A stretch of DNA of 64,000 nt from Natronococcus occultus SP4 (GTDB taxonomy: Archaea > Halobacteriota > Halobacteria > Halobacteriales > Natrialbaceae): assembly GCF_000328685.1 (NCBI RefSeq), contig NC_019974.1, positions 1,975,001-2,039,000 on the forward strand. The letters are read 5' to 3'. Shown here piece by piece: positions 1-64,000 of this stretch. Positions within the stretch are counted from its first letter, which is position 1. Each line of letters opens with the position of its first letter. Below the pieces are notes generated by a model that worked only from the letters and a program-made list of their open reading frames with translations, was not told the DNA's origin and did no database searches. A program made the translations under genes and the position numbers.

Positions 1-1431
1 CGCGACGGCGACGACGGCAAGCGGCGCGCGCTGGACGAGCGAGACGACTCCCGAGAGCGCGCGGTTGACGGGACCCGCGCTCCGTCCGAACGGCTCCTTC
101 CGTCGATCGATCCCGAACCGTCCCTCGAGCAGTTCGTCGACCTCGACCTTCAGCGCGGGTACGAGGACGGCGAAGGCGACGAACGTCGCGAGGATCCCGC
201 CCGCCGAGAGGATCGCAAAGTCCTGGATCGCCGGCAGGGGGCTGACGACGTTCGAGAGGAACCCGACCCCGGTCGAGAACGTCGCGGCCGCGAGCGCGAG
301 GACGACCCCCGCCAGTCCGAAACGCATTCCGTTTCGCGGCGTTCGGTCGTCGCCCCCGTCAGTGGCAGGCTCGTCGACTGTCGTCGAATCGGCCTGCCTG
401 CGGTCGTCGCGCTCGAGGATCCCCGCTCTCGCCTCCCGTGAACGCATGATGACATGCAGGGAGTAGTCGATGCTGAGCCCGATCAGCAGGAACGGAACCG
501 CGATCAGCAGCTGGCTCGTGGGGATCTCGAGCCAGCCGAGGAGGCCCGCGAGCCAGGCCATTACGACGCCGATCCCGAACAGGCTGACCAGCACGTCGAC
601 GACGTCGCGGTAGGCGACCCCGAGCGCGACCAACACGAGCACGAACGCGACGGGCGTGATGATCGCGAAGCTGTCGCCGACCGCGCTGCTCGAGGCCTCG
701 TCGGTGACGCCCTGTCCGAAGAGGAAGGCGTCGTCGAAGCGATCCTCGACGAGCCCGTCGATCTCGACCTGGGCCGCGTAGGCCGCTTCGGGATCGTCGT
801 CCTCAGCACCGTCGTCGACCTGGAAGAGGAAGGCGATCCGGGCGTCAGCGCTCGTCGAGCCCGGATCGTAGTCGTTCGGGAGGAACTCGTAGGGATCCTC
901 ACCCTGGTTGTCCGCGTCGGGGTCCAGAACGTCGGCGAGCAGCTCCTCGACGTCCTCGTCGGAGCGGTCCTCGAGCGCTTCGATCTGCTCGTCGAGGGTC
1001 GGCTCGCTGGTGTCGGGCGGCCCCTCGGCCTCGGCTGCGCGGTCCTCGAAGACCGCCCCCGTTGCGACGACGTTCTCGAGAGCGACGAAGCCCTCGTCGG
1101 CGAGCGTCGCGTTCAGACTCTCGTTCTCGCGGATCTCTTGTTGGAGGGACAGTCCCTCGAGCAACGAGTCGCGGGTGAGGACGTCGCCGCCCTCGTCGCG
1201 AACGACGAGCTGGGCGACGACCTGATCGTCGGTCGCGTACGTCTCCTCGATCTCCTCGAGCGCTTCGGTCTCCTCGGAGTCGGTCTCGAACTGGCCGATC
1301 TCCCCGTCCTCGCTCTCGCCGATCGCGGCGCCGACGGCGACGATCCCCGTGAGAACGAGCACGAGCAGGACGATCAGCTTGCTATGGGAAACGATCAGGT
1401 CAGCGTAGCGATCGGCGATCGATCCGCCCAT
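1..1431 (-). CDS. RND/MMPL-family membrane permease, N-terminal part (runs off left edge)
   Basis: The reading frame is open from an ATG at 1431-1429 to the first base of the window (477 codons), so the C-terminal half is missing. The protein starts with a short cytoplasmic stretch and one hydrophobic helix (about residues 14-38). A roughly 210-residue acidic extracytoplasmic domain follows, then a run of closely spaced membrane helices containing the segment PFLLIGLSIDYSLHVIMRSRE, typical of the sterol-sensing/MMPL core. This order (TM1, large outer loop, TM2-6) is half of an RND-superfamily pump; a second copy would be expected beyond the edge. Haloarchaeal MMPL proteins are probably exporters of lipids or other hydrophobic compounds, but the substrate is unknown. 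It is transcribed divergently from the 1617 gene across a 185-bp region. Confidence 0.85.
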   Translation of the reverse strand, partial: MGGSIADRYADLIVSHSKLIVLLVLVLTGIVAVGAAIGESEDGEIGQFETDSEETEALEEIEETYATDDQVVAQLVVRDEGGDVLTRDSLLEGLSLQQEIRENESLNATLADEGFVALENVVATGAVFEDRAAEAEGPPDTSEPTLDEQIEALEDRSDEDVEELLADVLDPDADNQGEDPYEFLPNDYDPGSTSADARIAFLFQVDDGAEDDDPEAAYAAQVEIDGLVEDRFDDAFLFGQGVTDEASSSAVGDSFAIITPVAFVLVLVALGVAYRDVVDVLVSLFGIGVVMAWLAGLLGWLEIPTSQLLIAVPFLLIGLSIDYSLHVIMRSREARAGILERDDRRQADSTTVDEPATDGGDDRTPRNGMRFGLAGVVLALAAATFSTGVGFLSNVVSPLPAIQDFAILSAGGILATFVAFAVLVPALKVEVDELLEGRFGIDRRKEPFGRSAGPVNRALSGVVSLVQRAPLAVVAVA

Positions 1432-1601
1432 TCGTTATCGTCCCCTCAGGTTTATCGAGACGTTACGGGCCGGTTCCCTGACGGTTCGTCGGCAGCGAGA
1501 CGAGGATTTCGAATCGCCGACGCTCCGCCGTTCGCTACTGTGCATGCCACTCCTTCGAGCCCAAGCGCTCATATCGGTTCGGGTAGAACCCCATGTTGTA
1601 T

Positions 1602-1616
1602 AATCGGAATCCGATT
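1602..1616. promoter_or_regulatory. Inverted repeat abutting the start codon of the 1617 gene
   Basis: The arms AATCGG and CCGATT flank a 3-nt spacer and end directly against the ATG at 1617. A TATA-like stretch (GTATAAT) overlaps its left side. The position would let a bound protein block transcription initiation, so an operator is plausible. This is inferred from symmetry and position only. Confidence 0.35.
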
Positions 1617-2252
1617 ATGAACACTGACACCGACCGCGACCGCGGAATCCTCACCCCGGCCGACCGCGCGTTCCTGCTCGGCGAACGCGAGCTGGGCCAC
1701 GAACAGTCCCGACGAAACGCCGAGGCGCGCATCCGGCGGCGCGTGATCGACTCGATTCTTGACTTCGATCTGTTGTTACACACCCTCCCCGAAAAGGATC
1801 GACGGCAGGTGTTCGAGGAGGTAGCGACCGATCCCGACGCTCTCGACGGTCTCAGGGCAGCGCTCGCGTTCACCTACATCGGAACCAGCGAGCAGGGTCT
1901 CGACTTCGAGGACGTACTGGTTCCGGCCGTCCGTCACTCCGAGGAGGCCTGCGCGGCCTCGAGACGCGGCGCGAACGTCTCGGTCGAGGTCACCTTCGAG
2001 GTCGAGACCAGCGTCGAGACGACCCTCGAGGGCGTCGCCGAGCGCCTCGCGGACGGCGATCCCGTCAGCCCACAGGAGCTGTTCGCGCTGATCATGCAGG
2101 GCGAGCACGATCCCGCAACACACGAGCGGATCGCGCTCGTCACGAGCGACGGCGCCGACGATCAGTTCCTCGAGCGGCTGGCGACCTACCTCGAGGGGGA
2201 GCTCCGACGACCGACGTCCTCGCGGGCGGTGATCCGTCTCGAGAACGAGTAG
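1617..2252 (+). CDS. Conserved haloarchaeal hypothetical protein
   Basis: The protein has 211 residues from ATG 1617. An in-frame ATG at 1593 would add eight residues (MLYNRNPI) but would run through the inverted repeat, so 1617 is preferred. The N-terminal motif RGILTPADRAFLLGE followed by an Arg-rich helix (about residues 25-40) resembles a protein family I have seen only in haloarchaea. The middle part is helical, and the C-terminal third is acidic and ends in RLENE. There is no signal peptide, membrane helix or recognisable catalytic motif, so the product is probably cytoplasmic. The basic helix near the N-terminus and the palindrome at its start would fit a small nucleic-acid-binding or regulatory protein, but that is a guess. 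Confidence 0.75.
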   Translation: MNTDTDRDRGILTPADRAFLLGERELGHEQSRRNAEARIRRRVIDSILDFDLLLHTLPEKDRRQVFEEVATDPDALDGLRAALAFTYIGTSEQGLDFEDVLVPAVRHSEEACAASRRGANVSVEVTFEVETSVETTLEGVAERLADGDPVSPQELFALIMQGEHDPATHERIALVTSDGADDQFLERLATYLEGELRRPTSSRAVIRLENE

Positions 2253-2296
2253 GGCGACGCGAAACACCTAACAGGAATCGCGGGCAAAAGAGACGT

Positions 2297-2368
2297 ATGG
2301 CGGACTCCGTGGAACTGACGGCGCGTCTCGACGCCGCCCGGGACGCCGTTTTCGTAGGGGCCCCGTAG
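2297..2368 (+). other. Possible 23-residue ORF in the 2253-2498 spacer
   Basis: An ATG-initiated frame encodes MADSVELTARLDAARDAVF followed by VGAP and a TAG stop. It lies in the 246-bp spacer before valS. It could be a leader peptide or chance. The end of the frame crosses a GC-rich near-palindrome (AGGGGCCCC at 2356-2364). No other gene is visible in this spacer. Support is weak: only its start-to-stop integrity and haloarchaeal codon preference. Confidence 0.15.
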
Positions 2369-2498
2369 CCCCGCCTTCCTACCCCGTATCGACGGATGTA
2401 TTGTAGCCGACCAGCATGTATCGAGCAACGACCCGTATGGACGATCGAATCCTCCCAACGACGACGCACCGACGACGCCCACACCGGGCGGTGAGAGC

Positions 2499-5165
2499 AT
2501 GAGTACGGACCCCGACGCGGCCGAGCGCGACGCGCCGAGCCTCGAGGGCGACTACGACCCCGAGGCCGTCGAGAACCGCTGGCAGGACCGCTGGGTCGAC
2601 GCCGACGTCTACGCCTACGAGGGCGACCCCGGCCAGGATCCCAACACCACCTACGCGATCGACACGCCGCCGCCGACGGTCTCGGGTAGCCTCCATATGG
2701 GCCACCTCTACGGCCACACGGTCCAGGACTTCGCGGCCCGGTTCCAGCGGATGTCCAACGGCGACGTTCTCTTTCCGTTCGGCTACGACGACAACGGAAT
2801 CGCCAGCGAGCGCCTGACCGAGAAGGAACTGGACATCCGACACCAGGACTACAAGCGCCGCGAGTTCCAGAAGCTCTGTCGCGAGGTCTGCCAGGAGTAC
2901 GAAGCCGAGTTCACCGACAAGATGCAGGGGCTGGGCTGTTCGATCGACTGGAACCACACCTACAAGACGATCGAACCCCGCGTGCGGCGCATCTCCCAGC
3001 TTTCCTTCCTGGATCTCTACGAGAAGGGCCGGGAGTACCGCAAGAAGGCGCCCGCGATCTGGTGTCCCGACTGCGAGACGGCGATCTCCCAGGTCGAGAT
3101 GGAAGACGAGGAACGGGCCTCGCACTTCAACGACATCGCCTTCGAACTCGCGGGGGAGAACGCCCCGCGCGACGAGTTCGTCATCTCCACGACCCGTCCG
3201 GAGCTGATCCCGGCCTGTGTCTCCGTGTTCGTCCACCCCGACGACGAGGAGAACCAGGATCTGGTCGGCGAGACCGCCCGCGTCCCGATCTTCGGCCACG
3301 AGGTGCCGATCATCGAGGACGACCGCGTCGACATGGAGAAGGGAAGCGGCGTCGTGATGTGTTGTACGTTCGGCGACCAGAACGACATCGAGTGGTATCA
3401 GGCCCACGACCTCCCGCTGCGGGTCGCCATCGACGAGTCCGCGACGATGACCGAGCTGGCCGGCGACTACGAGGGGCTGTCGACCGAGGAGGCTCGCAAG
3501 GCCATCGTCGAGGACCTCGAGGAGGCGGGCTACCTGCGCGATCGCTGGGAGATCACCCACGCCGTCCAGGTCCACGAGCGCTGTGACACCTCCGTCGAGT
3601 ACCGCGTCTCCAAGCAGTGGTACGTCGAGATCCTCGATCACAAGGAGGAGTATCTCGAGGCCGGCCGCGAGATGGACTGGTACCCCGAGAAGATGTTCTC
3701 GCGGTACAAACACTGGATCGAAGGCCTCGAGTGGGACTGGCTGATCTCGCGCCAGCGCGACTCGGGGATCCCGTTCCCGGTCTGGTACTGCGCCGACTGT
3801 GATCACGAGGTGATGGCTCGGCGGAAGGATCTGCCCGTCGATCCGCTCTCGGACGATCCGCCGATCGACACCTGTCCGGAGTGTGGGGGCACGTCGTTCG
3901 AGCCCGAGGACGACGTCTTCGACACCTGGGCGACCTCGTCGCTGACGCCGCTGATCAACGCGGGCTGGGATTGGGACGAGGTGGCCCAGGAGTTCACCAT
4001 GGAAAACCCCGAGCTCTACCCGTTCGACCTGCGTCCCCAGGGCCACGACATCATCTCGTTCTGGCTGTTCCACACGATCGTCAAGTGCTACGAGCACACC
4101 GGCGAGGTGCCGTTCGACGCGACGCTGATCAACGGCCATGTCCTAGACGAAAACCGCGAAAAGATGTCCAAATCTCGGGGCAACGTCGTCGCCCCCGACG
4201 AGGTGCTCGCGGAGTATCCCGTCGACGCGGTCCGGTTCTGGGCGGCGAGCGCCGCGGTCGGCGACGACTTCCCCTACCAGGAGAAGGACCTGACCGCGGG
4301 CGAGAAGCTGCTGCGGAAGCTCTGGAACGCCTCAAAGCTCGTCGACAACCTGGCGCCCGCCGATCCGGACGAGCCCGCCGAGCTCGAGGCGATCGATCGC
4401 TGGCTGCTGGCCGAACTCGACGACGCGATCGAGGAGCTGACGGCGTACCTCGAGGAGTACGAGTTCGCGAAGGCCCGCGACCGCCTGCGGACGTTCTTCT
4501 GGAACACGTTCTGTGACGACTACCTCGAGATCGCGAAGGAACGTGAGGACAACCCCTCGACGCAGTACGCGCTGCGGACCGCACACCGAACCTTCCTCGA
4601 GCTGTGGGCACCGTTCCTTCCCCACGTCACCGAGGAGATCTGGCAGGCCCGATATAGCAACGAGAACGCCGACCTCGCCGAGACGAGCATTCACGTCCGC
4701 GACTGGCCCACCTCGCAGGGGTACGAGGCCGATCTCGAGGCCGGTGAGACCGCGATGGAGGTCATCTCGGCGCTGCGCCGGTACAAGAGCCAGAACCAGC
4801 TCCCGCTGAACGAGCCCCTCGAGGCCGTCTCGGTGTACGGCCCGATCGAGGGCTTCGAGGACGCAATCCAGAACGTGATGCACGTCGAGGAGCTGACGGT
4901 ACTGGATGAGCCCCCGGAGATCACGACCGAGGTCGCCGCGATCGACCTCGACTACTCGACGCTCGGCCCCCGCTACGGCTCGAAAGTCGGCGATATCGAC
5001 GCCGGGATCGAGAGCGGAGAGTACGAGATTGACGACGACGAGGACGTCCTGCGAGTCGCCGGCGAGGAGCTCGAGGACGACGTCTTCGAGGTCGAACTCG
5101 AACGCACCTACTCCGGCGAGGGCGAGATGCTCGAGACCGAGTCGGCCGTCGTCGTCCTCGAGTAG
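2499..5165 (+). CDS. valS: Valine--tRNA ligase
   Basis: This is an 888-residue class I aminoacyl-tRNA synthetase that charges tRNA-Val. The HIGH-type signature is HMGH at residues 66-69, inside TPPPTVSGSLHMGHLYGH, which is characteristic of ValRS. The KMSKS loop is at residues 555-559. An editing (CP1) domain lies between them and contains ISTTRPELIP. Zinc-knuckle cysteines (CPDC near residue 189; CADC and CPEC near 430-470) are present, as is usual for archaeal ValRS. The anticodon-binding helical domain and an acidic tail complete the usual length. The ATG is preceded by GGTGAGAG, a plausible Shine-Dalgarno. A 586-residue open frame on the opposite strand is a codon-bias shadow. Confidence 0.98.
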   Translation: MSTDPDAAERDAPSLEGDYDPEAVENRWQDRWVDADVYAYEGDPGQDPNTTYAIDTPPPTVSGSLHMGHLYGHTVQDFAARFQRMSNGDVLFPFGYDDNGIASERLTEKELDIRHQDYKRREFQKLCREVCQEYEAEFTDKMQGLGCSIDWNHTYKTIEPRVRRISQLSFLDLYEKGREYRKKAPAIWCPDCETAISQVEMEDEERASHFNDIAFELAGENAPRDEFVISTTRPELIPACVSVFVHPDDEENQDLVGETARVPIFGHEVPIIEDDRVDMEKGSGVVMCCTFGDQNDIEWYQAHDLPLRVAIDESATMTELAGDYEGLSTEEARKAIVEDLEEAGYLRDRWEITHAVQVHERCDTSVEYRVSKQWYVEILDHKEEYLEAGREMDWYPEKMFSRYKHWIEGLEWDWLISRQRDSGIPFPVWYCADCDHEVMARRKDLPVDPLSDDPPIDTCPECGGTSFEPEDDVFDTWATSSLTPLINAGWDWDEVAQEFTMENPELYPFDLRPQGHDIISFWLFHTIVKCYEHTGEVPFDATLINGHVLDENREKMSKSRGNVVAPDEVLAEYPVDAVRFWAASAAVGDDFPYQEKDLTAGEKLLRKLWNASKLVDNLAPADPDEPAELEAIDRWLLAELDDAIEELTAYLEEYEFAKARDRLRTFFWNTFCDDYLEIAKEREDNPSTQYALRTAHRTFLELWAPFLPHVTEEIWQARYSNENADLAETSIHVRDWPTSQGYEADLEAGETAMEVISALRRYKSQNQLPLNEPLEAVSVYGPIEGFEDAIQNVMHVEELTVLDEPPEITTEVAAIDLDYSTLGPRYGSKVGDIDAGIESGEYEIDDDEDVLRVAGEELEDDVFEVELERTYSGEGEMLETESAVVVLE

Positions 5166-5248
5166 CGCGACGGTCGGGTCGCGGCGGTGGTTCCGAAACG
5201 GAACGAACCGACGACCGTACCGGTCGGTTTCGGGTCGTCGGGCTCCCG

Positions 5249-5710
5249 GTGGCGTCTTCAGTGGAAAGAGCAATCCGCCGTCGGGTTGAGCAGTTGACTG
5301 TGGCCGATACGGACGGAGAAGACGACAGTCGCAGGCTGAGCGAATGGCTAGCTAACGTCACCGTCGCCCTGGCGCTCTGGATCGCCGTTTCGCCGATCGC
5401 GTTCGACGCCCCCGAGGCGGCGATGTGGAACAACGCGATCGTGGGTCTGGGGATCGTCATGATCTCCGCGTACAACGAAACGCAACGTGCGAAGGGCGAA
5501 CGGCTCCACATCAAGGGGGCGACGGTCGTGGTAGCGCTCGGTCTGTGGGCGATCGTCTCGCCGTTCGTGAGCCTCCTTCTCGACGGTGGCGGCTGGCCCC
5601 TCTGGAGTAACGTCCTCGGGGGGCTCGGTATCGTCGGCTGTGCGGGCTACAACGTGTATATCAGTTATCAACTGGACGAGCTCGGCGACACGGTCGGCGG
5701 CTCCGACTGA
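5249..5710 (+). CDS. SPW-repeat membrane protein
   Basis: The protein has up to 153 residues. Two homologous halves each contain a WxxxSP core (ALWIAVSPIAF and GLWAIVSPFVS) within hydrophobic helices, four membrane segments in all, matching the SPW repeat family (PF03779). The N-terminus is hydrophilic and acidic. The start is uncertain: GTG codons at 5249, 5261 and 5300 are all in frame, and 5300 would give an N-terminus MADTDGEDDS more like other haloarchaeal SPW proteins. It follows valS by 83 bp. Function is unknown; the family consists of small integral membrane proteins. Confidence 0.85.
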   Translation: MASSVERAIRRRVEQLTVADTDGEDDSRRLSEWLANVTVALALWIAVSPIAFDAPEAAMWNNAIVGLGIVMISAYNETQRAKGERLHIKGATVVVALGLWAIVSPFVSLLLDGGGWPLWSNVLGGLGIVGCAGYNVYISYQLDELGDTVGGSD

Positions 5711-5787
5711 GCGACAGTCCTCAGGAACCGGCGACACCGACCTCGCGTCTCGGGGTCGGCGCCACCGCGGGACGGATCGGCGACCGA

Positions 5788-6777
5788 TTATCGAACTCGG
5801 GGGACCGTGACGGCCTCCTCGCGCCACGTCGCCGTCGCGGTCACCCGGTCGCCGTCGACCTCGACCGACTGGTTCTCGCCGGACGCACCCAGCAACGCCT
5901 CGAGCGCGGGCTCGTCCGGCTCGTCGACGACCGCCGCGAACTCGCCGGTGGAGGTCTCGGCGTCCTCGACGGTCAGCGAGGACACGATCGCCTCGGCGTC
6001 CTCGAGTTCCTCGAACTCGAAGTCGGCGAGTCCCTCGGTTCCAGCTTCGGGTCCGTACTGGCCGACGACGGCGTCGCCGTCGCCGGCGCTCTCGAGAACC
6101 CACGAGAACGGCTCGGAGTCTTCGATCGCCCGTTCGGTCTCACCGTCGGCGGCGTCGACGATCGTCTCGAGGGCGGCGATCGGATCCTCGCTCTCGGTTG
6201 CGACGACGAGCGCGTCCTCGTCGACGGCGATCGCGGCGTCGTCGGCGTCGACCGGGGTGTAGACGTCGTACGCACCGATCCCGTCGGTTCGCTCGAGTTG
6301 CGTGATGAACCCGGCCTCCGGCTCGGCCGTCAGCCGGGCGTCGATCTCCGCGGGATCGATCGCGCCGAGGGCGACGAACGCCGCGGGCGTCCGGAGCAGT
6401 TCCTCGACGGTCGACTCGAACGTCTCGCCGTCGTCGAGGAGTCTGCCGAGTCGGTACTGGGCGAGGTCCAGCCCGGCGTAGAGATAGGTCCCGAGCGCTC
6501 CCTCCGAAACGGGCGCGATCATCGGATCGGCCTCGTACTCCGCCGGGACCTCCTCGTCGGGCTCGGCGGCCTCGAGTTCGTCCGCCACGAACTCCTCGAG
6601 GGCGGCCCAGTCGAGGTAGGTGAACTCGAGGGCCCCGTCCTCGAGCGTGAGCCACCGGCCGTACGCGGGAAGTTCGTCGTCCTGTCTGGCGACTGTGGCG
6701 GCGCCAGTCGTTCCGACCGTCGCGATCGCTGTCGTCGTTCCCGCGAGCTTCAACACGTCCCGTCGGGTGGGTGTCAT
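5788..6777 (-). CDS. Tat-exported haloarchaeal protein of unknown function
   Basis: The protein has 329 residues from ATG 6777. The N-terminus TRRDVLKLAGTTTAIATVG is a twin-arginine signal (RR at residues 5-6, then a hydrophobic Ala/Thr/Gly stretch), so the folded protein should be exported. The mature part is very acidic, with no Cys and no catalytic motif I recognise. The alternation of short strands and helices may be two related halves. Upstream in-frame codons would extend the frame to 7053, but that would overlap the permease gene, and the twin-arginine motif fixes the start. It lies 80 bp downstream of the ABC exporter genes on the same strand and may be co-transcribed, so an accessory extracellular role is possible. 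Confidence 0.85.
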   Translation of the reverse strand: MTPTRRDVLKLAGTTTAIATVGTTGAATVARQDDELPAYGRWLTLEDGALEFTYLDWAALEEFVADELEAAEPDEEVPAEYEADPMIAPVSEGALGTYLYAGLDLAQYRLGRLLDDGETFESTVEELLRTPAAFVALGAIDPAEIDARLTAEPEAGFITQLERTDGIGAYDVYTPVDADDAAIAVDEDALVVATESEDPIAALETIVDAADGETERAIEDSEPFSWVLESAGDGDAVVGQYGPEAGTEGLADFEFEELEDAEAIVSSLTVEDAETSTGEFAAVVDEPDEPALEALLGASGENQSVEVDGDRVTATATWREEAVTVPRVR

Positions 6778-6857
6778 GCGGGAGTCCCACACCGGCGAGC
6801 TCGATATAGGTCGGGTCATCGTTCCCGACGGAGAGACAGTTCGATCGAGACGACCGC

Positions 6858-7721
6858 TCAGATGTCGCGGCGCGTGAAGATCAACACGGCGAGGACGAGC
6901 AGAACGAGAAACGCCGCCAGTAGAACCGCGGCGTCGGCGAACGCGTACTCCTCGCGAACGAGGATCGCCGTCTCGTCGTAGTACCGGCTCGGACCGACGG
7001 CACCGATCCACTCGTAGTCCTCGTCCAACCGGGAGACACCCTCGACCAGCCACAGGACGAAGACGACGGTCAGCGCGGTTGCCCGAGCAGTCCGGACGTG
7101 GTCGATCACGACGGAGATGAGCAACCCGATCGCGCCACAGACCAGCAGGTACGGGATCGAGAGCAGGTGGACCATCGCGACAGCAACCGGATCGAGCGGT
7201 TCGCCGATGCTGATCCCGCCGAGGAAGACGATCCCGCCGACGCCGACGTTCAGCACGATCAGTGGGAGCCAGAGGGCAGCAATCTTCTGGAGTATCACCG
7301 ATTCACGCGAGACCGGATTGGAGAGCGTGAGGTCCATCTTCCGCTCGTCGACGTCGTTCGCGATCATGCCGGCGCCGACGTAGGCGAAGTAGATGCCGAC
7401 GAGGACGATCCAGAAAAACGAGTAGATCTCCGCGGCGATGAACCCCTCGATTGTGTGCAGTGCCTCGATCCCGAACATGTCGAAGAAAACCGCCGGGAAC
7501 GCGTCCTCGAGCAGTTCCGCCTCCTCCTGGATGCTCGGAAACATCGCGAAGTACATCGCGGCGAGCAGGGCGAAGACGACAACGAGCACGACCGAACTGC
7601 GGACGCGCTTGCCGGATTCGACGCGCAGGATCGCCGTCGCGGCGCCGTCGATCGCGGGTCGTGTGTCGGATTTCGCCGCCCGGCGTGCGTCCGAACCGTC
7701 GGAGTCCGGTTTTGGCCCCAT
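6858..7721 (-). CDS. ABC-2 type transporter permease (second of a tandem pair)
   Basis: The protein has 287 residues, with about 30 hydrophilic N-terminal residues before a permease body starting ILRVESGKRVRSS. There are six hydrophobic segments, with the conserved ABC-2 loop (DERKMDLTLSNPVSRESVILQK) after the second, and it ends FTRRDI. It is clearly homologous along its whole length to the adjacent permease at 7721-8503. The shared blocks include ALHTIEGF/ELHTIEGF, SNPxSRES, VFVLWLVEG and PSRYYD. Its ATG shares one base with the upstream stop codon (TGATG), so translation is probably coupled. With the ATPase at 8500-9441 it should form a heteromeric exporter; the cargo is unknown. Confidence 0.92.
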   Translation of the reverse strand: MGPKPDSDGSDARRAAKSDTRPAIDGAATAILRVESGKRVRSSVVLVVVFALLAAMYFAMFPSIQEEAELLEDAFPAVFFDMFGIEALHTIEGFIAAEIYSFFWIVLVGIYFAYVGAGMIANDVDERKMDLTLSNPVSRESVILQKIAALWLPLIVLNVGVGGIVFLGGISIGEPLDPVAVAMVHLLSIPYLLVCGAIGLLISVVIDHVRTARATALTVVFVLWLVEGVSRLDEDYEWIGAVGPSRYYDETAILVREEYAFADAAVLLAAFLVLLVLAVLIFTRRDI

Positions 7722-8503
7722 CAGATATCCCTCCGTGCGAAGACGAAGAGTGCGATTCCGAGCAGTGCGAGAAACGTCATCAGCAGGACCGCGGCGTCTC
7801 CGATCGCATACTCCTCGTGGACGAGGATCGCGGACGGATCGTAGTACCGGCTCGGCGAGACGATACCGATCCAGTCGTACTCCGGCGCCGTCTCCGAGAG
7901 CCCCTCGACCAGCCAGAGAACGAACACGAGCCCGAGTGCGCCGGCTTGCGCGCTCTCGACGCGGTCGAGAGTGACGGAAAAGAGGAGGCCAATCCCGGCA
8001 CAGACCAGCAAGTACGGGACCGTGAGGAGGTGCGCCACCCCGAGCGAGACGAGGTCGAGCGTCTCACCGATCGCCGCTGCCGCGGCGTATACGACGACGA
8101 ACAGGCCGATATTCAGTGCGACCAGCGGCACCCAGAGCGCGGCGACTTTCTGGAGTACTACCGACTCGCGCGAGATCGGGTTCGAGAGCAACAGATCCAT
8201 CCGACGCGCGCGAACGTCTCCGGCGATCAGTCCGCCGGCGGCGTAGGCGAAGTAGATCCCCGCAAAGAGGACCCAGATGACCGAGAAAATATAGCCGCCG
8301 ACGAACCCCTCGATGGTGTGTAACTCCTCGATCCCGAGCAGGCCGGCGAGAAACGCCGGAAACGCCTCCTCGATGAGTTCCGCCTCCTCGGCGAAGGCCG
8401 GAAATACCACGAAGAAAAACGCCGAGAGGAGAGCGAACAGCCCGGTAAGGACGAGCGAGCTGCGAACCAGTTTCGTCGACTCGACACGCAGGATCGCCGT
8501 CAT
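7721..8503 (-). CDS. ABC-2 type transporter permease (first of a tandem pair)
   Basis: The protein has 260 residues and six predicted membrane helices. It starts MTAILRVESTKLVRSS and contains the cytoplasmic loop RARRMDLLLSNPISRESVVLQK that should contact the ATPase. It ends FARRDI, almost the same ending as its neighbour. The start codon overlaps the ATPase stop by 4 nt (ATGA), so ATPase and both permeases form one coupled operon. The extra N-terminal tail of the second permease is absent here. The pair probably arose by tandem duplication. Confidence 0.93.
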   Translation of the reverse strand: MTAILRVESTKLVRSSLVLTGLFALLSAFFFVVFPAFAEEAELIEEAFPAFLAGLLGIEELHTIEGFVGGYIFSVIWVLFAGIYFAYAAGGLIAGDVRARRMDLLLSNPISRESVVLQKVAALWVPLVALNIGLFVVVYAAAAAIGETLDLVSLGVAHLLTVPYLLVCAGIGLLFSVTLDRVESAQAGALGLVFVLWLVEGLSETAPEYDWIGIVSPSRYYDPSAILVHEEYAIGDAAVLLMTFLALLGIALFVFARRDI

Positions 8504-9441
8504 CCCGGACCCGCCGGGGAGTCGGCCCCGTAGTAGTGTTTGAAGATGTCGTCGAGCTCTGGGTCACTGATGTCGACGTCCTCGACCGCGAACTGGACGA
8601 GATGCTCCAGTAATTCGGCGGGCTTGTCGGTGTAGGTAAACCGGACCGTAGCATCGACGATCTCGACGTCGATCATTTCCGACGTAACGAACGCCGATTC
8701 GTTCACCGGCTCTGCCAGTTGCACCCGGACGCGTTTGCCGCTGCGTTTGAGCAGGTCGTCGACGTCCTCGAGCACGACCAGTCCTCCGTTCCGAATGATC
8801 CCGACGCGATCGCAGACGCGTTGGACTTCGCTGAGGACGTGCGAGGAGAAGAAAATCGTCTTGCCGGCGTCGCGTTCCTCCTCGAGGAACGCGTGCATCC
8901 GATCCTGTTTGAGCGGGTCGAGTCCGGACGTCGGCTCGTCGAGAATCGCGAGGTCCGGATCGTGCATGAACGCCTGGACGATACCGAGCATCCGCTTGTT
9001 TCCGTGGGAGTACGTCTCGACCGGTTTCTCGAGTGGTGGATGGAACAGGTCTAGGAGTTCGTCCCGTCGCTTGTCCCCGCGCATCCGGGCGAAGTAATCG
9101 AGGACCTGACGGCCGGTCAACCGCTCCTCGAAGCCGAGCGTGTCCGGCAGGTAGCCGATGGTAGCTTTCACCTCGGTGAGCGCTCGCCGGTCGTGGATAT
9201 CCGCACCGAGCACTTCAGCAGTGCCAGCGGTCGGTTTGATAAGTCCGAGCAGCAGTCGAATGGTCGTGGTCTTGCCCGCGCCGTTCGGCCCGAGGTAGCC
9301 GAATATCTCGCCCGACTCGACGTCGAAGCTGATCCCGTCGTTGGCCGCGACGTCGCCGTACCGCTTGGTGAGACTGTCCAGTCTGATCGTGGGCTCGTCG
9401 TGGTTCGACTCGCCTTCGCTCGCGTCGACCTGGGTTTGCAT
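8500..9441 (-). CDS. ABC transporter ATP-binding protein (ABC-2 exporter)
   Basis: The protein has 313 residues. Walker A is GPNGAGKTTT (about residues 53-62) and Walker B with D-loop is LAILDEPTSGLDP. The switch His lies in FFSSHVLSEV. The signature loop reads YSHGNKRM instead of LSGGQ, a variant tolerated in this drug/bacitracin-type exporter group. A C-terminal domain of about 90 residues follows the nucleotide-binding domain, as in other CcmA-like ATPases. It is the first gene of a three-gene coupled operon with two permeases. The protein powers export of an unidentified substrate from the cytoplasmic face of the membrane. Confidence 0.95.
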   Translation of the reverse strand: MQTQVDASEGESNHDEPTIRLDSLTKRYGDVAANDGISFDVESGEIFGYLGPNGAGKTTTIRLLLGLIKPTAGTAEVLGADIHDRRALTEVKATIGYLPDTLGFEERLTGRQVLDYFARMRGDKRRDELLDLFHPPLEKPVETYSHGNKRMLGIVQAFMHDPDLAILDEPTSGLDPLKQDRMHAFLEEERDAGKTIFFSSHVLSEVQRVCDRVGIIRNGGLVVLEDVDDLLKRSGKRVRVQLAEPVNESAFVTSEMIDVEIVDATVRFTYTDKPAELLEHLVQFAVEDVDISDPELDDIFKHYYGADSPAGPG

Positions 9442-9677
9442 GGATCACTACCTGTTTCGAGGACGTGTCGCCGGCCGCGATGGCCGCGACGCGCTACTCG
9501 ACATCCCGGATCGGAATAAATCGTGTTCGTACCGTCGGGAACTGTCCGGACGAGACGACTGTGTTTCGTCCGGTACGATCGGGACGCCAGAACGGTCGAG
9601 CGGCGTCCGGCGGCGCGAGCGCTCGAGCGACACCTCGAGATCGTCGGCAACGACACACGGTAACGTCAGGCTTCGGG
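9442..9677. promoter_or_regulatory. Promoter region of the ABC exporter, with inverted repeat 9546-9573
   Basis: This spacer holds no convincing gene. On the minus strand a TATA-like GATTTATTCC lies near 9510-9520, about 75 nt upstream of the ATPase start. Further upstream is an inverted repeat with 8-nt arms, CCGGACGA (9546-9553) and TCGTCCGG (9566-9573), separated by 12 nt. It would suit a dimeric regulator, but binding is conjecture. Confidence 0.35.
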
Positions 9678-10388
9678 TCAGCGATCGACCGGCCGGTTTC
9701 GGGCCTTTTCACACTTTTTGACCCGCGTCGCGAGCGCGACAAACAGCGCCAGCAGCACGAACGTCGTCTCGCCGGCCGCGACGACGCCCAGCGCGTCAGC
9801 ACCGAGGAACATCGGTTCGTCCTGGGCGACGGGGATCGTCGTGTGGTGGACGCCGTGGGGACCCTCGAGTATCGGGACGAAGTAGTCGACGATCAGATTG
9901 AACGTGTACCAGCCAAGCGCGACGGCGACTCCCCAGACCGGGAAGTCGGTGATTCGGTGGAGAACGAACGCCTGGACGACCATCGCGAGGTGGCTCCAGA
10001 ACAGGAACTGGTACATCAGGAAGTCGGTCTGGGCCAGGTAGGTCTCGTGGAAGACGACGAGCGTGTACGGCGTCCAGAGCCCGAGGACGACGTTCCCGAA
10101 AAAGGCCAGCGCGGTCAGCCAGGGGAGTTCGTGGCCGAGCTTCCAGGCGGCGATCGCCAGCGCGATAAACAGCGTCGCCAGCGGGCTGTCGGGCACCCAC
10201 GGCCACATCGGCGTCGGCGTCGCCGCGAGCTGGGCCGAGTAGTACCAGAAGCCGAAGGCGGTGCCCGCGAGGTTGATCGCGACGACGACCCACGCGAACC
10301 GCAGCCCGAGGTCCTCGATCGTCCTCGGGACGGGGGCGAGGGAGCTCGGCAGCGGATCGCGGTCGGGCAGCCCGGTCGGCGCGGTCAT
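9678..10388 (-). CDS. DUF1405 family membrane protein
   Basis: The protein has 236 residues from ATG 10388, with six to seven hydrophobic helices. Conserved polar motifs include WYYSAQLAATP, FGNVVLGLWTPYTLV and HLAMVVQAFVLHR. This matches DUF1405, an uncharacterised membrane family found in Bacillus and haloarchaea. The frame stays open upstream to 10682, but the sequence there is Arg/Ser-rich shadow and overlaps the divergent 10486 gene, so 10388 is chosen. The C-terminus is basic (RVKKCEKARNR) and probably cytoplasmic. Function is unknown. It is divergent from the acetoacetate decarboxylase-like gene. Confidence 0.88.
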   Translation of the reverse strand: MTAPTGLPDRDPLPSSLAPVPRTIEDLGLRFAWVVVAINLAGTAFGFWYYSAQLAATPTPMWPWVPDSPLATLFIALAIAAWKLGHELPWLTALAFFGNVVLGLWTPYTLVVFHETYLAQTDFLMYQFLFWSHLAMVVQAFVLHRITDFPVWGVAVALGWYTFNLIVDYFVPILEGPHGVHHTTIPVAQDEPMFLGADALGVVAAGETTFVLLALFVALATRVKKCEKARNRPVDR

Positions 10389-10485
10389 CGTTCGGCGCGA
10401 CGAACGGAACCCGCAAAACGGTAGCGGTTGCGACCCGTCGGTGCTCGCCCACAGTCCTATCATCCCTGTCACCGTTCGCTCGGAT

Positions 10486-11253
10486 ATGGCACCCCACACC
10501 GACGACCGAGGACGTCGGGTACTCTCGACCGGACACGCGGTTTCGCTGCCGCTCGAGCTCTCGTGTACGCTCGGCGGCGTCGTCGTGCCGGCCCGTCGGG
10601 CGCGTCTGGAGGCGGTTCTCCCCGACGAGCTGTCGTCGCTCACGATCGCGCCTCGTCTCGGCTGTGTCGCGCTCGTCGGCATCGGATACCACCGCGTCGG
10701 CCGCGACCCGGGCCTCGAGCCCTACGACGAGTTCGCCGTTATCGTCCCCACCGTTCGCGGGAGTCGAACCGATCGGCCGCTCGCGCAGCTGTTCGACGGC
10801 GAGCCGGGTGGGTACGTCCACTGGCTCCCCGTGACGACCGACGCGTCGGTCGCGCTCGGCCGCGAGCTCTGGGGGTATCCGAAGGAACGCGCACCGATCA
10901 CCGTCACCGACGGTCCGCAGGGGTTCCGCGTCGTCGTCGGCGATCGCGACGCGAGCGAGGACGCGGTCCGGCTCGAAGTGTCGCGTCCTCGAGCCACGGT
11001 CTCGCTTCGCGGGACGGAGCGCTCGAGTTTCACCCGTCGCGACGGCGAGCTGATCCGGGCGCGGATGCAGCTCCGCGGCGAGATCTCGGTCGGGCCGCCG
11101 ATCGGAGCCGACGTCGAGATCGCGCCACGACTGGCCGCCCGGCTGGGACTGTGGCGTCGGCCGCTGGCTCGGCTGTATGGCTCCCGCGTCCGCGCGCGGC
11201 TGTTCGAGGGGGAGTCGATCGCGGCGAACAACGTCGACAAAGGACACGCGTAA
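10486..11253 (+). CDS. Acetoacetate decarboxylase family protein
   Basis: The protein has 255 residues from ATG 10486. The motif ELWGYPKERA contains Lys133, which corresponds to the Schiff-base lysine in the E.xGxPK motif of acetoacetate decarboxylase. The beta-rich body fits the ADC fold (PF06314), and the length is close to the family norm of about 245-250. Many ADC-like proteins are not true acetoacetate decarboxylases, so the substrate is left open; it is probably a beta-keto or related carboxylic acid. It lies 25 bp before pdxS on the same strand, which suggests co-transcription, although no shared pathway is obvious. Confidence 0.87.
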   Translation: MAPHTDDRGRRVLSTGHAVSLPLELSCTLGGVVVPARRARLEAVLPDELSSLTIAPRLGCVALVGIGYHRVGRDPGLEPYDEFAVIVPTVRGSRTDRPLAQLFDGEPGGYVHWLPVTTDASVALGRELWGYPKERAPITVTDGPQGFRVVVGDRDASEDAVRLEVSRPRATVSLRGTERSSFTRRDGELIRARMQLRGEISVGPPIGADVEIAPRLAARLGLWRRPLARLYGSRVRARLFEGESIAANNVDKGHA

Positions 11254-11278
11254 GTGGGCCCGATCCTAACGGCGCGAT

Positions 11279-12187
11279 ATGCCAGCGAGTACCGATCTCG
11301 AGGAGCTTCGACGGGGGACGGACCTCGTGAAGCGCGGCTTCGCACAGATGCAGAAGGGGGGCGTCATCATGGACGTCGTCAACAAAGAACAGGCCCGCAT
11401 CGCCGAGGACGCGGGCGCGGTCGCCGTGATGGCTCTCGAGGCCGTCCCGGCGGACATCCGCAAGCGCGGCGGCGTCGCCCGGATGGCCGACCCCGCCGAC
11501 GTCGCCGAAATCGTCGAGGAGGTCTCGATCCCGGTGATGGGCAAGTCCCGAATCGGTCACACGAAGGAAGCCCAGATCCTCGAGGCCGTCGGCGTCGACA
11601 TGATCGACGAGTCCGAGGTACTGACCCCGGCCGACGACGCCTACCACATCGACAAGCGCGAGTTTACGGCGCCGTTCGTCTGTGGCGCGCGCGACCTCGG
11701 CGAGGCGCTGCGCCGGATCCACGAGGGGGCAGCGATGATCCGCACGAAGGGCGAGGCCGGCACCGGCGACGTCAATCAGGCGGTCCACCACCAGCGGACG
11801 ATCAAGGGCGCTATCCGCGAGCTCGAGGGGATGACCCACGAGGAGCGGGAGGCCTACGCTCGCGAGATCGAGGCGCCCGCCGAGCTGGTCCACGAGACCG
11901 CAGAGATGGGTCGGCTCCCGGTCGTGAACTTCGCCGCCGGCGGGATCGCGACCCCCGCCGACGCCGCCCTGATGATGCACCACGAGTGTGACGGCATCTT
12001 CGTCGGCAGCGGGATCTTCGGCGCCGAGAACCCGCGTGCGATGGGCGAGGCGATCGTCGAAGCGGTCAACAACTGGGACGATCCCGATCGGCTCGCCGAC
12101 ATCGCCTCGAACCTCGGCAAGGGGATGAAAGGCGACTCCAACGCCGACCTCGCCGAGGAGGAGCAGCTGCAGGGTCGGGGCGTCTGA
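11279..12187 (+). CDS. pdxS: Pyridoxal 5'-phosphate synthase, lyase subunit PdxS
   Basis: This 302-residue (beta/alpha)8 enzyme makes PLP from ribose 5-phosphate, glyceraldehyde 3-phosphate and ammonia, with PdxT supplying the ammonia. Lys89 in [11 protein letters not shown] is the residue that binds the ribose phosphate. The second active-site lysine is in [11 protein letters not shown] (near 157). Other family blocks are [24 protein letters not shown] and GIFVGSGIF. The C-terminal tail ends EEQLQGRGV, as in other archaeal PdxS. No pdxT is visible in this window, so it must lie elsewhere. Confidence 0.98.
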
Positions 12188-12284
12188 GCGGGTAGCGATC
12201 GAGACTGTTCTCGTATCCTGCCGGTTTTCGTCCGAACGAATCGGTAAGCAGCCCCGTTTTCTCGGTGCCGAACGTACCGGTCCC

Positions 12285-13049
12285 ATGAGTCAGTCGACAT
12301 CTCTGGAGCAGCTGTTCGATCGCCTCGCGAACGCCCTCGAGGGGCTGCTTCGGGCCGTCGCCGAGGACGCGACCGACGACCGGGTGGCGTCGACAGCGGC
12401 CGAGCTGTGGGACGTCGTCGCGGAACTCGAGGACGTCCTCGAAACCGTCGACCTCGAGCGACTGCCCGAGGCCGTCGACGCGGCGGCGCTGCCCGACGTC
12501 CTCGAACTCGAGCGGCTATCCGAGGCGATTCGAGAGCGGGACCCCGACCTGGCGCTCGATCTCGACGCCCTGCGGCGGGCGATCGAGCTGCGGGAGCTCT
12601 GGAACGCCGTCGACCTCGCCGAGTTCGGACGGGAGTCCGAACAGCTCCGGAACGAGCTCGAGGACGTCCTCGGACCCGACGCGTTCGACTCGGGCGACTG
12701 CTCGGAGCCGTCGGAGCTCGAGGCGGTCGCCGAGGAGGTCAAGGGGGAGGCGACGAACGCGGCGTTCCAGCAGGAGGTCAGAGACCGGATCGAGCCGGCT
12801 CGGGAAGCGGTGATCGACGCCCACGCGACGGTCGAGGAGCTGTACGAGTCCCACCAGCGCGGCCCCGGCTCCGAGGGCCGACGACCGACGTCGAACAACC
12901 CGACGGCGGCGTCCTCGATGCCCGTCGGCCCGCTCCCGGCGAGCGCCTCGACACGGGTCTCGACCGTGCCGACCGACGTTCGCCACGCCAAAGTCGAGAC
13001 CTTCCCCCACGTGTACGGACGGCGCTGGCGAAGCGCCCGACGCGGGTGA
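12285..13049 (+). CDS. Haloarchaeal hypothetical protein, acidic helical
   Basis: The protein has 254 residues. Residues 1-190 are almost entirely Leu/Glu/Ala/Asp-rich amphipathic helices with repeated VDLERLPEAVD- and LELERLSEAI-like phrases, suggesting helical repeats or coiled coil. The last 65 residues change to a Ser/Pro/Thr/Arg-rich, probably disordered tail. There is no signal peptide or membrane segment. The gene stands alone between pdxS (97-bp gap) and a convergent membrane protein gene. I do not recognise a function. The whole frame has normal haloarchaeal codon bias. Confidence 0.75.
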   Translation: MSQSTSLEQLFDRLANALEGLLRAVAEDATDDRVASTAAELWDVVAELEDVLETVDLERLPEAVDAAALPDVLELERLSEAIRERDPDLALDLDALRRAIELRELWNAVDLAEFGRESEQLRNELEDVLGPDAFDSGDCSEPSELEAVAEEVKGEATNAAFQQEVRDRIEPAREAVIDAHATVEELYESHQRGPGSEGRRPTSNNPTAASSMPVGPLPASASTRVSTVPTDVRHAKVETFPHVYGRRWRSARRG

Positions 13050-13087
13050 GACGGTTCGCTGTAGCTGTTTGCCGGAGTGAGCCGACG

Positions 13088-13438
13088 CTACCACCACGTC
13101 CGCGGCGGCGGGACGACGCCGACCCGGACGAGTCCCAGCAAGGCGAGGTAGGTTCCAGTCGCGCCACAGCACAGCGACAGTACCGGTCCCGGGGCAACGC
13201 GTGCCCCGACCGCTGCGAGTCCGACCGCCAGCGCGAGCGAGATCGTCTGGACGGCCCGCCGTTCCCAGTACCGACGGACGAGGACGTACTCGCGGGTCGC
13301 GACCAGTTCGAACAGGATCGTCCCGAGAGCGCCCCAGAGCAGGTAGAACGGAGAGAGTGTGGCGTCGACGAGGACGGCGAACCCGGCGAAGACGGCGAGC
13401 ACGGCGAGCGCCAGCGCCGCGTCGGTTCGCGTACCCAT
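13088..13438 (-). CDS. Small integral membrane protein (four helices)
   Basis: The protein has 116 residues with hydrophobic segments near 7-28, 30-50, 62-82 and 86-108. A basic loop (TREYVLVRRYWERR) lies between helices 2 and 3, which suggests that this loop is cytoplasmic. It ends 10 bp after homoserine kinase would begin to be read on the same strand; that is, it lies upstream of nothing and downstream of nothing functionally obvious, being the 3'-most gene of a minus-strand run that begins with thrB (11-bp gap). No family assignment is possible. Confidence 0.72.
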   Translation of the reverse strand: MGTRTDAALALAVLAVFAGFAVLVDATLSPFYLLWGALGTILFELVATREYVLVRRYWERRAVQTISLALAVGLAAVGARVAPGPVLSLCCGATGTYLALLGLVRVGVVPPPRTWW

Positions 13439-13448
13439 CGGGTGCGGA

Positions 13449-14333
13449 TCAGCCGTCCCGGTAGAGGCGTGCCCCCTCGCCGACGGCCGTCTGGTAGGCG
13501 CGACTCTCGATCCCGGCGGCGTCGAAGGCGTCCATCATCGCCCCGGCGATCTCGCGGCGAGCCCCCTCGCGACAGACCGCGAGGACGCCCGGGCCGGCAC
13601 CGCTGACGGTGACGCCGGTCGCGCCCGCCTCGAGGGCCGCCTCTCGAACCGCGTTGTAGCCGTCGATGAGGGCGCTTCGCTCGGGCGTAACGATGGCGTC
13701 GGTCAGTCCGCGTCCGACGAGTTCGGGATCGTCGCGGGTCATGCCGACGGTCAGGGTCGCGGCGTGGCCGACGGTGTCGACGACGTCCTCGAGGGCGGCG
13801 GTCTTCGGGACGACGTCGCGGGCGTCCCGGGTCGAGACGCTCGTTTCCGGCAGGCAGGCCACGAGGGGGATCGAGGCGTCGACCTGGGTGACGCCGTCGT
13901 CGGTGGCGATCGTGAACCCGCCGAGTAGGGAGGGGGCGACGTTGTCGGCGTGGGCCTCGCCCGACACAAGCGCCTCGCCCTCGGCGGCGATCGGGACCAG
14001 CTCCTCCCGCGAGAGCCCGCGGTCGTAGAGGGCGTTGAGCGCGACCGCGGCCCCCGCCGCGCTGGCCGCCGAGGAGCCGAGCCCCGAGGAGGGCCGAACC
14101 CCCTTGTCGATCCGGATCGTCGCGGGCGCATCGAGCGCGTCGGCGACCGCGCCGACGGTGTTTTGCTCCGGATCGGTCGGGATGTAGTTGCTTCCGGCAC
14201 CGGTGATCGTGATCGACGTCTCCGGGGCACGCTCGACCCGGATTACGTCGGCGGGCGCTCCGAGGGCGACGCCGAAGACGTCGAAGCCGCTCCCGAGATT
14301 CGCACTGGTCGCCGGAGCCCGCACGGTGAGCAT
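13449..14333 (-). CDS. thrB: Homoserine kinase
   Basis: This 294-residue GHMP-family kinase phosphorylates homoserine in threonine synthesis. The ATP-binding GHMP motif is RPSSGLGSSAASAAGAA (about residues 81-97). The N-terminal MLTVRAPATSANLGSGFD and C-terminal GATGVTVSGAGPGVLAV blocks are typical of ThrB. ATG 14333 is chosen over an in-frame upstream ATG at 14360 because family members begin at the MLTVRAPA strand. No other threonine genes are adjacent. The following minus-strand gene is the small membrane protein at 13088, 10 bp downstream. Confidence 0.96.
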   Translation of the reverse strand: MLTVRAPATSANLGSGFDVFGVALGAPADVIRVERAPETSITITGAGSNYIPTDPEQNTVGAVADALDAPATIRIDKGVRPSSGLGSSAASAAGAAVALNALYDRGLSREELVPIAAEGEALVSGEAHADNVAPSLLGGFTIATDDGVTQVDASIPLVACLPETSVSTRDARDVVPKTAALEDVVDTVGHAATLTVGMTRDDPELVGRGLTDAIVTPERSALIDGYNAVREAALEAGATGVTVSGAGPGVLAVCREGARREIAGAMMDAFDAAGIESRAYQTAVGEGARLYRDG

Positions 14334-14400
14334 GCCGAGTGATTTCCGGAGAGCGGCCAAAAAGGTAGCGAACGACGAGAGAATCGACGGCTACGTCGTG

Positions 14401-15678
14401 TCAGTCGTCGGGTGCGGTCTCCGGGGTCGGCTCGGCGTCGGCGAACCAGTCCAGCCCCGCGGCCAGCGCCACAGAGAGGACCATCCCCACGAGCGCGAAC
14501 GCGGCGATCATGACGAAGAACCAGCCCAGCGAGACGTCAAGCACGAACCCGCCGAGCGCGATGCTGGCGGCCCCAAAGCCGAACTCGCCGAGGTAGGTGT
14601 AGCCGTAGGAGAGTCCCCGGGTGTCGGCGGGCGTGTAGACCGCGACGGCGTTCTGGTAGAACGGCTGGATCGCAAACAGGAAGAAGCCGAAGACGCCACA
14701 GAGCGCGACGATGGCGATCAGCCCCATCCCGGTCACGGGAACGAACGCTATCGCGAGCACGACGAGGACGGCGAAGATCGCGGCCATCCCCCGGGCGGGC
14801 GGGATCCGGTCCGTTAGCTTGCCGCCGACGTACTGGCCGGCCATCCCGACGACCAGCAGGCCGACGTAGATGTAGTCGGCCGGCTCGATCCCGTCGAGCC
14901 CCTCGGGCAGGGCGAGTGCGTCCATCGCGGGCAGCCCGTGGAGGATCTCGGGGAGGTAGGTGAGCATCCCGCGGTAGTACAGCCCCTCGAAGGTGACGAT
15001 GACGAAGACGAGCGCGAACGTGCTCGCGAACAACACCTTCGAGTTCGCGAGAAACTCCGACAGCGACAGCGCATCGCTCGGGCCAGCGTCCGCGTCGTCG
15101 TCGACCGCGGCGGTCGCCTCGAAGTCAGCCGAGAGTCCGTACAGTACGGCCAGCGCGCCGGGCGCGGCCAGTATCGCGGCGACGTACTGCCACTCGAGGA
15201 AGATCAGCAGGGTCGCCGCGACGAACGGCCCGAGGGCGATCCCGGCGTTGCCGGCGATCCCGTGCCAGGCGAAGACGGTTCCCCGCTCCTCGACGCCCGT
15301 GCTGATGAGCGCAAGCCCCGCCGGGTGGTAGACGCTGGCGGCGAGTCCCCACAACAACAGTCCGACCGCGATCGCGTAGATGGAGTCGAGATACGACGCG
15401 CCCGCGATCACGAAAAACGCCGCGCTCATCCCGCCGAGACAGAGGATAATGAGCCGCTTCGCGCCGAACCGATCGACCAGCACGCCGGCCGGGAGGGCGC
15501 CGAATCCGAACAGTCCGTAGCTCGGCGCGAGGACGAGTCCGAGCAGGAGCAACGAGACGTCGAACTCCGCGAGCCAGACGACAAGCAGGATCGGGATCGC
15601 CGTCTCGAACCAGTGGACCAGCGCATGACCGGCCATCGTGAAGCCGGCGATCGACCGATCGTTTGCGTTCAGTGCCAT
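14401..15678 (-). CDS. Major facilitator superfamily transporter
   Basis: The protein has 425 residues with 12 predicted membrane helices. The MFS signature loop between helices 2 and 3 appears as GVLVDRFGAKRLI, with a counterpart GGKLTDRIPPARG in the second half. A charged central loop (about residues 185-205, rich in Asp/Ala) separates the halves, and the C-terminus is acidic. A TATA-like GATAAATAG on the minus strand about 28 nt before the ATG fits a leaderless transcript. The substrate cannot be predicted. It is followed on the same strand by thrB after 67 bp. Confidence 0.93.
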   Translation of the reverse strand: MALNANDRSIAGFTMAGHALVHWFETAIPILLVVWLAEFDVSLLLLGLVLAPSYGLFGFGALPAGVLVDRFGAKRLIILCLGGMSAAFFVIAGASYLDSIYAIAVGLLLWGLAASVYHPAGLALISTGVEERGTVFAWHGIAGNAGIALGPFVAATLLIFLEWQYVAAILAAPGALAVLYGLSADFEATAAVDDDADAGPSDALSLSEFLANSKVLFASTFALVFVIVTFEGLYYRGMLTYLPEILHGLPAMDALALPEGLDGIEPADYIYVGLLVVGMAGQYVGGKLTDRIPPARGMAAIFAVLVVLAIAFVPVTGMGLIAIVALCGVFGFFLFAIQPFYQNAVAVYTPADTRGLSYGYTYLGEFGFGAASIALGGFVLDVSLGWFFVMIAAFALVGMVLSVALAAGLDWFADAEPTPETAPDD

Positions 15679-15741
15679 TCGGTATCGAAACGGGAACGCG
15701 CCGACTATTTATCGGCTTGGATCCCGAGCGCGAGTCGGTGC

Positions 15742-16329
15742 CTAGGTGTCGTCTTCGTCGACGCCGACGGCTCGAGAGACGTCGACGTCCGCCGGTTCCT
15801 CCCGGCCGCCGACGACCAGTTCGCCGTCCTCGGTCTCGACGTAGACGTCGTCGGCGAACCCGCCCTCGGCGTAGGGGTGTTCGGGCTCCTCGAGACGCTC
15901 GGGGGTCGAGGGCGCCTCGGGAACGCCGTCGGCGGGCGCGAACTGGCCGAGCGGGTCGTCGATCGTGATGTCCCAGCGCTCGAAAAAGTCGCGGTAGCGG
16001 TCGTAGTGGTCGTCGAGCTCGTCGACGGGGAACTCCATCATCTCGGTCCAGCCGTGGTTGTAGAAATCGAAGTTCGCCTGGATGTGGGTGATCTCCCGGG
16101 CCTCGGCCTCCGAGTACCCCTCCTGGAGCGCGCGCAGGTACGTGTCCATCGTCGCGTCGAAGAAGCCGTCGAGGCGGTCAGTGCGTGTCTCGGCGTGGGC
16201 GGGATCGGCCTTCTCCGTGAAGATCTTCGTGTGCAGTCGGACGAGACTCGACTTGGCGACCGAGCGAACGACCGGCGTCTCGAGGGCCTTCCGTGAGGCG
16301 AAGTGACGCGCGTTCTGACGAAGCTTCAT
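15742..16329 (-). CDS. DUF6149-like haloarchaeal protein
   Basis: The protein has 195 residues from ATG 16329. The N-terminal MKLRQNARHFASRKALE, the central HTKIFTEKADPAHAETR and FFDATMDTYLRALQEGYSEAEAREITH, and the motif FDFYNHGWTEMMEFP match a conserved haloarchaeal family that I recall as DUF6149. The C-terminal 60 residues are acidic and of low complexity. There is no membrane segment. The frame is open to 16536, but upstream residues are Arg/Ser-rich and non-conserved. It precedes the MFS gene on the same strand by 63 bp. Function is unknown. Confidence 0.8.
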   Translation of the reverse strand: MKLRQNARHFASRKALETPVVRSVAKSSLVRLHTKIFTEKADPAHAETRTDRLDGFFDATMDTYLRALQEGYSEAEAREITHIQANFDFYNHGWTEMMEFPVDELDDHYDRYRDFFERWDITIDDPLGQFAPADGVPEAPSTPERLEEPEHPYAEGGFADDVYVETEDGELVVGGREEPADVDVSRAVGVDEDDT

Positions 16330-16562
16330 GGACCCCGCTAGCGGCCCGCCAGTAAAGAGCCGTTCGGAGGGGGCGAAGGCGACTGGGATCGAGTGGCGGG
16401 TCGCTCGAACCGTCGGCTCCCCCCTCGACGCGAGCGGGGCCGCGGTTGCCGTCTTGGCTCCAGCGGCCGGGTTCGGTGTACGACCGTGGAGACAGTCTGG
16501 CCGGACGAAGAAAATAGACGAGATAGCAATATCCATTAACCCGCATTACGAACGGTCAGGAT

Positions 16563-17801
16563 ATGACCGAGTACGTCATCATCGGTGACGGGATCTCGGG
16601 CAGTTCGGCTGCCGAGACGCTCCGGGAAGAGGACCCGGAGTCTTCGATTACCGTCATCACCGATGAGGGGGAGGCGCTGTACAACCGGATTCTGATCAAA
16701 GAGCACGCGAAGGGGAAGCTTCCGGAAGCGCCGATCTCGATCCACGACGAGGAGTGGTACGAGGAGCGCGATATCGAACTCTCGCTGAACACTCACGTCA
16801 CCGGCGTCGACACCGACGAGAAGGTCGTCTACACCCACGAGGACGACGAGATTCCCTACGACAAGCTCCTGATCGCGACCGGGGGTACCCCGACCCAGCT
16901 CCCGGTCGAGGGCAGCGACGCCGAGGGAATTCATCACTTCTGGACGTTCCAGGACGCCCGCAAGATCCGCGAAAGCGCCGAGAACGCCGAGAAGGGCGTT
17001 ATCGTCGGCGCCGGACTGCTCGGCATCGACTTCGCCGCGGTCTGTGGTGCCCAGGGCGTCGAGGGCAAGTACCTGATGCGGGGCGACCGCTGGTGGCGCT
17101 ACGCGCTCTCGGGAGAGGGTGCGGAGATCATGCACGAGGGGATGCGCGAGGTCGGCGTCGACCCCGTCTTCGACAGCGGCGTCGACCGCTTCGAGACCGA
17201 CGAGGACGGTCGCGTCACTGCGGCCGTCGATCCGAACGGCGACCGCTACGAGTGTGACTTCGCCGGCGTCGCCATCGGGCTGACGTTTAACACCGAGTAC
17301 CTCGGCGACATCGGGCTTGAACAGGACAACGGGATCGTCGTCGACCAGTATATGCAGACGAACCTCGAGGACGTCTACGCGGCCGGGGACATCACCCGCT
17401 TTTACGACGTTCTGCTGGGCGAGCAGGCCCAGAACGGCTCCTGGGGCTCCGCGAAGGAGCAGGGCCGGATCGCCGGCGTCAACATGGCCGCCGACGGCGA
17501 GGCCGAGGAGTTCGAGTGGGTGTCCTCGTACTCGATCACGCACTTCGATTTCCCCTTCCTTTCGTTCGGTCACCCGACGCTGGGCGACGACTACGCCGAA
17601 CGCAAGTACAGCGACACCGAGTGGCGCCGCATCGCGTTCAAGGACGGCAAGGTCGTCGGCGGCGTCCTCATCGGCGATCTCTCCCCGCAGAGCAAGCTCA
17701 AACAGCTGATGCGCGAACAGCGCGTCGTCGCCGACCAGAGGGAGGTCTTGCTCGAGGAGACCGTCGACCTCGACGACCTCGCGCCGCCACAGGAACAGTA
17801 G
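16563..17801 (+). CDS. NAD(P)/FAD-dependent oxidoreductase (NirB/rubredoxin-reductase type)
   Basis: The protein has 412 residues. The N-terminal FAD-binding motif is VIIGDGISGSSAAETL. The NAD(P)-binding motif is VIVGAGLLGIDFAAV (about residues 142-156), and YAAGDITRF is the second FAD contact. This is the pyridine-nucleotide-disulfide-reductase fold without a redox disulfide, as in the flavin part of NAD(P)H-nitrite reductase or ferredoxin/rubredoxin reductases. A C-terminal dimerisation-like domain contains FKDGKVVGGVLIGD, and no siroheme or BFD-type Cys domains follow. The electron acceptor is unknown. It is divergent from the 15742 gene across a 233-bp spacer that holds nothing else I can identify. 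Confidence 0.9.
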   Translation: MTEYVIIGDGISGSSAAETLREEDPESSITVITDEGEALYNRILIKEHAKGKLPEAPISIHDEEWYEERDIELSLNTHVTGVDTDEKVVYTHEDDEIPYDKLLIATGGTPTQLPVEGSDAEGIHHFWTFQDARKIRESAENAEKGVIVGAGLLGIDFAAVCGAQGVEGKYLMRGDRWWRYALSGEGAEIMHEGMREVGVDPVFDSGVDRFETDEDGRVTAAVDPNGDRYECDFAGVAIGLTFNTEYLGDIGLEQDNGIVVDQYMQTNLEDVYAAGDITRFYDVLLGEQAQNGSWGSAKEQGRIAGVNMAADGEAEEFEWVSSYSITHFDFPFLSFGHPTLGDDYAERKYSDTEWRRIAFKDGKVVGGVLIGDLSPQSKLKQLMREQRVVADQREVLLEETVDLDDLAPPQEQ

Positions 17802-17903
17802 CGTCGTCGGGCTACCTTCTCCGAACCGACCAGCGGTTCACACCACGAACGGCGGACTCTCGATCGTTGCTCGCCGTCCGTTCCAATCCGTTCAGTGATA
17901 ACA

Positions 17904-17910
17904 GTTAAGT
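17904..17910 (+). promoter_or_regulatory. TATA-like element for the 17938 small gene
   Basis: GTTAAGT lies 28 nt before the ATG at 17938, the spacing expected for a leaderless archaeal transcript. It supports ATG 17938 over the in-frame GTG 17917 and ATG 17923. Confidence 0.45.
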
Positions 17911-17937
17911 GATATCGTGGGTATGGTAGTCACACAC

Positions 17938-18159
17938 ATGGCAACTACTACCAGTACAGGGCAGTCTCTCACGCTCAGGCGCGTCGACTCCGTCGCGCCG
18001 GACGCGACGGTTCGACACATCGATCAGTTCGACGAACGGACCCTCGAGCAGTTCTACGCTGCGCTCGAGGGGGGTCGTCAGCTGTCCGCTACTGGTACCG
18101 ACCTCGACCCCGGCACCGTCGTTGTCGCGACGAGCTACTACCGCGTCGAGGCCGCGTAG
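17938..18159 (+). CDS. Small conserved haloarchaeal-type protein
   Basis: The protein has 73 residues and begins MATTTSTGQSLTLRRVDS. The middle contains FDERTLEQFYAALEGG and the end is TVVVATSYYRVEAA. It is mixed helix/strand and neutral to acidic, with no Cys and no membrane segment. The start is set by a TATA-like element 28 nt upstream. No function is known to me. Its neighbours are the FAD oxidoreductase upstream and the 18220 gene downstream, both on the same strand but separated by 136 and 60 bp. Confidence 0.65.
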   Translation: MATTTSTGQSLTLRRVDSVAPDATVRHIDQFDERTLEQFYAALEGGRQLSATGTDLDPGTVVVATSYYRVEAA

Positions 18160-18179
18160 TCTTCCGAGAACGTTGGAAG

Positions 18180-18215
18180 TATCGAAGCCGTTTTCCCCAC
18201 TGCGCCGCTTCGATA
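18180..18215. promoter_or_regulatory. 9-bp inverted repeat just before the 18220 gene
   Basis: Perfect arms TATCGAAGC (18180-18188) and GCTTCGATA (18207-18215) are separated by 18 nt, and the second arm ends 4 nt before the start codon. It could be an operator half-site pair with about two helical turns between centres. Alternatively it is a hairpin ending the transcript of the upstream small gene. Nothing in the sequence decides between these. Confidence 0.4.
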
Positions 18216-18219
18216 GCGT

Positions 18220-18630
18220 ATGAACGGCGGTAGCGACATGACCCTGGCGTTCGAGCTCGAGGCGCTGAAAGAGCTTGCCTCACCCGAAAGCGTCTTCGAG
18301 GACGCCAGAGGGTGGAGCGAGTACATCGGCGTAGTCTCGGAGCAGCCGACCTACGTCGTGACGAACTACACGCGCAAAAACCGCATCCGGCAGGACTTCT
18401 TCTCGGGTCCTCGCGGCAAAGAGGAGAGTCTCGAGGCCGTCAAAGACCAGTTCGACACCGACCGGTACGTCTTCATCGGCGCCGCCGAGGCCGACGAGAA
18501 CCTCGCCGAGCGGGTCGACTGGGAGTACCTCCCCGTCGAGGACGCCGCCGAGGCCGCCGACTGGATCGTCGCGACCGACGCCGAGGAGGCCGAAGAGGAC
18601 GCCGAGCCGGTCCGGGACGACTGGCCCTGA
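18220..18630 (+). CDS. DUF7124-like haloarchaeal protein (short paralogue)
   Basis: The protein has 136 residues. The core begins DMTLAFELEALKELASPE and continues EDARGWSEYIGVVSE, then FFSGPRGKEESLEAV and a final helix AAEAADWIVA. The last 20 residues are acidic. The same blocks occur in the same order in the C-terminal half of the 38238 gene in this window, so the two are paralogues of one haloarchaeal family (I recall the DUF7124 label, without certainty). It is soluble and has no Cys. Function is unknown. The inverted repeat at 18180-18215 lies directly upstream. Confidence 0.8.
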   Translation: MNGGSDMTLAFELEALKELASPESVFEDARGWSEYIGVVSEQPTYVVTNYTRKNRIRQDFFSGPRGKEESLEAVKDQFDTDRYVFIGAAEADENLAERVDWEYLPVEDAAEAADWIVATDAEEAEEDAEPVRDDWP

Positions 18631-18745
18631 ATCGGCTCCCGTTCCCGTCGCGCACCGAAACGGTACTATTTATCCTGCCGCTGCGTACGATCGCCCATGT
18701 ACCCCGTCTCGCTCGGCAGTGTGATGGTGTTGCGGGAGGGCGAAC

Positions 18746-19663
18746 GTGGCGGCGATTGAACTCGAGGGCCTGACGAAGCGGTTCGGCGACATCGTCGCCG
18801 TCGACGGACTCGACCTGACGGTCGAGGAGGGCGAAATCTTCGGCTTCCTGGGTCCGAACGGGGCGGGCAAGTCGACGACGATCGACGTCCTGCTGGATTT
18901 CATCCGTCCGACCGACGGAACGGCGACCGTGCTGGGCCACGACGCCCAGGCGGACGGCCGGACCGTCCGCAGCCGAACGGGCGTCCTTCCCGACGGCTAC
19001 CACGTCTACGACCGACTGACTGGTCGCCAGCACGTCGCGTTCGCGCTCGAAATGAAAGACGTCGACGACGATCCCGACGCGCTGCTCGAGCGAGTCCGGA
19101 TCGCCGACGCTGCCGACCGGAAGGCGGGCGGCTACTCGAAAGGGATGCGCCAGCGGCTCGTACTGGCGATGGCCCTGGTGGGCGATCCCGACCTGCTGGT
19201 TCTCGACGAACCCTCGACGGGGCTGGATCCCAACGGCGCCCGCGAGATGCGCGAGATCATCCGCGAGGAGAACGACCGCGGGACGACCGTCTTCTTCTCG
19301 AGTCACGTCATGGAACAGGTCGAGGCCGTCTGCGACCGCGTCGCGATCATCGACCGCGGCCAACTCGTCGCCGTCGACACGATCGACGGCCTCCGGGACT
19401 CGACCGAGACCGGCGAGACGCTGTACGTCTACGTTTCCGAACTGAACGAGGACGTCCTCGAGCGCATCCGAGGACTCGAGGGGGTTGCCAGCGCGTCGAT
19501 CGACGACGGTCGGCTTCGCGTCGCGGCCGACGGCGTCTCGAAGTTCGCCACCCTGCACGCGATCGATCGCGTCGCGTCGGTACAGGACTTCTCGGTCGTC
19601 GAGTCCTCGCTCGAGGACCTGTTCGTCCGCTACACCAACGAGGACCAGGAGGTCGAGGCGTGA
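18746..19663 (+). CDS. ABC transporter ATP-binding protein (ABC-2/NosF-like)
   Basis: The protein has 305 residues from a GTG preceded by GGAGG (18735-18739), which fixes this start. Walker A is GPNGAGKSTT, the signature GYSKGMRQRL, and Walker B LLVLDEPSTGLDP; the switch His is in FFSSHVMEQV. The last 90 residues form the accessory domain common in this group. The stop overlaps the permease start (GTGA), so the two are co-translated. It closely resembles the ATPase at 50098, for example in GEIFGFLGPNGAGKST, LLDF and the FF(S)SH region. TATA-like CTATTTATCC near 18666 is a candidate promoter. Confidence 0.95.
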   Translation: MAAIELEGLTKRFGDIVAVDGLDLTVEEGEIFGFLGPNGAGKSTTIDVLLDFIRPTDGTATVLGHDAQADGRTVRSRTGVLPDGYHVYDRLTGRQHVAFALEMKDVDDDPDALLERVRIADAADRKAGGYSKGMRQRLVLAMALVGDPDLLVLDEPSTGLDPNGAREMREIIREENDRGTTVFFSSHVMEQVEAVCDRVAIIDRGQLVAVDTIDGLRDSTETGETLYVYVSELNEDVLERIRGLEGVASASIDDGRLRVAADGVSKFATLHAIDRVASVQDFSVVESSLEDLFVRYTNEDQEVEA

Positions 19664-20532
19664 CCTGGCTTACCGTCGCGAAGAAGGACTTCCGCGACGC
19701 CGTCCAGTCGCGGGCGCTGTGGGCGCTCGTCGTCGTCTTCGTCGCGCTCTCGCTCGTCTCCACGTACGCCTACGTGGAGGTCCCCGAGCTGTTCGGCTCG
19801 CCGGCGGGAGCGACGTTCGGCGGGCTGCTCTTCTTTACGGTCGGGCTCATCAGCCTGTTCGTCCCGATCGCCGCGATCGTCGTCTGCTACAAGTCCCTCG
19901 CGGGCGAGCGCGAGCTCGGCAGTATCAAGCTCCTGCTCTCCTTGCCGACCACCCGCGGGCAGGTCTTCGCCGGGAAGGTCCTCGGACGAGCCGGCGTCCT
20001 CGCGTTCGGGCTCGGCGTCGGCCTTGTGGTCGGGCTCGGCTTCGGCGCCGCGCTGCTCGGCGAGATCGAGGCCGGCGCAGTGGTGGTGTTCGTGCTGGCT
20101 ACGCTGGCGTTCGCAGCGGTGTACGCGACGATCGTCGTCGGCATCTCGGCAACGACGGGGTCGACCTCGCGCGCGACGACGCTGGCGCTTGGCTTCTTCG
20201 TCGTCTTCGAGCTCCTGTGGGACGTCGTTCCGATGGCGGTGTTGTACGTCGTCGAGGGGTTCTCGTTCCCGGCGACGATTCCGGACTGGGTGTTTACCGT
20301 CACGCAGCTCTCGCCCTCCTCGGCGTACTTCTCGACGATCGCGGCGCTACTGCCCGACCTCGCCGACGCCGTCGGCGCAGAACCCGCCCAAACGGGCGCC
20401 AGCGTCGAGGTGAGCGCCGCCGACGCGGAGCCGTTCTACGCCAGTCCCGAGATCGGAATCGTCGTCCTCGGGCTGTGGCTGGTCGTTCCCCTCGCGATCG
20501 GCTACTACCGGTTCGGCGGATCGGACCTCTGA
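19660..20532 (+). CDS. ABC-2 type permease (NosY-like)
   Basis: The protein has 290 residues with six hydrophobic helices. The N-terminal cytoplasmic helix is WLTVAKKDFRDAVQSRALW. The cytoplasmic loop AGERELGSIKLLLSLPTTRGQVFAGKVLGRAGV is the hallmark of NosY/CcmB-type ABC-2 permeases. A polar loop of about 60 residues with Ala/Glu/Asp lies between the last two helices and is probably outside. It starts at a GTG overlapping the ATPase stop. Homologous in layout and key loop to the 51066 permease. The exported substrate is unknown. Confidence 0.93.
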   Translation: MTWLTVAKKDFRDAVQSRALWALVVVFVALSLVSTYAYVEVPELFGSPAGATFGGLLFFTVGLISLFVPIAAIVVCYKSLAGERELGSIKLLLSLPTTRGQVFAGKVLGRAGVLAFGLGVGLVVGLGFGAALLGEIEAGAVVVFVLATLAFAAVYATIVVGISATTGSTSRATTLALGFFVVFELLWDVVPMAVLYVVEGFSFPATIPDWVFTVTQLSPSSAYFSTIAALLPDLADAVGAEPAQTGASVEVSAADAEPFYASPEIGIVVLGLWLVVPLAIGYYRFGGSDL

Positions 20533-20571
20533 GGCGCCGACCTTTTACTGTCGCCGCGCCAATCGGGAGCA

Positions 20572-21108
20572 ATGGCAGAGCCCCGCGTCCCGGGTCCCGA
20601 CCCCGACGACCGCCTCGAGCTTCCCTGTGGGAACTCGCTCGACCCCCACGAGATCGACCTCGGCATGCGCGAGTACACCTGTTCCTGCGACGAGACCCAC
20701 GCCGTCGTCACGGACGTCCACCCGCCCTCACGCTTTTTCCCCGAGTCGTTCGTGGTCGTCCTCCAGGAGCTGATCGAGACCGACGACGAGTTCGAGGAGT
20801 TCGGCACGCCGCACCTGCTCGGGGTCGTCATGGAGGAGTTCCCGGAGGACGTCGCCACCCACGACGCGAGCGACGACGGCGCGGTCGGCTACTCGATGCT
20901 GTGGGTCACTGACTTCGACGCCCGACGGCTACACGAGATCGTCGTCGAGCTCGTCGTCGAGCTGATGGAACACGCGATCAGCCACGCCGAGGACGACACC
21001 GCCGTCTCGGAGTTCGAACGACAGATGCTCGAGTTCGACGTCGGCGAATTCGTCGAACAGTACCGCCGCCAGCGGGAGTTCGAGAGCGAGCACGACCGGG
21101 CGCTGTGA
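20572..21108 (+). CDS. DUF5815-like haloarchaeal protein
   Basis: The protein has 178 residues. Conserved blocks are MAEPRVPGPDPDDRLELPCG, DLGMREYTCSCDETHAVVTDVHPPSR and a helical C-terminal half with RRLHEIVVELVVELMEHAISHAEDD. The Cys/His group near the N-terminus (LPCG, CSC, TH) may bind a metal. This matches the haloarchaeal family I know as DUF5815. There is no membrane segment. It lies 39 bp after the ABC permease on the same strand. Function is unknown. Confidence 0.85.
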   Translation: MAEPRVPGPDPDDRLELPCGNSLDPHEIDLGMREYTCSCDETHAVVTDVHPPSRFFPESFVVVLQELIETDDEFEEFGTPHLLGVVMEEFPEDVATHDASDDGAVGYSMLWVTDFDARRLHEIVVELVVELMEHAISHAEDDTAVSEFERQMLEFDVGEFVEQYRRQREFESEHDRAL

Positions 21109-21195
21109 GGACGGCCCGGAGAGGTAGTTTGTTGTGTGGGAGGCGTCCACAGCCGGTATGGGTACAGCGATCCTGCGGGGGATGAGCTGCCGGTG

Positions 21196-22179
21196 ATGTC
21201 GATCGCGCTTCTCGAGCGGATCGGTCGGTTCACCAGCACGTACCTCGTCGTCTGGGTGCTGCTCGGCTCGGCCCTCGCGCTGTACGCGCCGTCGGCGTTC
21301 GTCCCGATCGGGGACTACATCTCGCCGCTGCTGGGGGTCGTCATGCTCGGGATGGGGCTGACCCTGACCCTCGAGGACTTCCGGCGGATCGCCGAGCGGC
21401 CGCGGGACGTGTTCGTCGGCGCGGCCGCCCAGTGGACAGTGATGCCCCTGCTTGCCTACGCGCTCGTCGCCGGGCTCGGCGTTCCCTGGGAGCTCGGGAT
21501 CGGGCTGGTGCTAGTCGGTGCCGCGCCCGGCGGAACCGCCTCGAACGTGATGACCTACCTCGGCCGCGGCGACGTCGCGCTCTCGGTGACGATCACGTCG
21601 GTGACGAGCGTCGCGGCGCCGATCGTGATGCCCGCCTGGATCGTCGTCCTCGCCGGGGAGTCGATCACCGTCACGTTCGCCGCGATGGCCAGCGAGATCG
21701 TCCTGATCGTCCTGCTGCCCATCGTCGCCGGGCTGGGACTGCGGTATCTGCTCGAGCGGACGGCGCCGTCGGTCGCCCGGGTCGGCCTTTCGGTGTTTCC
21801 AGCGATCAGCGCGCTCACGATCGTCGTGATCGTCGCAGCGATCGTCGCGCTCAACGTCGGCGAGATCCGCGCCGCGAGCGCGATCGTCGTCCTCGCGGTC
21901 GTCGTCCACAACGGACTCGGGCTGGTCGGCGGCTACGGCGTCGGCTCCCTGGCCGGGATGCCTGCAGAGCGGTCCCGCGCCTGCGCGTTCGAGGTCGGCC
22001 TCCAGAACAGCGGGCTCGCGGCCGCGCTCGCGGTCGCGTTCTTCGACCCTCTCGCCGCGCTGATCCCGGCGCTGTTCAGCGTCTGGCACAACGTCTCCGG
22101 CTCCGTCCTCGCGACGCTGTTCACGCGGGTCGACGACACGGACGCCCGTCGGTACGAGCCGACGGTCGCGAACGACTGA
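21196..22179 (+). CDS. Bile acid:sodium symporter (BASS) family transporter
   Basis: The protein has 327 residues from ATG 21196. A 20-codon in-frame extension to 21136 is hydrophilic and unlikely. There are about nine to ten membrane helices. Family motifs are GMGLTLTLEDF, VGAAPGGTASNVMTYLGRGDVALSV (the crossover region) and EVGLQNSGLAAALA, which forms the other half of the substrate/sodium site. Prokaryotic BASS proteins take up pantoate, keto acids, bile-acid-like organic anions and others, so the substrate is unknown. Its 3' end is 3 bp from the convergent FAU-1 gene. Confidence 0.94.
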   Translation: MSIALLERIGRFTSTYLVVWVLLGSALALYAPSAFVPIGDYISPLLGVVMLGMGLTLTLEDFRRIAERPRDVFVGAAAQWTVMPLLAYALVAGLGVPWELGIGLVLVGAAPGGTASNVMTYLGRGDVALSVTITSVTSVAAPIVMPAWIVVLAGESITVTFAAMASEIVLIVLLPIVAGLGLRYLLERTAPSVARVGLSVFPAISALTIVVIVAAIVALNVGEIRAASAIVVLAVVVHNGLGLVGGYGVGSLAGMPAERSRACAFEVGLQNSGLAAALAVAFFDPLAALIPALFSVWHNVSGSVLATLFTRVDDTDARRYEPTVAND

Positions 22180-22182
22180 TCC

Positions 22183-23607
22183 TCAGTTCGAGAGCGCTCG
22201 CTCGACGGCCTCGGCGACGCCGAGGGCCTTCTCACCAAGCGGCGCCGCGACGAGCCCGTCGTCGATCGCGTCCTCGAGCTCCTCCCGGTCGACGATCTCG
22301 ACTGCGCCGTCGGGAGTGCGGATCACGTCGACGTAGAGGTCGACGTACCGCACGCAGTCCGGAAACAGCTCGAGGGGCGTACAGACGTTGACGTAGGTCC
22401 CCTTCGCCGTTCCCTCCTCGCTTCTGTAGGTCGTCGGGTACCACCACCGGCCCTCTCGGAACTTCGTCACTGCGACGTCGCCCGATTCCTTGGGGACGCC
22501 GAGGGCGTCGTAGGTGCCGCCCCCGCGCATCGAGCGCTCGAGGGTGATCGTCCCTTCGGGATCCCGGTCGGTGACGTCGCCGTAACCCAGCGAGATCAGG
22601 CGCCCGTCGGGTTTGCCGTGCCCGATCTCGAGGCGGTCGCCCTCGAGAGGGCCGAACTGCCGGGAGACCGCGTCGAAGGGAAATTCGCCGTCGAATCCGT
22701 CCACACCGCAGACCGCCTCCGCGAAGTCGACGGCGGCGCTCGCGGCCCGGTCGGCGGCCTTGGTCCGGTGGTGTCCCGGCATCGTCGATTCGACGGTGCG
22801 ACGGTGGTCGTCGAGCGCGAGCCGCGACTCCCGGCCGAACCAGAGCCAGACGGTCCGTTCGGGAACCGCCAGCCGACCCGGTTCGCCCGGCGTTTCCGGG
22901 GCGTCGGAAAGCGCCGCCTCGAGCTCGTGAGCCCGACCGACCGCGTCCTCGAGGGCTGTGCCCATCGCCTCGAGGTCCGCGTCGGCGGCCGGACGATGCC
23001 AGCGCACTCCCCATCCCTCGGGGACGTCGACCGAGAGGAGGTCGGTCATCCCGACCAGCTCCTCGGCCCGCTCGCCGGATAGGCTCGCAGAGACGCCACT
23101 GCGGGCCTGCGAGAGCGTACAGAGCCCGCCCTCGGCCTCGAGCGCCGGGGCGACCCGCGGATGGTCGTCGTCCCAGGGCGGGGTCGGCTCGCGAACCTGC
23201 ACGCGGTAGCGGTCGCCCGCGTCAACGTAGTCGTCGGCGTCGTCGTACGCGAGGTAGCCCCGGCGGCCGTCGCCCAGATCGAGGACGGCGCCGCCCCCGC
23301 CGTCGGCCTCGCGGACCTCGGCGTCGAAGACCGCGCCGCGGGGGACGCTGTCGTCCCAGCGGAACGTATCGATCGCCAGCTCCGCGAGCCGTGGGGCAAC
23401 GGACGCGACGGCGTCGGGGTCGCCCGACAGCTCGACGCCCTGTCGGTCGCGGGTGGTCTCCAGCGAGACATCCGCCGGCGCGGCCACAAAGGAGTCCTCG
23501 AAGCGCTCGCGGATCGGCTCGGAGGCCTGGACGACCTCGACCCCGTCGTCGTTCAGCAGTCGCGTCAGTGCCGTCGCGTAGATACCACGAACGCGCGCGG
23601 TCGTCAT
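22183..23607 (-). CDS. FAU-1 family RNA-binding protein / probable ribonuclease
   Basis: The protein has 474 residues. The N-terminal half resembles the S1-like part of RNase E/G-type proteins (RGIYATALTRLL, GAVFDAEVREADGGGGAVLDLGDGRRGYL). The C-terminal half carries a DUF402-type beta-barrel with VTKFREGRWWYPTTYRSEEGTAKGTYVNV, then VDLYVDVIRTPDG. This architecture is that of archaeal AU-1/FAU-1, which binds AU-rich RNA and has been linked to 5S rRNA maturation in Thermococcus. The start MTTARVRGIYATA is family-typical. It is cytoplasmic. It lies directly convergent with the BASS gene. Confidence 0.92.
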   Translation of the reverse strand: MTTARVRGIYATALTRLLNDDGVEVVQASEPIRERFEDSFVAAPADVSLETTRDRQGVELSGDPDAVASVAPRLAELAIDTFRWDDSVPRGAVFDAEVREADGGGGAVLDLGDGRRGYLAYDDADDYVDAGDRYRVQVREPTPPWDDDHPRVAPALEAEGGLCTLSQARSGVSASLSGERAEELVGMTDLLSVDVPEGWGVRWHRPAADADLEAMGTALEDAVGRAHELEAALSDAPETPGEPGRLAVPERTVWLWFGRESRLALDDHRRTVESTMPGHHRTKAADRAASAAVDFAEAVCGVDGFDGEFPFDAVSRQFGPLEGDRLEIGHGKPDGRLISLGYGDVTDRDPEGTITLERSMRGGGTYDALGVPKESGDVAVTKFREGRWWYPTTYRSEEGTAKGTYVNVCTPLELFPDCVRYVDLYVDVIRTPDGAVEIVDREELEDAIDDGLVAAPLGEKALGVAEAVERALSN

Positions 23608-23677
23608 CGTCGGCCCTCCGTCGGTAGCGAGGAGCCCTCGAAACGCGCAAGCGGTGGAGCGATCGCGAACACGGCGA

Positions 23678-24055
23678 TCACCGCAGCGTCTCGCGATCGG
23701 GCGCGAACCGGACCCGGTCGTGGACCGTCGGCCCGAGCGTCAGCTCCACCGAGCCGTCCGAGAGGACGCGGCCGTCCTCGACGTAGACGCCCCAGCTGTC
23801 GAACCGCAGCCAGCCACGCATCTCGTCGGCGTGGGTCGTCAGATCCAGCGCATCGACCGTGTGTTCGGGGTAGTCGGCGCTCGAGTGGGCCATCTCCATA
23901 TCCGAGTACACCGTCTCGTGAGCGTCGAAGAACGATTCGAGAGCGTCGGCGTCCTCCTCGACGGCCGCGACGACGGCCTCGGAGGCGGCCTGCAGCTCGG
24001 CGGTCGCGAGGCCGACTTCGCGAAGCGCTCGCTGCGTTCGCTGATCGAAGTGCAT
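23678..24055 (-). CDS. Conserved haloarchaeal hypothetical protein
   Basis: The protein has 125 residues. An N-terminal helix (FDQRTQRALREVGLATAELQAA) is followed by acidic helices and a C-terminal beta-rich half with WLRFDSWGVYVEDGRVLSDGSVELTLGPTVHDRVRF. There is no Cys, signal or membrane segment. It lies 70 bp upstream of FAU-1 on the same strand, so co-transcription is possible, and 41 bp downstream of the small acidic ORF. I do not recognise a function. Confidence 0.72.
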   Translation of the reverse strand: MHFDQRTQRALREVGLATAELQAASEAVVAAVEEDADALESFFDAHETVYSDMEMAHSSADYPEHTVDALDLTTHADEMRGWLRFDSWGVYVEDGRVLSDGSVELTLGPTVHDRVRFAPDRETLR

Positions 24056-24096
24056 GGCAAAGCGTTAGCAGGGCGGCCCTTTGTGCGTTCGGTTCG

Positions 24097-24252
24097 TCAG
24101 TCGTCGGCGGCGAGCCCGGTTTCGGCCGGACTCGCGGCGTCGGCGGCGCTCGCGGACGTCGACGACTCGGTTGCGTCCTCGTTCGACTCGTCGGCCTCGT
24201 CCTCGGGAGCCGGCGGGGCGGTGTAGAGGATACCGCGGCTTGCGTTGTACAT
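24097..24252 (-). CDS. Small acidic protein, 51 residues
   Basis: A complete frame runs from ATG 24252 to TGA 24097. The product begins MYNASRGILYTAPPAPEDEADE and continues as a disordered, Ser/Ala/Glu/Asp-rich tail ending GLAADD. Codon use is typical of the genome. The spacer beyond it (24253-24387) is AT-rich with several TATA-like stretches (ACATAAGC, TCATATCATACT) that could drive this gene and the divergent PrsW gene. The hydrophobic start (ILYTAPP) before an acidic tail does not amount to a signal peptide. It may be a real small protein, but nothing beyond frame integrity and promoter context supports it. Confidence 0.5.
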   Translation of the reverse strand: MYNASRGILYTAPPAPEDEADESNEDATESSTSASAADAASPAETGLAADD

Positions 24253-24387
24253 CGTGACCTGTTCTCACTATCGTGTACACATAAGCTCGATCCTAATACC
24301 TAACATGAGAACTCATATCATACTAGGAAGAGGCGACGATCGATCGCGTGCCGAACTATTACCGGGAAGGGTGGAGTACGGTTCCGC

Positions 24388-25395
24388 ATGAAACGACGGC
24401 GGGACCCGATCGAACGGGCCGACGACGAGTCGAGGGATTTGCACGATGTCTCGACCTGGGAGCCACGGAACGCGCTCGATCGGTTCTCGGTCGCGGCGTA
24501 CAACGGGATCGCGTACGGATTCCAGGCGATCGTCATCGGGGTCGCGCTCGCGATCACGGCCTTCCTGCTCGTCCAGCCGGGCGTGCTCGTCATCGACGAT
24601 CCGTGGCTCGCCTTCTTTTTCGGGCTCTCGGTGGTACCGGCGGCCCTGCTCGCGGCGTTCATCTGGTACTCGGACATCACGACGAACGAACCGCTCGGCT
24701 TACTCGTGGCGACGTTCATCCTGGCGATCCTGTTCGCGACGTTCGCGGCCGTCGTCAACTCCGTTACCAGACCCTACTTCCAGCTGTTCGGCGCGATCGG
24801 AACGGTCCTCTTTTTCTACCTGATCGTCGGCCCCGTCGAGGAGGCGGTGAAGCTCCTGGCGGTCCGGATCTTCGCGTTCCGGAGCGATACCTTCGACGCC
24901 GTCATCGACGGCGCCGTCTACGGGGCGATCGCCGGACTCGGCTTCGCCGCCATCGAGAACACGATCTACATCACGGGTACCGTCGCGGAGGCCCAGGTCG
25001 GTACGCTCACCGCCGCGACCGACATCGCGACCCAGCGGGCCCTGGTCGGCCCCGGTCACGTCATCTACTCGGCGATCGCGGGCTACTTCCTCGGACTGGC
25101 GAAGTTCAACCGCGAGCACGCCGGCCCGATCGTTCTGAAGGGGCTGCTGATCGCCGCGTTCGTCCACGGCACCTACAACGTGACGGTCAGTATCGTCCCC
25201 GACGTCGTCGCCTCGCTGTACCCGATCGGATTCGGACTCGCCTTCCTGGCGTACGTGATCGTCTTCGACCTCGCGGTGGGCTACTACCTCTACAGAAAGA
25301 TCGCCCGCTACCGCCGGACCTACCGCAACGTTCGGGGCGATTCCGACGAAGTTCCCCCGGCCGAACTGACCGAGTTCGATCCCCCCAGTCGGTGA
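24388..25395 (+). CDS. PrsW family intramembrane metalloprotease
   Basis: The protein has 335 residues with about eight membrane helices. The glutamic protease/metalloprotease motifs of PrsW are present: GPVEEAVK (Glu151-Glu152), GFAAIEN (Glu190), GPGHVIYSAIAGY (His224) and FVHGTYN (His260). In Bacillus, PrsW performs site-1 cleavage of an anti-sigma factor. Haloarchaea lack such sigma factors, so the substrate is unknown. The N-terminal 35 residues are charged and cytoplasmic, and the C-terminal tail is also charged. Its 3' end is 4 bp from the convergent riboflavin synthase gene. Confidence 0.93.
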   Translation: MKRRRDPIERADDESRDLHDVSTWEPRNALDRFSVAAYNGIAYGFQAIVIGVALAITAFLLVQPGVLVIDDPWLAFFFGLSVVPAALLAAFIWYSDITTNEPLGLLVATFILAILFATFAAVVNSVTRPYFQLFGAIGTVLFFYLIVGPVEEAVKLLAVRIFAFRSDTFDAVIDGAVYGAIAGLGFAAIENTIYITGTVAEAQVGTLTAATDIATQRALVGPGHVIYSAIAGYFLGLAKFNREHAGPIVLKGLLIAAFVHGTYNVTVSIVPDVVASLYPIGFGLAFLAYVIVFDLAVGYYLYRKIARYRRTYRNVRGDSDEVPPAELTEFDPPSR

Positions 25396-25399
25396 CGAC

Positions 25400-26002
25400 C
25401 TACTCGAAGCGCGCCTCGAGCAGCCGTTCCACGTACTTCGCGAGGACGTCGACCTCGAGGTGGACCGGATCCCCGGGTTCTTTCTCCGAGAGGGTCGTCA
25501 GTTCGTAGGTCGTCGGGATGATCGCGACTGTCACCCGGCCGTCGGCCGTCAACTCGGCGACGGTGAGGCTGATCCCGTCGAGCGTGATCGACCCCTTCTC
25601 GACGACGTAGCGCTCGTACCCTGCCGGCAGCTCGAACTCGAAGTACCAATCCTCATCGACGGCTTCGACGTCCCGAACCGTCGCCACCGCGTCGACGTGG
25701 CCCTGGACGACGTGACCGTCGAAGCGACCGTCCGCGGGCATCGCCCGCTCGACGTTGACCGCGTCACCCTCCTCGAGACCCCCCAGATACGTTCGCTCGA
25801 CGGTCTCGGTCGCGAGGAAGACCTCGAACCACTCCCCGTTCTCGAACCGCTCGACCGTGAGACAGACCCCGCTGACGCTGATGCTCTGGCCGTGCTCGAG
25901 TCCGATCGCGACCTCGTCGGCGCCGATTCGGAGCCGGAGCCCGTCCTCGGTCCGGGTCCGGGAGACGATCGTTCCGGTCTCCTCGACGATTCCCGTGAAC
26001 AT
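25400..26002 (-). CDS. ribE: Riboflavin synthase (bacterial type, alpha chain)
   Basis: The protein has 200 residues from ATG 26002 (MFTGIVEETG). It converts two 6,7-dimethyl-8-ribityllumazine molecules to riboflavin. Two tandem lumazine-binding barrels are visible: one with SVSGVCLTV, the other with GHVVQGHVD and SITLDGISLTV. The length is normal for the bacterial-type trimeric enzyme, rather than the archaeal pentameric RibC. Haloarchaea are known to use this bacterial type. The frame is open further upstream but only MFTGIVEE matches the family start. No other rib genes are adjacent. Confidence 0.96.
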   Translation of the reverse strand: MFTGIVEETGTIVSRTRTEDGLRLRIGADEVAIGLEHGQSISVSGVCLTVERFENGEWFEVFLATETVERTYLGGLEEGDAVNVERAMPADGRFDGHVVQGHVDAVATVRDVEAVDEDWYFEFELPAGYERYVVEKGSITLDGISLTVAELTADGRVTVAIIPTTYELTTLSEKEPGDPVHLEVDVLAKYVERLLEARFE

Positions 26003-26115
26003 ATCCGAACGTCCGAGCCGACGGATAAAACCGCTCCGGATCGCGGATGCGTCTCGAATCCGTGACGGCACGGCAGCCGCCGCGTTTTTGAGGGGCCCCT
26101 TCGTAGGCGACCTCC

Positions 26116-26364
26116 ATGGCCGGCGTCATCGACACGATCAAGCTGGCGGCCGTCCTCGTCCTCGCGCTCCCGGCCGCACTCGCTGGACTCGAGTTGCTTC
26201 TGGTGCGTGGCGAGACGGCCGTCGGTGCGATCCTGATCGGGCTGGCGGTCGCACTCGTCCTCGTCAAACGGTGGCTCACGCTTCCCTCCGACGTTCCCGC
26301 CGTCGTCGCGAAACGGATCGCCGGAGCGGTGCGAAGCGACGGCGAGGAGACGACCGAGAAGTAG
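26116..26364 (+). CDS. Small membrane protein (82 residues)
   Basis: Two hydrophobic helices occupy about residues 8-30 and 34-52, joined by a short loop with Arg/Glu. A hydrophilic C-terminal tail follows (KRIAGAVRSDGEETTEK). The start MAGVIDTIKLAAVL looks typical of short haloarchaeal membrane proteins. It is divergent from riboflavin synthase across 113 bp. I recall similar proteins under a DUF label (perhaps DUF7533) but cannot confirm it. Function is unknown. Confidence 0.75.
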   Translation: MAGVIDTIKLAAVLVLALPAALAGLELLLVRGETAVGAILIGLAVALVLVKRWLTLPSDVPAVVAKRIAGAVRSDGEETTEK

Positions 26365-26426
26365 TCCCACGAGACGGACGCGTCCGAAATCCGCGGTCCG
26401 GTCGAGTCGGAATCGATCGACGGCGC

Positions 26427-26876
26427 CTAGACCGCCGGTGCAGTCGGCAGTTTTGCGGTTCTCAGCCAGAACTCGTCGACGGCTTGCGCGAGCGAAACGA
26501 ACCCGTCGGAGCTGTCCGGTTTGGTGAGATAGGCGTTCGCGCGGCGGTTGTAGCTCTCGGCGATGTCGGTTTCGTCGTCCGAGCAGGTGAGGACGATGAC
26601 CGGAATCGCCGTCAGTTCGGGGCTCTTCTGGAGTGATTCGAGGAGTTCGAGACCGTGCATCCCCGGAACGTTGAGATCGAGCAGCAGGATGTCGGGAAGG
26701 GTACCCGTTTCCCGACGCTCCGAGAGCACGCGCATCGCCTCGTCACCGTCGGGCACGGTGTCGATGCGCACGTCATCGGCGACCTCGTCGAACGCCTCCC
26801 GAACGAGAGTGACGTCGCCGGGATTGTCCTCGACGAGAAGAATATTAGTTGATTCGGACGCCGTCACTGTTCCCAT
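26427..26876 (-). CDS. Single-domain response regulator (Rcp1-like receiver)
   Basis: The protein has 149 residues consisting of one REC domain. The acidic pocket is Glu16-Asp17 (LLVEDN), the phosphoacceptor is Asp67 (ILLLDLNVPG), and the conserved Thr and Lys are in VLTCS and YLTKP (Lys119). The insertion EDNPGDVTLVREAF and the NVPGMHGLELL loop are typical of phytochrome-associated Rcp1-type regulators that haloarchaea have in many copies. No output domain or cognate kinase is adjacent, so it may relay phosphate between kinases elsewhere. A TATATATG element on the minus strand lies about 75 nt upstream (26950-26957). Confidence 0.94.
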   Translation of the reverse strand: MGTVTASESTNILLVEDNPGDVTLVREAFDEVADDVRIDTVPDGDEAMRVLSERRETGTLPDILLLDLNVPGMHGLELLESLQKSPELTAIPVIVLTCSDDETDIAESYNRRANAYLTKPDSSDGFVSLAQAVDEFWLRTAKLPTAPAV

Positions 26877-26968
26877 ATGAGGGAGACGAACGACACGTCA
26901 ATAAGAGCGATCACTACACACGTTGGGAGGGGATGAAAGTGCAGCCCCCAAACATATATACCAGGAGT

Positions 26969-28009
26969 CTAGTCCGCGACGGCCGCTTCCGGATCGAGCG
27001 ATCGCGGGATCGATCCCAGGCGGTCGACGTCGTCGCCGACCGCAACCAGCTCCGTCAGTCGGATCCGTCCGTCTGCGAGATCGACGCCGACGTCGAGTCT
27101 GGCGACCGCGTCCGACTCGACCGTCGCCGAGCCGTGGCGCGGACGTTCGACGGGTTCGAGACCGACGCCCGCGACGCGGGTGTGGATCCCGTCCTCGAAT
27201 CCGAACGCACGCACTTCCGCCTCGAGATCGGCCTCGACGGCAGTAACCGACTGTGCGTCGGCCGTCAGCATCGCCGCGGCCGAACGGAACGAGCGGGTGA
27301 TACCGACGTGGGCGCGGCGTTCGCTCCCGCCCTCGCCGTCCCGAACGAAGGTCCGAGCGAGGACGCCGTGGTAGCCCGACGGCTCCCGTGGCGCGGCCTC
27401 GAGGACGACCGGCTCGCCCGGACGGACGGGGCCGTCGCCGGGGGTCGAGACCGTCGTGTTGCCGTCGGGGAACCCGCCCGCGGCGACGATCGCCTCGTCG
27501 ATCGCGATCCGGAGTCGCTCGGCGGTCAGGGCCTCGTCCTCGAGGCCGAGTCGGCCGTCGACGACCTCGGCGGTCGCGAGCGCGGCGGCCCCCCGCCGGA
27601 GTCCGGCGCCCGCAGCCGCCTGTGCGTCCTCGATCCGCGCGCGCTCGGCGTCCGTCTTCGTCGCTCTCCCGCGGGCGACGACGTCGGTCGAGGAAAGCGA
27701 GAACCCGGCGTCCTCGAGGTAGAGCGCGGCGTCGTGGGGGATGCGAGCCGGCGTCAGCACTGTCCCCGAGAGCCCGTCGGTGGCGAGGACGTCGGCCAGC
27801 TCGCTGGCAGGAGCCGCGCCGGGGTCGGTCGCCGAGCGGACCCGCCACTCGCGGCCGTCGAAGGCGACGGCGTGACGGCCGTCGTCGAGTTCCGGCCGAC
27901 AGTACCGCAGCGTCGGCTGGCGGGCCGAACCGACGGCGACGAACGCGGTCGCGTCCTCGCGTGCGAGGACGTCGGCGATGGCGGGCTCGAGGGGCGAGTC
28001 GCCGGTCAC
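26969..28009 (-). CDS. M24-fold (creatinase/aminopeptidase P-like) protein lacking metal ligands
   Basis: The protein has 346 residues with an N-terminal domain (1-115) and a pita-bread domain (about 120-330), as in Xaa-Pro peptidases. Aligning the family blocks by eye, the five metal ligands (Asp, Asp, His, Glu, Glu) appear replaced. VVLEAAP has Glu204 for the first Asp, and SGYHGVLARTF has Val216 for the second. AGVGLEPVE has Ala280 for the His, RLDVGVD has Asp306 for the first Glu, and IRLTE has Thr319 for the second. It is therefore probably a non-catalytic family member. Its ATG overlaps the UvrD-like helicase stop by 4 nt, so the two are translationally coupled. A binding or scaffold role is possible. 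Confidence 0.8.
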   Translation of the reverse strand: MTGDSPLEPAIADVLAREDATAFVAVGSARQPTLRYCRPELDDGRHAVAFDGREWRVRSATDPGAAPASELADVLATDGLSGTVLTPARIPHDAALYLEDAGFSLSSTDVVARGRATKTDAERARIEDAQAAAGAGLRRGAAALATAEVVDGRLGLEDEALTAERLRIAIDEAIVAAGGFPDGNTTVSTPGDGPVRPGEPVVLEAAPREPSGYHGVLARTFVRDGEGGSERRAHVGITRSFRSAAAMLTADAQSVTAVEADLEAEVRAFGFEDGIHTRVAGVGLEPVERPRHGSATVESDAVARLDVGVDLADGRIRLTELVAVGDDVDRLGSIPRSLDPEAAVAD

Positions 28010-29871
28010 GGCGCTTCGGCTTCGAGCTCGTCGGGGTCGTCGACGGGCGCCTGGGCCTGCTCGAGCAGCTCCTCGAGGGACATCTCGGTCAGCTGATTGG
28101 TGAGCAGGACGTCGATCGGCAGCGTCGGGGCACCGTCGACGAGGTTCTCGAGGATGTACAGTCGCTCGCGGGCCCGGGACATCCCGACGTAGAAGACCCG
28201 GCGTTCGTTGTCGGTCAGCACGGGAACCGGCGAGGTCGTCTTGGTGAACTCCTCGCAGCCGGGGACGTCGGTCGGGTCGTCGACGGTCGCGACCATCTGC
28301 TCGACGACCTTCTCAGTGAGGTCGGTACCGATGAAGACGTGGTCGGCCTCGCGCCCCTTCGCGGAGTGGATGGTGCCGACGCGGACCCGGTCGGTGTCCA
28401 TCCCCTGGTACTCGCCGATGTTGAAGTACGAGCGGATGCTCTTTTTCTGGAAGTTCGTCACCTTCCGGACCATATCACCCGCGGAGGCAGGACCGGGCAT
28501 GAACGGCGCGTGGTCCTCGATGACCGCGGCGGGAACCGCAAGCTCCTCGAGGTCCTCGACGCCCGCCTCCTCCTGGCGCTCGTCGATCTCGTCGAAGAGG
28601 TCGTCGCGGTCGTTCGTGCCGAACGCAGACTCCTGGAGCATATCGGCGAGCCGGCGGGCCTGGAGCCCGGTGACGTCCTCGCCGTCGTCGATCGCCTCGA
28701 CGGCCCGGACGTACTGGGTGAGCCGATCGGTCCACATCCGCTGGTCGGTCAGCGACCGGAACGGCACCCCCTCGGTGATGAACTCGTCGATGAACTGGAA
28801 CATCTGGTACCGGGCACGGAACAACAGCATGATCGTCCCGTCGCCCTCGACGAGAGTGCGCCGGACCATCCGGACGACGTCGAGCATCGAGGCGTTCGCG
28901 CGGGCCTCGACCGAACCGCCCTCCTTGCGGGGTTTGAGGTCCTTATCCTGGCGCGTCTCGATGTGGCGGATCTCCTGGTTGACGGCGTTGAGGACGTTCG
29001 AGGGGAGCCGGTAGGAGTTCGGCAGGATGACGTCCTCGTCGACTTCCTCCTCGAGCAGCAAAGCAGGATCGGCGCCCTGCCAGGAGTAGACGACCTGGTC
29101 GTCGTCGCCGGCGATCAGCACCTGGTCCATGTGGGGTTTCCACTCGTCGTAGACGTCGTACTGCAGCGTGGTGATGTCCTGAAACTCGTCGATCACCAGG
29201 TAGTCGACGTCCGGTAGCAGCGAGCGCTGCTTGACGCGCTCGAGCATGTCGGCGAAGCCGATCTTTCCCTGCTCGCCCTTGTAGCTGCGCCAGGCGCGGA
29301 TCGCCTCGGGGACGTCGATCCGGTCGTCGTCGGAGGGCCAGGTTGGCGTGTACTTGTTGCCCTCCTGGGCGCGGTCGTCGATCTCAGGGGGGAGGCGAAC
29401 CTCCTCGTCGTCCCACTGGAAGGGGACGTCGTACCAGTCAGAAACCTCGCGGCTGGTCCGCTGGAGCCACTGGCTGGTGGCGATGACCTTGTTCCCGATC
29501 GTCGTCGATCGGGCGGTTCGACGGCCCGCACCCGAGTACTCGTCCTCGTACTCGATACCGTACTCGTCACAGAACTCCTCCTTGTCGGACTCGCCGATGA
29601 CGTCGCTTCGAGAGAGGTCCAGTAGCTCATAGGCCTTCGCGTGCATCGTACAGACGTTACCCTGCAGCGCGCGCGGGCTCTCCCCGAGCCGCTCGGCCAG
29701 TCGCTCCCGAACCTCCTGTGCGGCCGCTCGCGTGTACGAAACGACGAGAATGTCCCGGAACGTCACCCCATCCTGCTCGAGGATCTCTTCGACGTGATCG
29801 AGCAGTGCGGTCGTCTTCCCGCTCCCCGGTCCACCGAACAACCGGGTGACCTTCGTCTCCGTAGTAGCCAT
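28006..29871 (-). CDS. UvrD/Rep-family ATP-dependent DNA helicase
   Basis: This 621-residue superfamily 1 helicase has Walker A GGPGSGKTT (13-21) and motif Ia VVSYTRAAAQEVRERL. The motif II is VIDEFQD, followed by motif III GDDDQVVYSWQGADP. Motif V is VGTIHSAKGREADHVFIG and motif VI is RRVFYVGMSRARERLYI. It is somewhat shorter than bacterial UvrD (about 720) through reduced 1B/2B domains. The expected role is 3'-5' DNA unwinding in repair or replication restart. It heads a coupled pair with the M24-fold gene. A TATA-like ACTTATGGG about 27 nt before the ATG fits leaderless transcription. Confidence 0.95.
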   Translation of the reverse strand: MATTETKVTRLFGGPGSGKTTALLDHVEEILEQDGVTFRDILVVSYTRAAAQEVRERLAERLGESPRALQGNVCTMHAKAYELLDLSRSDVIGESDKEEFCDEYGIEYEDEYSGAGRRTARSTTIGNKVIATSQWLQRTSREVSDWYDVPFQWDDEEVRLPPEIDDRAQEGNKYTPTWPSDDDRIDVPEAIRAWRSYKGEQGKIGFADMLERVKQRSLLPDVDYLVIDEFQDITTLQYDVYDEWKPHMDQVLIAGDDDQVVYSWQGADPALLLEEEVDEDVILPNSYRLPSNVLNAVNQEIRHIETRQDKDLKPRKEGGSVEARANASMLDVVRMVRRTLVEGDGTIMLLFRARYQMFQFIDEFITEGVPFRSLTDQRMWTDRLTQYVRAVEAIDDGEDVTGLQARRLADMLQESAFGTNDRDDLFDEIDERQEEAGVEDLEELAVPAAVIEDHAPFMPGPASAGDMVRKVTNFQKKSIRSYFNIGEYQGMDTDRVRVGTIHSAKGREADHVFIGTDLTEKVVEQMVATVDDPTDVPGCEEFTKTTSPVPVLTDNERRVFYVGMSRARERLYILENLVDGAPTLPIDVLLTNQLTEMSLEELLEQAQAPVDDPDELEAEAP

Positions 29872-29960
29872 TGTAGCTGTTCAGGGTCGCAATACCCATA
29901 AGTGACGTGGGTTAGCCCCAAAAACAGCGGTGAGCCGAAATCCGGTAGCTCCGACTCGAG

Positions 29961-30146
29961 CTACCGGGCCGGCGTCCACCCGCAGACGGTACAGGAGCTG
30001 GCCCCCTCCTCGTGGAGGCCGCCGCAGTCGGGACACTGCTTTTTGTTATACTCCTGCTCCCACCCCACTCGCTCTACCGTGTGACCGCGGTCCGTAAGGA
30101 ATTCATCGAAGACATCGTCACCGGCATCATTGGGTGAGGTTGCCAT
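29961..30146 (-). CDS. HVO_0416-family zinc finger protein
   Basis: The protein has 61 residues from ATG 30146. The zinc ribbon is CPDCG (Cys38, Cys41) and CTVCG (Cys52, Cys55), preceded by VFDEFLTDRGHTVERVGWE. This matches the short haloarchaeal zinc-finger family named after Haloferax HVO_0416. An upstream in-frame ATG at 30182 would add 12 non-conserved residues. Small CxxC/CxxC proteins of haloarchaea are thought to mediate protein or nucleic-acid contacts. It lies 89 bp upstream of the helicase on the same strand. Confidence 0.88.
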   Translation of the reverse strand: MATSPNDAGDDVFDEFLTDRGHTVERVGWEQEYNKKQCPDCGGLHEEGASSCTVCGWTPAR

Positions 30147-30262
30147 ACACATGGCATGGGCGGACGTGGTATTAAAGGCCATGGTTCCCGCAGTACTCTG
30201 CCGGCTCCGCCGAACCGGTTCCCGACCCGCGAACTTTTCTCGCTCTCGCCCGAACGACCGGT

Positions 30263-31099
30263 ATGAGCGAGCTCCGCCTGGACGCGACGCAGCTCGATCG
30301 CTACTCGAGACACGTCATCATGGACGAGATCGGTCCCGAGGGCCAACAGCGACTGCTCGAAGGCAGCGTCCTCGTCGTCGGCGCCGGGGGGTTGGGATCG
30401 CCGGCGATCCAGTACCTCACGGCCGCCGGGATCGGCCGTCTGGGGATCGTCGACGACGACGTCGTCGAACGCTCGAACCTGCAGCGCCAGATCGTCCACG
30501 GCGACGGCGACGTCGATCGACCGAAAGTCGACAGCGCGGCCGACTACGTCGAAGCGCTGAACCCCGACGTCGACGTCGAGACCCACGAGACCCGCATCAC
30601 CGCCGAGAACGTCGCCGAGCTAACGAGCGGGTACGACATCGTCCTCGACGCCAGCGACAACTTCGGCACCCGGTACCTGCTCAACGACCACTGCGTGCTC
30701 ACCGAAACGCCGCTCTCCCACGGAGCGATCTACCGCTTCGAGGGGCAGGTGACGACGTTCACGAACGACCGCGGCGACGACGAGGACCCGCCCTGTTATC
30801 GCTGCATCTTCCCCGAGGCACCCGAGCCCGGCACCGTCCCCGACTGTGCGACCACCGGCGTCCTCGGCGTGCTCCCGGGGACCGTGGGCTGTATCCAGGC
30901 CACCGAGGTCGTCAAGTACCTCCTCGGGAAGGGCGACCTCCTCGAGGGACGGCTCCTGATGTACGACGCGATGGGGATGACCTTCGAGTCGGTCGACGTT
31001 CTCGCGAACCCCGAGTGTCCGGTCTGTAGCGACGATCCCGAGATCGACTCGGTCGAGGACGTCGCCTACGAGGGCAGCTGTTCGATCTCGGCGGACTGA
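30263..31099 (+). CDS. ubaA: SAMP-activating E1-like protein UbaA (ThiF/MoeB family)
   Basis: The protein has 278 residues. The nucleotide-binding motif is VVGAGGLGSPAIQYL, the crossover block DDDVVERSNLQRQIVH, and the Asp-containing DASDNFGTRYLLND. The zinc cysteines are CYRC and CPVC. Cys195 in PDCATTGVLGVLPG is the candidate catalytic cysteine. In Haloferax, UbaA adenylates the ubiquitin-like SAMPs for both protein conjugation and sulfur transfer to molybdopterin and tRNA. That makes this gene relevant to the molybdo-enzymes encoded downstream, although it is also housekeeping. No rhodanese domain is fused. It is convergent with the 31104 gene, 4 bp away. Confidence 0.94.
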   Translation: MSELRLDATQLDRYSRHVIMDEIGPEGQQRLLEGSVLVVGAGGLGSPAIQYLTAAGIGRLGIVDDDVVERSNLQRQIVHGDGDVDRPKVDSAADYVEALNPDVDVETHETRITAENVAELTSGYDIVLDASDNFGTRYLLNDHCVLTETPLSHGAIYRFEGQVTTFTNDRGDDEDPPCYRCIFPEAPEPGTVPDCATTGVLGVLPGTVGCIQATEVVKYLLGKGDLLEGRLLMYDAMGMTFESVDVLANPECPVCSDDPEIDSVEDVAYEGSCSISAD

Positions 31100-31103
31100 G
31101 GCC

Positions 31104-32525
31104 TCAGTCGACGCGGTCCCACGCGAGCCCGTACTCCTCGGCGACGTCCTCGGCGATCGACTCGAACCGGTCGAACGCCATCGCCGGCGGGTGGGGGTGG
31201 CGGGCGTCGATCTCGTCGGGCAGGTCGTCGTGGTACCGGACCTGGGTCTCGACGTCGTAGGGGAACTCGTCCTCGTCGACACCGACGAACCCGTGCTCGT
31301 CGCGAGCGCGCGAGAGGACTCGCTTCCACTCCCCGATTGAGGCCAGCCCCGCCGACTCCATCCCGTGGGAGAACAGCGTCGAGCGGATCTCGTCGTAGGG
31401 GTCGCTGCGCTCGAGGTAGTCCTCGAGGTGTGCGACGTCCGAGCGGGTGTTGAAGGCGGTCCAGTAGGGGACCGACCCCGTCCGCAGCGTCCACCAGGGC
31501 TCGACCAGCGCGAACGACTGGACGAGCAGCCGCTCGACGGAACGGTCGCGGGCGGCGTAGCGATCCCGGTAGCGGTCGGCGACGAACGGGCTCAGCTCCC
31601 GCGGGTCGTCGAACGCGAGCCGCCGGAGTTCGTAGTCGCGTTCGTCAGCGGCGCGCTCGAGGTCCTCGCGTAAGGCCGGGTCGAACCCCCACTCAGCCTC
31701 CGGTGCCCGTCGATCGGGTTCGGGAACGTCCCACTCGCGTCGGTCCGTGCCCTGCAGGCGAAGGAACTCGGCGACCGTCTCGCTGCCCTCGTAGTACTCC
31801 TCGGGCGCCAGTCCGCCACAACCACCCAGCTGGAAGGTGTGGCGGTCGCCGACGTCTACCACCGGCCAGTCGTACTCACACTCCAGCGAGATGATCGTGC
31901 CGCCGGGCTCGAGGACGGTGTCGAGAAACTCCTCGTAGGCCTCGCCGAGCCGACGGGACTTGACCCGGAAGTACGCTAGCTTCCGGACCATCAGCCGGTC
32001 CTGGTTCGGGTCGTGCATCTGGGCCAGCGAGACGTCGGGGTTGTTCTCGAGGAAGTCGGGGGCGTGCTCGGCGCCCCACGCGACGTCCTCGCGGATCTCG
32101 TCAGCGCCCATCGACCGTCGGATCGGCAGGAGGAACGTCTGGGGGAGAAACGGCACTCCCAGCAGGGCCGCGAGATGTACCGCCGCGCCGTTGCTCGAGC
32201 CGACGATTACCGCGGGGTACCCCCGTTCGGGGTACTGATCGACGACCCACTCCCGGAAGCGCTCGACGTCGATCTCGCCGAGGTCGTCGGGGTCGATCCC
32301 CTCGTTGGCTCCGCCCGTCGTGTAGATCTTGGCGCGGGTCTCCCTGGAGAGACCGTTGACCCGCTTTGCGAGCGGCGCCAGTTTGGGGTGGATCATCCCC
32401 AGCCGCGGGAACTGCTCGCCCCGCAGGTAGCTGGCGGCCGCCCGGACGAAGGCGGTCGTCGAGTCGAAGTTCGGCAGCCCGTAGGGAGTCGACTCCTCGT
32501 CGGCGAACAGCCGTGAGAGTCTCAT
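31104..32525 (-). CDS. Uncharacterised 473-residue protein with a GxSxG-like motif
   Basis: The start is ATG 32525 (MRLSRLFADEESTPYG); the frame remains open upstream to 32747, but that part is Arg-rich and non-coding in look. Around residue 115 is YPAVIVGSSNGAAVHLAALLG, which has the GxSxG nucleophile-elbow shape of alpha/beta hydrolases, including the preceding hydrophobic strand. Later blocks include GGTIISLECEYDWPVV, FQLGGCGGLAPEEYYEG and RTGSVPYWTAFNTRSDVAHLEDYL. There is no signal peptide or membrane segment. I do not recognise the family as a whole. A hydrolase is only one option. Confidence 0.75.
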   Translation of the reverse strand: MRLSRLFADEESTPYGLPNFDSTTAFVRAAASYLRGEQFPRLGMIHPKLAPLAKRVNGLSRETRAKIYTTGGANEGIDPDDLGEIDVERFREWVVDQYPERGYPAVIVGSSNGAAVHLAALLGVPFLPQTFLLPIRRSMGADEIREDVAWGAEHAPDFLENNPDVSLAQMHDPNQDRLMVRKLAYFRVKSRRLGEAYEEFLDTVLEPGGTIISLECEYDWPVVDVGDRHTFQLGGCGGLAPEEYYEGSETVAEFLRLQGTDRREWDVPEPDRRAPEAEWGFDPALREDLERAADERDYELRRLAFDDPRELSPFVADRYRDRYAARDRSVERLLVQSFALVEPWWTLRTGSVPYWTAFNTRSDVAHLEDYLERSDPYDEIRSTLFSHGMESAGLASIGEWKRVLSRARDEHGFVGVDEDEFPYDVETQVRYHDDLPDEIDARHPHPPAMAFDRFESIAEDVAEEYGLAWDRVD

Positions 32526-32778
32526 CGATCGCCCACCTCGACCCGTCGCACCAGTCCCGGCGTCCGTAGCGGGATCAATCGTCGGCCATCGTGGATCATC
32601 AGTTAGTCGGGATACGACGGAGCGGTGGATAGTACTGTGGCCGGCAGGATCGACCGCCGCGGGCCGGGGCGCTCCGAGCGAGAGACGCCGACCCTCGAGC
32701 GGGTAGTGATACCGGCCCCCAACCGGGCTACGTTTCCGCCAACTCAACCCTTAATCGGCGACCGGGAGAACGTCGACC

Positions 32779-34206
32779 GTGTTCGTCGTTCTGTTCTCCC
32801 TGTCGAACCGCCGGTTCTGGCGGGTCTGGAAGCGCGTGTTCGGCCTCTCCTGGCCCGTGATGGCCGAGCAGGTGTTGCGGACGCTGATGCGGACGACCGA
32901 CCTGATCGTCGCGGGCTTTTTCTCCCCCGCGGCGGTCGCGGCGGTCGGCCTCGCGGACATCTACGCTCGCTTTCCGCTGCGGTTCGGGATCGGTATCGGC
33001 GACGGCGCGATCGCGCTCTCGAGCCAGGACACGAGCGCCGACGCCACCGCGAACCGCGACGAGGCGGTCTCGCAGGCGCTGCTGATCGGGATCCTCGGCG
33101 GGATCCCGTTTATGCTCTTCGGGCTGTTACTCAACGAGTACGCGATCTCGGTGCTGGGTGCGCTCACCGACGAGGGGACGATGGCGGCCGTCGTCGAGTA
33201 CGGCAGCGTCTACCTCATGGTAATCATGCTCTCGGCGCCCGCGATCCACGTCAACTTCATCGCGGCTCGCTCGATCCAGGGCACCGGCGACACCAAGACG
33301 CCGATGTACGTCAACGGCGTCGTCAATGCGCTCAACATCCTCGCGACGATCGGGCTGGCGTTCGGGCTCGGCCCGCTGCCGGAGCTCGGGATAATCGGGA
33401 TCGCCATCGCGACGGCGGTCGCGGACACGCTCGGCGCGACCGCGTTCCTCGCGATTCTCGCTACACCTCGGAGCGAGATCCGGTACGTGGTGCCCGAACA
33501 GCTGGTCATCACCAAGCAGCTGGTCCTGATCAGCTGGCCACGGATCGCCGAGGGCGTCACGGAGATGATCGCCGAGTTTCCGTTCAACGCAATCTTGCTC
33601 GCGTTCGGCACCGAGGTCAACGCCGCCTACCACGTCGGCCGTCGGATGTACCAGCAGATCGCCTCGCCGCTCGCGCGGGGGTACGGCGTCGCGGCGAACA
33701 TCATGGTTGGCCAGTCGCTCGGCCGGGGCGAGGGGGCGACCGCCTACTACAACGGGCTGGCCGCGACGGCCCTGAGCACCCTCACTATCGGCGCTCTCTG
33801 TACGCTGTTGTTTTTCTTCGCCGAGGAGTTCGTCCTCGTGTTCACCCGGGATCCGGCGACGGTCGGCTACGCCAGCGGCTTCGCCCAGGCCTACGCCGTC
33901 GCCGCGTTGCTGATCGCCGCCTACCTCACGCTGTCGGGCTCGCTGCGGGGCGGCAGCGAGACGGTCGTCCCCTTTGTCTCCCGGGTCATCGGCACCTTCG
34001 TCTTCCTGCTTGGCTTCACCTACGTCGTCGGCGTCGTCCTCGGCTACGGCGTCGTCGCCGCCTACGTCGCCGTCGTCCTCGATTTCGCCTTCCGGGTCGC
34101 CTACCTCGGCGTCGTCTTCTACCGCCGCCGGTGGGTCAAACGGGGCACCTCGATGATGCGCGAGCGAGGCAGCTTCGGCGAGGGGTCCACGGACGCGGAC
34201 GACTGA
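32779..34206 (+). CDS. MATE family multidrug/toxin efflux transporter
   Basis: The protein has 475 residues with 12 membrane helices in two homologous halves. The N-terminus RFWRVWKRVFGLSWPVMAEQVLRTLMRTTDLIVAGFFSPAAVAAVGLA (conserved pattern, shown in parts by residues 11-58) and the second-half counterpart LVLISWPRIAEGVTEMIAE are typical of MATE/NorM proteins. The start is a GTG 22 nt after TATA-like CCCTTAATCGG. It should exchange cationic compounds for Na+ or H+. It is divergent from the 31104 gene across a 253-bp spacer in which I see only promoter-like AT stretches. Confidence 0.94.
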   Translation: MFVVLFSLSNRRFWRVWKRVFGLSWPVMAEQVLRTLMRTTDLIVAGFFSPAAVAAVGLADIYARFPLRFGIGIGDGAIALSSQDTSADATANRDEAVSQALLIGILGGIPFMLFGLLLNEYAISVLGALTDEGTMAAVVEYGSVYLMVIMLSAPAIHVNFIAARSIQGTGDTKTPMYVNGVVNALNILATIGLAFGLGPLPELGIIGIAIATAVADTLGATAFLAILATPRSEIRYVVPEQLVITKQLVLISWPRIAEGVTEMIAEFPFNAILLAFGTEVNAAYHVGRRMYQQIASPLARGYGVAANIMVGQSLGRGEGATAYYNGLAATALSTLTIGALCTLLFFFAEEFVLVFTRDPATVGYASGFAQAYAVAALLIAAYLTLSGSLRGGSETVVPFVSRVIGTFVFLLGFTYVVGVVLGYGVVAAYVAVVLDFAFRVAYLGVVFYRRRWVKRGTSMMRERGSFGEGSTDADD

Positions 34207-34254
34207 CCACCAGGCCGCGGAACTTACTTTACCGTCACCGAGAAACGGTCGGTC

Positions 34255-35406
34255 ATGTCCGACGGAGAGTTCGAGGGCTACGGGGGGAGACACGTTCCGG
34301 AACCGCTTCGCGACCCACTCGAGAAGCTCGCGACCGCCTACGACGAGGTCGGTTCGACCGCGGAGTTCCAGGCCGACCTGCGGGACCACCTCGAGGACTT
34401 CGCGGGGCGGCCGACCCCGCTGTACCACGCCCGGAGCCTGAGCGAGCGCTACGGCGCCGAGATCTACCTCAAGCGCGAGGACCTGCTCCACGGCGGCGCC
34501 CACAAGATCAACAACGTGCTAGGCCAGGCGCTGCTCGCGAAACGGTCGGGCCGTGAGCGACTGATCGCCGAAACCGGGGCGGGTCAACACGGCGTCGCGA
34601 CGGCGATGGCGGGGGCCCTGCTGGACCTCGAGACGGAGATCTACATGGGCGAGAAGGACGTCGCCCGCCAGGAGATGAACGTGTTCCGAATGCGGCTGCT
34701 GGGCGCCGAGGTCAACGAAGTCACGCGCGGGGACGCGGGTCTCGCCGAGGCCGTCGACGTCGCCCTGGAGGACTTCGCCGAGAACGTCGCCGACACTCAC
34801 TACCTGGTCGGCAGCGTCGTCGGGCCGGACCCGTTCCCGCGGATGGTCCGGGACTTCCAGAGCGTGATCGGCGAGGAGGCCCGCGAGCAGTTCCACGAGC
34901 GAACGGGGGAGCTGCCCGACGCCGCGGTCGCCTGCGTCGGCGGGGGGTCGAACGCCATCGGGCTCTTCCACGCCTTCCGTGAGGACGACGTCGCCTTCTA
35001 CGGCGCCGAGGGCGGCGGCGAGGGCAGCGACTCGCCGCGCCACGCGGCGCCACTGACCAGCGGCACCGACGACACCCTCCACGGGATGCGGACCCGCGTC
35101 CTCGAGGACGACGTCGAGGTCCACTCCGTCTCGGCGGGGCTGGACTACCCCGGCGTCGGTCCCGAACACGCCATGTTCCGGGCCGTCGGCCGCTGTGAGT
35201 ACACCGGCGTCACCGACGACGCGGCGCTGGCGGCGTTCCGGGAGCTGAGCGAGACCGAGGGGATCATTCCGGCGCTCGAGTCGAGCCACGCGGTCGCCCG
35301 CGCGATCGAGCTCGCCGAGGACGGCGCCCACGAGACGATCCTCGTGAACCTCTCGGGGCGGGGCGACAAGGACATGGAGACCGCGGCGCGGAAGTTCGAC
35401 CTCTGA
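34255..35406 (+). CDS. trpB: Tryptophan synthase beta chain (stand-alone)
   Basis: This 383-residue PLP enzyme condenses indole with serine. Lys84 in GGAHKINNVLGQALL binds PLP, and Glu106 in AETGAGQHGVAT is the catalytic acid. CVGGGSNAIG holds the phosphate. It is of TrpB1 type in the core, but the usual KREDLNHTGAHK reads KREDLLHGGAHK. No trpA, trpC or other trp gene is adjacent, which is unlike the usual haloarchaeal trpCBA operon. It may be a second TrpB that uses free indole, or the only one. It follows the MATE gene by 48 bp. Confidence 0.93.
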   Translation: MSDGEFEGYGGRHVPEPLRDPLEKLATAYDEVGSTAEFQADLRDHLEDFAGRPTPLYHARSLSERYGAEIYLKREDLLHGGAHKINNVLGQALLAKRSGRERLIAETGAGQHGVATAMAGALLDLETEIYMGEKDVARQEMNVFRMRLLGAEVNEVTRGDAGLAEAVDVALEDFAENVADTHYLVGSVVGPDPFPRMVRDFQSVIGEEAREQFHERTGELPDAAVACVGGGSNAIGLFHAFREDDVAFYGAEGGGEGSDSPRHAAPLTSGTDDTLHGMRTRVLEDDVEVHSVSAGLDYPGVGPEHAMFRAVGRCEYTGVTDDAALAAFRELSETEGIIPALESSHAVARAIELAEDGAHETILVNLSGRGDKDMETAARKFDL

Positions 35407-35508
35407 GGCGGAGTGCTGTAACGATTTACCGCCCGACATCGCGGGACCGACGAGCCCGCGAGGTCGCAGTTCGTAATCGTCATACCGACTCGCCGCCAAC
35501 CGACGCGT

Positions 35509-35907
35509 ATGCGGATGGAACTGCGGGTGTGCAAACACTGCTACACCGGGGAGCACGGGAACGAACAGAAGACCGCGATCACGAAGGACATGGTCGATTG
35601 TGCCGAGGCGATCCGCGAGTACAAGGATCTCATCTCGCTGGACGCGGTGTACATCACCAAGGTCGAGGCCGGCGACGTCGGCGGCTCCGAGGAGCTGCCG
35701 ATCAACGTCGCAGGGATCGAGGACGACACGATCACGCTGCGGGACACCCAGCTCGTGATCGAGGACGAAGACGAGAGCGTCCTGGTCTACCCCGAGCCGG
35801 CGGACATCCTCGAGGTGTTGACCCGGAACCTCGATCAGATCAACGAGCGGACCCGCCAGGACGTCGTCGTCGACATCTCGGCCGACAGCGCGGAACTGAT
35901 CACCTGA
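35509..35907 (+). CDS. Conserved hypothetical protein with an N-terminal CxxC
   Basis: The protein has 132 residues (ATG 35509; a second ATG at 35515 is also possible). It begins MRMELRVCKHCYTGEHG, has a central beta-rich stretch SLDAVYITKVEAGDVGGSEELPINVAGI, and a C-terminal helix ILEVLTRNLDQINERTRQD. The single CxxC with nearby His could bind zinc, possibly across a dimer. The product is acidic and soluble. I cannot assign a family. It is followed by a spacer with a long perfect palindrome. Confidence 0.75.
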   Translation: MRMELRVCKHCYTGEHGNEQKTAITKDMVDCAEAIREYKDLISLDAVYITKVEAGDVGGSEELPINVAGIEDDTITLRDTQLVIEDEDESVLVYPEPADILEVLTRNLDQINERTRQDVVVDISADSAELIT

Positions 35908-35956
35908 TCGACGTCCGTCCTCGCGACGGAGCGTCGCGCCGCCCGTTCGCTCCTCG

Positions 35957-35982
35957 AGTCAGGGTCGGATCCGACCCTGACT
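35957..35982. promoter_or_regulatory. 26-bp perfect palindrome between the 35509 and 36060 genes
   Basis: Arms of 13 bp (AGTCAGGGTCGGA and its exact complement) meet without a spacer around the centre GGATCC. It lies 50 bp after the 35509 stop and 78 bp before the ATG at 36060. No oligo-T run follows closely, which argues against a classic terminator, although a GCTTTTCG occurs 30 bp on. A binding site for a dimeric regulator of the iron-sulfur gene, or a transcript-end hairpin, are both possible. The TATA-like GTTTTACA at 36027-36034 is the likely promoter of the 36060 gene. Confidence 0.55.
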
Positions 35983-36059
35983 GACGGCCCGAAACTGCCC
36001 GTTCGTCGGAGCTTTTCGTCGCGACAGTTTTACAACCGAGCCATTGCTACCTGCGTGCG

Positions 36060-38195
36060 ATGAACGAGGGTGCGTTTGTCTGTTCCTGTGCTGGGACCTG
36101 CGATATCGATCTCGAGGAGGCGCGGGAGGGGATCGAGGACGTCGAGGTTGCTGCGAGCTCGCAGCTGCTCTGCCAGGACAAGCTCGAGGCGTTCGAACAG
36201 GTAATAGAGGAGTACGAACTCGACGAGATGGTCGTCACCTGTCCCGAGGCGAAAGCCCAGGAGAAAATCGAGGCCGCGGCCGAGCGACAGGGGCTCCGGG
36301 CCGACAACGTCGAGTTCGTCGATCAGCGCGAGGGAGCGGGGTGGGTCCACGAGCGCGAGGCCGCGACCGCCAAGACCTCGCGGCTGGTCAACGCGGCCAC
36401 CGCCGGCCAGGAGGCCGACCGACGGCCGCGGTCGAGCATTCACCGGGCCGGTTACGAGGTGGTCGTCGTCGGCGATCCGAGCACGGCCGCGGCGATCGCC
36501 GACTCCGCGGACGTGACGCTGCTCGCGAACGGCGAGGAGCTGGCGACCGCCGACGCCGACCTCGAGGACGTCGACGTCGAGCGGGGCCGCGTCGTCGACG
36601 TCGACGGCAAGTACGGCGAGTTCGAGCTGACCGTCGAGGCGCTCGTGACCGACGACTGCATCTCCTGTATGAAATGCGTCCACGAGGGGCCCGACGGGAT
36701 GGTGACCCGCTACCCGGTCGACATCGATCCCGAGGCCCCGGTCGGGGAGTGGGTGACGGTCTGTCCGACCGACGCCATCGAGATGGAGGGCGTCGAGCGG
36801 ACGATCGAGTGCGATCAGGTGATCTACCCCGAGGGGGAGGGGCCGATCGGCGGCCAGCGGGGCTACCACACGGGCCCGGTCGACGCGGCGACGGTCAACG
36901 AGGTCGAACGGCTGCTCGGCGGGTTCGAGGGGATCGACTTCCTGGATCTGGAGATGGAGGTCTGTGCCGCCGGGACGTCCGGCGAGATGGGCTGTAACGA
37001 GTGCGTCGAGGCCTGTCCCCACGACGCGGTCGAGCGGGCCGCGATCGACGAGGTCGAGTTCCACCTCGACAGCTGCCAGAACTGCGGGGCCTGTACCAGC
37101 GCCTGTCCGACCGGTGCGACCCAGCTCCAGGAGCCGAGCAACGAGCGCCTCGCCCGCGAGGTCGAGGCGCTGCTGGCGCCGACGGGCGACGACGGCGGGT
37201 TCGTCAGCGGACTCCTCGGGGGTTCGAGCGCGAGCATCGAGACGCCGATGATCGCGTTCGTCTGTTCGGAGCGCGCCCAGAACGCGCTCCAGGAGTACGG
37301 CCGACTGGCGGCCGCGGGGCGGGCCGATCTCGAGTATCCCCCGATCCTGCCCGTCTCGGTCAACTGCACCGACACCGTCGGCGAGGCCCACGTCCTCCAC
37401 GCGCTGGCGGCCGGCGCCGACGGCGTCGCGATCGTCGGCTGCGGCGGGAGCTGTCTCCACTCCGGCCCGGATCCGAAAGCCGAGCTCGTCGAGCGGGTCA
37501 ACCGGGCGACGACCGATCTGGGACTGGGCGAGCGAGTCTCCTTCTTCGCGCCCAACCCCGACGAGCCCGAGGCGTTCGTCGAGGAGCTCTCCGAGTTCGC
37601 CGTCACGGAACTCGAGGCGTCGCCGATCCCCGCCGGCGAGCACGAGGCGACGGGCGAGATCGACGACCCCGGGCGGGAGAATCCACCGTTCGACAGCCAC
37701 GGCTGGACCCTCGAGAGCGTCCGGGCGATCCTCGACCACGTCGAGCCCGAGCGGGAGGTGATCCGCGGGCTGAAGGACTTCGGGATCGTCGACGTCGCGG
37801 ACGGCTGTACGCTGACCCCGACCTGTACGAGCTACTGTCCGACCGACGCGCTCCGGCGCACGGAGAACGGCCTCGATTTCAACCACGAGCGCTGTGTCAA
37901 CTGCGGGCTCTGCGAGGACGTCTGCGTCGAGGGCGTCATCAGCGTCAAGGACGGGCTCGACCTGTCGCTGCTGCCGGAGAACAAGGCGACGGAGCCGGAC
38001 CCCGCCTGGGAGCGGGTGTACGAGGGCTCGATGCTGTCGTGTGCCGGCTGCGGCCAGGAGTTCACCAGCGAGGCGACCGCCGACGCGATCGAGGACCAGA
38101 TCGGCGACGTCGTCACCGACCTCGCTCCCGACACCGAGGAGAGCATCTTCCAGTACTGTCCGGAGTGTCGCGCGCGGCTGCTCCACGACGTGTAG
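36060..38195 (+). CDS. Multi-cluster iron-sulfur protein: HdrA-like N-terminus, ferredoxins, MvhD-like domain
   Basis: The protein has 711 residues. Residues 1-115 resemble the N-terminal domain of HdrA (Cys8, Cys10, Cys14; LLCQ; VVTCPEAK; WVHEREAATAKTSRLVNAA). There is no FAD domain. Ferredoxin-type Cys groups follow: CISCMKC with a distant CPTD, then CNECVEACP and CQNCGACTSACP (about 200-355). An MvhD-like domain (about 390-520) contains FVCSE, VNCTD, GADGVAIVGCGGSCLHSG and a final AFVEEL helix. Another ferredoxin (CTSYCP, CVNCGLCEDVC) and a C-terminal zinc ribbon (CAGCG, CPEC) complete it. It is probably a cytoplasmic electron-transfer adaptor. A TATA-like element 26 nt upstream fits this start. 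Confidence 0.85.
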   Translation: MNEGAFVCSCAGTCDIDLEEAREGIEDVEVAASSQLLCQDKLEAFEQVIEEYELDEMVVTCPEAKAQEKIEAAAERQGLRADNVEFVDQREGAGWVHEREAATAKTSRLVNAATAGQEADRRPRSSIHRAGYEVVVVGDPSTAAAIADSADVTLLANGEELATADADLEDVDVERGRVVDVDGKYGEFELTVEALVTDDCISCMKCVHEGPDGMVTRYPVDIDPEAPVGEWVTVCPTDAIEMEGVERTIECDQVIYPEGEGPIGGQRGYHTGPVDAATVNEVERLLGGFEGIDFLDLEMEVCAAGTSGEMGCNECVEACPHDAVERAAIDEVEFHLDSCQNCGACTSACPTGATQLQEPSNERLAREVEALLAPTGDDGGFVSGLLGGSSASIETPMIAFVCSERAQNALQEYGRLAAAGRADLEYPPILPVSVNCTDTVGEAHVLHALAAGADGVAIVGCGGSCLHSGPDPKAELVERVNRATTDLGLGERVSFFAPNPDEPEAFVEELSEFAVTELEASPIPAGEHEATGEIDDPGRENPPFDSHGWTLESVRAILDHVEPEREVIRGLKDFGIVDVADGCTLTPTCTSYCPTDALRRTENGLDFNHERCVNCGLCEDVCVEGVISVKDGLDLSLLPENKATEPDPAWERVYEGSMLSCAGCGQEFTSEATADAIEDQIGDVVTDLAPDTEESIFQYCPECRARLLHDV

Positions 38196-38237
38196 CCGCT
38201 CTCGAGGACTCTCGAATCGCTGTTTTTGGACCGCGGC

Positions 38238-38984
38238 TCACTCGGGGTGTTCGATCGTCCAGTCGGCCTTCTCGGCGGCCGTCGCAAGCGGGACGAACTC
38301 CCAGCCGGCCTCGTCGGCGATCCACGCCTCGCTCTCGGCGCCGACGACGACCATCCGCTCGGCGTAGAACATCGAGTCGGGCGTGACGTCCGCGAGTCGC
38401 TCAGCCGGACCAGTCTCGGAACCGCCGAAGAAGTCGAGTTCGATCCGCTCGTCGCGCTGGAACTTCCGGATCGCCGGCGTCGAGACCGTCCCGACGATCC
38501 CGATCCAGTCGGCCCACCCCCTGGCGTCGCCGACGACGAACTGCGGGTCCTCGAGCCGGTTGATCGCCTGGTAGGTGAACGCGAGGGTCATGTCGTCGGC
38601 CGACGTCGCCTCGCCGTGATCGGTCGTCCGGGGCGTCGAGTCGGTCGACGCCGTCCCGTCCGTTTCCGTTTCGGCCTCCGACGCCGCGCTCGTACTCCCG
38701 CCGGCGCCGCCTCCGCCGCGATCCTCCGGGACGCCGACCGGCCCCTCCGTGGCTCCCGGGACCTGTGGCACGCGTCGTGGCGCCTCAGTGTCGTCGCCGT
38801 CGTCCTCGGCGTCGCTCCCGGGAGACGCTTCGGTCGTCGCCTCCGAGGACGTCTCCCCCCAAACGGGGTCGGCCTCGTTCTCCGGATCTCCCTCGCCCTG
38901 CCAGAGCCAGTCGCCGTAGGTGGCCGCCTCGTCGTCCTCGTCCTCGCCGACGTCCATCTCGTCGAGGTCGATACTGTCGGTCAT
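38238..38984 (-). CDS. DUF7124-like haloarchaeal protein (long paralogue)
   Basis: The protein has 248 residues. The first 125 are an acidic, Ser/Thr/Gly/Glu-rich disordered region with YGDWLWQGEGD near the start. The C-terminal domain begins DMTLAFTYQAINRLEDP, continues GDARGWADWIGIVG and FFGGSE, and ends AAEKADWTIEHPE. These blocks match the 18220 protein in order and spacing. Its ATG overlaps the stop of a possible 56-residue ORF by 4 nt. It is convergent with the iron-sulfur gene, 42 bp away. Function is unknown. Confidence 0.82.
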   Translation of the reverse strand: MTDSIDLDEMDVGEDEDDEAATYGDWLWQGEGDPENEADPVWGETSSEATTEASPGSDAEDDGDDTEAPRRVPQVPGATEGPVGVPEDRGGGGAGGSTSAASEAETETDGTASTDSTPRTTDHGEATSADDMTLAFTYQAINRLEDPQFVVGDARGWADWIGIVGTVSTPAIRKFQRDERIELDFFGGSETGPAERLADVTPDSMFYAERMVVVGAESEAWIADEAGWEFVPLATAAEKADWTIEHPE

Positions 38985-39151
38985 CGGCGACGGACGCCCC
39001 CCTCGAGCGGTCGGCTACCGGTTCCGGATCGTCGCCCGTCTCTCGCGGTCGCGGCTGCCAGTTCCACCCCGACCGTGACGGACCGTCTCCCGGCGTCCTC
39101 GGCCGTTCGGACGCTCCGTGACCGGTCGATCGGCAGTGTTGTCGTGGCCAT
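38981..39151 (-). CDS. Possible 56-residue basic protein coupled to the 38238 gene
   Basis: The frame runs from ATG 39151 (MATTTLPIDRSRSVRTAED) to a TGA overlapping the next ATG as ATGA. Such overlaps are common for co-translated genes in this window. The product is Arg-rich (ending GGVRRR), which is unusual for a haloarchaeal protein and weakens the case. The first residues resemble the start of the 17938 small protein (MATTTS), which also precedes a DUF7124-like gene. The spacer beyond it contains possible promoter stretches. Confidence 0.35.
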   Translation of the reverse strand: MATTTLPIDRSRSVRTAEDAGRRSVTVGVELAAATARDGRRSGTGSRPLEGGVRRR

Positions 39152-39253
39152 CGTCAGTAGTTCGCGGTGTAGAATTGGTAAATGCCACGGTGTCTGTGCT
39201 GCTGTTGGAACGTTGAACATATGGCTACCCAGAAGCGTAAACACTCAAGAGTA

Positions 39254-39296
39254 TTTAATAACCGATTCAGGTTATTCCGATTCAAAGGATTAATAA
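39254..39296 (+). promoter_or_regulatory. Promoter/operator of the formate-dehydrogenase-like operon
   Basis: A perfect inverted repeat AATAACC-GATTCA-GGTTATT spans 39257-39276 and overlaps a TATA-like TTTAATA (39254-39260). A second TATA-like TTAATAA (39290-39296) lies 24 nt before the ATG at 39320, so it is the better TATA box, giving a leaderless mRNA. CCGATTCA occurs twice (39262-39269 and 39277-39284). The repeat would sit just upstream of the used promoter, where activators or repressors bind in haloarchaea. Confidence 0.5.
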
Positions 39297-39319
39297 CTCG
39301 AGATTACTTTCACCGACCT

Positions 39320-42310
39320 ATGTCTCGGTCATCACTCGACCTTGATCGGCGGGGGTTCCTGAAAGCCGGTGCTGCGGGGACCCTCGCAACGGCGGTCGGG
39401 GGGCGAACGCTTCTTCAGCAGCGAGCAGCCGCGGACGAAGACGACGTCGTCGACCCCGACGCAGCGGATGAGCTGGTGAAGACTGTCTGTACACACTGTT
39501 CGGTCGGCTGTGGGGTACAGATGGCCGTCGATGAGGGGGCTGTCGTCGGACAGGAAACCTGGGACGACAACCCGGTCAATCAGGGCGGGCTCTGCTCGAA
39601 AGGTGCCTCGTTGACCCAGTCGGTCAACTCCGACCGACGGCTGAAGAAGCCGCTGAAACTCGAGGACGGCGAATGGATCCAGATGGAGTGGGACGAGATC
39701 CTCGAGGAGATCACCGGTCGGCTCAACGAGATCCGCGAGGACGTCGGCCCCCACGGTACGTTCTGGGCGGGGTCGGCGAAACACAGCAACGAGGCCGCCT
39801 ACCTGATCCGGAAACTCTCCGCGCTCTACGGCACGAACAACATCGACCACCAGGCGCGGATCTGTCACTCGACGACCGTCGAGGGGATCGCGAACACCTG
39901 GGGTGTCGGCGCCATGACGAACAACTCGAACGACATGGCGAACGTCGACGTCAACCTCATTATCGGCCACAACCCCCTCGAGAGCCATCCCGTCGCCTGG
40001 CAGTACTTCCAGGAGGCCCAGGAACGGGGCGGGAAACACATCGTCGCCGAACCGCGTTACACCAAGACCGCGGCCGCGGCCGACGACTACTACCAGTTCC
40101 GCTCGGGAACGGACGTCGCGCTCATCTACGGGCTGATCTATCACATCGTCTACAACCTCGAGGCCCACGACGAGGAGTTCATCGAGAGCCGCGTGATGGT
40201 CGACACCTGGGAGGAGTTCCGCGACGACGTCCTCCCCGAGTACGACCTCGAGACCGTCTCCGACATCTGTGGGATCTCCGAGGACGAACTGCGGGAGCTC
40301 GCCGAGGAGCTCGCCGACGCCGAGGTGAGCTGCGTCGAGTGGGCAATGGGCGGCACCCAGCACAACAACGCGACGGGCAACGTCCGGGCGTACGCGATGT
40401 TGAACCTGACGCTCGGCCACGCCGCCCAGTCCGGCGGCGGCACGCCGATCTTCCGGGGTCACGACAACGTCCAGGGCGCAACCGACCTCGGTGTCGACTC
40501 GGGCAACACCCCCGGCTACTACGGGCTCGGCCAGGACGCCTGGGAGCACTGGGCCAACGTCTGGACCGAGACCGAAAGCACCTCCGGGGAGATCAGCTAC
40601 GACGAGCTCCACGACCGGTTCCACTCGACGGAGCTGATGGAGAAACGCGGGTTTGCGGTCTCGCGCTGGTACGAGGGCGTCCTCGACGAGGACTGGGAGA
40701 TCTACCAGCCCGATCCGCTTCGGGCGGCGGTCTTCTGGGGCCACGGGCTCGCGTCGCTCACCGAGTACAAGAAGGTGCGACGCGCGGTCAACGAGCTGGA
40801 TTTCATCGTCAACATCGACGTCTTCCCGAACCAGGTCGCCGAACTCACCGACAGCGACACCGACGTCTACATGCTGCCGGCCTCGACCAACATCGAGGAG
40901 GCCGGCAGCGTCGTCAACACCGGCCGTCAGATCCAGTGGCGGTCCAAAGCGATCGAGCCCCGCCACGACTCCAAGGAAGACTGGAAGCTGCTGTGTGAGT
41001 TCGCCGACCACCTCGGCTTCGGCGAGCACTTCGACTACGACGAGGTCGAGGACGTCACGCGGGAGATCAACCTCGGCGTCCGATCGGTCGGATACGTGGG
41101 GCACACGCCCGAACGGCTGAAGCTCCACCAGGAGAACACCGAGCTGTTCAGCGCGGAGGACCTGCAGGCGGATCTCGACGAGGACCACGAGCTGTACGAC
41201 GAGCTCGACGGCGACTTCTACGGGCTGCCGTGGCCGTGCTGGCACGAGGACCACCCCGGGACGCCGATCCTCTACGACGCCTCGCTACACCCCTCCGAGG
41301 GCGGGATGGACTTCCGCGCCCGGTGGTGGGGCGAGGAGGACCCGGACGTCGATCCCGAGGATCAGCTTCGGGATCCGTTCGAGCCGGACTGGTGGGACGG
41401 CGAGATCGAGGGCGTCCCCCAGTACCCCATGTTCTCGACGGTGCTTCCGGACCCCGAGAACCCGGCCGCAGCGACGATCCCGATCGAGGGCGCGTTCGAC
41501 GAGGGGACGTCGGTCGCCGACGTCGCCCAGGCACTGGCCGACGAGGGGTACGATATCGACCTCGAGGAGTACGCGGAGTTCGACAACCCACAGCCCGACG
41601 CCCCGTGGGGCCGCGGCCGGGCCCGGATGAAGGCCTGGAACCTCGAGGACGAGATCCCCGTCCACCGCGAGCCCGCGGTGACGCCCCGGCCCGACCTCGT
41701 CGACGACTACCCCTGTAACGAGCGCGTCGAGGATCACTGGCGGCTCGAACTCGACAACGCGGGCGTCCAGCAGGACAACATCGACGCGGTCGAGGAGCTC
41801 GCCGACGCCGGCGACGCCGACCCGCTGGTCCTCACTTCCGGACGACAGGTCGAACACAAGGGTGCCGGCGCGGTGACCCGCAGCACGCAGGGAACCGCAT
41901 CGCGAGCGCCGATGATGTACCTCGAGATCCATCCCGACGTCGCCGAGAACGACCTCGGCGGCGTCGAGGAGGGCGACTGGATCGTCGTCACGACCCCGCA
42001 CGCCGAGATGGTCATTCAGGCCAGACCGACGGGTCGGGTCCCCGAGGACCACGCGTTCGCCCCGTACCACTGGAGCGGAATCCTCGAGGGCGAATCGATG
42101 ATGGACAGCGTCCCGGACGGGATGGAGCCGCTGGTGATCGGCGAAACGATCAACAGCGGGACCGCCCCCGCGTACGACCGCGAGACCCAGATGCAGGAGA
42201 CGAAGACGACGCTGTGTAACGTCCGGGTAGCCGAGGACGACGAGATCCCCGAGCTGACGGACCAGCAGCTCCAGTGGCAGGAACAGCGCATCAACCGTCA
42301 CAAGCGATAG
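39320..42310 (+). CDS. Tat-exported molybdopterin oxidoreductase, formate dehydrogenase-N-like catalytic subunit
   Basis: The protein has 996 residues. It starts with a twin-arginine signal (DRRGFLKAG, residues 9-17). The [4Fe-4S] ligands are Cys57, Cys60, Cys64 (CTHCSVGC) and Cys92. Cys182-His183 in ARICHSTTV replaces the selenocysteine-His of E. coli FdnG. The block RGHDNVQGATDLG is characteristic of the FDH-N clade. A C-terminal molybdopterin dinucleotide domain contains LVLTSGRQVEHKG. Acidic insertions near 640-800 are haloarchaeal. ATG 39320 is chosen because family and signal start there, although the frame is open to 39182. It probably oxidises formate outside the membrane. The stop is 10 nt before the Fe-S subunit. 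Confidence 0.9.
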   Translation: MSRSSLDLDRRGFLKAGAAGTLATAVGGRTLLQQRAAADEDDVVDPDAADELVKTVCTHCSVGCGVQMAVDEGAVVGQETWDDNPVNQGGLCSKGASLTQSVNSDRRLKKPLKLEDGEWIQMEWDEILEEITGRLNEIREDVGPHGTFWAGSAKHSNEAAYLIRKLSALYGTNNIDHQARICHSTTVEGIANTWGVGAMTNNSNDMANVDVNLIIGHNPLESHPVAWQYFQEAQERGGKHIVAEPRYTKTAAAADDYYQFRSGTDVALIYGLIYHIVYNLEAHDEEFIESRVMVDTWEEFRDDVLPEYDLETVSDICGISEDELRELAEELADAEVSCVEWAMGGTQHNNATGNVRAYAMLNLTLGHAAQSGGGTPIFRGHDNVQGATDLGVDSGNTPGYYGLGQDAWEHWANVWTETESTSGEISYDELHDRFHSTELMEKRGFAVSRWYEGVLDEDWEIYQPDPLRAAVFWGHGLASLTEYKKVRRAVNELDFIVNIDVFPNQVAELTDSDTDVYMLPASTNIEEAGSVVNTGRQIQWRSKAIEPRHDSKEDWKLLCEFADHLGFGEHFDYDEVEDVTREINLGVRSVGYVGHTPERLKLHQENTELFSAEDLQADLDEDHELYDELDGDFYGLPWPCWHEDHPGTPILYDASLHPSEGGMDFRARWWGEEDPDVDPEDQLRDPFEPDWWDGEIEGVPQYPMFSTVLPDPENPAAATIPIEGAFDEGTSVADVAQALADEGYDIDLEEYAEFDNPQPDAPWGRGRARMKAWNLEDEIPVHREPAVTPRPDLVDDYPCNERVEDHWRLELDNAGVQQDNIDAVEELADAGDADPLVLTSGRQVEHKGAGAVTRSTQGTASRAPMMYLEIHPDVAENDLGGVEEGDWIVVTTPHAEMVIQARPTGRVPEDHAFAPYHWSGILEGESMMDSVPDGMEPLVIGETINSGTAPAYDRETQMQETKTTLCNVRVAEDDEIPELTDQQLQWQEQRINRHKR

Positions 42311-42320
42311 GTGAGAGTAC

Positions 42321-42923
42321 ATGAGCACACAAGAATCTAACAGCGGACCGGCACGAGTAATTCCGAACTGGGAGTCCTGTATCGACTGTGGCGCCTGCGA
42401 GGTCGCCTGTCAGCGCACCTGGGATCTCCCGCCGGAGAGCGACCGAATCCAGGTCGTCGCGATCGGTCACGGGACCGACGAGGAGGCGAACAAACCGATG
42501 CAGTGTTACAACTGCGCCGAAGCACCCTGCGTCGAGGTCTGTCCGACCGAGGCGCTGCGCATCCGCGACAGCGGGAGCGTCCGCGTCGACGCGGACATGT
42601 GCATTGGCTGTCACTACTGCGGCGTCGGCTGTCCGTTCGGCGCGCCCCAGTATCCCGACGCGGAAGTGCCGGAGGCCGAGGAGACCGAGCCGATGGGATC
42701 CCGGAGCAACGGCCTGATGGACAAGTGTACGACCTGCGAGCCGCGCCAGGAGGAGGGTCTCGAGCCCGCCTGTTCCTCGGAGTGTCCGACCGACGCCTTG
42801 CTGTTTGGCACCCCCGAGCAGCTCTCGGAGAAGCTCGACGAGGACGGCGTCTCGACGCCGTTCTCGGAGGAGGGCGCCGAGATCGTCTTCGGCGAGGACG
42901 CGGACGAGATCATGGGGGACTGA
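42321..42923 (+). CDS. Fe-S subunit with four [4Fe-4S] clusters (FdnH/DmsB-like)
   Basis: The protein has 200 residues. The cysteine groups are CIDCGACEVAC, CYNCAEAPCVEVCP, CIGCHYCGVGCP, and CTTC with CSSECP. Together these provide ligands for four cubane clusters, as in FdnH, DmsB and PsrB. It has no signal peptide, so it is probably exported in complex with the Tat-bearing catalytic subunit. The C-terminal 40 residues are acidic and lack the membrane helix of FdnH. Start supported by GGTGAGAG upstream. It transfers electrons from the catalytic subunit to the membrane anchor. Confidence 0.94.
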   Translation: MSTQESNSGPARVIPNWESCIDCGACEVACQRTWDLPPESDRIQVVAIGHGTDEEANKPMQCYNCAEAPCVEVCPTEALRIRDSGSVRVDADMCIGCHYCGVGCPFGAPQYPDAEVPEAEETEPMGSRSNGLMDKCTTCEPRQEEGLEPACSSECPTDALLFGTPEQLSEKLDEDGVSTPFSEEGAEIVFGEDADEIMGD

Positions 42924-42929
42924 CCACCG

Positions 42930-44036
42930 ATGCCAACCGAAGTCACGTTCGATCTTCCGTACAGTCAGTGGAACTGGCAGATCGGCGTCTACATCGCGCT
43001 GATCGGGATCGCCAGCGGCGCGTACCTGACGGGGTACGTCGCGGACCTGCTGGCCTCGCGGCGGGACGCCCGAGGCCACGGCGACGTCGCGAAGTACGGG
43101 TATCTCGCCGGACTGCTCGGACTGGCGATCGGGCCGCCGATCCTGCTGTCGCACCTCGCGACGCCGTTCCGGGCGATGCTGGTGCCGCTGACGATGACGA
43201 ACTTCGACTCGTGGATGACCATCGGCGCGTACCTGCTCGGCGGGCTCGGGCTGGGAGCGTTTCTGATGTTCGCCTGGGTCGCGTTCGGCCGAAACCGACC
43301 GCACGCGCCCGATCGGACCGGCTCTGGTACCGTCGTGGCCGACGGCGGCACGGAGCGTGGCCCCGCCAGAGCCGCGACGAGCGACGCGAACGGTGGACTG
43401 CGCGGCGTCGCGGATCGGGTCGGCCTGCTCGACCTGGTCGACTCGATCGCGGACGCCACCCGTCCCTCGGAGACGGTCCGGCTCGCGATCGGGGGCGTGT
43501 TCTCGCTCGCCGCGGCCGGCGTGCTGATCTACTCGGCGATGGCGTACGGCTCCGGGATGACCGAGCGGGTCCCGCTCTGGGACAAGACGTTCCTGCTACC
43601 GCTCCAGATCTTCGGCGGGCTGGGCGTCGGACTGGCCGCTGCGGTCGGGCTGGCTGCGCTGGCTAACCGCAACCCCGGCCGCGCCGTCCAGCAGTACTCG
43701 CTGGCGGTCGCCGGGCTGCTGGCGGCAGCGCTGGCGATGGTCGTCGCGACGGTCACGCTGCTGCCCGAGCAGCTTCCCGCCGCGGAGCCGGCAGTCGAGA
43801 ACCTGCTCACCACGTACGCCACGCTGTTCGTCGGCGTGGCCGTGATCGGCGGACTGGTCGTGCCGATCCTGCTGTCGGTCGGCGCGGTCGTCGGCCAGCG
43901 ACGCGGCGCGCTCTCGCCGACGGCGGCGACGGCGTCGTACGTCACCGTCGCCCTCCTCGCGGTAGTCGGGAAGGTCGCGCTGGCGCTGACCTACCTGCTC
44001 GCCGCCGAGTTCGAGCCGCTCATCCTCCCGCTGTAG
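42930..44036 (+). CDS. NrfD/PsrC-like membrane anchor subunit
   Basis: The protein has 368 residues with eight to nine predicted membrane helices. The N-terminus YSQWNWQIGVYIALIGIASGAYLTGYVADL and the block LATPFRAMLVPLTMTNFDSWMTIGAYLLG match NrfD/PsrC. A hydrophilic 60-residue insertion (about 125-185) separates the two halves. It begins 6 nt after the Fe-S gene. NrfD subunits contain no heme and exchange electrons with quinones. The combination with an FDH-N-type catalytic subunit replaces the cytochrome b (FdnI) of the E. coli enzyme. Confidence 0.9.
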   Translation: MPTEVTFDLPYSQWNWQIGVYIALIGIASGAYLTGYVADLLASRRDARGHGDVAKYGYLAGLLGLAIGPPILLSHLATPFRAMLVPLTMTNFDSWMTIGAYLLGGLGLGAFLMFAWVAFGRNRPHAPDRTGSGTVVADGGTERGPARAATSDANGGLRGVADRVGLLDLVDSIADATRPSETVRLAIGGVFSLAAAGVLIYSAMAYGSGMTERVPLWDKTFLLPLQIFGGLGVGLAAAVGLAALANRNPGRAVQQYSLAVAGLLAAALAMVVATVTLLPEQLPAAEPAVENLLTTYATLFVGVAVIGGLVVPILLSVGAVVGQRRGALSPTAATASYVTVALLAVVGKVALALTYLLAAEFEPLILPL

Positions 44037-44084
44037 GCGGCCCCGAGTCAACTCTTTTAACCCGAACTAACCCGTGGTACCGGT

Positions 44085-44720
44085 ATGGAACGGACGAACG
44101 ATCCCACGACCGAGCTCGCGGATCTGTACGCGTTTCTCTCGGGCGTTCTGGCGGACCCGCCCGACGAGGCTGCCGTCGAACGGCTCGCCGACGAGCCGCT
44201 TCCGCGGCAGGCGTCGCCGCAGGCGCTCGACACCGGTTTCCAGCTGCTCGACAAGTGGCGGGCCAGGGTCGACGATCCCGAGGACGCGGCGACGGAGCTG
44301 AATCGGGTCCACACCCGACTGTTCGTCGGACCGCGACCGCGGATGCAGGTCCACGAGTCCTGGTACGCCGACGACTACCTCGGCGAGCCGCTCGCGGCCG
44401 TCAAAAGCTCCTACCGCGATCTCGGCATCCGGCCGTCGACGGAGCTCCGCGAGGAGGCCGACCACGCCGCCGTCGAGCTGGCAGCCCTCGAGATCCTGGC
44501 CCGCGAGAGTAACGACGAGTACCGACGCGCCTTCCTGCAGGCCCACGGCTGGTGGCTGCGGGAGCTGGCCCGGGACATCCAGGAGATGGCCGACGACCCC
44601 TTCTACGAGGGCGTCGGCTGGCTGCTCGAGGGCGTCTTTCAGGCCGACACCTACCTGCTCGGTCTCGACCCCGACGACCTCTCGCCGGGCTACGAGCAGC
44701 TCTCGACGAACGGCGAGTAG
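44085..44720 (+). CDS. TorD/DmsD-family molybdoenzyme chaperone
   Basis: The protein has 211 residues, all helical. The family pattern is visible in ELADLYAFLSGVLADPPDE, ELNRVHTRLFVGPRPRMQVHESWY (TorD-like YxxLFxG and E(x)xY) and DHAAVELAALEILAR (the usual DHxxxEL). TorD-type chaperones bind the Tat signal and assist cofactor insertion. It lies 48 bp behind the NrfD-like gene, so it is the last gene of the operon and presumably serves the 39320 protein. Cytoplasmic. Confidence 0.92.
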   Translation: MERTNDPTTELADLYAFLSGVLADPPDEAAVERLADEPLPRQASPQALDTGFQLLDKWRARVDDPEDAATELNRVHTRLFVGPRPRMQVHESWYADDYLGEPLAAVKSSYRDLGIRPSTELREEADHAAVELAALEILARESNDEYRRAFLQAHGWWLRELARDIQEMADDPFYEGVGWLLEGVFQADTYLLGLDPDDLSPGYEQLSTNGE

Positions 44721-44770
44721 CTCGTTTTTCGTCGGCTCTCTCGGGCGATTGCGATCGCAGGGAACGAACG

Positions 44771-46510
44771 CTACAGCTCCTCGAGACCGAGCCGTTCGAG
44801 GGTTCGGCCGGTCGGGACGCCGTCGTCCCATCCCCGACGCTCGTAGTACCGCTCGAGGGTCTCCTCGAAGCCGGCCGCGTCGATCGCCGCGCCGTCGTTG
44901 GGGCCGCCCTCGAGCGGTTCCGTGAGTCGCTCGGGGAGCGTATCGTCCTCGCGGGAAAAGCCCTCGCGACAGTTGAAGAGTCGAATCAGCGTCCAGACGC
45001 GCTCGCCGACCCGGCGTAACTCCTCGGGATCGTAGTCGCGGCCGATCGCTGCGAGCCAGTCCGCGCCCAGCGTCCTCGAGAGCGCCTCCCCGAAGAAGTC
45101 GTCGGCGATCAGGCTCCAGAGGACGGCCCGGCGGTCCTGCTCGGCGATCACCGCGTCCACGCGGTCGACGGTGCTCCAGTCGGTCCCACCCAGCGCCTCG
45201 ACCTCGACCGGGCGCGCGCGACGGTGGCAGGCGCCCCGATCGCTGGTCGCGTAGGCAAGCGCCATCGCGGACGCGCCGCGGGGATCGTAGGCGGGTAGCG
45301 CCATCCCCTTCACCGAGGGAATCAGGTCGTCACCGCCGAACTCGGCCGCGGCCGCGTCGACGCCGTCTGCCAGCGCGTCACCGAGCGGACTCGAGCGGCG
45401 AGCGATCTCCTCGATCAGCTCGCGGGCGCCGTCCTCGTCGCCGAACTCGAGCTCGCGGTCGATCAACCCCGTCTCGCTCGCGCGGATCGCCCAGGCGACG
45501 GCGTTGCCCCCAGAGATCACGTCAAGCGCCAGCCGATCGCAGACCGAGCCCAGCGTCGCAACGGCGTCAAAATCGTCGATTCCCAGGCCCGCACCCAGCG
45601 AGATCGGCGTCGACCCCCGCGGGACGCTCTCGCCGTCCTCGCTCTCGACCTGGAACCCGCCGGGAACCGGGTCGTCGGCGCGCTCGCGGTCGTGAGCGGC
45701 GTCGCGAACGGCCTCGATACCGATCCCCTCGGCGCCGTCGAACTGACCCTCCTGCCAGCCGCGGGTCGGGAGAACGCCGACCTCGTTGGCGAAATCGATC
45801 GTCTCGAGGGTCTCGCTGGCGGCCTGCCAGCGCCCGGTGTCGTCGTCGGCAAACGCCACCTCGTACCGACGGTGGAGCTTCCGGAGGTCATCGTCGAGCG
45901 TCGGCGGATCGTCGTGAGCGACCAGCGCCTTCAGCCGCTTCGCACCCATCACCGCGCCCGCGCCGCCGCGGCCGGCGTGGTGGTCGCCGCCCCCGGAGGC
46001 GATCGTCGCGTAGGAGACACCCTGTTCTCCGGCGGGACCGATGCAGGCGACCGCGGCCTCGTCCGCCCGCTCGGCGGTCTCGCGGGCGTCGAGCCCCCAC
46101 CAGTCCTCGGCCGGCTCGATCGAGACCTCGCCGTCGGCAACCTCGAGCCTGACGGGGCGCTCGGCCCGTCCGGAGACGAGGACGCCGACGTTGTCGCCGA
46201 GCGAGCCCGCGAGCCGGCCGGCCATCTCCCCGCCCGCGTAGGAGTCGAGGAAGGCGCCGGTCAGGGGCGACTTGGTGACGACGACGTAGCGTTGCTCGCC
46301 GGGGAGGAACCCGGTCAGCGGCCCCGTGAGAAAGAGCAGGACGTTCTCGTCGCCAAGCGGGTCCGCGCCTGGCTCGAGCTCCTCGTAGAGGTAGCGAGCC
46401 CCCAGCCCCTTCCCGCCGACGAAGTCGTTGCGCCACGACTCGGGTACCGGTTCGTATGTGACCGACTCGGCCGCGAGGTCGACGCGGACGAGAGACTCCC
46501 CCGTTTCCAT
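44771..46510 (-). CDS. Aldehyde:ferredoxin oxidoreductase family protein lacking the [4Fe-4S] cysteines
   Basis: The protein has 579 residues from ATG 46510; an in-frame GTG at 46519 is less likely given the TATA-like element. Family blocks are FVGGKGLGARYLYEEL, AGRGGAGAVMGAKRLKALV, and LPAYDPRGASAMALAYATSDRGACH. The tungstopterin-binding fold therefore seems intact. The CxxCxxxC of known AORs should fall at residues 278-285, which read ADDPVPGG. The fourth cysteine (SLGxC) should fall near 466-472, which reads SLIADDF. No substitute cysteines are nearby. The cofactor may be bound without a cluster. It is convergent with torD. Confidence 0.88.
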   Translation of the reverse strand: METGESLVRVDLAAESVTYEPVPESWRNDFVGGKGLGARYLYEELEPGADPLGDENVLLFLTGPLTGFLPGEQRYVVVTKSPLTGAFLDSYAGGEMAGRLAGSLGDNVGVLVSGRAERPVRLEVADGEVSIEPAEDWWGLDARETAERADEAAVACIGPAGEQGVSYATIASGGGDHHAGRGGAGAVMGAKRLKALVAHDDPPTLDDDLRKLHRRYEVAFADDDTGRWQAASETLETIDFANEVGVLPTRGWQEGQFDGAEGIGIEAVRDAAHDRERADDPVPGGFQVESEDGESVPRGSTPISLGAGLGIDDFDAVATLGSVCDRLALDVISGGNAVAWAIRASETGLIDRELEFGDEDGARELIEEIARRSSPLGDALADGVDAAAAEFGGDDLIPSVKGMALPAYDPRGASAMALAYATSDRGACHRRARPVEVEALGGTDWSTVDRVDAVIAEQDRRAVLWSLIADDFFGEALSRTLGADWLAAIGRDYDPEELRRVGERVWTLIRLFNCREGFSREDDTLPERLTEPLEGGPNDGAAIDAAGFEETLERYYERRGWDDGVPTGRTLERLGLEEL

Positions 46511-46540
46511 GCAGTCCACTGATCGTAACCGCCGAACGAT

Positions 46541-46548
46541 AGTTAAAG
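46541..46548 (-). promoter_or_regulatory. TATA-like element for the AOR-like gene
   Basis: On the minus strand this reads CTTTAACT, about 31 nt before ATG 46510. It lies in the 45-bp gap after the yqeC-like stop, so the AOR-like gene probably has its own promoter in addition to any read-through. Confidence 0.4.
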
Positions 46549-46555
46549 CTCTCGG

Positions 46556-47290
46556 CTAGGGAGAGACGACGTCGACGACGGGGTCGTCCTCGAGCAGCCG
46601 CGTGAGGACGACCCTGGGAACCGTTCGTCGGTCGTGGATTGCGGTCGCGATCTCGCGGGCGGCGGTCTCGAGCTCGGGGGTGTCGACCATGTTCACCAGC
46701 GGGATCACGGTCGCGTCCTCGGGAACGTCCTTGCAGCCGCCCCGCTCGCTGGCGACAACCGTCGCGACGTCGGTCGCCGAGATTCGATCGCCGGGCTCGA
46801 GGTCGGTGATCGCCGCGACCCGCTCGGGGCGGTGGACGTGCTCCTCGTCGAGTCGTTCGCCGACGATCTTCGCGCTCGCGATCGGGACGACGACGTCGGT
46901 CGCGGCGGGAAGCTGGGGCTCGTCGTCGTCAGGCGCCTTGAACCAGCGGGTGCGGGCGCCGTCGGCTTTGACGACCACCGACGTCTCCGGGTCGAGTTCG
47001 TCGACGAACTCGTCGACGGTCGCGGGATCGTAGCCGAGGTAGCGGTCGGAGCCCTCGCGGCCGGCGACCAGCCCGAGCGGCCAGGACTCTGCCGATCGGA
47101 TCGCCTCGAGCGGGGCGTCGCTGACGACCACGTCGGCGACCTGATCCTCGAACGGCGGGATCCGCACTGTCGCGGTGACGACCGCGCGCTCGAGGACGTC
47201 GCCGAGCGCGTACAGCGTCGACTTCTTCCCGCCCGCGCCGACGACACACGTTACGTTGCCCCTCGCGTTCAGCGCCTCCGAAAGCTCCAT
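46556..47290 (-). CDS. yqeC: YqeC-like protein (putative selenium/molybdenum cofactor accessory)
   Basis: The protein has 244 residues from ATG 47290. The N-terminal P-loop-like motif is VVGAGGKKSTLYALG (residues 17-31). Further family-like blocks are TATVRIPPF, KADGARTRWFKAP and VVPIASAKIVGERL. These match YqeC, linked in bacteria to selenium-dependent molybdenum hydroxylases. It lies upstream of the AOR-like gene on the same strand (45-bp gap). No selenium genes are visible and the FDH here uses Cys, so a broader role in Mo/W cofactor handling is more likely. The frame is open to 47380, but MELSEALNARG is the family-like start. Confidence 0.85.
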   Translation of the reverse strand: MELSEALNARGNVTCVVGAGGKKSTLYALGDVLERAVVTATVRIPPFEDQVADVVVSDAPLEAIRSAESWPLGLVAGREGSDRYLGYDPATVDEFVDELDPETSVVVKADGARTRWFKAPDDDEPQLPAATDVVVPIASAKIVGERLDEEHVHRPERVAAITDLEPGDRISATDVATVVASERGGCKDVPEDATVIPLVNMVDTPELETAAREIATAIHDRRTVPRVVLTRLLEDDPVVDVVSP

Positions 47291-47452
47291 AGCGATAGCC
47301 GGAGGAAGGGCTCGGGACCACTTGTAGCTGCTCCTCTCGCCGACGTCGGTGACCGACGGGGTGGCCCGTGGCTCGCACAACGACAGATGCAGAATCGCCG
47401 GCGGAGAACGGCGGGACCGGAAGGACGGTCCCGAGAGGTGCTTCCCGCTCAG

Positions 47453-48007
47453 TTAGTCGTCTTCATCGTCGTCATCATCATCATCGTCATCGTCGTCATC
47501 ATCATCATCATCATCGTCATCGTCGTCATCGTCATCGTCGTCGTCTTCATCATCATCCTCATCGCTCTCGTCCTCCTCGTCTTCCTCGTCACTGTCACCG
47601 TCGTCCTCGTCGTCGCTCTCATCGTCATCGTCACCCTCGTCGGCGTTGTCCTCGTCGTCCGATTCGTTTCCGTCCGTCTCGTTGCCGTCGGACTCGTTCC
47701 CGTCGTCGACTTCCTCGTCGGCGTCGTCATCTGATTCTGCCCACTCGATCGCCTCCGTTTCGCTCTCGTTCTCACCGTCCTCGTCGTCCGGCTCGTCGAC
47801 GTCGACCGTCTCCGAGGGGTCCTCGTCGATCCCAACTGGTTCCTCGACGTCCTCGGTCTCGGTCTCGTTGCCCGCGTCGCCGGCGCCGAGGCCGAGGAAG
47901 ACGCCGGCGACGGTCAGCCCGAAGGCGACGAGGACGACGACCGCCGTGACCACCACCGTCCTGGAGGAGGGACCCGGTTCCGGGTCGTGCCCGCGCGTTT
48001 CCGACAT
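47453..48007 (-). CDS. Membrane-anchored poly-acidic surface protein
   Basis: The protein has 184 residues from ATG 48007. One hydrophobic helix (about 18-41, VVVTAVVVLVAFGLTVAGVF) follows 17 hydrophilic residues. The rest is an acidic tail of Asp/Glu/Ser/Asn expected to be outside. Five N-x-S/T sequons (GNET, ENES, GNES, GNET, GNES) are candidates for N-glycosylation. The tail ends in an uninterrupted run of 27 Asp followed by Glu-Asp-Asp. Such a tail would be fully disordered and strongly cation-binding. The function is unknown. The hydrophobic open frame on the other strand is only its shadow. Confidence 0.72.
   Translation of the reverse strand: MSETRGHDPEPGPSSRTVVVTAVVVLVAFGLTVAGVFLGLGAGDAGNETETEDVEEPVGIDEDPSETVDVDEPDDEDGENESETEAIEWAESDDDADEEVDDGNESDGNETDGNESDDEDNADEGDDDDESDDEDDGDSDEEDEEDESDEDDDEDDDDDDDDDDDDDDDDDDDDDDDDDDDEDD
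47465..47545 (-). repeat. GAC/GAT trinucleotide repeat (27 Asp codons)
   Basis: Twenty-seven consecutive codons are GAT or GAC on the minus strand, with blocks of GAT repeated (for example four to six in a row) between GAC codons. Repeated units such as ATCGTCATCGTCGTC (plus strand) recur. The tract is a probable slippage hot spot; the codon mix suggests past expansion and point mutation. Confidence 0.9.
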
Positions 48008-48197
48008 GCTCGGGAGTACGCGCACCGAACGGTATTGTTAAGCACTCCGAACCGTCAGTCCGTCGACGTCGCGGGCCGAGGACGCTCCCCCGGGTACAGT
48101 CCGTTCGGAATCGCCCGCAGTAGTCGCCGCCTACCCGCCGGGGACGCTGTGTTCCGGAACCGAAACGACTACCGACTCCCGTCCGTACCGCTGTGGC

Positions 48198-50024
48198 ATG
48201 GGAGCCTACGACATCGAGCGGTATCTCAACGTCCGCAGCGCCTACGGCGCCTCCTTCGGTCCCGAGGGGGAGCGACTCTCCTTCCTGATGGACACCACCG
48301 GCGTCGCACAGGTCTGGACGCTCGAGGGGGCCCGCGAGTGGCCCGAGCAGCGTACGTTCTACGAGGAGCGAGTAACCTTCGCCTCCTGGTCGCCCGAACG
48401 GCCCGAACTGATATTCGGGATGGACGAGGGCGGCGACGAGCGCGCCCAGCTCTACCGGCTCGACGCCGACACCGGCGCGATCGAGAACCTGACCGCGATG
48501 CCCGACGCGAAACACCGCTGGGGCGGCTGGAGCCACGACGGCGAGCGGTTCGCGTTCGCCTCGAACCGACGCGACGAGTCCGTCTTCGACATCTACGTGC
48601 AGGATCGGGACGCAACGGGCGACGAGGCTCGGCTCGTCTACGAGGGCGACGGCTGGCTCTCCCTGTCGGGCTGGAGTCCCGACGACTCCCGGCTGCTGGT
48701 CTCGCAGGCCTACTCCAACTTCGATCAGGACCTGTACGTCCTCGATCTCGAGACCGAGGAGCTCGACCACCTCACACCCCACGAGGGCGACGTCCGCTAC
48801 GGAAGCGCCAGCTGGGCGCCCGACGGAGAGGGAATCTACCTCGTGACCGACGAGGGAGCGGCTGACACGCTGTATCTGGCCTATCTGGACCTTGCAAGCG
48901 GCGAACTCGAGACGGTCGTCGACGACGAGTGGAACGTCGACGGTATCGCGCTGGACGACGAGACGGGACGGTTCGTCTACTCTCGGAACGTGGAGGGGTA
49001 CACCGACCTCACCGTCGGCGAGTTCGACGCCGAGAACCCGACCGAGTTCGAGACCGTCGTCGAACCGGATCTGCCGGGCGGCGTCGCCGGTGGCGTGAGT
49101 TTCGGCCCCGACGCCGAGCGCTTCGCCGTCTCGACAAGCGGGGATACGGTCAACACGAACGTCTTCGTCGTCGATTTCGAGACCGGCGAGACCGAACGCT
49201 GGACGAGCGCGCCGACGGCAGGTATCCCCCGGGAGACGTTCGACGAGTCCGAGCTGGTTCACGTCGAGAGCTTCGACGGGCTCGAGGTGCCCGGCTTCCT
49301 CACGCTACCGGACGATTCCGATCGAAACGACGAAACCGGCGACGGCGTCCCCGTGATCGTCGATATCCACGGCGGGCCCGAGAGCCAGCGCCGACCCTCC
49401 TTCTCGAGTGTCAAGCAGTACTTCCTCGATCGGGGGTACGCCTACTTCGAGCCCAACGTTCGGGGGTCGGCGGGGTACGGCGCCGACTACGCCGCCCTCG
49501 ACGACGTCGAGAAGCGGATGGACTCCGTAGCCGACATCGAGGCCTGCGTGGAGTGGCTCCAGGATCACGAGGCGGTCGACCCCGATCGGATCGTCGCCAA
49601 GGGCGGCTCCTACGGCGGGTTCATGGTCTTGGCCGCGATGACCGAGTACCCCGACCTGTGGGCAGCGGGGATCGACATCGTCGGCATCGCCAACTTCGTC
49701 ACGTTCCTCGAGAACACCGGCGACTGGCGCCGCGAGCTACGGGAGGCCGAGTACGGCAGTCTCGAGGACGATCGGGAGTTCCTCGAGGAAATCTCGCCGA
49801 CCAACAACATCGAGCATATCGCGGCGCCGCTGTTCGTCCTCCACGGCGAGAACGACCCCCGCGTTCCTGTCGGGGAAGCCGAACAGATCGCCGAGAAAGC
49901 CCGAGAGCAGGACGTTCCCGTGCGCAAGCTGCTCTTCGAGGACGAGGGCCACGGCTTCTCGAAGCTCGAGAACCGCATCGAGGCCTACTCGGCGATCGCC
50001 GACTTCCTCGACGAACACGTCTGA
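48198..50024 (+). CDS. S9 family serine peptidase (acylaminoacyl/prolyl oligopeptidase type)
   Basis: The protein has 608 residues. Residues 1-340 form a beta-propeller with repeated phrases such as FASWSPERPELIF, GGWSHDGERFAFASN and SLSGWSPDDSRLLVS. The alpha/beta-hydrolase domain contains IHGGPESQ (oxyanion region). The catalytic triad is Ser471 in KGGSYGG, Asp553 in GENDPRVP and His585 in EGHGFSK. No signal peptide is seen, so it is probably cytoplasmic and trims short or N-acylated peptides. Length is normal for the family. The 190-bp spacer before it contains no further gene. Confidence 0.95.
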   Translation: MGAYDIERYLNVRSAYGASFGPEGERLSFLMDTTGVAQVWTLEGAREWPEQRTFYEERVTFASWSPERPELIFGMDEGGDERAQLYRLDADTGAIENLTAMPDAKHRWGGWSHDGERFAFASNRRDESVFDIYVQDRDATGDEARLVYEGDGWLSLSGWSPDDSRLLVSQAYSNFDQDLYVLDLETEELDHLTPHEGDVRYGSASWAPDGEGIYLVTDEGAADTLYLAYLDLASGELETVVDDEWNVDGIALDDETGRFVYSRNVEGYTDLTVGEFDAENPTEFETVVEPDLPGGVAGGVSFGPDAERFAVSTSGDTVNTNVFVVDFETGETERWTSAPTAGIPRETFDESELVHVESFDGLEVPGFLTLPDDSDRNDETGDGVPVIVDIHGGPESQRRPSFSSVKQYFLDRGYAYFEPNVRGSAGYGADYAALDDVEKRMDSVADIEACVEWLQDHEAVDPDRIVAKGGSYGGFMVLAAMTEYPDLWAAGIDIVGIANFVTFLENTGDWRRELREAEYGSLEDDREFLEEISPTNNIEHIAAPLFVLHGENDPRVPVGEAEQIAEKAREQDVPVRKLLFEDEGHGFSKLENRIEAYSAIADFLDEHV

Positions 50025-50097
50025 GGACGACCCACCTCCTCTCGATTCGGACGGTTTAGTCAGGAAGATTTACAGCTCGCTGACCGAACATTCGATC

Positions 50098-51069
50098 GTG
50101 CCCGCTATCGAAACGACAGCCCTGACCAAACGCTACGGCGAGGACGTCCTCGCCGTCGACGATCTCGACCTGACCGTCGAGAAAGGAGAGATCTTCGGCT
50201 TTCTGGGCCCGAACGGTGCCGGGAAGTCGACGACGATCAACATGCTGCTCGATTTCGTCCGGCCGACGTCGGGGTCCGCGACGGTGCTCGGTTACGACGC
50301 GCAGGACGATCCCGGCGCGATCCGCGATCGAATCGGCGTGTTACCGGAGGGAGCAACCCTCTACGAGCGACTGACGGCCCGCGAGCACGTCGAGTGGGTG
50401 GCCGATACGAAAGGGGTCGATCTCGACGTCGACGCGACCCTCGAGCGCGTCGGCATCCTCGCGGACGCCGACCGACCCGCCGGCGGCTTCTCGAAGGGGA
50501 TGCGCCAGCGTCTCGGCCTCGGAATGGCGCTGGTCGGTGATCCGGACCTGCTCGTCCTCGACGAGCCGTCCTCGGGGCTGGACCCGACCGGGATCCAGGA
50601 GATGCGTGAACTGCTGCGCACGGAAGCCGACGACGGCACGACCGTCTTCTTCTCGAGTCACATCCTCTCTGAGGTCGAGGCGATCTGTGACCGCGTCGGT
50701 ATCATGAACGCCGGCCGACTCGTTGCCCTGGACAGCATCGAGGCCCTTCGGGAGGAGGCTGCCGACGGGGCGACGATCGAACTCGAGCTGGCAACGGCTC
50801 TCGATCCCGACGGCCTCGATCTCGAGAGCGTCGACGGCGTCTCCCGATCGGCCGTCGACGGGAGAACGGTGACTGCCGTCTGCGAGGACCCGACGGTGAA
50901 AGTCGACGTGGTTCGACGTCTCGACGAGCGGGCGACGGTAACTGACATTCGCTCGACCGACACCTCCCTCGAGGAGCTGTTCAACCGCTACACCGACGGA
51001 ACCGGAAGCTCCGGGCCGCGTCAGTCGGCCGACGAGTCCGGACCGATCGAGCGGGAGGTAACCGCATGA
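50098..51069 (+). CDS. ABC transporter ATP-binding protein (ABC-2/NosF-like)
   Basis: The protein has 323 residues from GTG 50098. Walker A is GPNGAGKSTT, the signature GFSKGMRQRL and Walker B LLVLDEPSSGLDP, with switch His in FFSSHILSEV. A C-terminal accessory domain and an unstructured acidic tail follow. The TATA-like GATTTACAG about 27 nt upstream fits a leaderless transcript from this GTG. The stop overlaps the permease ATG (ATGA). It is closely related to the 18746 ATPase in this window. Confidence 0.95.
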   Translation: MPAIETTALTKRYGEDVLAVDDLDLTVEKGEIFGFLGPNGAGKSTTINMLLDFVRPTSGSATVLGYDAQDDPGAIRDRIGVLPEGATLYERLTAREHVEWVADTKGVDLDVDATLERVGILADADRPAGGFSKGMRQRLGLGMALVGDPDLLVLDEPSSGLDPTGIQEMRELLRTEADDGTTVFFSSHILSEVEAICDRVGIMNAGRLVALDSIEALREEAADGATIELELATALDPDGLDLESVDGVSRSAVDGRTVTAVCEDPTVKVDVVRRLDERATVTDIRSTDTSLEELFNRYTDGTGSSGPRQSADESGPIEREVTA

Positions 51070-51899
51070 ACGTCCTCTCGGTCGCCAGACGAGACTTTTT
51101 GAACGTTCGACGCGCCCGACTCGTCTGGGTACCCGTCGTGCTCTATGTCTTGTTCATGCTGCTTTTCTACTGGGGCCAGAGCAACACTGCGAACCCGGAC
51201 TTCGACGTAATCATGTTCAGTCTCGCGACGGTCGGGGGCGTGTTGCTCGTTCCGCTGGTCGCGCTGGTCGCGGCCTACCTCTCTATCGCCGGCGAGCGTG
51301 GCTCGGGCAGTATTCGCTACCAGCTCAGCCTTCCGGTCTCACGGACCGACGTCGTCCTCGGCAAACTCCTCTCCCGAGCGGGCGTCGTCCTCGGCTCGTT
51401 GCTCGGCGCGTTTGCCCTCGGAATCGTCGTCGCCTGGACGTTCGTCCCGGAGATGACCGTCGAGTACGGCGACTATGCCGCTTTCGTCGGGCTCACGCTG
51501 CTGTACGCGCTCGCGTACGTCTCGGTCGCCGTCGCGATCTCGGCGGCTACCGCGAGCCGATCGCGGGCGATGGGCAGCGCGATCGGCTTTTTCTTCGTCT
51601 TCAACATCGGCTGGAATTTCCTCCCGGTTGGCCCCGCCTACATGGCCGAGTTCGTCTTCGAGGAGCTCGGTCTGGGATACGCCGACGAACACATCGAACT
51701 CATCTTCAGTCTCAGTCCGACTGGCGCCTATCTCAACGGGCTCGGGCTCGTCTTTCCTGACGCGGCGATGGGCGGAGCTGCAAGCGGGTTCGACGCCTTC
51801 TACGTCCAGGACTGGTTCATGCTCGTGATCCTTGCGGGGTGGATCGTCGTTCCGCTCGCGGCGGGCATCTGGCAGTTCCGACGCGCCGACCTCGGCTAG
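51066..51899 (+). CDS. ABC-2 type permease (NosY-like)
   Basis: The protein has 277 residues with six hydrophobic helices. The N-terminal amphipathic helix is LSVARRDFLNVRRARLVW, and the cytoplasmic loop AGERGSGSIRYQLSLPVSRTDVVLGKLLSRAGVVLG matches the NosY-type pattern and the 19660 permease. It is coupled to its ATPase by a 4-nt overlap. The last outer loop and helix end at FRRADLG. The substrate is unknown. Confidence 0.93.
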   Translation: MNVLSVARRDFLNVRRARLVWVPVVLYVLFMLLFYWGQSNTANPDFDVIMFSLATVGGVLLVPLVALVAAYLSIAGERGSGSIRYQLSLPVSRTDVVLGKLLSRAGVVLGSLLGAFALGIVVAWTFVPEMTVEYGDYAAFVGLTLLYALAYVSVAVAISAATASRSRAMGSAIGFFFVFNIGWNFLPVGPAYMAEFVFEELGLGYADEHIELIFSLSPTGAYLNGLGLVFPDAAMGGAASGFDAFYVQDWFMLVILAGWIVVPLAAGIWQFRRADLG

Positions 51900-51939
51900 C
51901 CGTACAGGATCGAACTCCTAATCAGCGTCCACGTCGACG

Positions 51940-53004
51940 TTAGTCGTCGATGACGCCCGTCTTCGTCGCAACCTCGCGGGCCGCCCGCTCGTTCATCCCG
52001 TTGCCCAGAATCGTGTAGCGATCGCGGATCGCGTGGCAGGTCGTCAGTGCCTCGATCACCGTCCCGTCGTCGATCCCGAGCTCGGCCGCGGTCGTCGGCG
52101 CGTCGATGCTCGCCAGGGCGTCACGGATGTCGGTCCAGATTCCCCGCTCGCCGCCGTGGAGGTAGGCGGTCATGATCGAGCCGACCCCAACCTGGTGGCC
52201 GTGCAGGGCTGCCCCGGGCGCGAGCCGATCGAGCTGGTGGGAGAAGAGGTGTTCGGCCCCGCTTGCGGGACGCGAGGACCCGGCGATGCTCATCGCGACC
52301 CCGGATGACATCAGCGCCTTGGTGACGACCCAGGCCGACTCCTCGAGCCCGGGTCGAACGTGGTCGGCGTTGTCGACGAGGATCTCGGCGGTCATCTCCG
52401 AGAGCGCGGCGGCGTACTCGGAGTACTCGACGTTCTGGAGCCGGCGGGCGAGCCGCCAGTCCATCACGGCGGTGTAGTTCGAGATGATGTCGGCACAGCC
52501 CGCAGTCGTCAGCTCCCAGGGGGCCTCCGCGAGGACGCCGGTGTCGGCGATTACGGCAAGCGGTGGCTCGGCGGCGACGCTGTGGCGGCTGTCGCCATCG
52601 GGCACCGAGCCGCGGTTGCTGACGATCCCGTCGTGGCTGGCCGCGGTCGGCACCGAGAGAAACCCCATCCCGAGCTGTTCGCTGGCCATCTTCGCGATGT
52701 CGATCGCCTTCCCGCCGCCGATCCCGACGAGGTAGGAGACGTCCGCGGCCTCGGCGGTCTCGATGACGTCCTCGACGGCGTCGAACGACGCCGACTCGAC
52801 GGTGACGACCGCGGGCTCGACGCCGACGGCCTCGAAGTCGGCCGCGATCGGTTCGGCCGCGAGGCGACACGGCGTCGGGCTGGTCACGAACAGCGGTCGC
52901 CCCTGGAGGTGGAGCTCGTCGACGGCGTCGACGACGCTCGAGAGCACGTCGTGGCCGACGATCACGTTCCGCGGGAGGCGAATCCACGTCGACTTCTCGA
53001 ACAT
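51940..53004 (-). CDS. egsA: NAD(P)-dependent sn-glycerol-1-phosphate dehydrogenase
   Basis: The protein has 354 residues. It reduces dihydroxyacetone phosphate to sn-glycerol 1-phosphate, the backbone of archaeal ether lipids. The nucleotide-binding motif is VGIGGGKAIDIAKMAS. The substrate/metal block is SVPTAASHDGIVSNRGSV. Candidate zinc ligands are in AEHLFSHQLD and HGHQVGVG, as in the iron/zinc-dependent dehydrogenase fold. N-terminus IRLPRNVIVGHDVL is family-typical. It is an essential archaeal gene and supports the archaeal assignment. Cytoplasmic. Confidence 0.97.
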   Translation of the reverse strand: MFEKSTWIRLPRNVIVGHDVLSSVVDAVDELHLQGRPLFVTSPTPCRLAAEPIAADFEAVGVEPAVVTVESASFDAVEDVIETAEAADVSYLVGIGGGKAIDIAKMASEQLGMGFLSVPTAASHDGIVSNRGSVPDGDSRHSVAAEPPLAVIADTGVLAEAPWELTTAGCADIISNYTAVMDWRLARRLQNVEYSEYAAALSEMTAEILVDNADHVRPGLEESAWVVTKALMSSGVAMSIAGSSRPASGAEHLFSHQLDRLAPGAALHGHQVGVGSIMTAYLHGGERGIWTDIRDALASIDAPTTAAELGIDDGTVIEALTTCHAIRDRYTILGNGMNERAAREVATKTGVIDD

Positions 53005-53086
53005 ACGGTAGCTGAGTCACCACCGCAATATACGTGTTGTTGCTCGCGGCTTCGGGTCCGATCGGGAGACGGGCCACAGTCCCGGC

Positions 53087-54076
53087 TCAGAGCGTGTCGA
53101 GGATCCCCAGCACACGCTCCTCGCTCTCGCGGTCGGGCTCGTGTTCGCTCCCGTCGCGATCGCTCTCGAGGTGGTCGCCGACCGAGCGGGCCATCGCCTC
53201 GTCGATCGGCGTCGACTCCCAGCCCAGCCCCGCGAGCTTCCCGGTCGCGAGGACGTGGGGGTACTCCCGGTAGAGGACGTAGTCCGCGGGCTCGATGTCG
53301 CCGGCCGCGAGCTCGCGAGGGCCGGCGGTGACGACCTCGACCGTGGTGTCGAGCTGGTCGGCGATCAGCCCGAGGGTCTCCTCGAGCGTGGCAAGCCGTC
53401 GGTCGCCGACGTTGTAGGCCTCGCCGGCCTCGCCGCGCTCGGCGACGATCCGTAAGGCGCTGGCGACGTCCTCGACGTACGCGCGGTGCCAGACGTTGGT
53501 TCCGTCGCCGGGGACGACGACCCGATCGAAGCGGTTGACGCGGTCGATCCAGAAGTCGAGTCGCTCGGTGTAGTCGTGGGGCCCATAAACGATACAGGGT
53601 CTGACCGCCATGGACCTGACCCCGCGCTCCGCGGCGGCGAACACCGCCCGATCGCCCTCGGCCTTGCGGGGGCCGTAGGTCGCGCCGGAGTCGTCGACGG
53701 CCTGCTCCGGGCTGCAGTCCGCGAGTGGGGTCGCGTCCTCGCGTTTCGGAATCTCCTCGCGGCCGTAGGCCGCGCCGCTCGAGACGAAGACGTAGGCCTC
53801 GCAGTTCTCGAAGATCCGGGTCGCGGCCTGGACGTCCTTCGGGTAGTAGGCGACGCAGTCGAAGACCGCGTCGGGCTCGGCCTCGATCGCGGCCGCCTCG
53901 AGCGCCGAGTCGTTCGTTCGGTCGCCCTCGATCCGACGGACGCGGTCGTCGTCGGCGAAGGGGTTCTCGTGGCTCCCCCGGTTGAAGATCGTCACGTCGT
54001 AGCCGTGCTCGAGGAGTTCGTCGACGAGGTGGCGGCCGATAAAGCGCGTGCCGCCGATAACGAGTGCGTCGTCCAT
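53087..54076 (-). CDS. NAD-dependent epimerase/dehydratase (extended SDR)
   Basis: The protein has 329 residues. The N-terminal motif is LVIGGTRFIGRHLVDELL (GxxxxxG NAD-binding loop). Downstream are VSSGAAYG and ATYGPRKAEGDRAVF, which carries a YxxxK-like YGPRK. This variant resembles the isoflavone-reductase-like or CSP41-type group of extended SDRs found in haloarchaea more than classic UDP-glucose epimerase. The C-terminal 30 residues are charged and disordered. Substrate unknown; a nucleotide sugar is possible. It lies upstream of egsA on the same strand by 82 bp. Confidence 0.88.
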   Translation of the reverse strand: MDDALVIGGTRFIGRHLVDELLEHGYDVTIFNRGSHENPFADDDRVRRIEGDRTNDSALEAAAIEAEPDAVFDCVAYYPKDVQAATRIFENCEAYVFVSSGAAYGREEIPKREDATPLADCSPEQAVDDSGATYGPRKAEGDRAVFAAAERGVRSMAVRPCIVYGPHDYTERLDFWIDRVNRFDRVVVPGDGTNVWHRAYVEDVASALRIVAERGEAGEAYNVGDRRLATLEETLGLIADQLDTTVEVVTAGPRELAAGDIEPADYVLYREYPHVLATGKLAGLGWESTPIDEAMARSVGDHLESDRDGSEHEPDRESEERVLGILDTL

Positions 54077-54242
54077 GGTCGACGGTCGTCGCTTCGGGGG
54101 AAAACGGTGACGGACGCCGTCGTTGACGGTACCGTGTGAACCTCCTGCAAGCGAGCGCGCGCCCTGCCCTTATCCGCGTCATCGGCCAACTCCCGCCGAA
54201 GAGCGACCTCAGCAAGCGTCTGCGAGCCCCCCTCATCCAATC

Positions 54243-54734
54243 ATGACAGACCGAACCGACGACGAACGACGGGACCGTGATCGAGAGACCGAGGACTCGA
54301 CCGACGCCGACGACGAGCTCGGCGAGCCCGAGCGACAGGAACGCACGGCCCAGCGTGACTCCGCGGGCGAGGAGCGGCCCGACGGCGATCCCGCCGAGGG
54401 CGACACGCACCGCCAGCGACCCGAGGGCAGCGAGGCGGGGCGCCAGCACCGATCCCAGCAGTCGGGGCCCCACGGCGAGGACGGCGGCACTCCCGACGCG
54501 ACCGAGACGTCGGCGACTGCCGGCGCCGCGGGTGACGAAACCGGACAGGAGCCGACCCGCGAAGCCGAGGCGACCCCCGACGAGGACGAAGACGACGACG
54601 AGGACCCGGTCCCCGACGCCGAGACGGGGGACCGATCCGGAGGCGGACTCGAACACGACCAGGACCGTCTCCGCGACGAGTCGGGAAGCTGGACCGAGGA
54701 TCAAGAAGACGAGGACGACGGCGACCGACAGTAA
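54243..54734 (+). CDS. Disordered acidic protein
   Basis: The protein has 163 residues from ATG 54243 (MTDRTDDERRDRDRETED). It consists almost only of Asp, Glu, Arg, Gly, Ser, Thr, Pro and Gln, with no hydrophobic core, so it should be intrinsically disordered. There is no Cys or signal. The frame is open further upstream to 54123 but the composition changes there. It may be a real haloarchaeal low-complexity protein; compositional bias makes a false positive possible. It lies 60 bp before the DUF123 gene on the same strand. Confidence 0.55.
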   Translation: MTDRTDDERRDRDRETEDSTDADDELGEPERQERTAQRDSAGEERPDGDPAEGDTHRQRPEGSEAGRQHRSQQSGPHGEDGGTPDATETSATAGAAGDETGQEPTREAEATPDEDEDDDEDPVPDAETGDRSGGGLEHDQDRLRDESGSWTEDQEDEDDGDRQ

Positions 54735-54794
54735 GACGCGACGCCGACGGCCAGGTTCCGGTCCGTTCTTTGCCGCCCGCGAACGAGGACGGGT

Positions 54795-55250
54795 ATGAGC
54801 GGCACCTACGTCCTCGCGATCGACGTCGACGCGCCGACGAGCCTGACGGTCGGCGCGCTGGGCGAGCTGGCGTTCGAGGCAGAAACGTACGCCTACGTCG
54901 GCAGCGCGTTCGGTTCTGGCGGGTTCGCACGGCTGGATCGCCACCGCGAGCTGGCCCGCGGCGAGCGCGACGTGCGCCACTGGCACGTCGACTACCTGCT
55001 CGGAAGCGACGCGGCGACCCTCGAGGCGGCCGTCAGGTTCCCCGACGCCGACCGGGAGTGCGAGCTCGCCGCCTCGCTCCCCGGGGAGGCGGTTCCCGAC
55101 TTCGGGTCCTCGGACTGTGACTGCGGGTCCCACCTGCTGGAGACGCCCGACCTCGAGACGTTGCTCGAGGCGGCGACGGACGCGGGCGGCGTCCGCGGGA
55201 CTGACGGGTCGTCCAGCGCTCAGACCGCCTCGACGCGCTCGAAGAGGTAG
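54795..55250 (+). CDS. DUF123 (GIY-YIG-like) domain protein
   Basis: The protein has 151 residues. The DUF123 pattern is seen in GTYVLAIDVDAPTSLTVGALG, ETYAYVGSAFGSGGFARLDRHRELARG and HWHVDYLL, plus the Cys-containing CELAASL and SDCDCGSHLL. DUF123 is related to GIY-YIG nucleases and often occurs beside or fused to endonuclease III. No such neighbour is present. A small DNA-repair nuclease role is possible. The last 31 bp overlap the 3' end of the convergent ABC permease gene, and its C-terminal tail is poorly conserved in look. Confidence 0.85.
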   Translation: MSGTYVLAIDVDAPTSLTVGALGELAFEAETYAYVGSAFGSGGFARLDRHRELARGERDVRHWHVDYLLGSDAATLEAAVRFPDADRECELAASLPGEAVPDFGSSDCDCGSHLLETPDLETLLEAATDAGGVRGTDGSSSAQTASTRSKR

Positions 55251-55990
55251 GTGCCGACGGCGACCGTGATCGTCGCCGAGACGACGAGCGCCCCGAGATC
55301 GAGCGCGATCGGGTACTCCGAAGTGCCCACGAGCGCCGCGCGCAGCCCGTCGACGCCGTAGGTCAGCGGGTTGAGCATGGCCACTAGCTGCACCGGCTCG
55401 GGCAGGCTCGAGACGGGGTAGATCGCCCCCGAGAGGAAAAACAACGGGAAGATGACGAACTGGACGACGAGTCCGAACCCCTCGCTGTCGCTGAACTGGG
55501 AGGCCAGCGCGATCCCGAAGCCGACGAACGTGATCGCGATCAGGACCAGAAAGACCAGCGCGAGCGGCAGGGAGAGCGGGCTCGCGATCCGGAACCCGAG
55601 CGGGATCGACAGCAGGAGGATCAACAGCGCCTGCACCAGCGCCGTGGTCGAGCCGCCCGCGATCCGTCCGAGCACGATCGAGGTGCGACTGACCGGTGCG
55701 ACGAGAATCTCCTTCAGGAAGCCGATGTCCCGGTCAGAGAGGATCGACATGCCGGCGAACGAGGCCCCGAACAGCATCGCGAACCCGACCATCCCCGGGA
55801 CGAGAAACTGGAGGTAGTCGACGTCCTCGGGAAGGCCGGGAATCATCGCCCCGTCGAAGCCAAAGCCCAGAAAGACGAGAAAGAGCAGCGGCATCGCGAT
55901 CGAGCCGGCGATCCGAGAGGGCGTCCGGAGGAACCGCTTGAGGTCCCGCAGCCAGAGCGCGTAGATCGCCGTCGGATCGACGAGCTTCAT
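55220..55990 (-). CDS. ABC-2 type permease (DrrB-like)
   Basis: The protein has 256 residues and six membrane helices. An N-terminal cytoplasmic helix AIYALWLRDLKRFLRTPSR precedes the first segment. The family loop DRDIGFLKEILVAPVSRTSIVLGRIAGG and the segment FPLFFLSGAIYPVSSLPEPVQ, followed by LNPLTYGVDGLR, are typical of DrrB/NodJ-type exporters. It starts within the stop of the ATPase gene (ATGA overlap). Its 3' end overlaps the DUF123 gene by 31 bp on the opposite strand. Confidence 0.94.
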   Translation of the reverse strand: MKLVDPTAIYALWLRDLKRFLRTPSRIAGSIAMPLLFLVFLGFGFDGAMIPGLPEDVDYLQFLVPGMVGFAMLFGASFAGMSILSDRDIGFLKEILVAPVSRTSIVLGRIAGGSTTALVQALLILLLSIPLGFRIASPLSLPLALVFLVLIAITFVGFGIALASQFSDSEGFGLVVQFVIFPLFFLSGAIYPVSSLPEPVQLVAMLNPLTYGVDGLRAALVGTSEYPIALDLGALVVSATITVAVGTYLFERVEAV

Positions 55991-57018
55991 CGGTTCTCCC
56001 CCGACGCGTGGATAGACCGGGCCGCGTCGTCGGCTCGACCGGTCGACGGTTCGAGGACGGACTCCGAGTCGTCGGCTCGGCGACGGCCGTCCTCGATGGT
56101 CGCGTCCGTAAGCGAGAGAAACACCGTCTCCAGGGTCGGCCGACGGACGTCGACGGCGACGATCGACGCGCCGACGTCGTCGGCCAGCCGCACCAGCTCC
56201 GCGACCTGCGCGTCCCCGCGCTCGACCGTGACCTCGAGGACGTCCCCGGTAACCGCGTACTCCCGGACCCAGGCCCGCGCGTCGAGGCGATCGCCCAGCG
56301 ACGCGGCGCCGTCCTCGAGCTCGATGCGGACGACATCGCCGCCGAGGGATTCCTTGAGCGCCGTCGGGGTATCGATCGCGGCGATCTCCCCGTCGTCGAC
56401 GATCGCAACGCGGTCACAGAGCTGCTCTGCCTCCTCGATGTAGTGGGTCGTCAGGACGATCGACACCCCCTCGCGGTTCAGCCGGCGGATGTATTCCCAG
56501 GTGTCCCGTCGGGTCTGGGCGTCCAGACCGACGGTCGGCTCGTCGAGAAAGAGCACCGCGGGCTCGTGGAGGAGTCCGCGACCGATCTCGAGGCGGCGTT
56601 TCATCCCGCCGGAGTAGGTACCGACCGCCTGGTCGCGCTCGTCCTCGAGCCCGACGAGCTCGAGGACGTCGTCGATCCGCTCGGCGCGTCGCTCCCGTCC
56701 CATCCCGTACAGCCGCGCGTGAAAGGCGAGGTTCTCCGCCCCGGTCAGCTCCTCGTCGAGCGCGGGCTCCTGGAAGACGACGCCGATGCTGTTGCGGACC
56801 GCGGCGGTGTCCTCGCGAACGTCGTGGCCGTCGACCGTCGCGGTTCCGGCGGTCGGCCGGAGGAGGGTGACGAGAACGTTGATCAACGTCGACTTTCCGG
56901 CGCCGTTCGGGCCGAGCAGGCCGAACAGCTCGCCGTCCGCGACGGTAAACGAGAGGTCGTCAACCGCGGTCGTCTCCCCGAACGTTCTGGTCAGCCCGTC
57001 GACGCGTATCGCGGCCAT
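55987..57018 (-). CDS. ABC transporter ATP-binding protein (DrrA-like)
   Basis: The protein has 343 residues. Walker A is GPNGAGKSTL, the signature TYSGGMKRRLEI and Walker B VLFLDEPTVGLDAQ, with switch His in LTTHYIEEAEQL. This is the daunorubicin-resistance (DrrA) type, distinct from the NosF-like ATPases elsewhere in the window. The C-terminal 40 residues are disordered. With the permease at 55220 it forms a two-gene exporter. Divergent from the AhpD-like gene. Confidence 0.95.
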   Translation of the reverse strand: MAAIRVDGLTRTFGETTAVDDLSFTVADGELFGLLGPNGAGKSTLINVLVTLLRPTAGTATVDGHDVREDTAAVRNSIGVVFQEPALDEELTGAENLAFHARLYGMGRERRAERIDDVLELVGLEDERDQAVGTYSGGMKRRLEIGRGLLHEPAVLFLDEPTVGLDAQTRRDTWEYIRRLNREGVSIVLTTHYIEEAEQLCDRVAIVDDGEIAAIDTPTALKESLGGDVVRIELEDGAASLGDRLDARAWVREYAVTGDVLEVTVERGDAQVAELVRLADDVGASIVAVDVRRPTLETVFLSLTDATIEDGRRRADDSESVLEPSTGRADDAARSIHASGENR

Positions 57019-57032
57019 GATCGTGATCGGAT

Positions 57033-57087
57033 CTGACTAAACGGTCAGTACACAAGTAGGTGTGGACGACGGCACCGCGAACTATAG
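57033..57087. promoter_or_regulatory. Divergent promoter region between the DrrA-like and AhpD-like genes
   Basis: A short inverted repeat CTGAC (57033-57037) and GTCAG (57044-57048) surrounds TAAACG, which on the minus strand gives a TATA-like GTTTAGTC close to the ATPase start. For the plus strand, CTATAG at 57082-57087 lies 24 nt before ATG 57111, fitting a leaderless transcript. A regulator at the repeat could affect the exporter promoter. Confidence 0.35.
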
Positions 57088-57110
57088 GGATCGCCCTCGA
57101 ACGCCGGGGT

Positions 57111-57710
57111 ATGTCCGACGCCGACGCTGATTCGGAACCCGTACTGCGAGAGGACGCGATGGAACGGTTCCCCGTCCCCGACTACGAGGACGTCCCCGAG
57201 GACCTCCGGGAGCGAATCGACGAGGAGACCGAGCGCGCCGGATTCACGCCGAACGTGTTCTCGGCACTGGCGTACAAACCCTCGCATTTCCGGGCCTTCG
57301 TCGCCTACCACGACGCCCTGGTCGAGGACACGGCCCTCGAGCGCGAGGAGATCGAAATGATCGTCGTCGCGGTCTCGGGGGTGAACCACTGCTACTACTG
57401 TAACGTCGCCCACGGCGCCCTGGTGCGGATCTACGCCGACGATCCGCTGCTTGCCGACCAGCTGGTCGCGAACTACCGCACTGCCGACATCAACGACGCC
57501 CACCGAACGATGTTGGACGTCGCCGTGAAGCTCACCGAGCACCCGGCCGCAGTCGAGAAAGAAGACCTCGAGACCCTTCGCGAGGCGGGATTCAGCGAGG
57601 AAGCCCTGTGGGACATCGCCTCGGTGACGGCATTTTACAACCTGAGCAATCGGCTGGCGACGTTCGCCGAGATGCGGCCGAACGAGGAGTTCCACACGCT
57701 GGGGCGGTAG
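57111..57710 (+). CDS. Peroxidase-related AhpD-like protein (carboxymuconolactone decarboxylase fold)
   Basis: The protein has 199 residues from ATG 57111 (an upstream GTG frame to 57060 is less likely because of the TATA position). The active-site motif is Cys94-x-x-Cys97-x3-His101 in NHCYYCNVAHG, with Glu residues in the preceding helix (EREEIEMIVVAVS), as in AhpD-like uncharacterised peroxidase-related proteins. FTPNVFSALAYKPSHFRAFVAY is also typical. It probably handles peroxides through the Cys pair. The partner reductase is not nearby. Confidence 0.93.
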   Translation: MSDADADSEPVLREDAMERFPVPDYEDVPEDLRERIDEETERAGFTPNVFSALAYKPSHFRAFVAYHDALVEDTALEREEIEMIVVAVSGVNHCYYCNVAHGALVRIYADDPLLADQLVANYRTADINDAHRTMLDVAVKLTEHPAAVEKEDLETLREAGFSEEALWDIASVTAFYNLSNRLATFAEMRPNEEFHTLGR

Positions 57711-57723
57711 CCGCGACCGCCCG

Positions 57724-58713
57724 TCAGTCGGCGACGGACGCTTCGCCGTCGTCCTCGGCGTCGCCGTCCTGCAACACCGTCTCCGGGCGCGCGTCGTCGC
57801 GTCCGCGGTCGAGGGCGACGCGGGCGGTGCCGCTGGTCTCGTCGAACACCAGGTGGGTGTGGGGGTAGGCGATCTCGACGTCGGCGTCCTCGAGGCGGTC
57901 CCAGACTTCCTCGTCGATCTCGAGCGCATCAGTCGGGACAGATAGGGGCGTTCGACCCAGAAGTTGAGCTGGAGTCGAACGCCGTGGTCCGCGAACGCCT
58001 CGATAAACGCCCGCGGCTGGACGGGGTACTTCGTTCCGCCCATCGCGATCCCTGGCCCGCCCTCGACGACGCCGTCGATCCCCGCGGCGGCGTCCTCGAG
58101 CAGCTCCCGGGCCGCCTCGAGATCCCCCTCGTAGGTGACGAGGAAGGGGATCGAGACCCGCGAGCGCGACGTCGTCGGCCGAGAGATTGACGACGTCGCG
58201 CTCGCGGATCGTCGAGTTGGGAACGACCAGGAAGGTGTTTTCGAGGGTCCGGATCTTCGTGTACCGGAGCGTGACGTCGATGACGTGGCCACTCTCCTCC
58301 CGGTCGGTCAACTCGATCATATCCCCGACCTCGTAGGGGCGGTTCGTGAGGATGAAGAAGCCGCCGACGACGTCGCTCGCGACCGGTGCCAGGATCACGC
58401 CGACGACGGCCGAGATGATCGTCGCCGAGAGCACGAGATCCGAGAGATCGACGCCGTAGATGCCAAGCACCGCGAAGCCGGCGAACAACAGCACGACGGC
58501 CCGAAACAGTCGCAACACGACTTCGGCGACCGACCGTCGTTGTATTCGCTTGCGGATCTGGGGCCGACTCGTTCGGGCGGTCAGCTTCGAACCGTACCAG
58601 GCGACGAGCAGGACGATCGTCGCGATCACCTAGTCGGGGACCGATCTCGGGCCGACGGAGAGGAGTTCGGCAACCGAGCTCTCGAGCGGTGCGAACGGCG
58701 TCGCGTTCGTCAT
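57724..58713 (-). pseudogene. Small-conductance mechanosensitive channel (MscS) gene with a stop and two frameshifts
   Basis: Read from ATG 58713, the frame gives MTNATPFAPLESSVAELLSV and then hits TAG (58630-58632) after 27 codons. The same frame resumes with VIATIVLLVAWYGSK and continues through MscS helices and the beta domain (GVILAPVASDVVGGFFILTNRPYEVGDMIEL in parts; TLENTFLVVPNS). At about 58157-58168 the MscS sequence moves to another frame (VSIPFLVTYEGDLEAARELL, LQLNFWVERPYLS). It returns at about 57935-57945 to the first frame (ALEIDEEVWDRLEDADVEIAYPHTHLVF). The shifts compensate each other. The gene should be inactive unless these are sequencing errors. Confidence 0.88.
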
Positions 58714-58839
58714 CGGTGTCCGATCGGATCCCCCGGGAAAGTGCGTTCAGCCGGCATCGGTCCTCCAGCGGTAGCACGGGTCGGCGGCGGGTTCGTGGGC
58801 GGAATCGTCTTGTGGTATGACACGAAACCCGAGGACGAC

Positions 58840-59310
58840 GTGGACCCCGTCCCCTCTCGATTCGAACGGCTCGCGGCGGTGGTTGCCGTCCTCGCCGCGC
58901 TACTGTTGGTGCCCGCCGCAGCGCTCGGCTCCGGGATCGCCGTCGTCGGGTTGCTGTTCGTCGCGTTCACCTGCGGAACGGTCGCGAAAGCACGTACCGA
59001 TCTCGGCGGCCTGCTGACGTTCGGGCTCCGATCGGTTCCCGAGGACGATCCCAGCGCCGAACGGTACCGCGAGCACCGGGAGCGCGAGGACGACCGGATT
59101 CGGGAGGCGGTTTCGGTCGACGCCGATCCGCGGCTCGATCGGCTACTGGCGATCGGCCTGGCCGTCGTCGGCGTCGGCGCCCTGGCGGCCGTCGCCGCTG
59201 GCGTCGGGGAGGGCGGACGGCTAACGGTGTATCTGCTCGGTAGCGCACTGGTCGCGCTCAACTGCGCGCTGGTCGCCTACGCCACATCGCACATGAACGC
59301 CGACGACTGA
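58840..59310 (+). CDS. Membrane protein with four helices, hypothetical
   Basis: The protein has 156 residues from GTG 58840 (MDPVPSRFERLAAVVAVL); longer in-frame starts exist, but they extend into the antisense of the mscS gene. Hydrophobic segments are near 11-28, 30-48, 103-123 and 128-150. Between the pairs is a charged loop (GLRSVPEDDPSAERYREHREREDDRIREAV) that should be cytoplasmic. I do not recognise a family. It lies 26 bp from the convergent gltB 3' end. Confidence 0.72.
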   Translation: MDPVPSRFERLAAVVAVLAALLLVPAAALGSGIAVVGLLFVAFTCGTVAKARTDLGGLLTFGLRSVPEDDPSAERYREHREREDDRIREAVSVDADPRLDRLLAIGLAVVGVGALAAVAAGVGEGGRLTVYLLGSALVALNCALVAYATSHMNADD

Positions 59311-59335
59311 AGGAAAGCGAGGAGCGGGTCGGGAG

Positions 59336-63871
<4,536 letters not shown>

Positions 63872-63899
63872 GCACCCTCCTTTGGAGATCTCCTATAAG
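63872..63899 (-). promoter_or_regulatory. gltB promoter with palindrome and Shine-Dalgarno
   Basis: On the minus strand a TATA-like CTTATAG (63899-63893) directly abuts the 10-bp perfect palindrome GGAGATCTCC (63893-63884). An AAAGGAGGG element follows, 4 nt from the ATG. The TATA position predicts a leaderless start, whereas the Shine-Dalgarno predicts a leader, so a second, upstream start site is possible. The palindrome is well placed to block RNA polymerase and might serve nitrogen control. Confidence 0.45.
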
Positions 63900-64000
63900 A
63901 GGGTGACCCATAATGACTAAGTGTATTATAAACACATATAAGGTAATGTGGTCTATAATACAATAATTTATACTGCACGATCCGAGAGAGTAATATTCGT
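63900..64000. other. AT-rich intergenic DNA at the right edge
   Basis: This stretch is far richer in A+T than the rest of the window. It contains several TATA-like sequences (TATTATAAACACATATAAGG, CTATAATACAATAATTTATAC) on both strands. No coding frame is supported. It probably holds promoters for gltB and for a gene beyond the edge. Confidence 0.5.

Follow-up and report, generated by a model that had tools for sequence, protein, structure and literature searches.

The window analysed here, 64,000 nucleotides long, carries on its minus strand a helicase gene and, coupled to its end, the gene of a protein with a peptidase fold. The features of the locus are the following:

25400..26071, minus strand: riboflavin synthase, a conserved downstream neighbour on the same strand
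26969..28009, minus strand: M24-fold (prolidase-like) protein of 346 amino acids, a complete open reading frame with a GTG start, its metal site lost
28006..28009, minus strand: four-base GTGA overlap, formed by the M24 GTG start and the helicase TGA stop
28006..29871, minus strand: UvrD-type SF1 helicase of 621 amino acids, a complete open reading frame with an ATG start
29961..30146, minus strand: two-CxxC zinc-finger micro-protein of 61 amino acids, upstream of the helicase on the same strand

The helicase is a complete SF1 enzyme, as the earlier note had proposed. Its reading frame is entire and matches the N- and C-terminal helicase domains (UvrD PF00580, 9e-30; UvrD_C PF13361, 1e-13), and it contains the motifs GGPGSGKT, VIDEFQD, GDDDQVVYSWQGA, TIHSAKG and VGMSRARERL, which we take to play their customary helicase roles. 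None of the named bacterial helicases was reached at its NCBIfam cut-off, the best being pcrA, whose 109 bits fall short of the 911 required. The predicted helicase structure was poor (mean pLDDT 58) and was left out of the analysis. Of 80 halobacterial genomes chosen for the search, 78 have the gene, 77 at 57–91% identity and one as a remote copy (G011, 27%), and identity reaches 96% in the named loci. A two-CxxC reading frame lies at most 700 bases upstream of the helicase in 62 of the 104 loci scanned, and the micro-protein of the window is likely the counterpart of the two-CxxC zinc-finger gene HVO_0416 of H. volcanii (PMC6490895). A Gabija-like defence system was considered and rejected: PADLOC models of GajB (best 7.8e-30) and of a DRT-associated helicase (4.9e-30) do match the helicase, within 52 matching families overall, but a Pfam scan covering the pair plus seven neighbouring proteins showed no GajA (OLD nuclease) beside it, and PADLOC returned nothing for the M24 protein. 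An Rfam scan of the window returned nothing at gathering thresholds.

The M24 protein is barely recognized by its family profile, since the match to Peptidase_M24 (PF00557, residues 173–324) scores 25.1 bits for a curated cut-off of 23, and one of eight orthologues scanned in the same way, L057, falls under the cut-off (16.1 bits). A search of solved structures by sequence gave a single match at E 1 and nothing useful. The predicted structure (pLDDT 93.6) is nevertheless that of a complete prolidase, with a pita-bread domain and a creatinase-type N-terminal domain. Its best VIA-align match is the P. horikoshii prolidase 1wy2 (Z 31.5, rmsd 2.7, 312 aligned residues), and the 50 structural matches listed (Z 27.7–31.5) are mostly of prolidase or aminopeptidase P type, with ranges extending up to residues 1–346. 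The positions of the metal ligands, assigned by aligning the protein with M24 paralogues from its own genome, are occupied as follows:

27398..27400, minus strand: E204, ligand position 1 (canonical D)
27362..27364, minus strand: V216, ligand position 2 (canonical bridging D)
27170..27172, minus strand: A280, ligand position 3 (canonical H)
27149..27151, minus strand: V287, second-shell His of the HExP motif (canonical H)
27092..27094, minus strand: D306, ligand position 4 (canonical E)
27053..27055, minus strand: T319, ligand position 5 (canonical bridging E)

The paralogue alignment thus bears out that all five ligands are substituted, as had been claimed. Substitution amounts to loss for the bridging carboxylates 216 and 319 and for His 280, but less clearly so at 204 (D to E) and 306 (E to D); an E is still found at position 306 in 27 of 71 degenerate rows (an alignment without L083, L091 and L012–L014). 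Judged from these residues, the dinuclear metal site is evidently gone from the window protein, which is probably inactive. The genome holds ten M24 matches, this protein included.

The pair and the state of its ligands were followed across haloarchaea. We read 196 halobacterial genomes. A readable M24 gene follows the helicase in 152 of them (not counting two frameshifted and two contig-end copies), so the pair proposed from this one locus is widely conserved, while in 39 no M24 stands behind the helicase, which makes M24 at most an accessory; in several genomes without M24, riboflavin synthase follows the helicase directly. All five ligands are kept in 47 of the 152 paired orthologues and not in the other 105, the genomes with 0, 1, 2, 3, 4 and 5 ligands numbering 39, 45, 18, 1, 2 and 47. 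The second-shell position follows the same division, with H in 47/47 intact proteins and in only 9/105 degenerate ones, 74 of which have R. Conservation of the substitutions holds for the whole of family f1, where the metal site is lost and the frame readable in 40 of 40 genomes, but not for the 47 ligand-intact orthologues. Thirty of these 40 genomes were found via the M24 protein and inform on ligand state rather than on gene presence; in the nine found through a helicase search, M24 is present in all nine. The earlier note had seen in intact-ligand orthologues an argument against a helicase-linked dead module. Since 47 of them occupy the same position after this helicase, a module that died anciently and was fixed in that state is indeed rejected; they do not speak against a binding module. 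The helicase-linked archaeal pseudo-M24 that had been suggested as novel exists throughout f1, but the window protein represents one end of a range. Proteins encoded away from the helicase point to an active prolidase-type origin: the best unlinked matches, one each from 30 of 40 genomes searched, have every ligand in all 30 cases (in 27 of these genomes the helicase is present but not followed by M24, two lack a helicase match, and G016 additionally carries a partial paired copy).

Two motifs accompany the pair irrespective of the metal site:

27725..27739, minus strand: PHDAA, residues 91–95, in the N-terminal domain
27314..27331, minus strand: GGxxRR (G227, G228, R231, R232), where a helix begins

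GGxxRR is kept in 152/152 readable paired orthologues, including 105/105 degenerate ones, and is present even in five truncated forms of 210–224 amino acids without the N-terminal domain; it did not turn up in the 30 unlinked prolidases or among 8 M24 paralogues from the genome of the window. The PHD of PHDAA is exact in 133/152, and the polar residues H92, D93, Y213, R219, T220, R231, R232, E265 and E288 are kept. At the aligned positions, PHDAA and GGxxRR are thus evidently conserved whether the ligands are present or not, and the alignment of 71 degenerate rows reveals no shared residue pattern at the old ligand positions. A search for GGWERRA as a DNA pattern matched 13 of 101 genomes and is uninformative because most of f1 lacks the W.

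The explanation that we favour, at a probability of roughly one half, is that the M24 protein is a non-catalytic binding protein that most likely acts together with the helicase and has repeatedly shed its ancestral peptidase activity. The gene of an active prolidase-type M24 enzyme would have become coupled to the gene of a haloarchaeal UvrD-type helicase and then turned into a pseudo-peptidase, the selected function being presumably non-catalytic binding. The four-base coupling would deliver the M24 protein next to newly made helicase, and it would dock on the helicase or on the helicase's target, most likely via the GGxxRR surface and the N-terminal domain, to act as an accessory adaptor or regulator. 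Peptidase activity would be dispensable for this binding and may be discarded when other prolidases suffice. Repeated loss of the metal site in a protein that is still kept suggests that the real job is binding, perhaps to the helicase; a gene retained after catalysis was lost in several lineages fits a dispensable activity carried by a useful protein. A bolder form of this reading, to which we give only tentative credence, makes M24 a true accessory subunit of the helicase, with binding conserved even where the protein is peptidase-capable and the catalytic site a leftover that was given up some nine times, judged by the helicase tree, and once more, recently, inside a single genus.

The tie to the helicase rests on gene spacing and on co-variation. 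The overlap is GTGA rather than the ATGA first reported, the M24 start codon being GTG, and GTGA is also the form in 79 of the 80 genomes with a –4 overlap (ATGA in one). Spacing is –4 in 80 of 152 genomes and between –4 and +12 in 149, in five families and both ligand states, although short spacings are favoured because the M24 start was assigned to the earliest start codon from –10 onwards. Evolutionary distances were compared over 62 loci (L064, L083, L091 and L148 left out), of which the 39 with riboflavin synthase were used. At the 26 degenerate loci, M24 distances follow those of the helicase (partial r 0.58) and not those of riboflavin synthase (–0.02), with 0.53 versus 0.11 after length matching and 0.46 versus 0.17 after matching of variable columns. 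The difference is weak at the 13 intact loci (0.50 versus 0.34 and 0.45 versus 0.37, respectively), and the correlation may reflect linkage because, of the two genes, M24 is the closer to the helicase. No M24–helicase link was found in the openly licensed literature of PubMed Central. The protein could also bind without catalysis and have nothing to do with the helicase, acting for example as a peptide-binding sensor or a chaperone that uses the old pocket, its operon being a convenience of expression. Such a binder would account for the 39 genomes in which the helicase does without M24 and for unrelated genes such as riboflavin synthase in the neighbourhood, and other M24 pseudoenzymes have very different partners according to the accessible text on Ebp1 (PMC11266112) and Spt16 (PMC4741192). 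We regard it as rather unlikely, however, given the close spacing kept in 149 genomes and the absence of a common residue pattern at the old ligand positions of degenerate forms.

The case for repeated loss of the metal site comes from the trees. On a 61-row helicase tree, without L083 (truncated M24) and L091 (contig end), the ligand state needs 9 changes, the number given by 938 of 1000 bootstraps. Within one genus, 21 species are ligand-intact and 10 are not; for a 42-row set around it, without the frameshifted L257, the helicase tree requires 7 changes and M24's own tree, built with the ligand columns removed, 5 (range 4–6), the latter tree with long-branch warnings, many weak forks and an outgroup that is not one clade. 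The presence of M24 itself changes 6 times on a helicase tree with a poorly resolved backbone (remote helicase L146 left out). A deep M24 tree, in contrast, puts 40 of 41 degenerate rows into one clade (98/99 support) with 2 changes. This grouping is what would be expected if a single old pseudo-M24 form had coexisted with the active one and been carried into this locus by recombination. When ten degenerate f5/f12 proteins are taken one by one, moreover, a significant link (p<0.05) with the intact M24s of helicase relatives emerges for just 3. We nevertheless find such a spread improbable. The degenerate branches are long, and we read the clade mainly as long-branch attraction; single-ligand losses occur in the 42-row genus set, in addition to the 5 changes of its M24 tree. 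Besides, when the ten degenerate M24s are pooled, their similarity to the intact M24s of helicase relatives exceeds chance (r 0.37, p 0.003; 17 intact rows, L060–L062 left out), with a weak likeness for the seven f5 rows alone over their whole length (r 0.18, p 0.08), and AU tests of two of five helicase-like groupings reject neither (p 0.21, 0.22). Loss of the active site has evidently occurred more than once, as reconstructed from these trees.

The M24 gene could also be decaying, redundant with the other M24 peptidases of the genome and kept only by its position in the operon. The ten M24 matches of this genome, the two frameshifted copies among 196 genomes and the absence of M24 from some lineages point that way, as does a somewhat higher rate after ligand loss: the median dN/dS, computed by NG86 throughout, is 0.40 for degenerate pairs, 0.29 for intact ones and 0.09 for the helicase. 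M24 also evolves much faster than the helicase, with a median dN ratio of about 7 in both ligand states. However, dN/dS ranges from 0.20 to 0.43 in one set of degenerate pairs and from 0.34 to 0.53 in the other, and so stays at 0.20–0.53 in all those measured, every readable degenerate copy has GGxxRR, and the frame is readable throughout f1 (with the proviso that 30 of the 40 genomes were found via M24 itself). The M24 gene evidently stays under purifying selection after ligand loss, and we consider decay very improbable. Creatinase has the M24 fold and no metal, and its structure 1kp0 is among the fold matches, but a comparable metal-free enzyme, for which the whole fold and the kept polar residues from H92 to E288 might speak, seems the least probable explanation, since the residues at the old ligand positions vary widely between degenerate lineages, unlike a conserved new catalytic centre, and the kept motifs are common to forms with all metal ligands.

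If a helicase-linked binding protein is indeed what remains, these loci offer, within one operon, a natural gradation between enzyme and pseudoenzyme. The context is constant and species keep 5, 4, 3, 2, 1 or 0 ligands, so that it becomes testable whether the non-catalytic function predates the loss of catalysis, and the change can be traced in several lineages. The M24 protein would also be a candidate partner for a helicase present in nearly every halobacterial genome sampled.

As regards known systems, the helicase has a probable counterpart in H. volcanii HVO_0415, a haloarchaeal 'repair helicase UvrD' numbered next to HVO_0416: both are UvrD-type with an adjoining two-CxxC zinc-finger gene, and we infer their identity from gene order and numbering rather than from sequence comparison. 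Deletion of the H. volcanii gene taken as this helicase gave no UV or mitomycin phenotype in the accessible text of PMC7776575, a result that speaks against the explanation favoured here. For HVO_0414 and HVO_0413, no paper was found in the openly licensed PubMed Central literature. The available part of a 2024 review of inactive metallopeptidases contains neither the word archaea nor the word helicase.

The eukaryotic factors Spt16 and Ebp1, invoked at the outset, offer no more than a likeness as inactive M24 folds; the nearest solved folds are prolidases, and chickpea Spt16 (5ce6) comes at Foldseek rank 44. Spt16 has further domains behind its M24-like domain, whereas the window protein stands alone with 346 amino acids, is prolidase-like and is spanned by M24 fold matches over its whole length. 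In the passages available, both published pseudo-M24 proteins act by binding: the N-terminal domain of Spt16, part of the chromatin factor FACT, has a complete aminopeptidase-like fold that lost its activity and binds histones (PMC4741192), and Ebp1/PA2G4 is a pseudoenzyme with two of five ligands kept (PMC11266112). The latter description, as far as accessible, places Ebp1 in the methionine-aminopeptidase branch and on human ribosomes and mentions no recurring inactivation; the helicase-linked protein is of prolidase type, and the two share an M24 fold with lost ligands. Finally, the whole two-domain fold is shared with the prolidase/Xaa-Pro aminopeptidase subfamily (P. furiosus 1pv9, P. horikoshii 1wy2), from which the window protein differs by lacking the metal ligands and the second-shell His, by its own PHDAA and GGxxRR motifs, and by a gene coupled to that of a helicase.

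The prolidase-like M24 protein coded behind the UvrD-type helicase in the window is a pseudo-peptidase, with a probability that we put at about 0.93. The two genes overlap, as the earlier note had described, but the bases shared by the helicase stop (TGA) and the M24 start (GTG) read GTGA and not ATGA. The features concerned are:

26969-28009, minus strand: M24 protein, 346 aa; Pfam Peptidase_M24 1.8e-5, 25.1 bits against a cut-off of 23
28006-29871, minus strand: UvrD-type helicase, 621 aa; Pfam UvrD 9e-30, UvrD_C 1e-13
29961-30146, minus strand: ORF of a zinc-finger micro-protein, 61 aa, two CxxC (CPDCG ... CTVCG), upstream of the helicase
31104-32747, minus strand: reading frame of 547 aa, without Pfam match at E up to 1

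The predicted M24 structure, a model made from 24 sequences, has a mean pLDDT of 93.6. Its closest solved folds are prolidases, with 1pv9 and 1wy2 at the top of the Foldseek list and 1wy2 as the best VIA-align match (Z 31.5, covering residues 5-339 of the model). Alignment with M24 paralogues from this genome confirmed the residues previously read at the five ligand positions, E204, V216, A280, D306 and T319, and placed V287 at the second-shell histidine position. Two of the five changes are acid-for-acid, and both bridging carboxylates and the histidine are gone; from known M24 chemistry, such a protein should be unable to build the normal two-metal centre. Four other M24 proteins coded here (L004, L006, L008 and L009) depart from the standard residue in at least one ligand column, reading EPYIS, TEHES, DCHEE and SSGNE in an alignment that is less certain there. 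At residue 287, histidine is replaced by arginine in 74 of 105 degenerate orthologues (not all ligands kept) across several lineages, and retained in 9. This recurrent change may reflect repeated selection, or simply the base change most readily made at high GC content.

The pair, which in the earlier note's view would be novel if conserved, is indeed kept in many genomes. In all 24 loci from the first M24 search of named genomes, the helicase precedes M24 in the same orientation (the L055 contig has just the helicase end, and the L063 helicase is split over two frames). The genome of the window stands closest to Natronococcus, the N. jeotgali M24 protein being 82% identical to its own. When all loci read were merged by genome, M24 was readable behind the helicase in 152 of 196 genomes, frameshifted in 2, cut by contig ends in 2 and missing from that place in 39, and 1 genome lacked a clear helicase. 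The helicase stop and M24 start are spaced by -4 in 80 of the 152 and by -4 to +12 in 149, where starts were assigned to the first start codon from -10 onwards, a rule biased towards short spacings. A similar two-CxxC ORF occurs within 700 bases upstream of the helicase in 62 of 104 loci scanned, some genomes being counted twice. Frameshifted M24 genes behind an intact helicase frame, at L257 (G033) and L237 (G160), may represent either assembly error or real decay. Five loci of genus g79 in family f5 (L083, L198, L199, L201 and L211) code for paired M24 proteins of just 210-224 aa, in which the GGxxRR motif survives but the N-terminal domain and metal site are gone.

The ligand state varies, and paired orthologues with intact ligands do occur. 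The tallies are counts and not frequencies: 30 genomes of the window's family (f1) entered as the best hits of the M24 protein, G078 and G353 were added for their M24 matches, and later searches targeted f5, f7, f12, f14 and one large genus. Copies are all degenerate in f1 (40/40) and f7 (9/9) and all intact in f14 (8/8); f5 has 37 intact, 39 degenerate and 1 frameshifted, f12 has 2 intact, 17 degenerate, 1 frameshifted, 1 partial and 5 genomes without M24, and f16 has one partial M24. None of the 34 genomes read from f2, f3, f4, f6, f8, f10, f13, f15 and f17 carries M24 behind the helicase. Among nine f1 genomes picked by helicase search, all have M24. The helicase itself was found in 78 of 80 chosen halobacterial genomes (77 clear orthologues and a remote one in G011) and, at 1e-30, in 54 of 294 genomes sampled across the phylum, including one weak match outside the order and the weak one of G011 inside it.

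The intact state is taken as ancestral, because unpaired prolidases fall outside the paired family (seven in the M24 tree) and unlinked ones are uniformly intact. Indeed, when 40 genomes were searched for the best unlinked match to an intact member and 30 such matches were aligned, one per genome, 30/30 kept every ligand and 0/30 had GGxxRR; 27 of these 30 genomes have a helicase without M24 behind it, 2 have no match to the helicase, and in G016 a partial copy is found in the paired position. Genome G031 holds two extra intact prolidases (L286 and L287, 43% and 53% identical to its paired L061), distant from the helicase and without GGxxRR; the L287 gene (U_L149 in the M24 tree) clusters with a prolidase on contig C3 of the window's genome, outside the paired family.

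More than one independent loss of the metal site is well supported, and we consider it very probable. On the helicase tree (61 rows, 20 intact), 9 changes of ligand state are needed (9 in 938 of 1000 bootstraps, 8 in 52 and 10 in 10), a figure that depends on this tree. The deep M24 tree, with ligand columns removed, speaks against this, needing only 2 changes: there, 40 of 41 degenerate rows cluster in one group (98/99 support). This grouping was tested as possible long-branch attraction. AU tests did not reject two helicase-like groupings (p 0.21 and 0.22). Row by row, ten degenerate M24s of f5 and f12 are tied to intact M24s belonging to their relatives on the helicase tree, positively in 10/10 but significantly in only 3/10. 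Pooling the ten after centring gives a significant tie with r 0.37 and p 0.003, or p 0.003 in the N-domain and 0.03 in the C-domain; leaving out L104 raises p to 0.007 overall and to 0.10 in the C-domain. Restricted to the seven rows of f5, the tie holds in the N-domain (p 0.01), is weak across the full length (p 0.08) and is absent from the C-domain (p 0.66). The clearest evidence comes from genus g29, with 21 intact and 10 degenerate copies plus a frameshifted one, where single-ligand losses (DDHEG, DDHGE) stand alongside fully intact relatives. For 42 rows around g29, the helicase tree gives 7 changes (bootstraps 5-7) and the M24 tree, which has long-branch warnings and many weak forks, gives 5 (4-6). 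Once loss begins, the site seems to go quickly, to judge from the scarcity of intermediates retaining 3 or 4 ligands (3/152).

To judge from its sequences, the M24 protein is still under selection. NG86 dN/dS was 0.20-0.43 for degenerate and 0.08-0.43 for intact copies in the first pair set; for g29 and neighbours, medians were 0.40 (7 pairs, 0.34-0.53, members shared) and 0.29 (10 pairs, 0.23-0.38), against 0.09 for the helicase, M24 evolving about 7 times as fast as the helicase in both ligand states. Family-specific residues persist in intact and degenerate copies alike: G227, G228, R231 and R232 (the GGxxRR motif) are kept in 152/152 paired M24s, and PHD at 91-93 is exact in 133/152, five degenerate forms being without the whole N-terminal domain.

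M24 is at most accessory, because the helicase occurs without it in many families and M24 presence changes 6 times on the helicase tree. In a survey of 80 loci, a same-strand riboflavin synthase gene follows downstream in 23 of the 43 with M24, at least 1110 bases from the helicase, and in 23 of the 37 without, from just 8 bases and within 110 bases in 10; in the remaining survey loci it was not found within the stretch examined, or lay elsewhere (2 of the 37). M24 distances track helicase distances over and above those of riboflavin synthase: at 26 degenerate loci, partial r was 0.58 versus -0.02 (0.53 versus 0.11 once the helicase alignment was trimmed to an equal column count, 0.46 versus 0.17 with variable columns matched); at 13 intact loci, the matched values were 0.50 versus 0.34 and 0.45 versus 0.37. 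This correlation could partly be a product of linkage. Given pseudo-peptidase status and repeated loss, non-catalytic binding would be the likeliest reason for retention. The helicase is our best guess for the partner, from gene coupling and weak coevolution, at odds close to even and if anything slightly against.

Searches of openly licensed PubMed Central papers for a link between M24 and helicase returned nothing relevant. From the two-CxxC ORF upstream and gene numbering, we infer that HVO_0415 of H. volcanii, next in number to the two-CxxC zinc-finger gene HVO_0416, is the helicase ortholog. HVO_0415 deletion gave no UV or mitomycin sensitivity (PMC7776575), HVO_0415 co-purified with Cas1, the authors calling for reverse pull-downs (PMC9051519), and HVO_0416 deletion led to a gain in biofilm (PMC6562870). 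Finally, among eukaryotic proteins, Ebp1 is described as a ribosome binder with two of five ligands retained (PMC11266112) and the Spt16 N-terminal domain as a histone binder resembling an inactive aminopeptidase (PMC4741192); chickpea Spt16 ranks 44th among the Foldseek fold matches to the window M24 model.

Follow-up and report, generated by a model that had tools for sequence, protein, structure and literature searches.

The window is a stretch of 64,000 nucleotides of the Natronococcus occultus SP4 genome, and the features found at the locus are collected in Table 1. The gene under study, here called c0, encodes a protein of 711 aa with 33 cysteines (ORF translation). It is present as a single copy in the genome, and Natronococcus genomes carry copies at 92-94% identity. 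The gene stands alone 1 kb upstream of a formate dehydrogenase (FDH) operon whose catalytic subunit carries a Tat signal. A first-pass annotation had placed c0 next to an FDH-like operon; the proximity is confirmed, with the qualification that an oppositely oriented DUF7124 gene intervenes. The torD gene of the window belongs to the FDH operon, 5.9 kb from c0. A second FdhA-FdhB-NrfD operon was observed in the same genome (G000:C1:3243709-3246699; locus L150, 7964-12697), with an FdhA 85% identical to that of the window; it contains neither TorD nor c0. CCG-domain matches of the HdrB/HdrC type are located elsewhere in the genome, not beside c0.

Table 1. Genes of the c0 locus and domains of the c0 protein (positions in the window)
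Feature	Position	Strand	Evidence and remarks
132-aa conserved CxxC protein	35509..35907	+	no Pfam/NCBIfam match; neighbour in 29/40 haloarchaeal loci
c0 gene	36060..38195	+	711-aa eroded HdrA - ferredoxin - MvhD - ferredoxin/zinc-ribbon fusion
HdrA N-terminal domain	36060..36407	+	residues 1-116; C8, C10, C14, C38, C61
HdrA thioredoxin-reductase-like FAD-domain remnant	36435..36983	+	residues ~126-308; hhalign collinear; profile vs 9sfi_A
Inserted ferredoxin, single [4Fe-4S] ligand set	36657..36764	+	C200, C203, C206, C235
HdrA C-terminal-type 2[4Fe-4S] ferredoxin	36963..37106	+	C302, C312, C315, C319, C339, C342, C345, C349; Pfam Fer4_7
MvhD/FlpD domain	37251..37601	+	residues 398-514; C402, C436, C461, C465; PF02662 E 2.8e-19
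Second 2[4Fe-4S] ferredoxin	37806..37925	+	C583, T586, C589, C593, C612, C615, C618, C622
Zinc-ribbon-type CxxC/CxxC tail	38040..38168	+	C661, C664, C700, C703
DUF7124 protein	38238..38984	-	PF23439 E 2e-38
FDH catalytic subunit, Tat-signal	39182..42310	+	TIGR01591 E 1e-131 (below cut-off); DRRGFLKAG; Cys-His active-site motif RICHST
FDH iron-sulfur subunit	42321..42923	+	FDH3_beta NF038355 E 2e-34
NrfD-like membrane subunit	42930..44036	+	TIGR03148 E 4e-5 only
TorD-family chaperone	44085..44720	+	PF02613 E 8e-17; NF003442 E 1e-7
Aldehyde:ferredoxin oxidoreductase (AOR)-family tungsten protein	44771..46519	-	PF01314/PF02730

The domain composition of c0 was established by several types of searches. 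Residues 4-116 align with residues 7-128 of HdrA 5odc_A (phmmer), and a profile built from 14 sequences of the c0 family matched HdrA chains among the solved structures at E 2e-37, its first domain covering profile positions 3-213. Residues 1-137 alone gave no match in Pfam, and the HdrA N-terminal assignment rests instead on these phmmer and profile searches. The HdrA2 model NF040770 matched over residues 310-514. The ferredoxin and zinc-ribbon tail matched HycF, subunit 6 of formate hydrogenlyase (7z0s_F, E 1.9e-17, profile 558-678), and this HycF-like module also matched NF009053. The fusion announced by the first-pass annotation, i.e. an HdrA-like N-terminus, ferredoxin-type cysteine groups, an MvhD-like domain and a C-terminal zinc ribbon on a single chain of 711 residues, was recovered, and both the HdrA and the MvhD (PF02662) segments matched significantly. 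AlphaFold2 models were of low confidence (pLDDT 47.5 for the full protein with 11 sequences, 48.4 for residues 1-313); HdrA 5odh_A ranked first when the low-confidence model of residues 1-313 was submitted to Foldseek (E 5e-10, TM 0.26), a ranking which lends mild support to the kinship with HdrA. A sequence scan of c0 revealed neither a Tat motif nor a transmembrane stretch; no DNA-binding or signalling domain was found with Pfam and NCBIfam, and there was no match to anti-phage defence.

HdrA is a key electron-bifurcating protein of methanogens, and its FAD domain had been considered absent from c0. Alignment of the c0 family with HdrA by hhalign is collinear over positions ~1-310 (probability 100%, E 3.5e-39), and the family profile aligns with HdrA 9sfi_A over 5-258. 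The Rossmann start reads VIGGGVSG in HdrA and VVGDPST in c0, where VGDPST occupies the GxGxxG position. This motif is lost in 76 of 78 homologues; the two that retain it (L112 and L113) look, in their sequences, like an intermediate. The second half of the FAD domain is deleted in the hhalign comparison: the HdrA region past CxGSRD has no counterpart in c0, whose remnant passes directly into the C-terminal-type ferredoxin. The complete FAD domain of HdrA, with GxGxxG and second half, is therefore not found in c0. The alignments support the loss of a working flavin site, as had been proposed, and the domain is better described as eroded than as cleanly missing, since a remnant still aligns with HdrA. 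The best reading of the sequences is that c0 descends from an HdrA-MvhD fusion which lost its flavin site, so that the electron bifurcation of its ancestor would no longer be possible. In the literature, a fusion of HdrA and MvhD is termed type Ia HdrA (PMC12054007). In a survey of HdrA paralogues of ANME archaea the FAD residues are apparently retained in all of them (PMC9012536), and a flavin-less branch therefore appears to be undescribed there.

HdrA2, or type Ia HdrA, shares with c0 the order HdrA-N, Rossmann remnant, inserted ferredoxin, C-terminal ferredoxin and MvhD. NF040770 matched c0 of the window at E 4e-24 and the L105 homologue at E 7e-62, with scores (84.6 and 209.6 bits respectively) far below the cut-off of 1100 bits; the NCBIfam model of HdrA gave 55.9 bits for c0, under its cut-off of 1400. 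In addition to the two losses in the flavin domain, c0 differs from HdrA2 by its extra HycF-like module and by neighbourhoods in which HdrB and HdrC were not recognised. In QmoB of sulfate reducers an HdrA-like part is likewise fused to an MvhD-like part, but, unlike c0, the Qmo proteins retain FAD and have a membrane subunit, QmoC, as partner. HycF/HyfH and c0 have in common a C-terminal 2[4Fe-4S] and CxxC/CxxC module aligned over ~120 residues; HycF, however, belongs to a membrane complex as one of its subunits, and hydrogenase genes of formate hydrogenlyase were not seen here.

The cysteines of c0 were compared in 78 homologues (54 haloarchaeal and 24 other), with an additional check of 15 sequences including six short forms. 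Every full-length homologue has C200/203/206/235, C302, C312-C349, C583/589/593, C612-C622, and the four zinc-ribbon cysteines C661/C664/C700/C703. The invariant parts of the family are the ferredoxins and the zinc ribbon, not the electron-entry clusters of HdrA and MvhD. C8, C10 and C38 of HdrA-N are present in 51-53 of the 54 haloarchaeal and in all 24 other homologues, and the 2Fe-2S cysteines of MvhD, C402/C436/C461/C465, are kept in 51 of 54 haloarchaeal homologues compared to 9-19 of the 24 others. Both sets are lost in what appears to be a Halodesulfurarchaeum-like lineage, and to judge from this pattern they are dispensable. The inserted ferredoxin contains 8 cysteines in every non-haloarchaeal homologue (24/24) and only 4 in every haloarchaeal one (54/54), the latter keeping the first three and the last cysteine, which together ligate a single cluster in ferredoxins of the 2[4Fe-4S] type. 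By its ligands, this module is a 2[4Fe-4S] ferredoxin minus one cluster, and the loss of the cluster explains the long gap after CISCMKC; the gap had been noticed before and is real, with a length of 28 residues (C206 to C235) rather than about 40. A cysteine occupies position 586 in 24/24 other homologues but in 3/54 haloarchaeal ones, most haloarchaea having a threonine. Because T586 replaces a conserved cysteine, the C583/T586/C589 site of c0 may hold a [3Fe-4S] cluster or none. As for C302, it either completes the ligand set of the next ferredoxin or is equivalent to the cysteine of HdrA CxGSRD. Short forms of 552-572 aa without the inserted ferredoxin, located beside TorD and a Tat-signal FDH, were observed in one family (f21, loci L155-L161).

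The neighbourhood of c0 was then examined at 83 distinct loci, the neighbours being classed by BLAST and selected Pfam searches. TorD belongs to a family of Tat proofreading chaperones. Its gene is the immediate same-strand neighbour of c0 in 62 of the 83 loci (55 downstream, 7 upstream), and 42 of the torD-c0 pairs overlap, many by 4 bases. An FDH or PhsA-like gene is present within the fetched stretch in 70 loci; truncated or misread pieces excepted, the FDH partners have a Tat-like RR motif near their start and a Cys-His active-site motif. Among the genes inspected, the c0 family is the one most tightly linked to torD and exported FDH. Additional genes in these blocks are mostly devoted to cofactor synthesis, maturation (sulfur and iron-sulfur supply) and Tat export, as illustrated by the orders FdhA-FdhB-x-cyt b-MobA-[c0]-TorD-x-cysteine desulfurase-FdhD (L145), FdhD-[c0]-TorD (L147) and PhsA-like-FeS-NrfD-TorD-[c0]-Mrp-MobA (L048), and by a cluster with TatA, two TatC and DmsC (L110). 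The membrane partner varies between loci (cytochrome b, NrfD or DmsC). One genome (G063) contains two c0 paralogues, each beside its own enzyme (L047, L048). HdrB and HdrC were not recognised among the profiled neighbours of the inspected loci. In one case (L123, 2188-10917), TorD is absent and the order is TatA-[c0]-small and large subunits of a Tat-exported [NiFe] hydrogenase-Hyp genes.

The first-pass annotation had suggested examining whether c0 is conserved with FDH or AOR genes. An AOR gene is indeed present in 29 of the 83 loci, all of them haloarchaeal, and AOR was found neither at PhsA-like loci nor at any non-haloarchaeal locus. The pairing recalls class II benzoyl-CoA reductase, in which HdrA/MvhD-like subunits work with AOR-type enzymes. 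The idea that c0 is a redox partner of the nearby AOR-family protein nevertheless seems very improbable and was set aside, AOR being restricted to haloarchaeal loci whereas the linkage to TorD and FDH is broader.

With FDH, the association is much closer. Profile A2 detected the c0 family in 62 of 393 genomes across the phylum and in 62 of 195 haloarchaeal genomes. Most matches cover the full profile, with a few fragments or short forms, and the gene structure is therefore not due to chance. The family spans Halobacteriota, and its members in archaeal families outside the haloarchaea are 23-35% identical over almost the full length. An FDH homologue is present in 60 of the 195 haloarchaeal genomes, and 59 of these 60 also carry the c0 family (59 of the 62 family-positive genomes), in counts that ignore shared ancestry; the conservation of the linkage across related genomes partly reflects such ancestry. 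The sole FDH-only genome (G010) contains FdhA, FdhB and TorD, and c0 was detected neither near FDH nor elsewhere in the genome, which indicates that c0 is not always needed. In the three family-only genomes (G016, G025, G037), c0 is instead accompanied by TorD, Mrp and a Tat enzyme of the PhsA/PsrA-like type. In a tree, the c0 copies from PhsA-type loci form one group, with long branches that leave deep placements unsure.

These data bear on the role of c0 with respect to FDH. It does not accompany every copy of the FDH structural genes (L150, G010), and the data fit a cytoplasmic accessory protein better than a subunit: the commonest partner is TorD, the richest blocks add genes of cofactor synthesis, maturation and export, c0 has no export signal, the membrane partner is variable, and the L150 operon lacks both c0 and TorD, as expected if both act in trans. 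We consider the chances about even that c0 is a dedicated cytoplasmic iron-sulfur maturation factor acting with TorD on Tat-exported molybdoenzymes, mostly respiratory FDH. TorD would hold the immature catalytic subunit of FDH by its Tat signal, and c0 would dock on the same precursor, where it would supply electrons or iron-sulfur clusters, or check that the clusters are in place, while clusters and molybdenum cofactor are being loaded and ahead of export of the folded enzyme. Domain composition, distribution, gene linkage, cysteine conservation and the loss of the flavin site are shown at the level of sequence; that c0 is cytoplasmic, binds TorD or FDH and takes part in maturation is what we infer. 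Gene linkage would look the same for a maturation factor as for a dedicated partner in electron transfer. Two observations go against maturation: the recognisable modules of c0 (HdrA, MvhD, HycF) all serve electron transfer in the characterised complexes that contain them, and no copy of c0 was detected in G010, which has FDH and TorD.

A serious rival is that c0 acts as a cytoplasmic electron conduit, since all of its modules carry electrons in known complexes (HdrA, MvhD, and HycF in formate hydrogenlyase). As a flavin-free relay, it would connect ferredoxin or another cytoplasmic carrier with the cytochrome b or NrfD subunit of membrane FDH. The position of c0 by a [NiFe] hydrogenase in one lineage, another low-potential donor enzyme, and the paralogues of G063, each with its own enzyme, are in line with this proposal. 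We regard it as rather unlikely. The catalytic partner is Tat-exported and c0 has no export or membrane signal, so that there is no obvious way for the two to exchange electrons directly across the membrane; c0 is missing from the second FDH operon in the N. occultus SP4 genome, the membrane partner changes from locus to locus, and HdrB/HdrC were not recognised in the inspected neighbourhoods. In addition, the presumed Halodesulfurarchaeum-like lineage, whose membrane FDH was detected in proteomes (PMC5437934), lacks the cysteines of both MvhD and HdrA-N. For Halodesulfurarchaeum, an FDH operon (HTSR_1573-1576) has been described and formate use demonstrated, in passages that do not mention a c0-type gene (PMC5437934). 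The suggestion of an unusual electron conduit in an aerobic-type haloarchaeon found little support here, in view of the occurrence of the family throughout Halobacteriota, the export of the partner FDH and the predominance of TorD as neighbour.

It could also be imagined that c0 is a redox or oxygen sensor that controls whether the enzyme is assembled or exported; labile clusters would give the signal, and the zinc ribbon would serve for interaction. The invariant zinc ribbon, the many clusters with varying ligand sets and the tight coupling to TorD would suit such a role, which we hold to be improbable: DNA-binding and signalling domains were not found with Pfam and NCBIfam, and a checkpoint role does not differ from a maturation role in what the sequence reveals.

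For the maturation reading, the closest functional precedent, by analogy, would be NapF, a cytosolic four-cluster ferredoxin needed in vitro for reconstitution of the NapA cluster and thought to work before Tat export (PMC10609526). Like NapF, c0 would be a cytosolic multi-[4Fe-4S] protein, and its gene is tied to a Tat-exported Mo-bisPGD enzyme and the chaperone of that enzyme. They differ in that NapF is a small ferredoxin with NapD as partner, whereas c0, with ~700 aa, includes parts related to HdrA and MvhD as well as a zinc ribbon, and has TorD as partner; the match to NapF is weak (TIGR00402 E 2e-17, below cut-off), was seen for the C-terminal ferredoxin of the L105 homologue alone and shows no homology beyond the ferredoxin fold. 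HydN and YsaA of E. coli are ferredoxin-like proteins needed for full FDH-H activity; rather than maturation, the authors of that study prefer alternative paths of electrons as the explanation (PMC6004506). As proposed here for c0, they affect FDH activity and were not found as subunits of a purified complex, but they are much smaller, HycB-like and associated with a cytoplasmic FDH, which makes them a looser precedent than NapF.

The possible role of c0 in maturation is of particular interest with respect to FdhD. FdhD was found in none of 37 haloarchaeal carriers of FDH or the c0 family sampled, compared to 13/13 other carriers, and is absent from the N. occultus SP4 genome. A published review points out that halobacteria often encode FDH in the absence of fdhD, the proteins involved being in question, and treats molybdenum-cofactor insertion and sulfuration of haloarchaeal FDH without FdhD as an open problem (PMC10609526). 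Given its linkage to torD and exported FDH, the tightest among the genes inspected, the c0 family is, together with TorD, an obvious candidate for this FdhD-less maturation. A plain replacement of FdhD by c0 was rejected, as FdhD-bearing archaea carry c0 too. A more comprehensive proposal can be made tentatively, with a probability clearly below even: a flavin-less descendant of HdrA would serve with TorD as iron-sulfur or redox maturation factor of Tat-exported molybdoenzymes and, in one lineage, of a [NiFe] hydrogenase, and in haloarchaea would be part of an FdhD-independent route to active FDH. No work on TorD, HdrA and formate dehydrogenase together in archaea was found among titles and abstracts of the open-access literature. 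The assembly of haloarchaeal FDH without FdhD has now a named candidate that can be knocked out, which, if the proposal is true, would exemplify an HdrA that has lost its flavin and may have been recruited to the assembly of enzymes.

Two minor observations concern the FDH clusters themselves. A DUF7405 (Dyp-peroxidase-like) protein (L062, 12980-14197; equivalents in L055, L057, L058, L061 and L063) is a conserved neighbour of the FDH cluster of several haloarchaea and is often accompanied by two small membrane proteins. In L119, L149 and L167, from some presumably ANME-1-like genomes, a second, shorter FdhA-like Tat protein (744-748 aa) is present beside FdhA.
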